From an uncultured Elusimicrobiales bacterium (GTDB lineage: Bacteria; Elusimicrobiota; Elusimicrobia; Elusimicrobiales; Elusimicrobiaceae): 36,640 nt of DNA. The stretch spans positions 1-36,640 of the forward strand of contig CALVGG010000009.1 in the NCBI GenBank assembly GCA_944327085.1, written 5' to 3'. Shown here one piece after another: positions 1 through 36,640 of the stretch. The notes under the pieces were generated by a model. That model was not told the DNA's origin and did not search any database. It saw nothing but the letters and a program-made list of their open reading frames with translations. Both the position numbers and the translations under genes were made by a program. Position 1 is the first letter of the stretch, and every line of letters starts with the position of its first letter.

Positions 1-108
1 AATAAAAAGCGGATAGAAGAATATATAAAGAACCAGTTAAAGGCAGATGAGGCGGGGAGTTTGCTTCCGTTTGACACGAACCCCTTAGAAGCAAGAGAAC
101 GCAAATGA
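1..108 (+). CDS. C-terminal end of an unidentified protein (partial, 5' end outside window)
   Basis: The first base starts a codon of an open frame that gives 35 residues and stops at TGA (106-108). The C-terminus is charged and ends in LEARERK. I do not recognise the family. Its codons differ from those of the window's other genes: 3 of 5 lysines are AAG, both isoleucines are ATA and an AGA arginine occurs, whereas the neighbours prefer AAA, ATT and CGC. That is weak evidence of foreign origin from only 35 codons. A strong terminator follows at 173-199. Confidence 0.55.
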   Translation, partial: NKKRIEEYIKNQLKADEAGSLLPFDTNPLEARERK

Positions 109-172
109 CAGGTAGTGGGAACTACTTAAGTAGTAGCTAGTAGAGAGAGGGCTAGGCCCGTATTGAGAAAAA

Positions 173-199
173 CCCCCGGCTACGCCGGGGGATATTTAT
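173..199 (+). terminator. Rho-independent terminator of the partial gene at the left edge
   Basis: The stem is CCCCCGGC (173-180) with GCCGGGGG (184-191) and a TAC loop, followed by ATATTTATTT. It lies 65 nt after the stop of the partial gene. Confidence 0.75.
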
Positions 200-355
200 T
201 TGTAGGATTATTCTGCGGGGATCCGTTTACACTTCGCCTAGGCCCGTTAAATGCGTTTTAATGGGGGGAGAAAATACCGGCCTCACTTTGAGGGCTAAAG
301 CGGTGGGAAAGGCCCTCTTGCTTTTTAGAAATAGGCTAAAATACCTCCCCGGTTT

Positions 356-393
356 AAAATAAAATACGCCCCGGGCTATGTGCCGGGGCGTAT
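356..393 (-). terminator. Rho-independent terminator of the OsmC-family gene
   Basis: An 11-bp perfect stem, ATACGCCCCGG (364-374) with CCGGGGCGTAT (383-393). Read on the minus strand it is followed by TTTATTTTA, and it lies 29 nt past the OsmC stop. Confidence 0.8.
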
Positions 394-421
394 TAGGCTT
401 TAAAAGCGAGTATAAGGCGCT

Positions 422-820
422 TTACTTAGCGGCGGGGGCCGGGTCCCGCTCGATGCGTATATCGTGCGCTATTTTTACGTGGCGGGCCACCAAACAGCGT
501 TTGGCTACTTCCACCAAGGCGTTATCAAACCCTGCCGGAAATCCGGCCGGCAGGTGGATAACCAATTCTATTTTTTCAATTACATATTCGTTAATATTCC
601 ACACCGGGTTTAGCGTTAAATAAACATTTTCCGGCAGGTAATGCATTTTTAAAAAGTTAAGTACAAATACCCCGCTGCAGCTGCCTAAAGAAGCTAAAAA
701 CAAATCAATGGGGGTAGGGGCGCTGCCGTCACCGCCGTTTTCTTTTTTCTGGTCGGTCAGAATATTAAAACCTTTTACTTCTACATTTACTTTTTTATTT
801 CCTACAAAGGTAATTTTCAT
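422..820 (-). CDS. OsmC/Ohr-family protein
   Basis: The 132-residue product has the usual OsmC layout and length. There is an N-terminal beta region, then the PTPIDLFLASLGSCSG helix with Cys48, and a second conserved cysteine, Cys109, in the AKRCLVARHVK segment. In the family the two cysteines form the peroxidatic pair that reduces organic hydroperoxides, although YhfA-type members have no proven substrate. The protein is expected to be cytoplasmic. The ATG at 820 is preceded by AGGAG at 7 nt, which fixes the start. The gene is monocistronic, with its own terminator. I am sure of the family and unsure of the physiological substrate. Confidence 0.88.
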   Translation of the reverse strand: MKITFVGNKKVNVEVKGFNILTDQKKENGGDGSAPTPIDLFLASLGSCSGVFVLNFLKMHYLPENVYLTLNPVWNINEYVIEKIELVIHLPAGFPAGFDNALVEVAKRCLVARHVKIAHDIRIERDPAPAAK

Positions 821-900
821 AGGGTGGCTCCTGTGATAGCGTATATGGTTTAGTATAATACGTTTTAATTAAATTTCAAGACGGATATTCGACGGGCCCC

Positions 901-941
901 GCATATAAAAAATTACCGGGCCCTTGTGCAGGGCCCGGTAA
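901..941 (-). terminator. Rho-independent terminator after the PiT gene
   Basis: The stem is TTACCGGGCCC (913-923) with GGGCCCGGTAA (931-941) and loop TTGTGCA. On the minus strand it is followed by a T-rich run (TTTTTTATATGC). It closes the PiT/DUF47 operon. Confidence 0.85.
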
Positions 942-964
942 CAGATATTAAAAGTGCGTGTGTA

Positions 965-2014
965 TTAATTAAACAGCCATACTTTTATGGCGTAACTGGC
1001 CGCAGAAATAATGGCCGCCGCCGGTATGGTAATAAACCACGCCCATACAATTTTATTGGCAACCCCCCAGCGCACGCAAGACAGGCGGCGCAGGGAACCA
1101 ATCCCCACAATCGCCCCCGTAATGGTGTGGGTGGTGCTTACCGGCACACCCATAATGGAGGCAATAAACAGGGAAATGGCGGAGCCGGACTCCGCACAGA
1201 ATCCGTCCACCGGGCGCAGGCGGGTAATTTTCTGCCCCATGGTTTTTACAATTCTCCACCCGCCGGAAAGCGTACCCAAGGCAATGGCCCCGTGGCATAA
1301 AAGCACTACGGAAAGCGGCACAATAAACTGCCCCTGGGAAACCAGTTCCATTTCGTGGTGGGAGAGCAAAAAGTCGCGTATCGGTTCCACTTCCGCCCCG
1401 GCCAGGCCGCCCAAGAGTAACATGCTGATGATACCCATGGTTTTTTGGGCGTCGTTTCCGCCGTGGCCTAAAGAGTAGGCCGCGGCAGACAGCAACTGCC
1501 CTTTGCGGAACAGATGGTCCACCTTAAACGGGTTTGCCTTGCGGCACAGGTTAAACACAATAATGCCTATAATACTGCTTAGTAAAAAGCCCAGCAGCGG
1601 GGAGATAAAAATAAACAGTACCGTTTTTATAATCCCGCCAGCCACCAAGGCGCTTACGCCGCCTTTTACCAGCCCGGCCCCAATTAACCCGCCAATAAGC
1701 GCGTGGGAAGAGCTGGAAGGCAGCCCCCACCACCAGGTTAAAATATTCCATACGCACGCGCCCATCAAAGCGGCAAATACCAGGTTTGCATCCACAATAT
1801 GCAAATCCACAATGCCGCTGCCGATGGTTTTGGCTACGCCGGTATGGAAGATTAAAAACGCCACGAAGTTAAAAAACGCCGCCCAGGCTACGGCCACCTT
1901 GGGGGATAATACCCGGGTGGACACAACCGTAGCCACGGAGTTGGCCGCATCGTGAAATCCGTTTAAATAATCAAAAAACAACGCCAAAATGATTAGGAAT
2001 AATATCCAAGTCAT
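965..2014 (-). CDS. pit: PiT-family inorganic phosphate transporter
   Basis: The 349-residue inner-membrane protein has about ten hydrophobic segments. It carries the two inverted PiT signatures: GFHDAANS near residues 19-26 (Asp22) and GHGGNDAQKTMG near 183-194, each followed by a serine-rich re-entrant motif (GLPSSSSHALIGG and GVPVSTTHTITGA). PiT carriers take up phosphate, usually as a metal-phosphate complex, with a proton or sodium ion. GAGG stands 8 nt before the ATG at 2014. The gene lies 11 nt downstream of the DUF47 gene, in one operon that ends at the 901-941 terminator. This pairing of PiT and DUF47 (PhoU-like) is common. The protein is shorter than E. coli PitA and lacks its large central loop, as in many short PiT proteins. 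Confidence 0.93.
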   Translation of the reverse strand: MTWILFLIILALFFDYLNGFHDAANSVATVVSTRVLSPKVAVAWAAFFNFVAFLIFHTGVAKTIGSGIVDLHIVDANLVFAALMGACVWNILTWWWGLPSSSSHALIGGLIGAGLVKGGVSALVAGGIIKTVLFIFISPLLGFLLSSIIGIIVFNLCRKANPFKVDHLFRKGQLLSAAAYSLGHGGNDAQKTMGIISMLLLGGLAGAEVEPIRDFLLSHHEMELVSQGQFIVPLSVVLLCHGAIALGTLSGGWRIVKTMGQKITRLRPVDGFCAESGSAISLFIASIMGVPVSTTHTITGAIVGIGSLRRLSCVRWGVANKIVWAWFITIPAAAIISAASYAIKVWLFN

Positions 2015-2025
2015 ACTTTAAGCCT

Positions 2026-2643
2026 CTAGTTGTTTTTTACCAGGATGGATTCCACCAGGTTCGCTACATGTTCGCAGAAATCGGTTACGGTTTCGGCTTC
2101 TTCATACAGCTCTTTTTGTTTGATAATCATTACCGGGTCTTTTTCTTTTTCAAACAGGTTGGAAATGGCCTCATCGCGCAGTACGTCGCCCTCGTTTTCC
2201 AAGCGGTTTATTTCTACGCACTGAAAGAGGGTTTCTTTCATATTTTTGTTGCTGCGCAGGGAAGCCAAGGCTTTCTGCATGGCTTTGGTGCTTTGTTCAA
2301 TGGTGTTGGCCATTTTTTTGCTGTATTCCGTGGGTTTGGTAATTTTATACAGCATAAAGCGGTTGGAAATTAAATAAATACCGTCAATAATGTCATCCAA
2401 GCGGTTGGCCAGGGCCAGGATGTCTTCCCGGTCAAAGGGGGTGATGAAGGTTTCGTTTAAGGTGTTGATGATGGTGTGGGTTAATTCGTCCCCGTAGTGT
2501 TCCAGCTCGTGCATGGCGCGCACATTTTCGGGCGTAAAGCCGCCTTCATTTACTAATTTTTTATAAAATTCAGCCGCTTTCACTAAGTTTTCGGCTTGTT
2601 TGTCAAATAAATCAAAGAATTTTACTTCTTTGGGTATAAACAT
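2026..2643 (-). CDS. DUF47 / PhoU-like phosphate transport accessory protein
   Basis: A 205-residue, all-helical acidic protein. It matches the DUF47 family (TIGR00153, PhoU-related) in length, in the N-terminal KFFDLFDKQAENLV segment, in the repeated E-x-x-x-D / NRLDDIIDGI metal-binding-like motifs and in the LVESI C-terminus. Family members sit next to PiT transporters and are thought to regulate them from the cytoplasm. The gene is first in the operon, 11 nt before pit. The ATG at 2643 has GGAG at 10 nt. I see no pho-box-like site upstream. Function beyond pairing with PiT is inference. Confidence 0.9.
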   Translation of the reverse strand: MFIPKEVKFFDLFDKQAENLVKAAEFYKKLVNEGGFTPENVRAMHELEHYGDELTHTIINTLNETFITPFDREDILALANRLDDIIDGIYLISNRFMLYKITKPTEYSKKMANTIEQSTKAMQKALASLRSNKNMKETLFQCVEINRLENEGDVLRDEAISNLFEKEKDPVMIIKQKELYEEAETVTDFCEHVANLVESILVKNN

Positions 2644-2731
2644 AGGTTATTACTCCGTATTTTAATTATTTTACTCTCTTCTATGCGCCCGCACCCAAAA
2701 CGCTTGCGGACGGAATTACTGCTTTACTGTC

Positions 2732-2768
2732 TAATAAAAAACTCCCGTTTAAATGGCAAACGGGAGTT
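2732..2768 (-). terminator. Rho-independent terminator of the acetate kinase gene
   Basis: The stem is AACTCCCGTTT (2740-2750) with AAACGGGAGTT (2758-2768) and loop AAATGGC. On the minus strand it is followed by TTTTTATTAG, 7 nt past the ackA stop. Confidence 0.85.
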
Positions 2769-2774
2769 AAGAAA

Positions 2775-4139
2775 TCAGTTAGCGTCCTTCTGTTTAAGCT
2801 GCTCGGGCAAATTAACGGCGGCTTTTAACAGGAAAGGTCTCTTCTTAACTTCTTCTATGAAAGCGGCGTCGCGCAGTTTGTTGCGGTAGTCCTTCTCCTG
2901 GAAGATATAGCGGAACTTGGTATAGTCTTCATAGGTTCCGGCCAGCAGGGCCACAATATCCTGCACGCCCACAATTTCTTCGTCCGTAGGAATGACGAAG
3001 ATTTTTACCTTGGAATCATCGGCCGAGATGCGGCATTCGGCCTTGTTGGTATCGGCGCAGTTGTTGCGTTCTTCGTCCAGCACAATGCCAAAGTTTTCCA
3101 GCCCTTGCAAAATCATATCGCGTATGTTGGTGGCTCTTTCGCCCACGCCGGCGGTGAATACAATGGCGTCCAAACGGCCCAAAGCGGCCATATAAGCCCC
3201 AATGTATTTTTTAACGCGGTAGCATTCCACATCCAACGCAAGCTTGCACAGTTCGTCGCCTTCGGCTGCGCCTTTGCGCACGTCGCGCTGGTCGGCAAAG
3301 CGGTCCCCGGTTAAGGCATACATACCGCTCTTTTTGTTTAAAATGGTGTACATTTCATCGGGGGACATATTCAGCTTTTTCATCATGTGAAAGCAGATGG
3401 ACGGGTCCATATCGCCTGCGCGGGTGCCCATTACCAGGCCTTCCAGCGGGGTGAGGCCCATGCTGGTATCCAAGCATTTGCCGTTTTTAACGGCCGTTAC
3501 GCTGGCGCCTGCGCCAATGTGGCAGACGATGGTGTTTACTTCATCTACATTTTTGCCCATCAGTACGGCTGCCCGGCGGGAAGTGTACAAAACGGAAGAA
3601 CCGTGAAAGCCATAGCGGCGGATTTGATAATCCGTATACCATTTGCGAGGCAAAGCATACATATAAGAAGAAGCCGGCATGGTTTGGTGGAAAGCCGTAT
3701 CCATCACGCACACGTGCGTTACATTAGGCATCAAAGCGCGGGCCGCTTCGATACCCATGATGTGGGCCGGGTTGTGGAGGGGGGCCAAATCGGCAATGTT
3801 TTTTAATTCGGCCACTACACTGTCGTCCACAATGACGGATTTGGAAAATTTACCGCCGTGCACGATGCGGTGCCCCACCGCAGAAATAACGCCTACATTT
3901 TCAATTACCCCGTGTTCTTTATCGGTTAGTGTTTCAATAACCAGGTTAATGGCGTCTTTATGGTCTTTGCAATTTCTTTTGAGTTCAAATTTAGGATATC
4001 CGGTACGGTCTTGCGAGATAAAAGAACCGTCAATCCCAATTCTTTCCACTGCCCCTGCACAGAGGCTTACTTTTTTGTCCCAATCGTACACGCTGTACTT
4101 AACGGAGGAACTGCCGCAGTTTAAAAACAATATAATCAT
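2775..4139 (-). CDS. ackA: Acetate kinase, long form with altered nucleotide pocket
   Basis: Acetate kinase interconverts acetyl phosphate and acetate, normally with ADP/ATP. Its hallmarks are present: N7-x-G-S-S-S-x-K14, VGHRIVHGG (Arg91), PLHNPAH, RYGFHGSS (His179), MGTR, and PTDEE near 385. The residues that line the adenosine pocket in the Methanosarcina enzyme (Asn211, Phe284, Asn335, numbering from memory) are Ala210, Gln284 and Arg335 here. The protein has 454 residues, while the family is usually near 400. The extra ~55-60 residues at the C-terminus (after about 395) are charged and helical-looking. No phosphotransacetylase gene is adjacent. The start is fixed by the conserved N-terminus; the only AAGGA lies 13 nt upstream, which is long. 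The kinase assignment is secure; the phosphoryl donor is open. Confidence 0.9.
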   Translation of the reverse strand: MIILFLNCGSSSVKYSVYDWDKKVSLCAGAVERIGIDGSFISQDRTGYPKFELKRNCKDHKDAINLVIETLTDKEHGVIENVGVISAVGHRIVHGGKFSKSVIVDDSVVAELKNIADLAPLHNPAHIMGIEAARALMPNVTHVCVMDTAFHQTMPASSYMYALPRKWYTDYQIRRYGFHGSSVLYTSRRAAVLMGKNVDEVNTIVCHIGAGASVTAVKNGKCLDTSMGLTPLEGLVMGTRAGDMDPSICFHMMKKLNMSPDEMYTILNKKSGMYALTGDRFADQRDVRKGAAEGDELCKLALDVECYRVKKYIGAYMAALGRLDAIVFTAGVGERATNIRDMILQGLENFGIVLDEERNNCADTNKAECRISADDSKVKIFVIPTDEEIVGVQDIVALLAGTYEDYTKFRYIFQEKDYRNKLRDAAFIEEVKKRPFLLKAAVNLPEQLKQKDAN

Positions 4140-4229
4140 TTTATTTTCAATTCCTTAGAGGGGGTTAACCCGGTTGTATGATAAAGAAACTTCTTTCTCT
4201 TATATATTTTAGCAAAAAATACCGCGCTG

Positions 4230-4258
4230 TTGTTATTTTCTGCCGGTTTTGATAATAT
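4230..4258 (+). promoter_or_regulatory. Candidate sigma70-type promoter for the gene at 4326
   Basis: TTGTTA (4230-4235), a 17-nt spacer and TAATAT (4253-4258) lie in the divergent gap between ackA and the secreted-protein gene. About 60 nt of leader would follow. The match is moderate. Confidence 0.35.
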
Positions 4259-4325
4259 GATAATAATGTATTGGGAAAATACCCTTTTTTATGTATGATA
4301 AATATATTGGGGGAATATTTTTAAT

Positions 4326-5465
4326 ATGAAAATTTATCAAGGTGCCGCTTTGGTGGTATGGGTTTTTTTGCTGTGCGGGGCGGTAAATGCCGCCGGGCAG
4401 GGTAATGCTGCCCAACGTTGCGAACAGGGCAGCATCCCGCGCTGCATAATAGAACATTATAATGACGGCAGCCGTGTGGAAATTTATACCGATTCCGAAG
4501 GCGGCGGCCGCGTGGAGTGGCGTTTTACCGGGCAGGACCAACGCCTGACCAATGTGTTTGTTTACCCGGGCCAGGGCGTAACCATGGAGCTAGAGCTAGA
4601 CCCGGATACTTCCAAACCGCAAGCCGCGTTAACCTATACCAAAGAAGGCAAATTGTTGGCATGGCGAACTTTTGACGAAGCCACCCAAACATGGACGGAT
4701 ATCCCCATCAGCAGTTCCACCCATACCCTGGAACGCTTTGTAGACCCGGGGCGCCGGCGTTTGCGCACGGAAGCCTGCCCCAGAAGCGACCGCAAACGCT
4801 GTGAATTGACTCGCAATAATGACGGGTCTTCTACGGAAAAATTATTTTTCCCCAACGGCAAATTGTGGGAAGAAAATATTTTTAAAACCTCTAACCGTTT
4901 GGATTTTGAATTTGCCTCTTTTGACTTTTGGGGCCGTGAACGTGTACGCAAGGTGTATGACCGCCAAAGCGGCAATTTAAAAAGCGCCTACTGGTTTGAT
5001 GAAGAAAACCAACAAACCTTGCGCTATGTATATGATTTAAAAACCGGCAAAGAAACGGCCACCGTAATTTATAACCCCGGCAAGCTGGTTTTACGTTGGG
5101 AAAAAACCGGCCCGGGCGGATTAATTGCCGAGTCTGTTACGTTTAATGAAGACGGAACCCCCAGCAAACGCTCTTTATTTGAGAGCGGGCGCCTGGCGCA
5201 GGAAACCATTTTTCAAAGAGGAGGGCTGCCGCTTACGCGCCTGTATTATAATACCCAGCGGCTGGTGCAGAGCAGAGAAACTTACGGCCCTAACGGGCAG
5301 TTGCAAAAGGTGGAGTGTTTTTCCGGCCCGTGCAAACAGGCGGGGTACACGGTTCGCCCGGCCAAAAAAGGGCGCAGTGTGTGCACCGTTGCCCCGGATG
5401 AACCCCAATGCCAAAAAGATTTTTCCGTTAACACAACGGATATGCTTGTTCCGGGCAGTAAATAA
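4326..5465 (+). CDS. Secreted cysteine-pair protein with YwqK/MORN-like repeats, function unknown
   Basis: The 379-residue product has a clear signal peptide (hydrophobic 6-20, likely cut after AVNA at 22), so it is periplasmic or surface-exposed. The mature part is rich in short beta-hairpin units of the NEDGTPSKRSLFESGRL kind, resembling YwqK/MORN_2 repeats. Two related blocks begin with a cysteine pair (C32-x7-C40 and C151-x7-C159) and continue with (E/R)-x-N-D-G-S. Further pairs are C331/C336 and C353-x8-C362, close to the C-terminus. They look like short disulfide loops. GGGGGA stands 11 nt before the ATG. A terminator follows at 5479-5513. The protein at 28414-29232 shares the C-x8/9-C end. 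No function is claimed. Confidence 0.75.
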   Translation: MKIYQGAALVVWVFLLCGAVNAAGQGNAAQRCEQGSIPRCIIEHYNDGSRVEIYTDSEGGGRVEWRFTGQDQRLTNVFVYPGQGVTMELELDPDTSKPQAALTYTKEGKLLAWRTFDEATQTWTDIPISSSTHTLERFVDPGRRRLRTEACPRSDRKRCELTRNNDGSSTEKLFFPNGKLWEENIFKTSNRLDFEFASFDFWGRERVRKVYDRQSGNLKSAYWFDEENQQTLRYVYDLKTGKETATVIYNPGKLVLRWEKTGPGGLIAESVTFNEDGTPSKRSLFESGRLAQETIFQRGGLPLTRLYYNTQRLVQSRETYGPNGQLQKVECFSGPCKQAGYTVRPAKKGRSVCTVAPDEPQCQKDFSVNTTDMLVPGSK

Positions 5466-5478
5466 TTTACCCAAACCA

Positions 5479-5513
5479 AACCCCGCGCCGCTTGATTGGG
5501 CGCGGGGTTTTTT
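5479..5513 (+). terminator. Rho-independent terminator of the secreted-protein gene
   Basis: The 11-bp stem is AACCCCGCGCC (5479-5489) with GGCGCGGGGTT (5499-5509), and a T run follows. Confidence 0.88.
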
Positions 5514-5600
5514 ATTGTGTGTAAATGGGCATTTTTAATTTGCCATTTTGGTTTTATAGGCGGAGTAAACGCCGCGTGCGCAAAAGTATATTTATAAGAC

Positions 5601-5628
5601 AAAAAATACGCCGCTTGCGGCGGCGTAT
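5601..5628 (-). terminator. Rho-independent terminator of the YwqK/MORN-type gene
   Basis: The stem is ATACGCCGC (5606-5614) with GCGGCGTAT (5620-5628). On the minus strand a T6 run follows. It ends 5 nt past the stop of the gene at 5634-6305. Confidence 0.82.
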
Positions 5629-5633
5629 TGAGG

Positions 5634-6305
5634 TTAATAAACTTTTTTTAGCGTAAGCACGCCGTCTTCAAAAAACCACTCTTCTATTAAGTCGCCGTTT
5701 TCGCTGAATTTTTTGGTTACGCCGTGCGGTTTGCCGTCTTTGTGGGGGGAAATGAGCGCAATGGTGCCGTTGGGGTGGTAGACAATTTTATCCCCAATAA
5801 TTTTATCGTTTTTGTAAGTGCATTCAGAGCGTAAATCCCCGTCCTGCGTGTAAATTTTGCTGATGCCGTTTAAATAACCTTTTTGATATTCGGACACTTC
5901 CAAAATTTTCCCGCTGGGATAATATTTTATTTGTTTCCCGTCCTGTATATCGTTGACGTAGGAAAACTCTTTATACAATTTACCGGTGGGGTTATACACG
6001 CGGGCTTTGCCTTGCAAAAGGCCGTTTTCGTAATATTTTTCAATATTTACTTTGCCGTTTTCATAATAAATTTTGCATTTGCCGTTACGCTGGCCGTTTT
6101 TAAATTCGCATTCAAAATACAGTTTTCCGTTTTCAAAAAATTCTTTTACGGTGCCGTCCGGCATGGTGCCTTCGTGCTTTTGAATATCCAAATTTTTGTC
6201 CAGCGTTTCGCGGTATACTTCTTTACCGTCTATGGAATAGGTGCGGATAAACCCCACGTGAAGCGGGTCATTAATGCTGCTTGTTTTTCTGACAATGTCT
6301 ACCAT
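5634..6305 (-). CDS. YwqK/MORN_2-type repeat protein
   Basis: A 223-residue protein made almost wholly of about seven 23-24-residue units from residue ~50 on, each of the form (E/P)-(N/S)-G-K-(L/I)-x5-Y-x-N-G-x2-(N/D/Q)-G-K-x2-Y. This is the MORN_2/YwqK pattern. Databases often call such proteins YwqK-family antitoxins, but that name has little support, and no toxin-like gene is adjacent. I chose the ATG at 6305: GGAGG lies 6-7 nt upstream, and a longer frame to 6374 would overlap the gene upstream for no reason. There is no signal peptide, so the protein is probably cytoplasmic or exported by another route. It lies 1 nt downstream of the flavoprotein gene, with its ribosome site inside that gene's end, so the two are translationally coupled. 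Its role is unknown. Confidence 0.82.
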   Translation of the reverse strand: MVDIVRKTSSINDPLHVGFIRTYSIDGKEVYRETLDKNLDIQKHEGTMPDGTVKEFFENGKLYFECEFKNGQRNGKCKIYYENGKVNIEKYYENGLLQGKARVYNPTGKLYKEFSYVNDIQDGKQIKYYPSGKILEVSEYQKGYLNGISKIYTQDGDLRSECTYKNDKIIGDKIVYHPNGTIALISPHKDGKPHGVTKKFSENGDLIEEWFFEDGVLTLKKVY

Positions 6306-6306
6306 A

Positions 6307-7533
6307 TTAAACCTCCGACAGTTTCCTCGCGGCGGTAAAACCGCTGCTCCAGGCAAAATGTAAATTAAATCCACCGCTGCGGCCGTCTACATCCAGCAGT
6401 TCCCCGGTAATAAACAGCCCCGGGCATTTAAGTGACTCAAATGTATTATAGTTTATTTCGCTGGTATTTACACCCCCGCTTGCGGCCATAGCTTCCTGCC
6501 AGGGGCGCGCAGCGGTTACGTTAAAAGTCCATTTTTGCAAGGTGTGCAATACGTTTTGCCAGGTGTTTGGCGTCCATTCCCGCACGGGGATATTTTTGCG
6601 TATGCCGGCAAAATCAATCAGCAAATTGGCTATATTCTCGTGCAGTAAACCGGCAAAAAAATCTTTGGCCCGGCGCCGGCCAAATGTGTTTTTGCGTGCG
6701 GTCATCACGGCCGGAAAGTCTTTCATATCGGCAAAAAAATTAATATCCAGTTGCACCGGGCCTTTGGCCAGCTGGCGGGTTACCTCTCCGCTTATATTTA
6801 ACGCCGCCGGGCCGCTTACCCCATAATTGGTAAATAAAACTTCCCCCTGGGTTTGGGCAAAAATCTGTTCCTGGCGGCGGGCGGTTAAAGCCGCTTGCAC
6901 CCGTATACCCTGCAGGCGGGACACGGCTTTTTCCTTTAGGGTTAATGCGCACAGGGTTTGCGTGGGCGTAACAATGCTGTGGCCTAAACTTTTGGCCAGT
7001 TGATACCCGCTTTGCGTACCGCTTAACTGCGGGTACGCGCAGGAGCCGCAAGCCAGTACCAGCCGTTTGCTTTTATAGCAACCCCCTTGTTTGGTTTGCA
7101 CCGTAAAACCGTTGCCTGTTTTAATGCGGGCGGCTTCCTGCCCGGTTAAAAGTTGTGCGCCGGCTTCTTGCAAGGCCAGTTTTAAAGGCTCCAGTACGGA
7201 GGTGGATTTGCCCGTTGCCGGGAAAAACCGCCCGTTTTCCTCTTCCCTTAAAGGAATGCCCAGCTGTTCAAAATAGTTTTTGCAGGCCTCAAAAGAAAAA
7301 GCCTTTAAAGTTTGCTCCAGCAGTTCTTGGGGGCCATGATAATCCGCCGCGGACACAAAGCGGTTGGTTATGTTGCAGCGGCCGTTGCCGCTTACTAAAA
7401 TTTTGCGCCCGGGCTGGGGGTCTTTTTCCAGCACAAGCACTTTTTTCCCGCGGTGTGCGCACTCCAGCGCGCATAACAAACCGCTGGCCCCGGCACCCAC
7501 AATGATTACGTCGTAAATTGGCAAACTGTTCAT
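6307..7533 (-). CDS. HI0933/YhiN-family FAD-dependent oxidoreductase
   Basis: The 408-residue protein begins with a Rossmann dinucleotide motif (IIVGAGASG, Gly13-x-Gly15-x2-Gly18) and EKDPQPGRKILVSGNGRCNITN, and ends with the family signature (SGGVNTSEI ... GLFITGELLDVDG ... FAWSSG). These define the HI0933-like (BaiN/YhiN) flavoproteins. They are cytoplasmic, and the substrate is usually unknown; some act as bile-acid enoate reductases. I chose the ATG at 7533 because the Rossmann fold starts there. The longer frame to 7695 would cross the promoter of the divergent gene. There is no Shine-Dalgarno; a TATAAT lies one base before the ATG, which is too close for an ordinary leaderless start. 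The gene is first in an operon with the YwqK-type gene. Confidence 0.88.
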   Translation of the reverse strand: MNSLPIYDVIIVGAGASGLLCALECAHRGKKVLVLEKDPQPGRKILVSGNGRCNITNRFVSAADYHGPQELLEQTLKAFSFEACKNYFEQLGIPLREEENGRFFPATGKSTSVLEPLKLALQEAGAQLLTGQEAARIKTGNGFTVQTKQGGCYKSKRLVLACGSCAYPQLSGTQSGYQLAKSLGHSIVTPTQTLCALTLKEKAVSRLQGIRVQAALTARRQEQIFAQTQGEVLFTNYGVSGPAALNISGEVTRQLAKGPVQLDINFFADMKDFPAVMTARKNTFGRRRAKDFFAGLLHENIANLLIDFAGIRKNIPVREWTPNTWQNVLHTLQKWTFNVTAARPWQEAMAASGGVNTSEINYNTFESLKCPGLFITGELLDVDGRSGGFNLHFAWSSGFTAARKLSEV

Positions 7534-7574
7534 GATTATACAGTGTAGCAAAAAAGCCCGCTTGCCCGCACGGC

Positions 7575-7602
7575 TTGACACCCTTGGGCATAAGTATATA
7601 CT
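7575..7602 (+). promoter_or_regulatory. Sigma70-type promoter of the decapeptide-repeat gene
   Basis: A perfect TTGACA (7575-7580), a 16-nt spacer and TATACT (7597-7602). The expected transcript start near 7609 leaves a short leader with AAGGAG before the ATG at 7636. Confidence 0.7.
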
Positions 7603-7635
7603 ATAAATAATACGGTATTTTTCAAGGAGAATTTT

Positions 7636-8304
7636 ATGCATTTTACCCGTTTTTTCAGTATCGTTTTTTTGCTGGCTTTTGCCGTATGTGCCCAATCCTA
7701 CACCGTGGGGGGAATGAACCGCCCCACTTTTGGCACGGCGCCGCAGGGGAATGTCCGCCCCGGCACCCAGTCTTCGGGGTCAGTGCGGCCAACTACTCAG
7801 TCCACCGGTGAGGTCCACCCCACCACTCAGCCGGGCAACAGCCCCGGGCATTATACCGAGCCTACCGGTCCGGTTCGCCCGTCCACTCCGCAGGGCCTCA
7901 GCTCTCAACGTTTTACCCAACCCACCGGCCCGGTACGCCCCGGGCTGGACAGTGCCGCCAGCGCTATGCAGGAAGCCTTTAGTTTAGCGCCTCAGCCGTC
8001 AGGCAAGTCCGCCGCGGCGGCTCCTGCTGCGGCTACGGTACAACAAGCGCAAGGTACAGCTTCCGGCGACATAAAAGCGGCCAAACTGGGCGGCGGGGAA
8101 AGCGGTATGGGGGGAATGACGGCTTCTCAGCAGGCGGAGCGTGAAAGCGTGGCTAAAAATTCGCAAGCGGCGGCTGCATTAAACAAAGCGCGCGACCAAA
8201 AAGCCGTGGAACAAGAATCTCTTTCCAAAATTAAAGGCATTACCGACGCTTTAAACAGTAAAAATAACGTGCTGGAGCAAAAAGCGCGTGATGCCCGCAA
8301 ATAA
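7636..8304 (+). CDS. Secreted decapeptide-repeat protein, function unknown
   Basis: The 222-residue product has a signal peptide (hydrophobic 8-17, likely cut after VCA at 19). Residues ~36-105 form seven tandem ten-residue units with consensus x-(S/T)-G-x-V-(R/H)-P-x-T-Q; valines fall at 40, 50, 60, 80 and 100, and units 4 and 6 are degenerate. An Ala/Gln/Gly-rich linker follows. From ~160 to the end the protein is charged and probably helical or coiled-coil (QQAERESVAKNSQAAAALNK). No catalytic domain is visible. It looks like an extracytoplasmic structural or surface protein. AAGGAG lies 6 nt before the ATG, and a strong promoter lies upstream. No clear terminator follows, so transcription may read towards the tRNA. 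Confidence 0.8.
   Translation: MHFTRFFSIVFLLAFAVCAQSYTVGGMNRPTFGTAPQGNVRPGTQSSGSVRPTTQSTGEVHPTTQPGNSPGHYTEPTGPVRPSTPQGLSSQRFTQPTGPVRPGLDSAASAMQEAFSLAPQPSGKSAAAAPAAATVQQAQGTASGDIKAAKLGGGESGMGGMTASQQAERESVAKNSQAAAALNKARDQKAVEQESLSKIKGITDALNSKNNVLEQKARDARK
7741..7950 (+). repeat. Seven tandem 30-bp units encoding a decapeptide repeat
   Basis: The ten-residue protein period corresponds to a 30-bp DNA period with diverged third positions. The VRP codons (gt-cg-cc) recur every 30 or 60 bp. Array length may vary between strains. Confidence 0.65.
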
Positions 8305-8349
8305 TTCGTTTGATAAACTGTAGTTTGGTATATTTACGACAAGAAAATT

Positions 8350-8378
8350 TTGCACGTTGTTAAAAACTTTTGTAAAAT
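8350..8378 (+). promoter_or_regulatory. Promoter of tRNA-Gly
   Basis: TTGCAC (8350-8355), a 17-nt spacer and TAAAAT (8373-8378). The expected start is 12-14 nt before the mature tRNA. Confidence 0.55.
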
Positions 8379-8397
8379 AATTATACGTCAGTACATT

Positions 8398-8468
8398 GCG
8401 GGCGTGGTTCAATGGTAGAACGGAAGCTTCCCAAGCTTTAGACGAGGGTTCGATTCCCTTCGCCCGCT
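8398..8468 (+). tRNA. tRNA-Gly, anticodon CCC
   Basis: A full cloverleaf can be folded by eye. The acceptor stem GCGGGCG (8398-8404) pairs perfectly with CGCCCGC (8461-8467). The D-arm contains GGTTCAATGGTAGAAC, the anticodon loop is TTCCCAA (anticodon CCC), and the T-arm is AGGGTTCGATTCCCT. The discriminator base is T and CCA is not encoded. The next gene starts only 15 nt after the tRNA, so the two are probably on one transcript. No duplicated tRNA end or integrase is present that would suggest an integration site. Confidence 0.93.
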
Positions 8469-8483
8469 TTTTTAAAGGACCAT

Positions 8484-9104
8484 ATGGAAAACGAAAACTT
8501 TGATTTAGATCAAAAACCTGCCGCCAACAAAGACTTGTGGCTTTTCCTTATCATTATTGACATTGTTTGTTTGTGTGTGTTCGGATTTTTCTTATATAAA
8601 AATTTATCTGCCCGCTTTTTTACCCCGGCGGACGGCACTTTAGCTGCCGCCACTGTGGTTGAAACGCAAGCCCCGGTCGAAGAAAAACAAGAAACCCCTG
8701 TGGAGGAAGTGGTTGTGGCTTCCGTAACGGAAGAACAGCCCGCCGCTAAACAGCAGGAACCTGCCCCGGCAAAGGAAGTAAAACCGGCCCCGCAGCAAAC
8801 CCCGGCTGAAACGGCTGCCCAACCCCAGGAAAAGAAAGAAAGCGTAATTGTGAAAGCAAACCCGAAAAGCAAAAAATACCGCCGGGTTACTTTCCGCTAT
8901 TATGGGGAAGGCAAAAAAGTGTCTATCGTAAGCGGGTTTACGATGGCCAAACCTCAAGCCCTGCGCAAAAAGAAAGACTATTGGGAAACCACCCTTTCCA
9001 TTGCGCCCGGCCGCTACCGCTTTTTGTACATTGTGGACGGCGTAAACACGCCGGACCCGTACAGCCCGGAAGAAGACGGCAGAAGCGTAGTGGTAGTGGA
9101 GTAA
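8484..9104 (+). CDS. Membrane-anchored protein with CBM48/AMPK-type glycogen-binding-like domain
   Basis: The 206-residue product has a short cytoplasmic N-terminus, one membrane segment (about 18-38), a disordered Pro/Glu/Ala/Lys linker (~55-125), and a C-terminal Ig-like domain (~130-206). The end of that domain (WETTLSIAPGRYRF ... VDGVNTPDPYSP) matches the AMPK-beta/isoamylase N-terminal (CBM48) pattern, which binds or orients on alpha-glucans. The membrane topology would put the domain in the periplasm. The ATG at 8484 has AAAGGA 4 nt upstream. The gene starts 15 nt after tRNA-Gly and ends at a terminator (9124-9146). The fold is likely; whether it binds glycan is not known. Confidence 0.78.
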   Translation: MENENFDLDQKPAANKDLWLFLIIIDIVCLCVFGFFLYKNLSARFFTPADGTLAAATVVETQAPVEEKQETPVEEVVVASVTEEQPAAKQQEPAPAKEVKPAPQQTPAETAAQPQEKKESVIVKANPKSKKYRRVTFRYYGEGKKVSIVSGFTMAKPQALRKKKDYWETTLSIAPGRYRFLYIVDGVNTPDPYSPEEDGRSVVVVE

Positions 9105-9123
9105 TTTTTAAAACCCATAAAAC

Positions 9124-9146
9124 CCCGGCCTTGGCCGGGTTTTTTT
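9124..9146 (+). terminator. Rho-independent terminator after the CBM48-like gene
   Basis: The stem is CCCGGCC (9124-9130) with GGCCGGG (9133-9139) and loop TT; a T7 run follows. Confidence 0.85.
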
Positions 9147-9544
9147 ATGCCTTTCTGGGCTAAGCGGGCTACAGCATAATAAAACATTCTTACAATGAAA
9201 TGTCTACCCGCAAAACAGAATATTAGGCTTAAGCACAGTGCGGGCCTTGCCCGCTTGAACAAAGGTTTGTATATAAAATTTTTGGAGTATTTGAATGGGC
9301 TGTAACCAATCTGGCATAAAACTACACTAAAACAGGGCCTGTAAATCTCGGGTGGGGGAAAAACTTTTTATGGGCTTTGTGTACTTATTGCGCGCAACTT
9401 GTTTTTACCATAAAAATAAGGTTGTCTTTCGCCAAACAACGCTACACTTACGGAGAAGATCTTTTGCGTGTAATATAAAAAATCCGAAGGGAAAAATAAG
9501 ATAAGACAAACGTTTCCCCAGTAAAAAAGGGTTGCCAGGCGGGT

Positions 9545-9579
9545 AAAAAATACCGGCCTTAGCAAAAGCCCGGGCCGGT
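9545..9579 (-). terminator. Terminator after the ATP-grasp gene
   Basis: The stem is ACCGGCC (9552-9558) with GGCCGGT (9573-9579). On the minus strand it is followed by ATTTTTT. It lies 25 nt past the ATP-grasp stop. Confidence 0.75.
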
Positions 9580-9604
9580 TTTAATCAGTGGGTTTAGATG
9601 TTGT

Positions 9605-10843
9605 TTATCTTTCTTTGGTGGGGCGCTCCGCCAGCCCGGTGATGTGGGTTTTAAAGCTGCGGCGCAGGTCTGCCAGGTCTTTGCGGTTGGTGGCCATAAA
9701 GCAGAAACCGGCCTTGCCGTCTTTCACGCCCGAGGTAAGCACCACCCCGCCGCGGAAAGTGACCCCGGCGTTAATTTTTTCCAGCTCGTCAATTACTTTT
9801 TTGGTGGTCCAGTGCGGGTCAAAGCGCATTTTGGTGTCTAAATAAAAATGCAGTTCCCGGCGGTTAATGCCGTATACGGTTGACGCCAGCCTTAAACACA
9901 GCCCAAACCCGTTATAGCGGGAGTTGCACTCTAGCGCGCGCAGTTTAAGCTCGCCGTCTTTTTGGCGGATGGCCCAGTCAAAGTTAATTTGGCCGCGCAC
10001 CCCTTTGCCATAGTAATAGCTGGCCAGCATGAGGGATTTTTCGCGTATTTCGTCCAGCAGTTTTTTGGGCAGGCGCGTAAACGGAAAGGAGCACCCTTCC
10101 CACGCTTCTTTATGGATGATTTGGCTGTCTATACCCACAAAGGCAATTTCATCGTCTTTTAATATACACAAAGAACCCAGCGTTTTGTATATTTCTTTAA
10201 AACGCTCTAAATAAAAATCCGCCTCTTTGTGGTACATTTTAATAAGCGGCAGCAAATCGGCCAGTTTACCCTTTACGTTGCCGTACCCGCCGGCGGAAAA
10301 CGGCCGGCGCAGCAGGTATGTTTCCCGCGGGTCCAGCAGGGCCAGCACGCGGGGCATTTTATTCATACCGGCTTCGTACACGGGGGCGATGGTGGTGATA
10401 TTGAATTTTTTGCACAATTCTTTAAACACCAGCTTGTTGTTGGCTTCCTGCACGGCAATGGAGTTGTTAAGCAGCTTGTTTTCGCACTGCCAGCTCAGGT
10501 GGGCAAATTCCTTGGTGTACATCAGGGGGATGATTACATAACCGATACTGCACAATTTGCGCAGTTTAGCCAGCAATTGCTCATCGCGCGAAATGGCGGA
10601 AATCAGGCTCTCATCCTCTTTTTGTTCCTTGGGCATAAACATCCAGTTTTTATGCTCCAGTTTTTTGATGCGGGCCATATAGTCCACAAACGCTTTATCC
10701 GGCTCTGTAAGAGGGGAAACCACGCAAAAATCACCCGGTTTTAATAACTGGATGTATTTTAGGGAGTGGCTTTTTAACGCGTCCAACGCTTTGCTTTTAA
10801 ATACAAAGTCGTCCAAATTTAAAATCCAAACTTTATTAGGCAT
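9605..10843 (-). CDS. ATP-grasp superfamily ligase (pre-ATP-grasp type), substrate unknown
   Basis: ATP-grasp enzymes activate a carboxylate as acyl phosphate and join it to an amine or another nucleophile. The 412-residue protein has an N-terminal Rossmann-like pre-ATP-grasp region (1-~125) and a VQEANNKLVFKELCKKF helix that opens the ATP-grasp core. The nucleotide loop is LLRRPFSAGGYGNVKG (177-192). The metal/ATP site has Asp289 in GQINFDWAI and Glu305-x-Asn307 in RALECNSRYNG. The nearest types I can name are peptide ligases with a pre-ATP-grasp domain, not D-Ala-D-Ala ligase or glutathione synthetase. The start codon overlaps the radical SAM stop by 8 bp (10836-10843), so the two genes are translationally coupled. 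The substrate is not predictable from sequence. Confidence 0.82.
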   Translation of the reverse strand: MPNKVWILNLDDFVFKSKALDALKSHSLKYIQLLKPGDFCVVSPLTEPDKAFVDYMARIKKLEHKNWMFMPKEQKEDESLISAISRDEQLLAKLRKLCSIGYVIIPLMYTKEFAHLSWQCENKLLNNSIAVQEANNKLVFKELCKKFNITTIAPVYEAGMNKMPRVLALLDPRETYLLRRPFSAGGYGNVKGKLADLLPLIKMYHKEADFYLERFKEIYKTLGSLCILKDDEIAFVGIDSQIIHKEAWEGCSFPFTRLPKKLLDEIREKSLMLASYYYGKGVRGQINFDWAIRQKDGELKLRALECNSRYNGFGLCLRLASTVYGINRRELHFYLDTKMRFDPHWTTKKVIDELEKINAGVTFRGGVVLTSGVKDGKAGFCFMATNRKDLADLRRSFKTHITGLAERPTKER

Positions 10844-11807
10844 AGAATTTACCGTTGCACACCGGGCAGAAGCTCTTTACGGATACGATGTCGTCCTTGT
10901 CGGAAGATTTCAGCCCGCAGACCACAAAATCAAACCCGTATTCTTTCAGCAGGGCGGCCACGCGTTTGATGCTTTCCAGTTTTACTTCGTGTTTTAAAGC
11001 GTAGTAAGTGGTTTCCGTTTGGTTGGGCAGCAGTTGGCGGTCGTCATGCAGGTAGTTTTCTTTTAATTTAGAGAAGAACTCCTCGCCAAATTTTTCCACA
11101 ATGTTCTTGGCAATGGTGTAATCGTACAATAAATAAGAAAACATCACGCGTTTTAAGCCCGCTTCTTTTAAAGAAGCCAAAAACGGGCGCAGCACCTCTT
11201 CGGTGTCTTCCACGCCGGTAATCAGCGGGTCCATATGTATGGTAACCAAAGCGCCCGCCTGTTGGGCCTGGGCCGCGCGGCGGATGCGTTCCTCCCGGGG
11301 GGGAACATTGGTTTCCATACAAATGGCGGCCTGCGGCTTAATGGCCGCACTGTAGGAAAATTTGGCCGGGTACCGGCGGATTAAATCCATAATGGCGTCG
11401 TTCGGCACGCCTTTGGTGGTAATAATGATACGTTTAATTTGCGGGTGGGTGGCCAGCAGGGTAAGCACGTCCAGCGAAAAACCGTTGTCCACAAATTTTT
11501 TGCAGAAAATATCCGTATAGCGGGAAAGTTTAATGGTGTGGATTTTGGGGTCTGCGTCAATTTCTTTTTTCATAGCGGCCAGGGCTTCTTCGCGGGGCAT
11601 GCCTATTTGCGGGTCCGTAAATTGGCAGTGCAGGGCGCTGAGGCGGTTGGTCACGTCGCTGCGGCCTTTGGCGTAGCAGTAAACGCAGTCATGCTGGCAG
11701 CCGGTAAACGGTTCCAAGTAATGGTAATTGCCGTACCAGCAGGTGCCTAAACAGCCGGGCACAAAAAAGTGGGTTTTGGGCGTGGAATTCGTATCATTCG
11801 TATTCAT
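10836..11807 (-). CDS. Radical SAM protein (SplB-like branch) with extra cysteines
   Basis: The 323-residue protein has the radical SAM cluster motif C37-x3-C41-x2-C44 in FTGCQHDCVYCYAKGR, followed by a TIM-barrel-like succession (RIIITTKG, SYSAAIKP, VTIHMDPLITG). This resembles the branch around spore photoproduct lyase and the Rv2578c-like proteins. An extra C19-x3-C23 pair precedes the motif, and the C-terminus ends with C314-P-V-C317 and Cys near 299, which might bind a second Fe-S cluster or zinc. It is not a spore photolyase by context. There is no Shine-Dalgarno: TATAAT (11815-11820) stands 7 nt before the ATG. It is the first gene of a two-gene operon with the ATP-grasp ligase. The reaction is unknown. 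Confidence 0.85.
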   Translation of the reverse strand: MNTNDTNSTPKTHFFVPGCLGTCWYGNYHYLEPFTGCQHDCVYCYAKGRSDVTNRLSALHCQFTDPQIGMPREEALAAMKKEIDADPKIHTIKLSRYTDIFCKKFVDNGFSLDVLTLLATHPQIKRIIITTKGVPNDAIMDLIRRYPAKFSYSAAIKPQAAICMETNVPPREERIRRAAQAQQAGALVTIHMDPLITGVEDTEEVLRPFLASLKEAGLKRVMFSYLLYDYTIAKNIVEKFGEEFFSKLKENYLHDDRQLLPNQTETTYYALKHEVKLESIKRVAALLKEYGFDFVVCGLKSSDKDDIVSVKSFCPVCNGKFYA

Positions 11808-11814
11808 ACTTTAT

Positions 11815-11820
11815 ATTATA
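11815..11820 (-). promoter_or_regulatory. TATAAT -10 box 7 nt before the radical SAM start (leaderless candidate)
   Basis: On the minus strand TATAAT is followed by ATAAAGT and then ATG. No ribosome site is present and no good -35 is visible. It overlaps the T-rich tail of the terminator at 11815-11847. Confidence 0.45.
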
Positions 11821-11847
11821 TAAAATCCGACGGAGCCCCGGCGGATT
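11815..11847 (-). terminator. Imperfect terminator between the VanX-like gene and the radical SAM gene
   Basis: AATCCG (11824-11829) pairs with CGGATT (11842-11847), with an inner CGG/CCG pairing. On the minus strand it is followed by TTTATATAAT. It would separate the dipeptidase transcript from the radical SAM operon. Confidence 0.5.
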
Positions 11848-11850
11848 AAT

Positions 11851-12489
11851 TTAGCGCGGCAGGGGTATGTCCAGCACGGGGTGATTGGTTTTCCAGCCGG
11901 TTTTGTCAAAGTGCCACCATTCGGTGCGGGTGTAGGTAAAGCCGGCGCGGGTCATAATTTTTTTTAAGGTTTCCCGGCGCGATAGAACATCTTCGGGCAA
12001 GTCATAAAAATCCATATGGGCCTGGCGGGTAAAGCTGTCAAACCCGGTGGGCATGGGCAGGGGGTTACCGTTAAAATCACACGGGGTTAAATCCACCGCC
12101 ATTCCGCGGTTATGGCGGGAGCCTTTGGCCGGCGGTGTTACATAGCTGGGGTTGGGCACGGCCTTCCATAATTTTTTTTGGGCGGCAAGCGGGCGGTAAC
12201 AATCCCACAAACAAAATGTAAAAGGTTCTTTTTCCTGTGCGGCCAGTTCCACGGCTTTTAAGAGGGCTTGCGCCGCGTCTTTATGCAGGTAACAGCGGGG
12301 GGAGTCGTAAATTTTTTGCTTGGTAAAGTTGTTGGGTGTGGCGTAGCGTATATCAAAAAATAAAGGGGCACCCAGTGTTTCCACGTCTACCAGGCCGGCT
12401 TTTTCCAGTTGTTCTTCGGCCGAGGTTTGGCCGTGTGCGGCCGGCAGCGCAAGCGCCAAAATAAAGCAAAATACCCACAAGCGTTTCAT
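11851..12489 (-). CDS. VanX/DdpX-like D-alanyl-D-alanine dipeptidase (peptidase M15D)
   Basis: The 212-residue product has a signal peptide (hydrophobic 5-18, likely cut after AHG at 20), so it is periplasmic. It carries the M15 zinc and catalytic residues: S-R-H126-x3-G-x2-V-D133 and T-E190-W-W-H193-F-D, plus the conserved CYRP (Arg99). The family hydrolyses free D-Ala-D-Ala and similar dipeptides. With no vanA/vanH or regulator nearby, cell-wall dipeptide recycling is more likely than glycopeptide resistance. I chose the ATG at 12489, because the longer frame runs through era and only this start gives a signal peptide. There is no Shine-Dalgarno; TATACT lies 6 nt upstream. Confidence 0.87.
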   Translation of the reverse strand: MKRLWVFCFILALALPAAHGQTSAEEQLEKAGLVDVETLGAPLFFDIRYATPNNFTKQKIYDSPRCYLHKDAAQALLKAVELAAQEKEPFTFCLWDCYRPLAAQKKLWKAVPNPSYVTPPAKGSRHNRGMAVDLTPCDFNGNPLPMPTGFDSFTRQAHMDFYDLPEDVLSRRETLKKIMTRAGFTYTRTEWWHFDKTGWKTNHPVLDIPLPR

Positions 12490-12495
12490 TATTTC

Positions 12496-12501
12496 AGTAT
12501 A
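12496..12501 (-). promoter_or_regulatory. TATACT -10 box 6 nt before the VanX-like start
   Basis: On the minus strand TATACT, then GAAATA, then ATG. There is no ribosome site in the 54-nt gap shared with era. The -35 is not convincing. Confidence 0.45.
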
Positions 12502-12507
12502 TAAAAT

Positions 12508-12536
12508 TTTACCTGTGGTAAAAAAACAAGTACAAT
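12508..12536 (+). promoter_or_regulatory. era promoter, leaderless layout
   Basis: TTTACC (12508-12513), a 17-nt spacer, TACAAT (12531-12536), then 7 nt to the ATG at 12544. No Shine-Dalgarno is present. A second overlapping TACAAT lies at 12536-12541. Confidence 0.5.
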
Positions 12537-12543
12537 ACAATAT

Positions 12544-13446
12544 ATGGACGAAAAACACTTTAAAAGCGGTTTTGCCGTACTGGCCGGGCTGCCCAATGCG
12601 GGTAAGTCCACGCTGCTTAATAAGCTGGCGGGGGGGTTGTTGTCCCCGGTTACCAGCAAGCCCCAAACCACGCGCCAAAACATTTTGGCCATTAGCGAGG
12701 GGGACGGTTACCAAGTGGTGTTTGTAGACACACCCGGTTTTTTGCAGCCGCGCTATAAATTGCAGCAAACCATGGTAAACGCGGTGGACCGCGCCGTGGG
12801 GGAAGAAGCCGACCTGGTTGTTTTTATGCTGGACGCGGCCGCCCCGTATGATTTAAATGCCGGACTGGTAGAAAAATTAAAACAAGTGTTTTGCCCCATT
12901 TTTTTGGTGATTAATAAAATGGATTTGGTGCAGGACGAATCCCGCCTGAACGAACTGGAAGCCGCCGTGCGCAAAGATTTGCCGGTAAAACAGGTTTTTC
13001 ACATTTCCGCCATGCAGGGCAAAGGGGTGGACGCATTAAAACAGGCCGTTATTGAGGCCATGCCCGTCAGCCCGGCGTACTTCCCGCCCGGGCAGTGGAC
13101 GGACCGCTGGGAACGTTTTTACGCGGCCGAATTTATCCGTGAGCAGATTTTCCTTCTTTACAAAAAAGAAATTCCTTACAGCACGTACGTGGAAGTGGAA
13201 AAATTTACCGAAGACCTGGGCGACAAAAATTACATCCGCGCCATTATTCATGTGGAGCGTGAAAGTCAAAAGCCCATTATTATCGGCAAAGGCGGCAGTG
13301 CCATTGCACAGCTGCGTAAAAACGCGCAAAAACGCATTGAAGAATTTTTGGGCCGCAAGTACCGCCTGGAGCTGACTGTCACCGTCACGCCGGACTGGCG
13401 CAACAATACCCAAATGCTGGAGCGTTTTGGCTATATTGTTAAATAG
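12544..13446 (+). CDS. era: GTPase Era
   Basis: The 300-residue protein has the full Era plan. The G domain has G1 GLPNAGKS (15-22), G2 KPQTTRQN, G3 DTPG (62-65), G4 NKMD (124-127) and G5 SAMQGKG. A KH domain with IIIGKGGSAIAQLRKNAQKRIE sits near 240-265. Era binds the 3' end of 16S rRNA and helps mature the 30S subunit. Its length is typical. The gene is monocistronic, divergent from the VanX-like gene across 54 nt, and ends at a strong hairpin. It has no Shine-Dalgarno and a -10 box 7 nt upstream. Confidence 0.95.
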   Translation: MDEKHFKSGFAVLAGLPNAGKSTLLNKLAGGLLSPVTSKPQTTRQNILAISEGDGYQVVFVDTPGFLQPRYKLQQTMVNAVDRAVGEEADLVVFMLDAAAPYDLNAGLVEKLKQVFCPIFLVINKMDLVQDESRLNELEAAVRKDLPVKQVFHISAMQGKGVDALKQAVIEAMPVSPAYFPPGQWTDRWERFYAAEFIREQIFLLYKKEIPYSTYVEVEKFTEDLGDKNYIRAIIHVERESQKPIIIGKGGSAIAQLRKNAQKRIEEFLGRKYRLELTVTVTPDWRNNTQMLERFGYIVK

Positions 13447-13460
13447 TTTTTTGCTGGTAA

Positions 13461-13492
13461 AATAACCCCGCCACACAGCGGGGTTATTTTTT
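13461..13492 (+). terminator. Rho-independent terminator of era
   Basis: The 11-bp stem is AATAACCCCGC (13461-13471) with GCGGGGTTATT (13478-13488) and a T-rich tail. Confidence 0.9.
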
Positions 13493-13513
13493 AAGTAATA
13501 TTTTTAGCGGTTA

Positions 13514-13547
13514 CATAAAAAAACACCCCGCCAAACGGCGGGGTGTT
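13514..13547 (-). terminator. Rho-independent terminator of the aldolase gene
   Basis: The 11-bp stem is AACACCCCGCC (13522-13532) with GGCGGGGTGTT (13537-13547). On the minus strand it is followed by TTTTTATG. Confidence 0.9.
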
Positions 13548-13561
13548 TTGTGTGTTAAAAC

Positions 13562-14539
13562 TTATTTCACGCGGCCGGCGGAACCGAATACGTTTTCGTT
13601 CTTTTCGGCATACATTTTGATAAGTTCTTCGCGGGCCGGGCCCAAGTATTTGCGCGGGTCAAATTCGGCCGGTTTGGTGGCGAAGATTTTGCGGATGGTG
13701 GCGGTCATTACCAGGCGGCCGTCGCTGTCCACGTTAATTTTGCACACGGCGGATTTGGCCGCTTTGCGCAGTTGTTCTTCCGGGATGCCGGCGGTATCTT
13801 CCAGTTTGCCGCCGTATTCGTTAATTTGTTTAACGGCCCATTGCGGTACGCTGGAGGAACCATGGAGTACAATCGGGAAACCGGGCAAGCGTTTGGATAC
13901 TTCTTCCAAAATATCAAAGCGCAGTTCGGGCAATTTTTCGCCGGGTTTTACTTTAAATTTATAAGCCCCGTGAGAGGTGCCGATGGAAATGGCCAGGGAG
14001 TCTACCCCCGTGCGTTTTACAAAGTCTTCCACTTGGGCAGGGTCCGTATAGGTGTGGTGTTCGGCGGAAACTTCATCTTCAATACCGGCCAAAACGCCCA
14101 ATTCGCCTTCTACGGTTACATCGTGCTGGTGGGCATAGTCCACCACTTTTTTGGTGAGGGCGATGTTTTCTTCATACGGCAAGTGAGAGCCGTCAATCAT
14201 TACGGAAGAGAAACCATTGTCAATGCAGTCTTTGCACAGTTCAAAGGAATCGCCGTGGTCCAGGTGCAGGCACAGCGGCACCGGCTTGCCGATTTCTTTC
14301 ATCATTTCCACAGCACCGCGGGCCATCCAGCGCAGCAAGGTGGCGTTGGCATATTGGCGGGCGCCTTTGGAAACCTGCAAAATTACCGGGGAACCGGTCT
14401 GCACGCAGGCGGTAACGATAGCCTGCAATTGTTCCATATTGTTAAAGTTATAAGCCGGAATGGCGTAACCGCCGGCCATAGCGTCTTTGAACATCTGTCT
14501 GGTGTTTACCAGACCGAGGTCTTTGTAAGAAACGGTCAT
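13562..14539 (-). CDS. fba: Class II fructose-bisphosphate aldolase
   Basis: The enzyme splits fructose-1,6-bisphosphate to dihydroxyacetone phosphate and glyceraldehyde-3-phosphate with a divalent metal, in cytoplasmic glycolysis. The 325-residue protein shows the class II features: HLDHG (92-96, catalytic Asp94 and metal ligand His95), EGELG, ISIGTSHGAYKFK, IVLHGSSS and KINVDSD. The start at 14539 is set by AGGAGG 7 nt upstream. A longer frame to 14650 crosses the promoter region and adds nothing conserved. It is monocistronic, with a terminator at 13514-13547. Confidence 0.94.
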   Translation of the reverse strand: MTVSYKDLGLVNTRQMFKDAMAGGYAIPAYNFNNMEQLQAIVTACVQTGSPVILQVSKGARQYANATLLRWMARGAVEMMKEIGKPVPLCLHLDHGDSFELCKDCIDNGFSSVMIDGSHLPYEENIALTKKVVDYAHQHDVTVEGELGVLAGIEDEVSAEHHTYTDPAQVEDFVKRTGVDSLAISIGTSHGAYKFKVKPGEKLPELRFDILEEVSKRLPGFPIVLHGSSSVPQWAVKQINEYGGKLEDTAGIPEEQLRKAAKSAVCKINVDSDGRLVMTATIRKIFATKPAEFDPRKYLGPAREELIKMYAEKNENVFGSAGRVK

Positions 14540-14643
14540 TGAACAGCCTCCTAAAATAAATTCTGTCCCCATTATTTTACTATTTTTATCCCGCCTTGTG
14601 GCACAGGTTTGTGTAAATGGGAAAAAAGAAGAAACGGGAAAAC

Positions 14644-14672
14644 TTGCCAAAAAAGGCTTTTGTGAGTATAAT
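14644..14672 (+). promoter_or_regulatory. Strong promoter of the M42 peptidase-transketolase-PPC operon
   Basis: TTGCCA (14644-14649), a 17-nt spacer and a perfect TATAAT (14667-14672). A leader of about 28 nt with AAGGA follows. Confidence 0.72.
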
Positions 14673-14707
14673 GTAAATACCTTTACTGCCGGTTTTCAAG
14701 GATAAAA

Positions 14708-15736
14708 ATGGATTTTTCTATTCTAAAAACGCTTACTTCTCTGCCCGGTATTTCCGGGCGGGAAAGCGCCGTACGCCAATACGTACAGCAACAAGTTACC
14801 CCCTATGCCGATGACGTAAAAACAGACGCCCTTGGCAATTTGATTGTTTATAAGAAAGGGGCTTCTAATAAAAATTTACTTTTGGCTGCCCATATGGACG
14901 AAGTGGGCCTGATGGTTCACTATGTAGAGGCGGACGGTTTCCTGCGTTTTGTAACCGTGGGCGGTATTGACCCGCGCACCCTGCTTGCCCAACGCGTAAC
15001 CGTGCATACGGCCGGCGGGCCGCTGGTGGGGGTAATCGGCACGCGCCCCGCCCATGTAACCACAGAGGCGGACCGCAGCAAAGCCGTACCCGCCAAAGAT
15101 TTATGTATAGATGTAGGCCTAAGCGGGGCTGAAGCCCAAACCCGCGTGCAACCGGGTGATTTTGTTACCCTGCGCCGGGAATATGAGGAATTTGGCTCCG
15201 GCTTAATTACCGCCAAAGCGCTGGACAACCGCGCAGGCGTGTTTGTACTTTTGGAATTATTAAAAGAAGTTAAAAACCCGTTTTACAATATATATGCTGT
15301 TTTTACCGTGCAGGAAGAAGTGGGCCTGCGCGGTGCGGTAACCGCGGCTTACGGGGTGGAGGCGGATTTGGCCTTGGCCATTGACACCACCGGCGCGGCG
15401 GATATACCCGGCACAGCCCCGCAGGATTATATTACGGCCGTGGGGCATGGCGTAGGCGTAACCGCGTTGGACGCGCGCACCATTACCCACGAGGGTCTTT
15501 TTGCCGCTTTAAAACAGCTGTGTTTGGAAAAACAAATCCGCTACCAGGTGCGCATTGCGCCGCGCGGCGGAAACGACGCGGGGGCCATACACCTCTCCAA
15601 AACGGGGGTGCCTTGCTGTGCGCTGTCCATCCCCACGCGTTATATTCATTCCAATACGGAAGTACAATCCAAGGACGATTTGCAACAAACGCTGGCTTTA
15701 GCATTGGCCGTCGCTCAAACTGAATTGGCTTTATAG
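14708..15736 (+). CDS. M42-family metallo-aminopeptidase
   Basis: The 342-residue cytoplasmic peptidase carries the M42 metal ligands and catalytic residues: AAHMDEVG (His62, Asp64), KALDNRAG (Asp173, bridging), VQEEVGLRG (Glu203/204), AIDTTG (Asp226) and TRYIHSNTE near the C-terminus. Relatives are FrvX/YsgA, glutamyl aminopeptidases and tetrahedral aminopeptidases that trim peptides; the old label endoglucanase is not reliable. AAGGA lies about 6 nt before the ATG. It is first in an operon, 7 nt before the transketolase-like gene. Confidence 0.92.
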   Translation: MDFSILKTLTSLPGISGRESAVRQYVQQQVTPYADDVKTDALGNLIVYKKGASNKNLLLAAHMDEVGLMVHYVEADGFLRFVTVGGIDPRTLLAQRVTVHTAGGPLVGVIGTRPAHVTTEADRSKAVPAKDLCIDVGLSGAEAQTRVQPGDFVTLRREYEEFGSGLITAKALDNRAGVFVLLELLKEVKNPFYNIYAVFTVQEEVGLRGAVTAAYGVEADLALAIDTTGAADIPGTAPQDYITAVGHGVGVTALDARTITHEGLFAALKQLCLEKQIRYQVRIAPRGGNDAGAIHLSKTGVPCCALSIPTRYIHSNTEVQSKDDLQQTLALALAVAQTELAL

Positions 15737-15743
15737 GAGAATT

Positions 15744-18080
15744 ATGAAACAGTTTACTTTAGGAACCAAAAGAGCCGCTTATTTTGAAGCAACCGATTAT
15801 GTAAACCAATACGCGTTAGATGATTCTTCCAAAAACGCATTGGAAATGCTGGACACCGCTTACCGCGCTTTGGCGGCGGTAATGTTTAACTTTGTGCCTT
15901 CCTCCGGCCATGTGGGGGGGAGTGTTTCCAGCGGGCGTTTTGTAAGCCACCTTATATATAAGGAAATGCAGTATGACTTGGCGGACCCGCACCGTTTGGA
16001 CGCGGACATTATTACCTACGCGGCCGGGCATAAAGCCCTGGGTATGTACGCCATGTGGGCCTTGCGCGACGAGTGCGCCCGCATTGCCGATGCGGCGCTT
16101 TTGCCTAAAGACATTAAAAACCGCCTTCGCTTGGAAGATTTACTGGGCTTTCGCCACAACAAAGTGCAGGGCACGCCTTTATTTACCAAGTTTCATTCTA
16201 AGCCTTTGGGCGGGCACCCGGAACCCTCCGTGCCGTTTGTGCGCGTAACCACCGGGGCCAGCGGCGTGGGGGACGGCGCCGGCGTGGGCTTGGCTATTGC
16301 CGCGGCGGATACCTATGGGGAAAACTGCCCCCGCGTGCACATTGTGGAGGGGGAAGGCGGCATGACGGCCGGCCGCGTGAGCGAGGCTTTGGCTACGGCT
16401 TCCACCGCGCAGCTTCAAAACGTGGTGTTCCATTTGGACTGGAACGAAGCCTCCATTGAAAGCAATGAAGTAACTTCCGACGGGAAAACCCCGGGCGATT
16501 ACGTCCAGTGGACCCCGTGCGAAATGTTTTATATTCACGATTTTAACGTTATTTTTGTACCTGACGGTATGGATTTTGCCCAAATCCACGCCGCGCAAGA
16601 ACTGGCAAAAACCATTTCCAACCATCAGCCCACGGCCATTGTGTACCGCACGGTGAAAGGGTGGAAGTACGGCTTGGAGGGCAAGGCATCGCACGGGTCT
16701 GGCCATAAGTTTTGCTCGCCGGAGTTTTACGCCGCACTGGCCGAATTTGAAGAAAAATTCGGCGTCAAATTCCCCGCGTTTGAAGGGGATAAAACGCCCG
16801 AAAATATAGAAAAACATTATTGGGCTTTTTTGGAAACTTTCCGCCGGGGGCTTGAAAAACAGGCGGCTGTGTGCGCTTTTATGGCTAAACAGCTGGAAGG
16901 CCGCCGACAAGACTTGCAGGCCGCTGCCCGTAAGGAACGCCCCGGCGTGCCGGACGTGCAAGTGCTTTTTACCGGCCAAGACCCGGAAAACGCCCCCGCC
17001 GCTTTTGCGTTTACCCCGGGAGATACCCACACCACCCGCGGCGTATTGGGGAACGTGCTGGGCTACTTAAATAAAGAAAGTAACGGCGCTTTGTTTAGCG
17101 CGTCGGCCGATTTGTACGGTTCCACCAATGCCGGCAACGTAGCCAAGCCGTTTGAAGCGGGTTTTTACAATGCCGCTTCCAACCCGCTTTCCCGCCGGTT
17201 GGCGATTGGCGGTATTTGCGAAGACGGCATGGCCGCCGTTTGCAGCGGTATCAGCGCATTTGGCAAACAGGTGGGGGTGGCGTCCTCTTACGGGGCGTTT
17301 GTAGCGTTTGAACACGTTGCCGCCCGTTTGTACGCCATTGGCAGCCAGGCCTTAAAAGAGGCTGGGCAGAAAGTAAACAGTTTGATTCTTTTTAACGGGC
17401 ACGCCAGCCTTCCCACCGGGGAAGACGGCCCCACGCATGCGGATCCGCAATCTTTGCAGCTGTTGCAGGATAACTTCCCGCAGGGGGCGTGCATTACCGC
17501 CACCCCGCTGGAAGTGGACGAAATTTGGCCTTTGGTTACCAAAGCTTTGTCTTTGCGCCCGGCGGTGTTTGCGCCGTTTGTGGTGCGCCCGAACCAGAAA
17601 CTGGCGGACCGCGCCGCCTTGGGGATGGACCCTGCCCGCGCCGCGTTAAAAGGCGTGTATTATCTGCACCGCGCCGCCCGGCCCGATGCCGGCGCCGTGT
17701 TTGTGCAGGGGGCGGGTATCGGCAAAGTGGTGACGGACAGCGTACTGCCCCGCCTGAAAGAAGAAAATTTAGACGTAAATATTTTGTATGTATCCAGCCG
17801 GGAGTTGTTTGAACTCCTGCCGGAAGAAGAACGGGAAGCATTGGTTCCCCTGCGCCTGCGCCGCGTTGGTATGGGGCTTACGGATTTTACCCTGCCCACC
17901 ATGCACGCCTGGCTGCTTAGCGAAAAGGGCCGCTGCCATACCTTGTATCCGTTTAAACACGGCGGATATTTGGGCAGCAGCAGCGCCGCCAATATTTATA
18001 AAGAAGCCGGCATGGACGCCGAAGGCGTAATAAACGCCATTAAAGCGTACGTGAACGACTTAGAGAACTCCGCCTGGTAA
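15744..18080 (+). CDS. Divergent transketolase-like thiamine-diphosphate enzyme
   Basis: The 778-residue protein has all three transketolase parts: an N-terminal TPP domain with SGHVGG (His56) and AAGHKALG (His96), a pyrimidine domain with GICEDGMAAV (catalytic-type Glu493) and GEDGPTHADPQSL, and a C-terminal domain. The usual GDG of the TPP-magnesium motif is GEG here (203-205, VEGEGGMTAGR), with the partner Asn at 234 in DWNEASI. It is over 100 residues longer than typical transketolase (~660). Transketolase moves two-carbon units between sugar phosphates in the non-oxidative pentose phosphate pathway; that activity is likely here but not certain. GGAG precedes the ATG. It is second in an operon after the M42 peptidase. 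Confidence 0.82.
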   Translation: MKQFTLGTKRAAYFEATDYVNQYALDDSSKNALEMLDTAYRALAAVMFNFVPSSGHVGGSVSSGRFVSHLIYKEMQYDLADPHRLDADIITYAAGHKALGMYAMWALRDECARIADAALLPKDIKNRLRLEDLLGFRHNKVQGTPLFTKFHSKPLGGHPEPSVPFVRVTTGASGVGDGAGVGLAIAAADTYGENCPRVHIVEGEGGMTAGRVSEALATASTAQLQNVVFHLDWNEASIESNEVTSDGKTPGDYVQWTPCEMFYIHDFNVIFVPDGMDFAQIHAAQELAKTISNHQPTAIVYRTVKGWKYGLEGKASHGSGHKFCSPEFYAALAEFEEKFGVKFPAFEGDKTPENIEKHYWAFLETFRRGLEKQAAVCAFMAKQLEGRRQDLQAAARKERPGVPDVQVLFTGQDPENAPAAFAFTPGDTHTTRGVLGNVLGYLNKESNGALFSASADLYGSTNAGNVAKPFEAGFYNAASNPLSRRLAIGGICEDGMAAVCSGISAFGKQVGVASSYGAFVAFEHVAARLYAIGSQALKEAGQKVNSLILFNGHASLPTGEDGPTHADPQSLQLLQDNFPQGACITATPLEVDEIWPLVTKALSLRPAVFAPFVVRPNQKLADRAALGMDPARAALKGVYYLHRAARPDAGAVFVQGAGIGKVVTDSVLPRLKEENLDVNILYVSSRELFELLPEEEREALVPLRLRRVGMGLTDFTLPTMHAWLLSEKGRCHTLYPFKHGGYLGSSSAANIYKEAGMDAEGVINAIKAYVNDLENSAW

Positions 18081-18104
18081 TGGCCGGCGGCAGAGGAGAA
18101 AAAA

Positions 18105-18533
18105 ATGGCAGAAGAAAAACCTTATTTAACCGGAAGAACCTATCTTTTAAAACTCCCTAAAGGAAAAGATTTGCTTGAAACCTTGGCGGATTTTTGCCAC
18201 GATAACCAGGTAAAATGCGGGATTGTAAGCGTGATCGGTTCGGTGGAGAACGCCACCTTGGGCTGGTATGACCAAACTAAAAAACGTTACGAAAAAACCA
18301 TCATCAACGCCCAGATGGAATTGTTAAGCTTAACCGGCAACATCAGCATTCAGGATAACCGCCCGCAGGTGCATGCACATGCCATGCTGACGGGGAAGGA
18401 CTACCAGGTAATTGGCGGGCATTTGTTCCCCGGCACCAAAATTTACGTGTGCGAAGCCTACATTCAGGAAATGGTGGGCGAACCGAAAGTGCGCCGTACA
18501 GACAAAGTAACCAAGCTTTCGCTGTGGGCGTAA
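18105..18533 (+). CDS. PPC/DUF296-domain protein (AT-hook-associated PD1-like fold)
   Basis: The 142-residue protein is a single PPC (DUF296) domain. It starts with the LLKLPKGKDLLETLADFC helix, has GIVSVIGSVENATLGWY, and ends with HAHAMLTGKDYQVIGGHLF (clustered histidines near 86-102). Plant members join this domain to AT-hooks; bacterial stand-alone members form trimers whose histidines bind metal, and their role is unknown. There is no AT-hook here. GAGGAG lies 6 nt before the ATG. It is last in the operon, 24 nt after the transketolase gene, and a terminator follows. Confidence 0.88.
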   Translation: MAEEKPYLTGRTYLLKLPKGKDLLETLADFCHDNQVKCGIVSVIGSVENATLGWYDQTKKRYEKTIINAQMELLSLTGNISIQDNRPQVHAHAMLTGKDYQVIGGHLFPGTKIYVCEAYIQEMVGEPKVRRTDKVTKLSLWA

Positions 18534-18554
18534 GCAGTTTGGTTTAAATATATA

Positions 18555-18585
18555 AAATCCCGCGTGTTACACGCGGGATTTTTTG
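18555..18585 (+). terminator. Rho-independent terminator of the M42-transketolase-PPC operon
   Basis: The 12-bp stem is AAATCCCGCGTG (18555-18566) with CACGCGGGATTT (18570-18581) and a T run. Confidence 0.9.
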
Positions 18586-18606
18586 TCGCAGTATTTTATA
18601 TTAGTT

Positions 18607-18634
18607 CCCGGGTATAGGCCCGGGTGTTTTTATT
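18607..18634 (+). terminator. Second, back-up terminator-like hairpin
   Basis: CCCGGG (18607-18612) pairs with CCCGGG (18619-18624), and TGTTTTTATTT follows. It lies just after the main operon terminator. Confidence 0.5.
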
Positions 18635-18789
18635 TACAGGTAAAAAATACTTTTTAGTTAGGAGAGGCTAAAATGAATTCTTAGACGGTAAAACCTGATT
18701 TTTTCCTCGTTTTTTTGTGTGTCGTTGATTTAAAGGGGATACAGGATAGCACTATTTTTTTTGCGTGTCAAGCCGAAGAAAAAATAAAT

Positions 18790-18818
18790 TTGCAAACGTC
18801 TGAAAAATTACTTTAAAT
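18790..18818 (+). promoter_or_regulatory. Candidate promoter of the porin-like gene
   Basis: TTGCAA (18790-18795), a 17-nt spacer and TTAAAT (18813-18818), with a strong AAGGAGG ribosome site downstream. Confidence 0.5.
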
Positions 18819-18861
18819 AGAAGAGTAGGGTAGTTTAAATTATTAAGGAGGATGTACCTGC

Positions 18862-20016
18862 ATGAAGAAACTACTGGGCTTATTTGTAGCCTTTGCGATG
18901 GCGTTGCCTGCTAGCGCCGCCCTCGTGGATAATGTAGATGCTATCGGCCGTATTGATGTAATCGGTGCGGACGCTAACAGAGGACCTGTTTCCGCTTCTG
19001 CCGGTTCCCGTGTTGTGGCGGGCCTGTCTGCGGATTTGACGGAAGACGTCAAAGCCAATGTTCAGTTCTGGTATGCCACCGCTTGGGACGGGGCTTTGTC
19101 TGGAAACAGCTTAAATAAATATCAGGATGAAATCCACTTGGCTGAAGCCAATGTGGTATTGTCTAACCTGTTTGACTGCTTTGAGCTGACCCTCGGCCGC
19201 CAATTCTACGGCGATGAAGACAGCATGACCATGTACTTTGGCCCCAAGAGCGGCTATATGGCTGCCATTGCTGCCCAACCGCTCAGCTTGGAAGCTGCCA
19301 AACTGACCTATGCCGATGATTTTAAGAGCGTAACCTTGTTAGCTGGTAAAACGGCGGATGATTTGGCGTTGACCACCAAATACAACATTTACGGCGCTGA
19401 TATCCGCATGAACTTAACGGATACCATGAAAGCCCAAGTGTATGGCTATGCCTTAAAAGACGAAACCAATGCTCCTGAATATCATGGTTTTTATGGTGCC
19501 AAATTGGCCTATATGCCGGAAGCCTTTGGGTTTAGCGTAGAAGCTGCCCGCGGCCACCAAGGCAACCGCTTGGTTAAAGAAGGCAAAGATACCCCGTATT
19601 TTGTGAAGTTAGATGCTTCTTTAAATATGGATGCCTTTACCCCTCGCGCTGCTTTCTTGTATCAAAAAGGTTTAGTGTCTGAATACGGTGCTTATGCCCC
19701 GGGTTTAGTAGCCGGTAAATACTTGACCCCGCTTGGCAATACTTCTGATGTGATTGACAATGCCCGCATCTTTAACGTAGGTGTGGACTACAAATGGAAC
19801 AAAATGGTCTTTGCCTTGGACGGCTTTGCCTTCCAAGACCGCACTGCCAAAGCTGCTGCCACCCTGGAAGCTGATTTGACCGCGACCTACCAGCATAACG
19901 AAAGCGTAGAAATGTTTGCCGGTATCGGTTACGCCAAATTGGGCGGTGATTTGAAAGATCAATTTGCCTCTCAGGATGCTACCGTGTATCAGCTTGGTAC
20001 CACCATCCGCTTCTAA
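18862..20016 (+). CDS. Porin-like outer-membrane beta-barrel protein
   Basis: The 384-residue product has a textbook signal peptide (MKKLLGLFVAFAMALPASA, cut after 19). The mature chain alternates short hydrophobic/polar beta strands and ends in TIRF, with the terminal aromatic residue typical of barrels assembled by BAM. Cysteine content is minimal. Its strong ribosome site (AAGGAGG), long AT-rich upstream region and strong terminator suggest high expression, so it may be a major porin. It lacks features of a named porin family that I can recognise, so channel function is inferred from the barrel pattern. Confidence 0.82.
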   Translation: MKKLLGLFVAFAMALPASAALVDNVDAIGRIDVIGADANRGPVSASAGSRVVAGLSADLTEDVKANVQFWYATAWDGALSGNSLNKYQDEIHLAEANVVLSNLFDCFELTLGRQFYGDEDSMTMYFGPKSGYMAAIAAQPLSLEAAKLTYADDFKSVTLLAGKTADDLALTTKYNIYGADIRMNLTDTMKAQVYGYALKDETNAPEYHGFYGAKLAYMPEAFGFSVEAARGHQGNRLVKEGKDTPYFVKLDASLNMDAFTPRAAFLYQKGLVSEYGAYAPGLVAGKYLTPLGNTSDVIDNARIFNVGVDYKWNKMVFALDGFAFQDRTAKAAATLEADLTATYQHNESVEMFAGIGYAKLGGDLKDQFASQDATVYQLGTTIRF

Positions 20017-20034
20017 TCTGTTTTAATACAGATA

Positions 20035-20066
20035 AAACCCCGCCCTAAAAGGCGGGGTTTTTTTAT
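20035..20066 (+). terminator. Rho-independent terminator of the porin-like gene
   Basis: The 10-bp stem is AAACCCCGCC (20035-20044) with GGCGGGGTTT (20051-20060), and a long T run follows. Confidence 0.9.
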
Positions 20067-20416
20067 TGTAAAAAATAGAGTGTAGGGGGAAAAACCGGTA
20101 TAAGCCTCTATCTTCTTGTTTTTACATCTTAAAAACAAGAGATTTTTGCCTATGGGGTGAACCTCTCTAAAGGCATATGTGATATTGTGTGAAAAACGGG
20201 TAATGGTTTGATTGTGTGTTGTCGGGGCTGCCTATTAAAACATTAACTGGTGTGATTTATTGGGTAGATATTTTCAAATAGATGGGCGGCATTCAACAGC
20301 CGATAACCCCCCCATATTCCTAATCGGGTATTATTAAAAAATAATTATAAATAAACTGTTTAAATAGTTTAAATAAATTATATTATGCTGTATATTTCAA
20401 AAGGTACAATAAATAC
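20067..20416. other. Intergenic region between two outer-membrane protein genes
   Basis: No gene is seen. A perfect 10-bp hairpin TCTTGTTTTT (20114-20123) / AAAAACAAGA (20131-20140), followed by GATTTTTG, may be a weak second terminator. The last 90 nt are AT-rich. TACAAT (20405-20410) stands 6 nt before the next ATG. Confidence 0.55.
20405..20410 (+). promoter_or_regulatory. TACAAT -10 box 6 nt before the small barrel gene
   Basis: TACAAT is followed by AAATAC and ATG. AAAAGG lies 13 nt from the ATG, too far for a good ribosome site. There is no clear -35. Confidence 0.4.
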
Positions 20417-21034
20417 ATGCAATGCAGGCGTTTGTTTCTGTTGGGCGCAGTGCTGTGCGCCTGTTTTTTTATGCCTTTACGCTTATGTGGGCAAACAGCC
20501 CGTTTTTCACTGGCAGAAGAAAACACCTTTCTTCCCGGCCGGCTGGAAGCGGGGCTAAATGCCGCATATCACTTTTCTAAATTAAAAAGCCCCTCTAATA
20601 TTACCCTGTTAAACCATAGCATAAGTGTAAATGCCTACGGCGGGTTTTGGCTGACCCGTTGGCTAATGGTGGGGGGAGAATACAGCCAGTCTTTCACTAA
20701 GCCGGAGGTTGCTTTAATGCAGGATTTGCATTTGAGTGAGGTGGGGGGACTGATTAAAATTAATTTCACGCCGGATACATTTCCCAGCCAATATATTATG
20801 TTGGGAGTGGGCAGAAAAATGTGGGAATACCAAATCCAACTGGCGGATAAGCAAACGGGCAACCTGTTGTATTACCGCTTGGCGTTGGGGGTGGAAGGCA
20901 GTAGCTTTACCCATTTGCTTTGGGGCGCGCAGTGGCGCCTTACTTATACGCCGGAAACGGAAATGGGGCATTTTGTGCGCCAGTCTTCCAAGTGGGAAAA
21001 TGCCCTCTCTCTATATCTGGCCTTGCGTTTTTAA
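20417..21034 (+). CDS. Small outer-membrane beta-barrel-like protein
   Basis: The 205-residue product has an N-terminal signal (hydrophobic 6-19 with several cysteines, likely cut near CGQTA). The mature part shows amphipathic strands with glycine/aromatic girdles (NAYGGFWLTRWLMVGGEYSQ) and ends LYLALRF, a terminal-phenylalanine barrel end. The size suits an 8-stranded OmpA/OmpW-type barrel. No specific family is recognised. It follows the porin-like gene by 400 nt on the same strand but has its own start region. No terminator hairpin is visible after it. Confidence 0.72.
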   Translation: MQCRRLFLLGAVLCACFFMPLRLCGQTARFSLAEENTFLPGRLEAGLNAAYHFSKLKSPSNITLLNHSISVNAYGGFWLTRWLMVGGEYSQSFTKPEVALMQDLHLSEVGGLIKINFTPDTFPSQYIMLGVGRKMWEYQIQLADKQTGNLLYYRLALGVEGSSFTHLLWGAQWRLTYTPETEMGHFVRQSSKWENALSLYLALRF

Positions 21035-21768
21035 ATCTCTTCTGCGCTTTATAAGGTGAAAAATAGGGCCTAGCCTAGAAGTAAATGCCTTATAACGTGA
21101 AATGATGACGTAAAACAGGCCCTAATGATGCCATATGCCTTTAATACGCCGTTTTTTGCCATAAATGCCAGAAAATAGCGAAACCTGCCGCCACAAATAG
21201 CAGGCAAAAAAATATATTTTAACATGGGGGGAAAACTCTTTAAAGTTTCCCCCTTTTGTGTTTTTCTGACCTTTCTGGTTAAGTAAGGCCGGAGCCAGGG
21301 CCAGGCTGCTGCTGCCGTGCCCGAATGTTATTCCCTCCGGTTTCCTTATACCTGCTTTGCCCTTATCTTCCGTTCGGAACCCTTTTAAATGTTCATTTAA
21401 AAAAGTTTTCGGGCCTGAACAGCACTTAAAAAGATCCTCTCTATTCATCAACAAGTCGTAAGTAAACCTCATTTGTTTCGCCTAAAAAAGAAATTAAAGG
21501 GCTTTTTATGCCTAAACAATCCTTGTGTGGCATAGTATGAGGGTACAGTGACGCACACATACCCAGAAATAGCCACTTTGCAATGCACACGAAGCCCCAT
21601 GGCGGGGGAAAAAGCCCATATTCCCCCTTTTTCCTCCTCCTTGCTACAGCAAGTCTGTGTGGCTTATTAATAGGTTGCTTTGAACTTGCCTTGTATTTAT
21701 TTTTGTATACCCCTCCCGCTTTATCTGCTCCTCTCTTTTGTTTATATCAGGAATGTTTATAATGCCGG

Positions 21769-21873
21769 ATGAAACAAGTATTTAATATTTTCAGTAGTGC
21801 TTGGGGCTTTTTTCAAGGGGTTGTATTGCCTATCTTTGTTATATTGGCAACAGCCTGTGTAGTTTATTTTTGA
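21769..21873 (+). CDS. Possible 34-residue single-span membrane protein
   Basis: ATG at 21769 and TGA at 21871-21873 give a 34-residue peptide: a short polar start (MKQVFNIFSSAWGFFQG), then an uninterrupted hydrophobic helix (VVLPIFVILATACVVYF). TATAAT (21758-21763) stands 5 nt before the ATG, close to the layout seen at several longer genes in this window, and no Shine-Dalgarno is present. The frame is short and could be chance in AT-rich DNA. The compact start/stop, the membrane-helix composition and the -10 box are the only support. Confidence 0.35.
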   Translation: MKQVFNIFSSAWGFFQGVVLPIFVILATACVVYF

Positions 21874-22545
21874 TTATTTATAACATCAAAATTGATAGTA
21901 AAAAAAATTATATTTATTTTTTAATTATAATTTTTTTAATAATTAAAAACGCTTTATTTTGCAATAGGGGTATATCTATATACCCCTAAACGCAAATTGA
22001 GGCGATTTTAAAAGGTTTCTTTTAAAAACAAAAAAATAATGTTAAATTTGCTTTTAATAAGAGTGCTTAAATAGTGGGGGAATGTTAACTAAAAAACAAA
22101 AACAGATGTGTTTTTGAGTTTATAGCCTACCAAAAGCTGCCGGTTTATTGCATTTAAAAACATAAAAACGGACTCCAAAATAGGTTTCTGGTAGTAAAAA
22201 ATTATAGGTATTTTACGGTAGAACGGAGACAACACGCCTGATAAAAAATAAAATCTATACTATTTGTTAATTAAATATAAAAAAATTTTATATTTAAAGT
22301 ATAAATAAACTTTTTTTAAGATATATTATAGTTTTGTTTTTTCTTCTTTTTATTCTATTTAAGTTAACATAATAAAAATTATCGTTAGTTAAATCAATTT
22401 GACAAATAACCCCCCTGTCCTAATTTAAGCACCGGGTTGATGTGCACAATTTCGCTTTTCCGCTTTATATTTGTTATTTTTGTTTTCAGGAACTAAAAAT
22501 GAAAAAATAAAATATATTTTTTATTAGACTAGCAGAGGGGGTGAA

Positions 22546-22583
22546 AATAAAAAATCTAATTATACAAATTAGATTTTTTATTT
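22546..22583. terminator. Perfect 16-bp AT-rich hairpin with T-rich ends
   Basis: AATAAAAAATCTAATT (22546-22561) pairs perfectly with AATTAGATTTTTTATT (22567-22582) across a 5-nt loop. The inner A6/T6 tracts could serve as a terminator in both directions. On the plus strand it could end a transcript begun near 22399-22433; on the minus strand it could end the gene at 22699-23322, which has no nearer hairpin. Confidence 0.5.
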
Positions 22584-22698
22584 GGTGTTTGAGTGGAAGG
22601 ATATTTAGACAAAGAGGGGTGTTAATACAGGATATAAAGCAAAATAAGGGTTTTTTGTGTTTTTCCCCCCTCTTTTGTTCTCAGCGCAAAAATAAGGT

Positions 22699-23322
22699 TT
22701 ATAGGTCTTCCGCTATTTTTTCCGCCAGCACAATGGCCCTGGCAAACCCCTCGGCGGATAATTTATAGGCTCTGCCCCGTTTGCTTCCTACGGATTGTAA
22801 GCTCCCGGCGCGGATTTCGGCCAGTAACAGCCGGTCCAGTCTCCCCTCCCCGTAGCCTGATTTACGCAATGATTTAGACAAATGCAAAGCGCTGTATTCA
22901 TTTTCTTTGCGCAGTATACGTGCAGCCGCAATAAGCACCAAGGCTGCTGTTTGCGGGGTTAGCAGGCGGCTTTTGCGGCGTAAAACCAGGGCGCCGTCTT
23001 CCGTTTTAAACAGTTTTTCCCATATGGGGGATACAGAGGCAGCGGCCGGAGCCTGCAAAGGTGCTGTGGCGGGCTGAGGGGCCATAGAGGGTTGGGGTGT
23101 TAACGGATAGGTGGGGCGCTGGGGCGTATAATTAACCGGTTTGGGTGCGGTATAGGTATTCACCCCGGCGGTTTGTTTCGGCGCAATAGGCTTTTTGCCG
23201 GTCAGCGTAAGAAAATAAGCCCGTTGTTCCTCTATAAATTCTTTGGGGCCTTCGGCCTCAAATTCCTCTCCGGACGGTAATTTAAAGCGAATTTTTAGGC
23301 TGTATTTTTCTTTTTCTTCCAT
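22699..23322 (-). CDS. Proline-linker protein with C-terminal winged-helix-like domain
   Basis: The 207-residue protein has three parts. The N-terminal ~45 residues are beta/helix (YSLKIRFKLPSGEEFEAEG then an amphipathic helix). A Pro/Thr/Gln/Ala linker covers ~46-97. The C-terminal helical domain (98-207) has residues ~143-195 (YSALHLSKSLRKSGYGEGRLDRLL ... SVGSKRGRAYKLS) that look like a winged helix-turn-helix with a basic wing. It may bind DNA, possibly the TGACATA array just upstream. The ATG at 23322 has GGGGGA 8 nt upstream, whereas a TTG at 23328 would be too close to it. I do not recognise the family. No other gene shares its operon. Confidence 0.7.
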   Translation of the reverse strand: MEEKEKYSLKIRFKLPSGEEFEAEGPKEFIEEQRAYFLTLTGKKPIAPKQTAGVNTYTAPKPVNYTPQRPTYPLTPQPSMAPQPATAPLQAPAAASVSPIWEKLFKTEDGALVLRRKSRLLTPQTAALVLIAAARILRKENEYSALHLSKSLRKSGYGEGRLDRLLLAEIRAGSLQSVGSKRGRAYKLSAEGFARAIVLAEKIAEDL

Positions 23323-23839
23323 TATCAATTTCCCCCGTATAAAAAGTTATCCACCGGGTTTATCCCCTGATTATGACATATAATATATAAATAAATGACA
23401 TATGTCAATATATGACATTTAATGTTGTTATATGTCACAAACTGTTTATAACCGGGGTATATCGACGATAAAATAAGTTTTTTCTTGTTTGAATTATTGG
23501 TTTTTGTTCAGTTTTGTGTGGCAAAATCGCACAATATATGTCTTATAGTGAGATTTTAAATTTGCTGTGAGGGTAAAATATATCCCGGAAATGTTTTTAA
23601 TGTTTGTAAAAAACTTAGATGTTTTGCCTGCCCAGTTTTTTACCTAAAAACTGTTTTTTAAAAATAGCTTTGTTTTTTGGAGTTTGCTGTTTGTTAAAAA
23701 AAGGTAGAATTATCTTAAAAACAGTGCTTGTTTTTTGTGGAACGCAAAATTGGGGGCTATTTTGCTAAAAATAACTGTGTGTGGTAACAGCCTTAAGCAA
23801 ATTGCTAAAATAAATTGAAATATCTTTTGAGGCAAAAAT
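23323..23839. other. 517-nt intergenic region with operator-like array
   Basis: It lies between the divergent winged-helix-like gene and mutY. It carries five TGACATA half-sites (23374-23437) and one looser copy near 23537, a near-consensus DnaA box TTATCCACC (23347-23355), and a second loose one on the minus strand, TTATAAACA (near 23442-23450). The remaining ~390 nt is AT-rich with no convincing gene. Confidence 0.6.
23374..23437. promoter_or_regulatory. Array of TGACATA half-sites (putative operator)
   Basis: TGACATA at 23374-23380; a perfect 12-bp palindrome TGACATATGTCA at 23396-23407; TGACATT at 23413-23419; TATGTCA at 23431-23437. Centre spacings of about 17-22 bp put the sites on roughly the same face of the helix. 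They overlap the TATA-rich region from which the minus-strand gene at 22699-23322 must be transcribed. Confidence 0.6.
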
Positions 23840-24889
23840 ATGTTCCCTTTTGCGGAAATTTTAATTAACTGGTACCAGCAATATAAGCGCAATTTGCCTT
23901 GGCGAAACACGCGGAACCCTTATTTGATTTGGATTTCAGAAATTATACTTCAGCAAACCCGTGTTTCCCAGGGGTTGGATTATTACCGCCGCTTTGTGGC
24001 CCGTTTCCCCTCCCCCGCCGCATTGGCGGCAGCAACGGAAGATGAAGTATTAAAAGCCTGGCAGGGGTTAGGGTATTATTCCCGTGCGCGCAATATGCAC
24101 GCGGCCGCAAAAAGTATGAAAGGGGTTTTTCCGGCCACATATCCGGAAGTATTGGCTTTAAAAGGGGTGGGCCCATACACGGCGGCGGCTATATGTTCGT
24201 TTGCGTATGGTATGCCGTATGCGGTGGTGGACGGCAATGTGTATAGGGTTTTGGCCAGGGTGTTTGGGGTAGAAGCCTCTATAGATACGGCTAGCGGCAA
24301 AAAAACATTTTTAAACCTGGCGCAAGAACTGCTGGATAAAAAACGGCCGGCTTTGTTTAACCAGGCCATTATGGATTTTGGCGCCCTGCAATGCACGCCG
24401 GCCAACCCGGCTTGTACGGTTTGCCCTTTTAATACATATTGTATTGCCTATAAAAAACATTTAATACCGCAACTTCCCTGCCGCACGGCAAAGCCAAAAG
24501 TTACTTCCCGTTTGTTTTATTATTTGTATGTGGAACAGGAAGGCAAGATTTGGCTGCATAAACGCCCCGCCGGGGATATTTGGCAAGGTTTGTATGAACC
24601 CCCCCTGTTGCAACGGGGGGCTTCTGCCCGGTTATCTTTGAAACAGGTAACTGCTTTGTTTGCTAAACAGGGGGTATGTTTTCCCCCTCATACAACCCCC
24701 GTGCTGGCGGCCGGGCCCGTTAAACACGTGCTCACCCATCAGGTGATATATGCGTATTTATATAAGGTAAATGTTCCCCCCTCATGTCCGTTGCCGTCGG
24801 GGCAGATAGCCGTATGCAAAGAGGATATAAAAGAATATCCGTTATCGCGCTTAGTGGTCAAATTGTGGGAGCAGGCCGGGCTTTTGTAA
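23840..24889 (+). CDS. mutY: A/G-specific adenine glycosylase MutY
   Basis: The 349-residue DNA repair enzyme removes adenine mispaired with 8-oxoguanine. It has catalytic Glu34 in SEIILQQTRV, the helix-hairpin-helix LKGVGPYTAAAI (106-117), catalytic Asp130 in VVDGNVYRV, and the [4Fe-4S] ligands C184-x6-C191-x2-C194-x5-C200. The C-terminal Nudix-like 8-oxoG recognition domain follows (from ~230, YYLYVEQEGKIWLHKRP...GLYEPP). Length and layout are typical. GAGG lies about 8 nt before the ATG. The stop overlaps the -35 of the pilin promoter. Confidence 0.94.
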   Translation: MFPFAEILINWYQQYKRNLPWRNTRNPYLIWISEIILQQTRVSQGLDYYRRFVARFPSPAALAAATEDEVLKAWQGLGYYSRARNMHAAAKSMKGVFPATYPEVLALKGVGPYTAAAICSFAYGMPYAVVDGNVYRVLARVFGVEASIDTASGKKTFLNLAQELLDKKRPALFNQAIMDFGALQCTPANPACTVCPFNTYCIAYKKHLIPQLPCRTAKPKVTSRLFYYLYVEQEGKIWLHKRPAGDIWQGLYEPPLLQRGASARLSLKQVTALFAKQGVCFPPHTTPVLAAGPVKHVLTHQVIYAYLYKVNVPPSCPLPSGQIAVCKEDIKEYPLSRLVVKLWEQAGLL

Positions 24890-24912
24890 TCTATATTGTA
24901 ATCTGCTATACT
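24884..24912 (+). promoter_or_regulatory. Pilin gene promoter
   Basis: TTGTAA (24884-24889), which includes the mutY stop codon, a 17-nt spacer and TATACT (24907-24912), 35 nt before the pilin ATG. Confidence 0.6.
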
Positions 24913-24947
24913 AATAGATAATTATCCGGTGAACAGGAGTGAATGCT

Positions 24948-25415
24948 ATGCAGACAAAAGGTTTTACATTAATAGAATTATTGGTAGTGGTGTTAATTAT
25001 TGGCATATTGGCCTCTGTTGCTTTGCCTCAGTACGAGATTGCGGTTGAAAAATCCCGCTCGGCCGAGCCTTTGGCTGTTTTAAAAAGTTTGCGTGACGCG
25101 CAAGAACTCTTCTTTTTAGCCAATAACCGCTACGCCACAGACCCCAGCGAATTGGATATAGAAGTACCAACCAGTAAAAACTGGACATACCGCATTAATA
25201 GCGGCATGTCTGTTTATGCTATACGCAAAGGGCAATCTGCCTCTAAAACTTATTTATTTGCTTACCGGTGGCACAATTTACAAACCGGCACCCCGGCTGC
25301 TATTGTGTGTGGGTATGATAATGCTTCCGCCAAAGATTTTGCCTATAAAATATGCCGTTCTTTAGGCGCGCAGGAATTTGAAGGCAGCGACAGGCGTTGG
25401 GTGTTATATAAATAG
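24948..25415 (+). CDS. Type IV pilin-like prepilin
   Basis: The 155-residue prepilin has the class III leader MQTKG, cut before Phe, then FTLIELLVVVLIIGILASVALPQY with the key Glu+5. PilD-type peptidase would cleave and N-methylate it. The globular part is short and has two cysteines (IVCGYD and KICRS) that probably form the C-terminal disulfide loop. I chose the ATG at 24948: AGGAG lies 8 nt upstream and overlaps the alternative GTG at 24939. It is a lone gene with its own promoter, away from pilus assembly genes. It could be a pilus subunit or a pseudopilin. Confidence 0.9.
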   Translation: MQTKGFTLIELLVVVLIIGILASVALPQYEIAVEKSRSAEPLAVLKSLRDAQELFFLANNRYATDPSELDIEVPTSKNWTYRINSGMSVYAIRKGQSASKTYLFAYRWHNLQTGTPAAIVCGYDNASAKDFAYKICRSLGAQEFEGSDRRWVLYK

Positions 25416-25504
25416 TTTGTATTTTCCCGCCGGGGTGATTGCACGGCGGATTTTATTGGGCGCAAGCCAAGGGCCGTAGAAAAGTGTTTTGTAATATATA
25501 TTTA

Positions 25505-25538
25505 AAAACCCCCGGTTTTGTTACCGGGGGTTTTATTT
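25505..25538. terminator. Bidirectional terminator between the pilin and FadL-type genes
   Basis: The stem is AAAACCCCCGGT (25505-25516) with ACCGGGGGTTTT (25523-25534), with T runs on both strands. It sits between two convergent genes. Confidence 0.85.
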
Positions 25539-26770
25539 TAGAATTTATAACCAAAGGTTACGGCAAACATATCGCTTTTACCGTCAGTATATTGAACGGG
25601 CAGGTTTTGCAATTGTTTGGAATGCCCGCTTAAATCTTTAGCAAATACATGGGCGTAAGCAAGGTCCACGCTCCAGGTATCGGTTTGGTATCCCACCCCC
25701 ACGCTGGCCAGGTGGCGGTCATCCACGGGTACTAAAGTATCCATTTCTTTGTTGTTGATGGGGGATTTGTCATACGCGTAACCTGCGCGCACAGCCCAGT
25801 TGGGGGTAAGTTTGTATTCGGTACCGAAATTCAGGCGGTACACGTCTTTATATTTTTTCTGGTTGCGGATAACGGGGCTGGTTTCGCTGTCTTTATATTG
25901 GATTAAGATTTGGTCATATGCACTCCAGAAAGTGCCCACAATGCCGGCCTCTAACGTCCATTGTTCGGTAGGGCGGAAAGAAAGCCCGGCGGAAATACTG
26001 TCCGGCAAGGTGATGGCGCCTTCCGCATTAGCATCATGAATGTTAAATTCAGCAGGGTAAAAGGTTTTACCGTTGGCGTTAATGCGCCCGTTTAGGTTTT
26101 GTTTTACTTTGGTGCGGTACACGGCTCCCAAGGACCATTTTTCCGCCCATTCAGGCCGGTAAATAAAGGAGAAGTTTCCCCCCCAGCTTACGCCGGAACC
26201 GCTGATTTCAAACTTGCCGTTATCGGTCGGAAAATTGGAATAAGAAGATTGAGAAAACCCAATCACCATCGCTTCCAACCCCATAGCAACGGATAATTCA
26301 TCATTGGCTTTTACCGCAATGGTAGGCGTGAAAGAGAAAGTTTCCAGGCGCACTTTATACGCCAAGTTGCTGCCCAGCCAGGTTTCCACCGGGGATTGGT
26401 ATTCCCCTCCCAACCCGTAGCGGGAAAATCCGCCCAAGCCTAGGGATATTTGGTCACTCCATTTTTTGGTAATAAAAAAGTTTGGCAAGTACCAAACATC
26501 ATTTTTTAACGAGCGGGACTGCCCGGCCACCGTGGTGGTAGCCTCTGCCGTTACAATGGTTAAACCGGCTTGTACCTGGGTGCCGTCCAGCTCCGTAATT
26601 AAGGCCGGGTTTATAGCTAAAGACGCGGCTTCCGCCGTGTTGGCCATCGTAGCGCCGCTCATGGCGGTGCTGCGGGCGCTGTATTCATACAGCGCAAACC
26701 CCGCCCCGTAAGACGCGGCGGATGCTGACAAAAAACAACCAGTCAGTATAAGTGCGGATAATTTTTTCAT
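25538..26770 (-). CDS. OmpP1/FadL-family outer-membrane channel
   Basis: The 410-residue product has a signal peptide (cut near SYGA, residue ~23) and then the FadL hallmark GFALYEYSARSTAMSGA, in which the mature N-terminus plugs the barrel. Next come NPA (SLAINPALI) and long amphipathic strands ending GYKF, a C-terminal aromatic. FadL channels carry hydrophobic compounds such as long-chain fatty acids across the outer membrane by lateral diffusion. The substrate here is not known. There is no clear Shine-Dalgarno; TATAAC stands 8 nt before the ATG. It may be co-transcribed with the TPR gene upstream, since only a weak hairpin (CCCGTCGT/ACGGCGGG, 26793-26822) separates them. Confidence 0.9.
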   Translation of the reverse strand: MKKLSALILTGCFLSASAASYGAGFALYEYSARSTAMSGATMANTAEAASLAINPALITELDGTQVQAGLTIVTAEATTTVAGQSRSLKNDVWYLPNFFITKKWSDQISLGLGGFSRYGLGGEYQSPVETWLGSNLAYKVRLETFSFTPTIAVKANDELSVAMGLEAMVIGFSQSSYSNFPTDNGKFEISGSGVSWGGNFSFIYRPEWAEKWSLGAVYRTKVKQNLNGRINANGKTFYPAEFNIHDANAEGAITLPDSISAGLSFRPTEQWTLEAGIVGTFWSAYDQILIQYKDSETSPVIRNQKKYKDVYRLNFGTEYKLTPNWAVRAGYAYDKSPINNKEMDTLVPVDDRHLASVGVGYQTDTWSVDLAYAHVFAKDLSGHSKQLQNLPVQYTDGKSDMFAVTFGYKF

Positions 26771-26832
26771 ATCGGTTGGTTATACATAATAAACCCGTCG
26801 TACGGATTAGCAGCACGGCGGGTGTATAAAAG

Positions 26833-27486
26833 TTATTTCTTTAATGCGTTAATTTTATCTTTGGCAAAAGTACCCCAATAGCTTTTGGTGTAGTTTTCCA
26901 ACAATAATTTATAGGTTTCCAATGCCTGGTCTTTTTGGCCGTCCAGCTCTTGGGATAAGGCCAACGTAAAATAAGCCTGCGGCAAGGCATAGCTGGTGGG
27001 GTTTTTGGCAATAAAGTGGTTAAGCACGTCAATAGAGTCTTTGTATTTTTTCATGGCTTGATACGCCGCCCCTAAAGACAAATCCGCCACTACGGCCACT
27101 TCTTTATTTTTTGCATGGGCATGCAGTTCTTTATAAATATCGGCCGCTTGGGCATAATTTTCCTGGGAATAGAGCATATCGGCTTTTAACAATTGGGCGT
27201 ATTGGGCCGCGTCTGACCCGGGATATTTTTGGGTTAACAAATCCAGCTGGGTGAAAGCCTGTTCCTGCCCGGCGGCAAGCAGGGCAATTTGGGCAGTATA
27301 GTAATCCGCCCACGAGGCTTCCTGCACGCGTTTGGTATGTGCCTGATAGGCCCCGCCCAATACGGCGGCCAGCACCAGCACGCCCAGCGCGGTCAGCACC
27401 GCTTGTTTGCGGCGTTTGCAAAAAGAGCCCAACTTAATAAGGCCCGAGGTTAAAAAATCTTGGTTTTCTTGTTTGTTGTTAGCCAT
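26833..27486 (-). CDS. Membrane-anchored TPR protein (YfgM-like)
   Basis: The 217-residue protein has a basic cytoplasmic start, one membrane span (QAVLTALGVLVLAAVLGGAY, about 31-50) and then periplasmic tetratricopeptide repeats (ADYYTAQIALLAAG, QYAQLLKADMLYSQENYAQA, ADLSLGAAYQAMKKYKDSID, QAYFTLALSQELDGQKDQA). This matches the YfgM/TPR_21 type, which works with secreted-protein chaperones in E. coli. I chose the ATG at 27486: TATAAT lies exactly 7 nt upstream and there is no ribosome site. The alternative ATG at 27495 overlaps the TATAAT itself. It precedes the FadL-type gene on the same strand. Confidence 0.82.
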   Translation of the reverse strand: MANNKQENQDFLTSGLIKLGSFCKRRKQAVLTALGVLVLAAVLGGAYQAHTKRVQEASWADYYTAQIALLAAGQEQAFTQLDLLTQKYPGSDAAQYAQLLKADMLYSQENYAQAADIYKELHAHAKNKEVAVVADLSLGAAYQAMKKYKDSIDVLNHFIAKNPTSYALPQAYFTLALSQELDGQKDQALETYKLLLENYTKSYWGTFAKDKINALKK

Positions 27487-27493
27487 ATATTTC

Positions 27494-27499
27494 ATTATA
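27494..27499 (-). promoter_or_regulatory. TATAAT -10 box 7 nt before the TPR gene
   Basis: On the minus strand TATAAT is followed by GAAATAT and ATG. The -35 region is only T-rich. Confidence 0.45.
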
Positions 27500-27536
27500 G
27501 TAAATGTGAATTTTAAAAAAAACTGTTTTCCGGCGG

Positions 27537-28043
27537 TTATTTTAAATCTTCCGGGGTAAGCTGGCGGCATTCAATGCCGTTTTTTTCCAAAAATACAATG
27601 CCTTCCTGGCTGCGGTCATACTTATTTAAATAATATACGCGCTTTATCCCCGCGCTTACAATTACTTTTGCGCAGTGCACACAGGGTGACCAAGTAACAT
27701 ACACGGTTGCCCCTGCAGTGGCAATGCCGTTTTTGGCGGCAAAGGCAATGGCGTTTTGTTCCGCATGCAGTTCATTGGCGATGGACCATTTCCCGTGCAA
27801 GTCGTAAAAATCCCGGCTGGCCACAAAATCCTGATATGTGGGATATTTGTTGGCGTATTCGTTTTTGTATACTTTTACAAAATGTTCTTCACAGTGCTGC
27901 TGGCCGGTGGGGGTGCCGTTAAAACCAATGCTGATGACGCGGTTATCCTTCACCAATACCGCGCCTACGTTTAAACGGCAGCAGGTGGATTGTTCTGCCA
28001 CCAGTTCCGCCATTTTGATAAACAGTCTGTGTTTGTTTTTCAT
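27537..28043 (-). CDS. dCMP deaminase-family zinc enzyme
   Basis: The 168-residue cytoplasmic enzyme has the cytidine deaminase zinc site H93-A-E95 and P120-C121-x2-C124, plus the N-terminal CCRLNVGAVLVKDNRVISIGFNGTPTG and the extra HCEEH segment typical of dCMP deaminases (ComEB/CDD type). It converts dCMP to dUMP, the precursor of dTMP. No ribosome site stands before the ATG at 28043. A TAAAAT lies 9 nt upstream, overlapping the end of the DUF486 gene 12 nt away, so both co-transcription and an internal start are possible. Confidence 0.9.
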   Translation of the reverse strand: MKNKHRLFIKMAELVAEQSTCCRLNVGAVLVKDNRVISIGFNGTPTGQQHCEEHFVKVYKNEYANKYPTYQDFVASRDFYDLHGKWSIANELHAEQNAIAFAAKNGIATAGATVYVTWSPCVHCAKVIVSAGIKRVYYLNKYDRSQEGIVFLEKNGIECRQLTPEDLK

Positions 28044-28055
28044 AGTGGGGTTATT

Positions 28056-28388
28056 TTACCATTTTTTAAATACAAAAAATACCGCCGCTACCAGGCATAA
28101 AAAACCGGCCAGGTGGTTCCATTTAAAACTTTCCTTAAAATACAGGATAGAAAACCCCGTAAACACCGTTAAGGTAATAATTTCCTGCATTACCTTTAAT
28201 TGGGTTACCGTAAAATAGTTGCTTCCTATTCTGTTTGCAGGAACCTGCAGGCAGTATTCAAAAAAAGCGATAGACCAGCTGACCAAAATTACCAGCCATA
28301 AGGCTTTATTTTTATATTTCAAATGGCCGTACCAGGCCACCGTCATAAACAAGTTAGATGCCATAAGCAAGGCAATTGTTTTCCACAT
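28056..28388 (-). CDS. DUF486 small multidrug-resistance-like membrane protein
   Basis: The 110-residue inner-membrane protein has four hydrophobic segments (IALLMASNLFMTVAWYGHL, ALWLVILVSWSIAFFEYCL, VMQEIITLTVFTGFSILYF, AGFLCLVAAVFFVF) and the DUF486 segment VPANRIGS. The family belongs to the drug/metabolite transporter superfamily; no substrate is known. It has a leaderless-type start with TATAAT 7 nt upstream. It is the first of four minus-strand genes (DUF486, deaminase, TPR, FadL-type) that may form a loose cluster. Confidence 0.88.
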   Translation of the reverse strand: MWKTIALLMASNLFMTVAWYGHLKYKNKALWLVILVSWSIAFFEYCLQVPANRIGSNYFTVTQLKVMQEIITLTVFTGFSILYFKESFKWNHLAGFLCLVAAVFFVFKKW

Positions 28389-28395
28389 ATTTTAT

Positions 28396-28403
28396 ATTAT
28401 AAT
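28396..28403. promoter_or_regulatory. Palindromic ATTATAAT: shared -10 box for divergent genes
   Basis: The 8-bp palindrome reads TATAAT on both strands: 28396-28401 for the minus gene, 7 nt from its ATG, and 28398-28403 for the plus gene, 10 nt from its ATG. TTGTTT (28376-28381) is a possible plus-strand -35. Confidence 0.5.
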
Positions 28404-28413
28404 AAATATCATT

Positions 28414-29232
28414 ATGACAAAAAAAGTTTGGATTATTGTTATTTTCCTTTTGGCTGTGGGGATATACGGGTATTGGAACGGGTGGTTATTTCAAAATAAA
28501 TCCGCTTTAACCATTATGCCCACCCCCCCTGCTGTGTTTACGCAGCCGCCGGCCGCCCCTGCCGCCAGCCAGCCCCCGCTGCCCGTTATAACCTCAACCC
28601 CTGACAGGGACTACAAATGGCTGGTAACTAACCAAAACGGCAGACTGCGCGACAAACTGCTCAACATCCCTCTGGCGGGCACGCCGCAAGCCACACCGGT
28701 AAAGGCAAAACCCCTGCGCGCGCAATATTCTGAAATGTTCCTTTATGCTTATCAGCCGCCTTTAATAAAAAACGCGCTTACGGCTTCTTACAAGTGTATG
28801 GTATTTCCTAAAAGTAAAAATTGCCGCGGCCGCGCGTTGCATAAAACCGTGCGCGCGGATTATGTGGTGGATAAAAACCGCATTAACCGCATTGTTTATG
28901 ATGTCCCGTCCCGCGAACAAATATCGGACACCATTGTTTGGCTGGATATTTTCAACAAACCCCGTGTGCAATATATGTATACGCAAAATTATCTGCCCAG
29001 TAAGGAGTGCTGCTCCGGCGTGCGTTGGTCTTTTGATAAAGAGGGCAATATTTACAGAATAGACATAACGGACGAAAGAGGCCGCTTTGGCAGTGTGGAA
29101 TACGCGCCGGACGGCAGCATGGTGAAAGACACCACCCCGCCCGGCGGCCCCGTGCCCAAACAATATAAAAACCGCCCCCGCACCTATTGTGATATTCAAC
29201 CCCTGGATACGGAAATATGTTCCTATAAATAA
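28414..29232 (+). CDS. Membrane-anchored or secreted cysteine-pair protein, function unknown
   Basis: The 272-residue product has an N-terminal hydrophobic segment (5-20, uncleaved anchor or signal) and a Pro/Ala-rich linker (~36-62). An extracytoplasmic domain follows with cysteine pairs C128-x8-C137, C199-C200 and C259-x9-C269 at the extreme C-terminus. The late part (FDKEGNIYRIDITDERGRFGSVEYAPDG) resembles one or two YwqK-like hairpins. The final C-x9-C motif recalls the end of the protein at 4326-5465, so the two may be distant paralogues. I chose the ATG at 28414 because it begins the hydrophobic segment and lies after the -10 box; the longer frame to 28219 runs antisense through the DUF486 gene. 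No function is claimed. Confidence 0.72.
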   Translation: MTKKVWIIVIFLLAVGIYGYWNGWLFQNKSALTIMPTPPAVFTQPPAAPAASQPPLPVITSTPDRDYKWLVTNQNGRLRDKLLNIPLAGTPQATPVKAKPLRAQYSEMFLYAYQPPLIKNALTASYKCMVFPKSKNCRGRALHKTVRADYVVDKNRINRIVYDVPSREQISDTIVWLDIFNKPRVQYMYTQNYLPSKECCSGVRWSFDKEGNIYRIDITDERGRFGSVEYAPDGSMVKDTTPPGGPVPKQYKNRPRTYCDIQPLDTEICSYK

Positions 29233-29330
29233 TGTAATAAAATCGGGGCTTTCGGTGTTCTGTAAAGCAGAGCTTTTGTGTTTATAATTAATTTTTTAGG
29301 GCCGTTTTTAGGGCTTAATTTATATAATAT

Positions 29331-30707
29331 ATGAAGATGAAAATACTTAAAATTTGCACGGTATTTTGTACGGCGTGCGCGTTGGGCGCGCCGAATTACG
29401 CTTGGGCGGAAATCATTACCCCCCAAGCCCGCACACAGCCGCAGGAGGAGCAAACGGCTAAGCCTTCTCCTGCCCGGCGCGGCGCGGGCGGAAAGCACAT
29501 TGAAGGGTTAGATGAAAAATTGACGTTGGAGCGCTGCATAGAAATTGCTTTGGAAAACAGCCCTTCCATTATATCTGCCAGGCTGGCTGTAGCCACGGCT
29601 GAGGTAAATGTAAGTCTTTCCAAAAGCCGCTTTTTGCCCACCGCCAGTGCCGGTGCCCAGCAGGGGTATGATGTAACCAAAGTGCCCGGTTCTTCCCGTA
29701 CGGATCACGGCACCACCTCTTCTTATATAGAGGCCTCTTTATCCATTAGCGGTATTACGGATTTGGCGCGTGATGTAAAAGTTTCCAAACTGGCCTTGGA
29801 ACAAGCCAAACTTTCCCTGGAAAAAACCGAACAAAGCATTTACAAAGATATCAAAAGCAAATTTTACGCTTTGCTTTCCGCCCAGCGTGCCGTGGCCATA
29901 CGCACCCAGGCGCGGGATTTGTATAAAGACCAGTACGAACGCACCAAAGCTTATTACGATAACGGCCTTCGCCCGAAAGTGGACGTAACCACCGCGGAAG
30001 TAAATTTAAATAATGAAGAACTTAGCCTCATCCGCGCCAAAAACCTGGTGGCCACCTCTTCGGCCCAGTTGGCCAACGCCATGGGCGTGCCGGCCGGCCA
30101 TACGCTTACGCTGGACGAAAATATAGACGAAAGCGAATTTGTAATTACGCTGGATGAAGCCGTCAAAACCGCCTATGCCCGGCGGCCGGATGTGCTTTCT
30201 TCCCAAACGGGTTTAAAAATTAGCCGCATTAAGTTAAGCCAGGCAAAAGCGGCCTTTTGGCCTACGTTTTCTTTCTCGGCCAGTTTTGGCAAAAGCGGGG
30301 ACGAGTTTTACCTGGACAATGAAAACACCAAACTTTTGGCCGCGGTGGAACTTCCCCTGTTTAACGCCTTTCAAACCTATAACGGGGTGAAACAGGCCAA
30401 GCTGTCTTTGCAAGACGCCGTAAACAGCGACCGCAGTTTAATGAATGACGTCTTCCTGGAAGTGCAAAGCGCTTACATTAAACTGCAGGAAGCGGGCGAA
30501 AGCGTGCCGATAGCCAAATTGAACGTACAAAAAGCCAAAGAAAATTTGGACTTGGCCCAAGGCCGCTATAATGAAGGCATAGGCGATATTATTGAACTGA
30601 AAGATGCGGAAGTTTCTTATACGGATGCGGAGCTTAGTTACCTTACCGCCCGTTACGATTATGCCACCGCCGTGGCAGAGCTTAAACAAGCGATGGGGAT
30701 GAAATAG
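29331..30707 (+). CDS. TolC-family outer-membrane efflux channel
   Basis: The 458-residue product has a signal peptide (cut after NYAWA, ~26) and two OEP repeats with long helices. The first begins LTLERCIEIALENSPSI and the second EFVITLDEAVKTAYARRPDV, each with the ALENxP/AYxxRPD element of TolC proteins. The C-terminal YNEGIGDIIELKDAEVSYTDAEL is also typical. It forms the outer-membrane duct for the adaptor and ABC transporter encoded next. The ATG at 29331 lies 2 nt after TATAAT (29323-29328); the in-frame ATG at 29337 lies 8 nt after it and may be the true start. It is first in a four-gene operon, 2 nt before the adaptor gene. Confidence 0.93.
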   Translation: MKMKILKICTVFCTACALGAPNYAWAEIITPQARTQPQEEQTAKPSPARRGAGGKHIEGLDEKLTLERCIEIALENSPSIISARLAVATAEVNVSLSKSRFLPTASAGAQQGYDVTKVPGSSRTDHGTTSSYIEASLSISGITDLARDVKVSKLALEQAKLSLEKTEQSIYKDIKSKFYALLSAQRAVAIRTQARDLYKDQYERTKAYYDNGLRPKVDVTTAEVNLNNEELSLIRAKNLVATSSAQLANAMGVPAGHTLTLDENIDESEFVITLDEAVKTAYARRPDVLSSQTGLKISRIKLSQAKAAFWPTFSFSASFGKSGDEFYLDNENTKLLAAVELPLFNAFQTYNGVKQAKLSLQDAVNSDRSLMNDVFLEVQSAYIKLQEAGESVPIAKLNVQKAKENLDLAQGRYNEGIGDIIELKDAEVSYTDAELSYLTARYDYATAVAELKQAMGMK

Positions 30708-30709
30708 TT

Positions 30710-31975
30710 ATGAAAAAAATTACTGGTATTTTAAAATTTCCGGCGGCATGCTGGAAGTGGTTTAAACGGCTTAGCCTGTTTAAAAAAATTTTATTATTGG
30801 CCGTATTGGCCGGGGCCCTGTGGTACGGGTGGACGTTGCTGTTCCCCTCCAAACCGCCGGTCCGTTTTCAAACGGCCCGTGTAACGAAAGGCGATATTGC
30901 CGATATAGTGGAAGCCTCTGGCCCGCTGGCGCCAATTACCACCACTCAGGTAGGGGCGCTGGTATCGGGTGAAATTTTAAAAATCTATGTGGATTACAAC
31001 ACCCCCGTTAAAAAAGGGGACTTGATGGCTTTGATTGACCCCACCCAAATCCAGGCCGATTACGACCAGGCCGAGGCCAGCTTGTCCTCTGCCAAAGAGA
31101 GTTTGGAATCTGCCAAAATGGCCTACAATTTAGCCACTTTAAACCGGGACAGATACCGCGACTTGTTTGCCAAGGATTATGTTTCCAAATCCAGCCTGGA
31201 AGAGTATGAACTGGCTTATGTAAATGCAAAAAGCTCGTTAAACTCGGCGGAGTCTTCGGTTATTCAGGCGCAGGCCCGGTTAGACAGCGCCAAAAAAGAT
31301 TTGGACAATACCCGCATTGTGGCCCCGTATGACGGCATTGTATTAACAAAAATCGTCAGTGAAGGGCAGTCCTTAACTTCCGGTTATTCCACGCCTGAAA
31401 TGTTCACCTTGGCGCAGGATTTAACCAAAATGCAAATTGAGGCAAAAGTTTCCGAAGCGGACGTGGTAAAAATTAAAGAAGGCCAAACGGCCGAATTTAC
31501 TTTGGACGGCTACCCGGACCAAAAGTTTGAAGGCACCGTGCGCCAAGTTCGCACCAATTATTCTTCTTCTTCGTCTTCTTCTTCTTCCGGCAGCAGTTCT
31601 TCTTCTTCCACCACCTACACGGTGGTGATAGAGGTGGATAACACAAGCGGCAAATTTATGCCCGGTATGACGGCCACCATTACCATTAAAGCCCAGGATA
31701 AGAAAGGCGTTTTATTGGTGCCTAACGAAGCTTTGCGCTTTTCCCCCTCTTCTAACGAGCAAAAATATGAAACCACCGGCCTGTGGGTGTTGGATAACCC
31801 CGAAGCCGAACCCCGCCGTGTAGGCGTGCGGGTGGGTATCATCGGCACCACGCAAACGGAAATTACCGAAGGTGACGTAAAAGAAGGGGACCGCGTAATC
31901 GTGCGTGAAAGCGGCTCGGCCGCGTTGACTATGGTTACCACTAACCGCCCGCCCCGCCCCGGAAGGAGACGCTGA
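30710..31975 (+). CDS. macA: MacA-type periplasmic adaptor (membrane fusion protein)
   Basis: The 421-residue adaptor links the ABC transporter to TolC. It has an inner-membrane anchor (~24-45), a split lipoyl domain (GALVSGEILKIYVDYNTPVKKGDLMALIDP and NTRIVAPYDGIV), a helical hairpin rich in heptads (~105-185), a beta-barrel domain and a membrane-proximal domain (GVLLVPNEALRF). Within the barrel, residues 285-300 are almost pure serine (nine Ser, Gly, six Ser), encoded by a TCT/TCN tract. The C-terminus is basic (RPPRPGRRR). The gene overlaps the ATPase start by one base (TGATG). Confidence 0.92.
   Translation: MKKITGILKFPAACWKWFKRLSLFKKILLLAVLAGALWYGWTLLFPSKPPVRFQTARVTKGDIADIVEASGPLAPITTTQVGALVSGEILKIYVDYNTPVKKGDLMALIDPTQIQADYDQAEASLSSAKESLESAKMAYNLATLNRDRYRDLFAKDYVSKSSLEEYELAYVNAKSSLNSAESSVIQAQARLDSAKKDLDNTRIVAPYDGIVLTKIVSEGQSLTSGYSTPEMFTLAQDLTKMQIEAKVSEADVVKIKEGQTAEFTLDGYPDQKFEGTVRQVRTNYSSSSSSSSSGSSSSSSTTYTVVIEVDNTSGKFMPGMTATITIKAQDKKGVLLVPNEALRFSPSSNEQKYETTGLWVLDNPEAEPRRVGVRVGIIGTTQTEITEGDVKEGDRVIVRESGSAALTMVTTNRPPRPGRRR
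31562..31609 (+). repeat. TCT/TCN trinucleotide tract in the adaptor gene
   Basis: Nearly continuous serine codons (mostly TCT) interrupted by one GGC and an AGC-AGT pair encode Ser285-Ser300. Length change by slippage would remain in frame. Confidence 0.75.
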
Positions 31976-32658
31976 TGCCGTTAATTGATACCCAGCATTT
32001 ATTTAAAATTTATAAATTGGGTGATGTGGAAGTACGCGCATTAAACGATGTAAGCGTAAGTGTGGAACGCGGGGAATTTGTGGCCGTGATGGGGCCCAGC
32101 GGGTCTGGCAAGTCTACATTTATGAATATTTTGGGTTGTTTGGATAAACCCACCAGCGGCAAATATATCTTAGACGGTATTGACGTAACCGCCACGGATT
32201 TATCCAAATTGGCCGGGGTAAGAAACCGCAAAATCGGGTTTGTGTTTCAGGGGTTTAACTTAATTAAACGCACCACCGCGGTTGAAAATGTGGAACTGCC
32301 CATGATTTATAACCACACCCCCATGCACCTGCGGCGCGAAAAAGCGATGGAAGCTTTAAAAGCCGTAGGGCTTGAAAAACGCGCCTATCACCTGCCCAAT
32401 CAGCTTTCGGGCGGGCAGCAGCAGCGTGTGGCCATTGCCCGCTCTTTAGTGTGTGACGCGCCCATTATCTTTGCCGACGAGCCCACCGGCAACCTGGATA
32501 CTAAAATGAGTATTGAGGTAATGGAATTGTTTACCCGCTTAAATAAAGAAATGGGCAAAACCATTATTTTAATCACGCACGAGCCGGACATTGCCGAATA
32601 TGCCGGCCGCTTGATTAAGTTTAAAGACGGCCAAAAAATAAGCGATGAGAGAAAATAA
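31975..32658 (+). CDS. MacB/LolD-type ABC transporter ATPase
   Basis: The 227-residue ATPase has Walker A GPSGSGKST (40-48), Q-loop FVFQGFN, signature LSGGQQQR (144-151), Walker B IIFADEP (164-170) and switch His202 in LITHEPD. It belongs to the MacB/LolD/FtsE group that drives type VII ABC mechanotransmission. In E. coli MacB the ATPase and permease are fused; here they are separate chains, 2 nt apart. The start ATG shares its A with the adaptor stop. Confidence 0.94.
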   Translation: MPLIDTQHLFKIYKLGDVEVRALNDVSVSVERGEFVAVMGPSGSGKSTFMNILGCLDKPTSGKYILDGIDVTATDLSKLAGVRNRKIGFVFQGFNLIKRTTAVENVELPMIYNHTPMHLRREKAMEALKAVGLEKRAYHLPNQLSGGQQQRVAIARSLVCDAPIIFADEPTGNLDTKMSIEVMELFTRLNKEMGKTIILITHEPDIAEYAGRLIKFKDGQKISDERK

Positions 32659-32660
32659 TT

Positions 32661-33890
32661 ATGTTTGATACCTTGTATTCCATGTTTCGCCTTTCTTTAA
32701 AAGCCATAGCCGCTAATAAAATGCGCGCCGCGCTGACCAGTTTGGGTATTGTTATCGGCGTGGCGGCCGTAATTACTATGCTGGCGGTGGGCAGCGGCAC
32801 GCAAAAAAGCATGGCGGAGCGTTTTTCCCGCTTTGGCACCAATATTTTGTATTTGCGCCAACCGTGGGATTTGGACGAAAGCATTTCTTCCCCTAAAGAC
32901 GTAACCATGACGGACGTTTTGGCCATACGCAAACTGCCGGGGGTGGAAGCGGCTGCCCCGTATATTAACTCCGGCTTTGAAGTCAAATACGGCTATACAT
33001 CCACCTCTTTGGATGTTTTGGCTACCGATACCGATATCTTTAAAACCTATGACTGGGAACTGGAAAGCGGACGCTACTTTAACGAAAAAGAAGTGGACTC
33101 TTACGCACAGGTAATGGTTCTTGGTGCCACGGCCGCCCAAACCATTTTTAACGATATGGACCCGCTGGACCGCACCGTGGTGTTGGATGACATTCCTTTT
33201 AAAGTAATAGGTTTGATGAAGAAAAACGGCCAGGGCGGTATGGGCTTTGATATGGACGAGGGGGCGCTTATCCCCTATACAACCGGCAAAGTAAAAATGA
33301 ACGCCGGCTGGAACAGCTCGGACCGCCGCGCGCTGGACCGGGTAATCATCCGCGTAAAGGATTTTAACACCATTGAAGACACCAAACTGGATATTATGAA
33401 CACCGTGCGCAACACGCACCGCATACACCCGCTGGCGGAGGACGACTTCCAACTGGACGATTTTGCCTCCTTTGTGGAAGAAGCCAAAAGCGCCAGCAAA
33501 ACCATGGGTATACTCTTGGGCGTGATTGGGGCCGTATCCTTGCTGGTAGGTGGTATTGGGGTAATGAATATTATGCTGGTATCCGTTACCGAACGTACGC
33601 GCGAAATTGGCATCCGTATGGCCATTGGTGCCACCAGTGCCGATATCCGCCTGCAGTTTTTGGCCGAAGCGGTAACCCTTTCCTGTATAGGCGGGTTGAT
33701 TGGCGTTGTGCTGGGGGTGGGCATCAGCTTGTTTGTGGAGGCGCATTCCACGTCTATCCCGGTGCAGTTAAGTTTGTTTTCCATTGTGTTATCGGTCGGG
33801 TTTTCGGCCGCTACCGGGGTGTTTTTCGGCTTTTACCCGGCGTATAAAGCCTCTAAACTCACACCTATAGACGCCCTGCGCTACGAATAA
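32661..33890 (+). CDS. MacB/FtsX-type ABC transporter permease
   Basis: The 409-residue inner-membrane protein has an N-terminal helix and membrane span (ALTSLGIVIGVAAVITMLAVGSG, ~26-48), a large MacB_PCD periplasmic domain (~50-270), and three C-terminal FtsX spans with the ERTREIGIRMAIGAT motif. The final GFYPAYKASKLTPIDALRYE is highly typical. With the ATPase it would power extrusion of a periplasmic substrate (peptide, lipid or drug) through the adaptor and TolC. It is last in the operon, with a terminator at 33916-33948. Confidence 0.94.
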   Translation: MFDTLYSMFRLSLKAIAANKMRAALTSLGIVIGVAAVITMLAVGSGTQKSMAERFSRFGTNILYLRQPWDLDESISSPKDVTMTDVLAIRKLPGVEAAAPYINSGFEVKYGYTSTSLDVLATDTDIFKTYDWELESGRYFNEKEVDSYAQVMVLGATAAQTIFNDMDPLDRTVVLDDIPFKVIGLMKKNGQGGMGFDMDEGALIPYTTGKVKMNAGWNSSDRRALDRVIIRVKDFNTIEDTKLDIMNTVRNTHRIHPLAEDDFQLDDFASFVEEAKSASKTMGILLGVIGAVSLLVGGIGVMNIMLVSVTERTREIGIRMAIGATSADIRLQFLAEAVTLSCIGGLIGVVLGVGISLFVEAHSTSIPVQLSLFSIVLSVGFSAATGVFFGFYPAYKASKLTPIDALRYE

Positions 33891-33915
33891 TCCTCCTATA
33901 CAATTGTTTGTTTAT

Positions 33916-33949
33916 ACAGCCATAACCTTAACGGTTATGGCTGTTTTTA
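33916..33949 (+). terminator. Rho-independent terminator of the tripartite efflux operon
   Basis: The 12-bp stem is ACAGCCATAACC (33916-33927) with GGTTATGGCTGT (33933-33944), and a T run follows. Confidence 0.88.
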
Positions 33950-34063
33950 TAAATACCGTGCCCGGGGGATTAAAAAGCGGGCCGCCTTTCGATGGGCTAA
34001 GTTTTCTTCCGTAACGGTCCGCTGCGCGCCTGCGTATATTTTAAAGGATTTATTGAGCGAAAT

Positions 34064-34088
34064 AAAAAACCTCCTGTTGCAGGAGGTT
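34064..34088 (-). terminator. Rho-independent terminator of the MFS gene
   Basis: The stem is AACCTCCTG (34068-34076) with CAGGAGGTT (34080-34088) and loop TTG. On the minus strand it is followed by TTTTATT, 6 nt past the stop. Confidence 0.85.
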
Positions 34089-34093
34089 TTTTA

Positions 34094-36640
34094 TTAATTT
34101 TCCGGTTGCGGGTTTTGGGGTTTTGAATCCAATTCGGATTTGGTCTTTTTTTCCACGCGGTATAATAATATATTGGCCACAATGGTCATTACCCATGGGA
34201 TGGCAATTAAGGCGATAGCCATGGCGGCTTTTTCCCCCAGCAGGCCGGTGTTAATCGCCCACTGGCCGATATTGGCCAGCCACAGCGGCCCCACTGCGCA
34301 GGAAATGGCGGACGCAATAATTAAAGACACCATACGCGCCTGTGTTTTGGGGTTTCTGGCTGCCGCACCAAAGAGCAGGGTAAATAGGGCGGATATACCC
34401 ACTTCGGCCGCGGTTAACGCCCCGCTGAATATATAGGCATTGCTTTGTGCAAACGGCAGGGACAGGGCAATCCCCCCCAACCCCACTAAAGCGCATAAGC
34501 TCATTTTATAATTAGGGAATTTTTTTAATACCCACGGCGCTATCATTCTGCCTATTAAAAATGCGGCGGCATACTGCATCATGGTTAAAAAGTAACGGGT
34601 CCCGTCGGAAATATCCATCGTGGGCAGTAAGAACATCAGCCCGTTGTGGATGGTTACCTCAATTACGTTCATCAAAAAGGCAGCAGACACCAAATATTTG
34701 GCCGCCGGTTCTTCTTTAAATAAAGAAATATAGGAACTGTTTTTAATTTTATCCCAAAGGCCTTTGGTTTTTGCCTCAGCAGCCGGTGCGGCGGCACTTT
34801 GCTCCTGTATATTGGCGGCGGGGGCGGTTTCGGCCTCGTCCCCTTCTTTTATATTGGGCAAGTTAGCCAGCAAAAACACGCCGGCGCCCAAGGCCATAAA
34901 CGGAATGGGTATTACAAAGGCGTAGCTCCAGTCTTTATGCAGCAGGGCGGCGGATATCCACGGGAAAAGATAGGTCATAATAATCCCTACGGAGCGGAAT
35001 ACCTGCATTTTAATATTGCCCTTTTCCAGAACATTTAAGCGCTGGTGCTTGTCCAACGCCTGCATTTTAGGCGTTACACGCGTTAAGTGTTCCAGCACTG
35101 TCCCCACAGAGCTTTGGATTAAAATCATCCCCAAGCTGGCCGTGGCAATGGCTGCCAAAATGCGCTGAAAGTGTGCCTGGGTGTCTACTTCCGGCGTGAA
35201 GGATCCGTCCAACCCGCAGAATAACATCCCCCCTACAAGCCCGGTTAAGTTTAATGCCAGCCCCAGGCCCAAAGTGTGCTTGGCGCCCATTTTATTGTGC
35301 AACGTGGTGCAGAGCATGGCCCCCAAGAAGTAAGGCAAATAGGTGGCTACGGTAACCCAGCTGTTATCGTCCATATTCAGGCCCAGGCTCATGCCCAGGT
35401 CCGTCATAATGGGGGAGGCTACTTCCAACCCCATCAGAAACGCCGTGCTGTATAATGTGTAACTGCTGGCTTTGTACCCTTGCGGGAAGAGTTTTTTAAT
35501 GCCCGTAGCGGCCTTTTGGGCGGCTTTGGCTAAGGAAAAGAACGGTAACCCGCCATACAAATATCCGCCGGTATTATCTTTGGCCGTAGGACTTAAAAAT
35601 TTCCATCCGGCCGGCTGCAAGGCAAATGCAGGTGCGGCGGCGGGCAGGATATTTTTAATAGGGGTGTAAATTTCCGCCTGCGGCAGTTTAAACCAGCTGG
35701 GCGTGTTTAAGCTTCTTTCCCCCCATTTGCCAAAGGAAAGAGGTTTCATTTTGGCCGGTTCCGCTACGTAAAACGGCGCCCGGGTGATGGGCTTGGCCGT
35801 CAGTTGGGCCGGGTTCCATTTAAACGTGCGCGCCGTTTGGGTACCGCGGGCCAAGGTTTGCACCCATTCCGTTTGGGCGGCCGCTTTTAACGGGGCTGCG
35901 CCGCGGGCGGCCATTAAGGCTTCGGGGCTGCCCATGTTTAAAAGAAGGCTTAAATTGAGGGCAAAGGCGCGGTCTCTAAGCAGTTTTAAAAAGTGGGAAC
36001 CGGTACCAAAAGTCCATTTGTCCACTTTGGCGTCAAAAGCGGCTTGGCGCGCGTAGCGGGCGTTGGCGGCGGCCTGTTCGGCCTTGTAAACATCGGTTTG
36101 TTTCCAGGCGGCGTCCAGACGGGTTTTTTGTTCAGCCTTGGCAATTAAATCTTGGTCGATTTGTCTGGCCCGGGCCTGTTTTTCCTGCGCGGTGCGCAGG
36201 GCGGCTTGTTTGCGGGCCTGCGCCATTTCCCGCGCTTGTACTTCGGCCGCGGTTAACGGTTTTTTGGCCGCGTTTAAGCGGGCCGCTTTTGCCTTGGCAA
36301 AAGCCGCTTCTTTATTAAATTTTACGGGGGCAAAATCGCCGGGTTGGGTTTGGTAGGTCCCTTTGGTGGCGGGTGTTTTGCCGGCCTGAGCCGGTTTTAA
36401 GTTTTTTACCACCGGTTTGGGCAGTACGCTTTGCGGGTTTAACACGTTGCGCACACTGCCAAGCATTACCTGCCCGGCACTGCTTACACCATATTTTTGC
36501 AGGCGCCCTAAACGTATCACACGGCTTAAGTTCTTGCCAAATCCTAACCCATTGGCCGCCTGCCCAGCACGCGCTAACTTAAGGATACGTACCCCGCTCT
36601 TCATCCCCTGTACCCCTAACTTTACCGCACTTACAAAAAG
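34094..36640 (-). CDS. MFS transporter with very long N-terminal extension (open at window edge)
   Basis: At least 836 residues from the ATG at 36604. The frame stays open for the 12 further codons to the window edge, so the true start may lie outside. Residues ~1-375 are not transporter: basic and amphipathic at first, strongly Ala/Lys/Gln-rich and probably helical at ~95-195, then Pro/Ala-rich. From ~378 there is a complete MFS core with about twelve spans (YSTAFLMGLEVASPIMTDLGM, YLPYFLGAMLCTTLHNKMGAKHTLGLGLALN..., and after a ~45-residue cytoplasmic loop a second half from ~635). A normal MFS protein is near 400-450 residues. AGGGG lies 8 nt before 36604, which allows but does not prove that start. 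The substrate is unknown. Confidence 0.8.
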   Translation of the reverse strand, partial: LFVSAVKLGVQGMKSGVRILKLARAGQAANGLGFGKNLSRVIRLGRLQKYGVSSAGQVMLGSVRNVLNPQSVLPKPVVKNLKPAQAGKTPATKGTYQTQPGDFAPVKFNKEAAFAKAKAARLNAAKKPLTAAEVQAREMAQARKQAALRTAQEKQARARQIDQDLIAKAEQKTRLDAAWKQTDVYKAEQAAANARYARQAAFDAKVDKWTFGTGSHFLKLLRDRAFALNLSLLLNMGSPEALMAARGAAPLKAAAQTEWVQTLARGTQTARTFKWNPAQLTAKPITRAPFYVAEPAKMKPLSFGKWGERSLNTPSWFKLPQAEIYTPIKNILPAAAPAFALQPAGWKFLSPTAKDNTGGYLYGGLPFFSLAKAAQKAATGIKKLFPQGYKASSYTLYSTAFLMGLEVASPIMTDLGMSLGLNMDDNSWVTVATYLPYFLGAMLCTTLHNKMGAKHTLGLGLALNLTGLVGGMLFCGLDGSFTPEVDTQAHFQRILAAIATASLGMILIQSSVGTVLEHLTRVTPKMQALDKHQRLNVLEKGNIKMQVFRSVGIIMTYLFPWISAALLHKDWSYAFVIPIPFMALGAGVFLLANLPNIKEGDEAETAPAANIQEQSAAAPAAEAKTKGLWDKIKNSSYISLFKEEPAAKYLVSAAFLMNVIEVTIHNGLMFLLPTMDISDGTRYFLTMMQYAAAFLIGRMIAPWVLKKFPNYKMSLCALVGLGGIALSLPFAQSNAYIFSGALTAAEVGISALFTLLFGAAARNPKTQARMVSLIIASAISCAVGPLWLANIGQWAINTGLLGEKAAMAIALIAIPWVMTIVANILLYRVEKKTKSELDSKPQNPQPEN

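What the first reader, a model, noticed from the sequence alone, without database searches (positions are those of the whole stretch)
9605..11807. Overlapping radical SAM and ATP-grasp gene pair: candidate undescribed biosynthetic module
The sequence shows a radical SAM protein (CxxxCxxC motif) whose stop overlaps by 8 bp the start of an ATP-grasp ligase (loop SAGGYGNV, metal site Asp289/Glu305/Asn307). Radical SAM and ATP-grasp enzymes are known partners in peptide natural-product and cofactor pathways, but I do not recognise this pairing. No precursor peptide, transporter or other pathway gene is visible alongside, so the substrate may be a metabolite, a ribosomal or tRNA target, or a peptide encoded elsewhere. 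The inference is a two-enzyme module.
Basis: partly seen in the sequence, partly recalled or inferred. Interest (0 to 1): 0.62.

Follow-up and report, generated by a model that had tools for sequence, protein, structure and literature searches.

The report
Half of a split four-gene biosynthetic cassette
The two overlapping enzyme genes are real and are the core of a rare, conserved four-gene set (methyltransferase, radical SAM enzyme, amide-bond-forming ATP-grasp ligase, membrane transporter) that probably makes and exports an unknown small molecule; in this bacterium the set has been split, with the other two genes elsewhere in the genome.

Summary
In detail: on the minus strand, a radical SAM gene (11807-10836) overlaps an ATP-grasp gene (10843-9605) by 8 bp. 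The pairing is very strongly conserved: 34 of 34 complete radical SAM relatives found in 84,980 species genomes have the ATP-grasp gene next to or overlapping them, from Elusimicrobiota to Riflebacteria, Oligoflexia and others. The inference of a two-enzyme module is incomplete. Outside the window's own clade, the pair is flanked by a class I methyltransferase and an MFS transporter, making a compact four-gene cassette. The window's genome does carry both missing genes, side by side on another contig (C2, 81.5-83.4 kb). All four proteins show the same relationships between species and are under purifying selection, so the cassette was split but kept. The ATP-grasp is a PGM1/BesA-type amino-acid or peptide ligase by profile and fold; the radical SAM enzyme has the spore-photoproduct-lyase fold but belongs to no named subfamily. 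No precursor peptide is conserved. Best reading: a small, methylated, radical-SAM-modified amide (dipeptide-like) metabolite is made without a ribosomal template and exported. Substrate, order of steps and transport direction are inferred. I found no published description.

The parts
10836..11807 (-). Radical SAM gene, 323 aa, spore-photoproduct-lyase-like fold
   Evidence: PF04055 E 7e-8; AlphaFold pLDDT 88.5; best PDB matches spore photoproduct lyase, Z 19.9 against 14.8 for the next family
11676..11699 (-). CxxxCxxC (C37, C41, C44) for the [4Fe-4S] cluster, within the family motif GCLGTCWYGxYHYxEPxxGCxHxCxYCYA
   Evidence: the three cysteines are invariant over 35 relatives
10839..10859 (-). 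Conserved C-terminal tail C-[DN]-G-x-F-Y-A of the radical SAM protein (residues 317-323)
   Evidence: C317, G319, F321, Y322, A323 invariant over 35 relatives; FYA also kept in two loci (L039, L045) where the overlapping ATG is lost
10836..10843 (-). 8-bp overlap of the radical SAM stop and the ATP-grasp start (ATGCCTAA)
   Evidence: same 8-bp overlap in 29 of 34 relatives
9605..10843 (-). ATP-grasp ligase gene, 412 aa, PGM1/BesA-type
   Evidence: profile match to 8YND (6e-30), PGM1 (4e-15) and BesA (7e-14); AlphaFold pLDDT 90.8; Z 31.3 to PGM1, 30.6 to 8YND, 29.6 to BesA
10496..10750 (-). Pre-ATP-grasp domain (residues 32-116)
   Evidence: PF18604, E 1.9e-4, below cut-off in this protein, but 29 of 37 relatives match, best 1.7e-16
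10274..10297 (-). ATP-binding glycine loop SAGGYGNV (residues 183-190)
   Evidence: G185, G186 invariant; G188, N189 at least 90%
9908..9979 (-). Catalytic metal and substrate region D289...E305-C-N307-S-R309-Y-N311-G312
   Evidence: E305, N307, R309, N311, G312 invariant, D289 at least 90%; the motif ExNxR aligns with PGM1, 8YND and BesA

Best explanation
The pair is the catalytic core of a four-gene biosynthetic and export cassette (methyltransferase, radical SAM, ATP-grasp ligase, MFS transporter) that is split in this genome between the window and contig C2. Proposed mechanism: the radical SAM enzyme uses its [4Fe-4S] cluster and S-adenosylmethionine to make a 5'-deoxyadenosyl radical that modifies a small substrate, most likely an amino acid. 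The methyltransferase methylates that substrate or the product. The PGM1/BesA-type ATP-grasp enzyme activates a carboxylate as an acyl phosphate and joins it to the amine of an amino acid or short peptide. The MFS protein exports the resulting small amide. Shown: conservation, adjacency, the split with retention of both halves, purifying selection, folds and catalytic residues, absence of a conserved precursor peptide. Inferred: that the substrates are amino acids, the order of steps, the kind of methylation, and export rather than import.
For: Adjacency in 34 of 34 complete loci. Methyltransferase present in 31 of the 35 genome-contig loci, the four without it being the window's clade, and MFS in all complete loci apart from that clade and one Oligoflexia genome. 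Both missing genes are in the window's genome on C2. In the genus the radical SAM is in 7 of 66 genomes and the MFS in 6 of 66, all 6 among the 7. Pairwise protein distances of the four genes correlate at r 0.88-0.96 over 29 genomes, none of 999 permutations reaching the observed value, and the relocated genes rank their relatives as the window pair does. dN/dS 0.03-0.14 for all four genes within the split clade, no internal stops. ATP-grasp fold and profile closest to peptide or amino-acid ligases PGM1, 8YND and BesA. No conserved small ORF near the cassettes. Flanking genes differ even between relatives of the same family, so the cassette is an accessory unit.
Against: No substrate or product is known. 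The window ATP-grasp protein alone is below the PF18604 cut-off. One window-clade genome (G131, 92% complete) has the pair but no MFS or clear methyltransferase, and one Oligoflexia genome lacks the MFS. The split clade is one lineage, so joint retention is roughly one evolutionary observation, not many. PGM1 itself acts on a ribosomal peptide, so a precursor encoded elsewhere is not excluded.
Confidence: 0.6

Rival explanations
1. A ribosomally made peptide encoded elsewhere in the genome is modified by the radical SAM, methyltransferase and ATP-grasp and exported by the MFS transporter (a PGM1-like or graspetide-like system).
For: PGM1 joins a nonproteinogenic amino acid to a small core peptide (PMC8939145, read) and is one of the three nearest solved relatives.
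Against: No conserved small ORF within 2 kb of the cassettes; genes are packed with no room for a precursor between them; no SPASM or other RiPP family matches in Pfam or NCBIfam.
Confidence: 0.13
2. The cassette handles a compound taken up or met from outside: the MFS protein is an importer or an efflux pump and the three enzymes inactivate or salvage the compound.
For: The MFS protein has weak matches to drug-efflux families; the distribution is patchy, as for resistance functions.
Against: Three dedicated anabolic-type enzymes, including a radical SAM enzyme and an amide ligase, are more than inactivation usually needs; PADLOC gives no defence match for radical SAM, ATP-grasp or MFS.
Confidence: 0.13
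3. The product is a metal-binding or cofactor-like small molecule made by the same gene logic.
For: Small enzyme sets with an MFS exporter are used for some metallophores (own knowledge).
Against: No metal-uptake gene recurs beside the cassettes.
Confidence: 0.08
4. The enzymes modify an RNA or a protein in the cell (tRNA, ribosome) and the transporter is an incidental neighbour.
For: By VIA-align the radical SAM model also matches RlmN, at a lower Z of about 14.8.
Against: Very patchy presence, 7 of 66 genomes in the genus and 2 of 369 in the phylum of the Oligoflexia loci; the MFS gene tracks the enzymes across several phyla.
Confidence: 0.04
5. The adjacency is an ordinary vertical operon remnant without shared function.
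For: Most loci are from one phylum.
Against: The cassette keeps its make-up from Elusimicrobiota to Oligoflexia at about 20-30% ATP-grasp identity while flanking genes change, and both halves are kept after the split.
Confidence: 0.02

Closest known systems
PGM1 (pheganomycin ATP-grasp peptide ligase, PDB 3WVQ/3WVR) and the Streptomyces ATP-grasp peptide ligase 8YND
   Same: Full-length fold (Z 31.3 and 30.6), pre-ATP-grasp domain, ExNxR catalytic motif
   Different: About 15% identity; different gene partners here, with no precursor peptide gene
BesA, L-propargylglycine--L-glutamate ligase (PDB 8YI6)
   Same: Fold (Z 29.6) and profile match (7e-14); joins two amino acids
   Different: Far below the NCBIfam BesA cut-off where it matches at all (23.5 against 750 for one relative)
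Spore photoproduct lyase (PDB 4FHC and mutants)
   Same: Radical SAM fold, the only family clearly above the rest (Z 19.9)
   Different: 14% identity; the spore-photoproduct-lyase-family model TIGR03886 gives 22 bits against a cut-off of 437.55; lies in a biosynthetic cassette rather than DNA repair
PA0069 and Rv2578c radical SAM families (function unknown)
   Same: Best sequence-level relatives (E 1.6e-9 and 4.4e-7)
   Different: 37 and 29 bits against cut-offs of 360 and 430; conserved LGTCWYGxYHY and C-terminal CxGxFYA motifs here
Graspetide loci with SPASM radical SAM enzymes (PMC8939145)
   Same: ATP-grasp and radical SAM genes together in one locus
   Different: No SPASM match, closest ATP-grasp relatives are PGM1/BesA, no precursor peptide found

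Membership tests
PGM1/BesA-type ATP-grasp peptide or amino-acid ligases | Full-length fold of pre-ATP-grasp plus ATP-grasp domains | tested here: met
   Z 31.3, 389 aligned, rmsd 3.9 to 3WVQ; PurK, PylC and carboxylases at Z 21-25
PGM1/BesA-type ATP-grasp peptide or amino-acid ligases | Pfam pre-ATP-grasp domain PF18604 | tested here: inconclusive
   Window protein 22.4 bits against cut-off 27.5; 29 of 37 relatives match at E up to 0.01, best 1.7e-16
PGM1/BesA-type ATP-grasp peptide or amino-acid ligases | Catalytic ExNxR motif | tested here: met
   Invariant over 37 relatives and aligned with 8YND, PGM1 and BesA
PGM1/BesA-type ATP-grasp peptide or amino-acid ligases | Ligation of an amino-acid or peptide substrate | not testable with these tools
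   Needs biochemistry
Radical SAM superfamily | CxxxCxxC and radical SAM barrel | tested here: met
   PF04055 33.2 bits against 29.5; fold matches
Spore photoproduct lyase family | TIGR03886 cut-off | tested here: not met
   22 bits against 437.55
Spore photoproduct lyase family | Catalytic hydrogen-donor cysteine | not tested
   No residue-level structural alignment was available; a C/S position (window S95) in the KL[CS]R[YF]TD motif is only a guess
PA0069 / Rv2578c radical SAM families | NCBIfam cut-offs | tested here: not met
   37.3 against 360, 29.2 against 430
Graspetide (RiPP) clusters | Conserved precursor peptide beside the ligase | tested here: not met
   No small ORF family other than fragments of larger genes or antisense shadows
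Viperin and other known defence proteins | PADLOC model match | tested here: not met
   No match for the radical SAM, ATP-grasp or MFS proteins; the methyltransferase matches parts of mad2 and of type III methyltransferase models, as a generic methyltransferase domain would

The most novel reading that the evidence does not exclude
An undescribed family of four-gene pathways, spread over several mostly uncultured phyla, makes a new class of exported methylated amide metabolites by a new radical SAM reaction of a spore-photoproduct-lyase-like enzyme. The invariant extra cysteines (C23, C297, C317) and the invariant C-terminal FYA tail would be part of that new active site.
Probability: 0.4. Interest if true: 0.72.

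Novelty: new variant of a known kind. Interest (0 to 1): 0.55.

Why it matters
The cassette is tiny and self-contained, so it could be moved into a laboratory host and its product sought directly. It gives a functional context to a radical SAM branch that has none, points to specialised metabolism in Elusimicrobiota, whose chemistry is hardly known, and shows how splitting a cassette can hide a pathway from a locus-by-locus reading.

Tried and rejected
Two-gene module: rejected, partners found on C2. VanX-like dipeptidase as a pathway member: it ends 43 bp upstream of the radical SAM start in the window, but relatives are in 33 of 66 genus genomes regardless of the pair and often carry in-frame stops. 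Precursor peptide: none conserved. Defence system: no telling PADLOC match. Viral carriage: no relative in viral contigs. Solved structures by sequence for the radical SAM profile: none even at E 10. An M20 peptidase gene upstream of the cassette recurs in 6 Elusimicrobiota loci but not in other phyla, so I do not count it as core. Papers: searches combining radical SAM, ATP-grasp, methyltransferase, MFS and Elusimicrobia gave no description of such a cassette; only an open-access library was searched. The radical SAM family is in 5 of 40 genomes of the Riflebacteria phylum and 2 of 369 of the Oligoflexia phylum, so it is patchy there too.

Full report
Observation. On the minus strand of the window a 323-aa radical SAM ORF (11807-10836) is followed by a 412-aa ATP-grasp ORF (10843-9605); stop and start overlap by 8 bp, ATGCCTAA. 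The window is the whole of contig C9 of a 1.67-Mb genome; its nearest named relatives are Elusimicrobiales metagenome-assembled genomes.

Is the pair more than chance? In 295 genomes of the phylum the ATP-grasp occurs in 24, and 23 of these have the radical SAM gene next to it. The exception (G034) has an ATP-grasp without a radical SAM gene beside it and no full MFS match. A scan of 84,980 species genomes for the radical SAM family gave 35 loci, with record titles from Elusimicrobiota, UBP9, Riflebacteria/Ozemobacteria, a Cyanobacteria bacterium UBA8530 and Oligoflexia. All 34 complete ones have the ATP-grasp gene next to or overlapping the radical SAM gene, with the same 8-bp overlap in 29. 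The scan reaches only relatives close enough to match two peptide patterns, so more distant versions may exist.

The real unit has four genes. Clustering of neighbours showed two more conserved families: a ~220-aa class I methyltransferase and a ~400-aa MFS transporter. With profiles, the methyltransferase is found in 31 of 35 loci, the four without it being the window's clade; the MFS is found in all but that clade, one Oligoflexia locus and three loci cut by contig ends. The usual order is methyltransferase, radical SAM, ATP-grasp, MFS on one strand; in the window's family several loci have the MFS-methyltransferase half divergent; in one Oligoflexia locus (L058) the methyltransferase is last.

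The window's genome has the other half. Profile searches found one strong MFS match and one strong methyltransferase match in G000, side by side at C2:81.5-83.4 kb. The pair lies 9.6 kb from one end of C9 and about 25 kb from the other, and C2 is 372.5 kb long, so the halves are at least about 90 kb apart. Of 66 genomes in the genus, 7 have the radical SAM, 6 have the MFS, and all 6 are among the 7. In four of these (G000, G063, G217, G253) the halves are on different contigs; in G155 and G202 they are still linked. The split appears to be one event in one clade, so this is good but not independent evidence. Distances between species correlate between the four proteins (r 0.88-0.96), and the relocated methyltransferase and MFS rank their relatives as the window pair does. 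All four genes in the split clade are under purifying selection, dN/dS 0.03-0.14. Among the family members compared (G007, G034, G155, G202), flanking genes are essentially not shared with the window or with the C2 locus.

What the enzymes are. The ATP-grasp model (pLDDT 90.8) matches PGM1, 8YND and BesA over its whole length at Z 29.6-31.3, against 21-25 for PurK, PylC and carboxylases (the Staphylococcus protein 7R8Q is between, at 27); profile matches agree. These are ligases that join amino acids or peptides, often with an unusual amino acid. The radical SAM model (pLDDT 88.5) matches spore photoproduct lyase at Z 19.9, the next family being at 14.8, yet scores far below every named NCBIfam subfamily. 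Its family hallmarks are an N-terminal LGTCWYGxYHYxEP stretch, three invariant cysteines outside the cluster motif (C23, C297, C317) and an invariant C-terminal FYA. FYA is kept in L039 and L045 where the overlapping ATG is lost, so it seems to be held at protein level. A second metal site is a guess.

Mechanism. With no conserved precursor peptide, an amide ligase of the amino-acid-joining type, two SAM-dependent enzymes and a transporter, the best reading is synthesis and export of a small modified amide. Radical chemistry, methylation, ligation and export are each inferred from family; substrates, order and direction of transport are not shown.

Novelty. The component superfamilies are known; I found no description of this combination, and neither window protein reaches a named equivalog or subfamily cut-off. 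I therefore rate it a new variant of a known kind (a compact biosynthetic cassette).

Noticed in passing
window 11854-12672 (-): VanX-like D-Ala-D-Ala dipeptidase (PF01427) directly upstream of the pair; in the genus relatives are present in 33 of 66 genomes and often carry in-frame stops, so the gene seems to be decaying and is not tied to the pair.
   Followed up: yes
L117 9706-10932 (G034): A relative in the same family keeps the ATP-grasp without the radical SAM or a full MFS match, with a methyltransferase relative elsewhere: a likely relic of the cassette. The 1,643,562-bp single contig fits Elusimicrobium minutum Pei191 (from memory).
   Followed up: partly
L026, L027, L028, L029, L054, L057, upstream of the methyltransferase: An M20 peptidase gene recurs beside the cassette in six Elusimicrobiota loci, a possible optional fifth gene.
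   Followed up: partly
L058 6044-7892: In this Oligoflexia locus a second methyltransferase and a 349-aa protein without Pfam match overlap each other and lie just upstream of the radical SAM gene: a possibly extended version.
   Followed up: no
L034 (record titled Burkholderiales bacterium): Its cassette resembles those of the UBP9 records L030/L031; the record may be mislabelled or mis-binned.
   Followed up: no
window 4326-5465 (+) and 5634-6374 (-): MORN-repeat proteins, one with many repeats (PF07661, E 7e-32), near the pair but not part of it.
   Followed up: no
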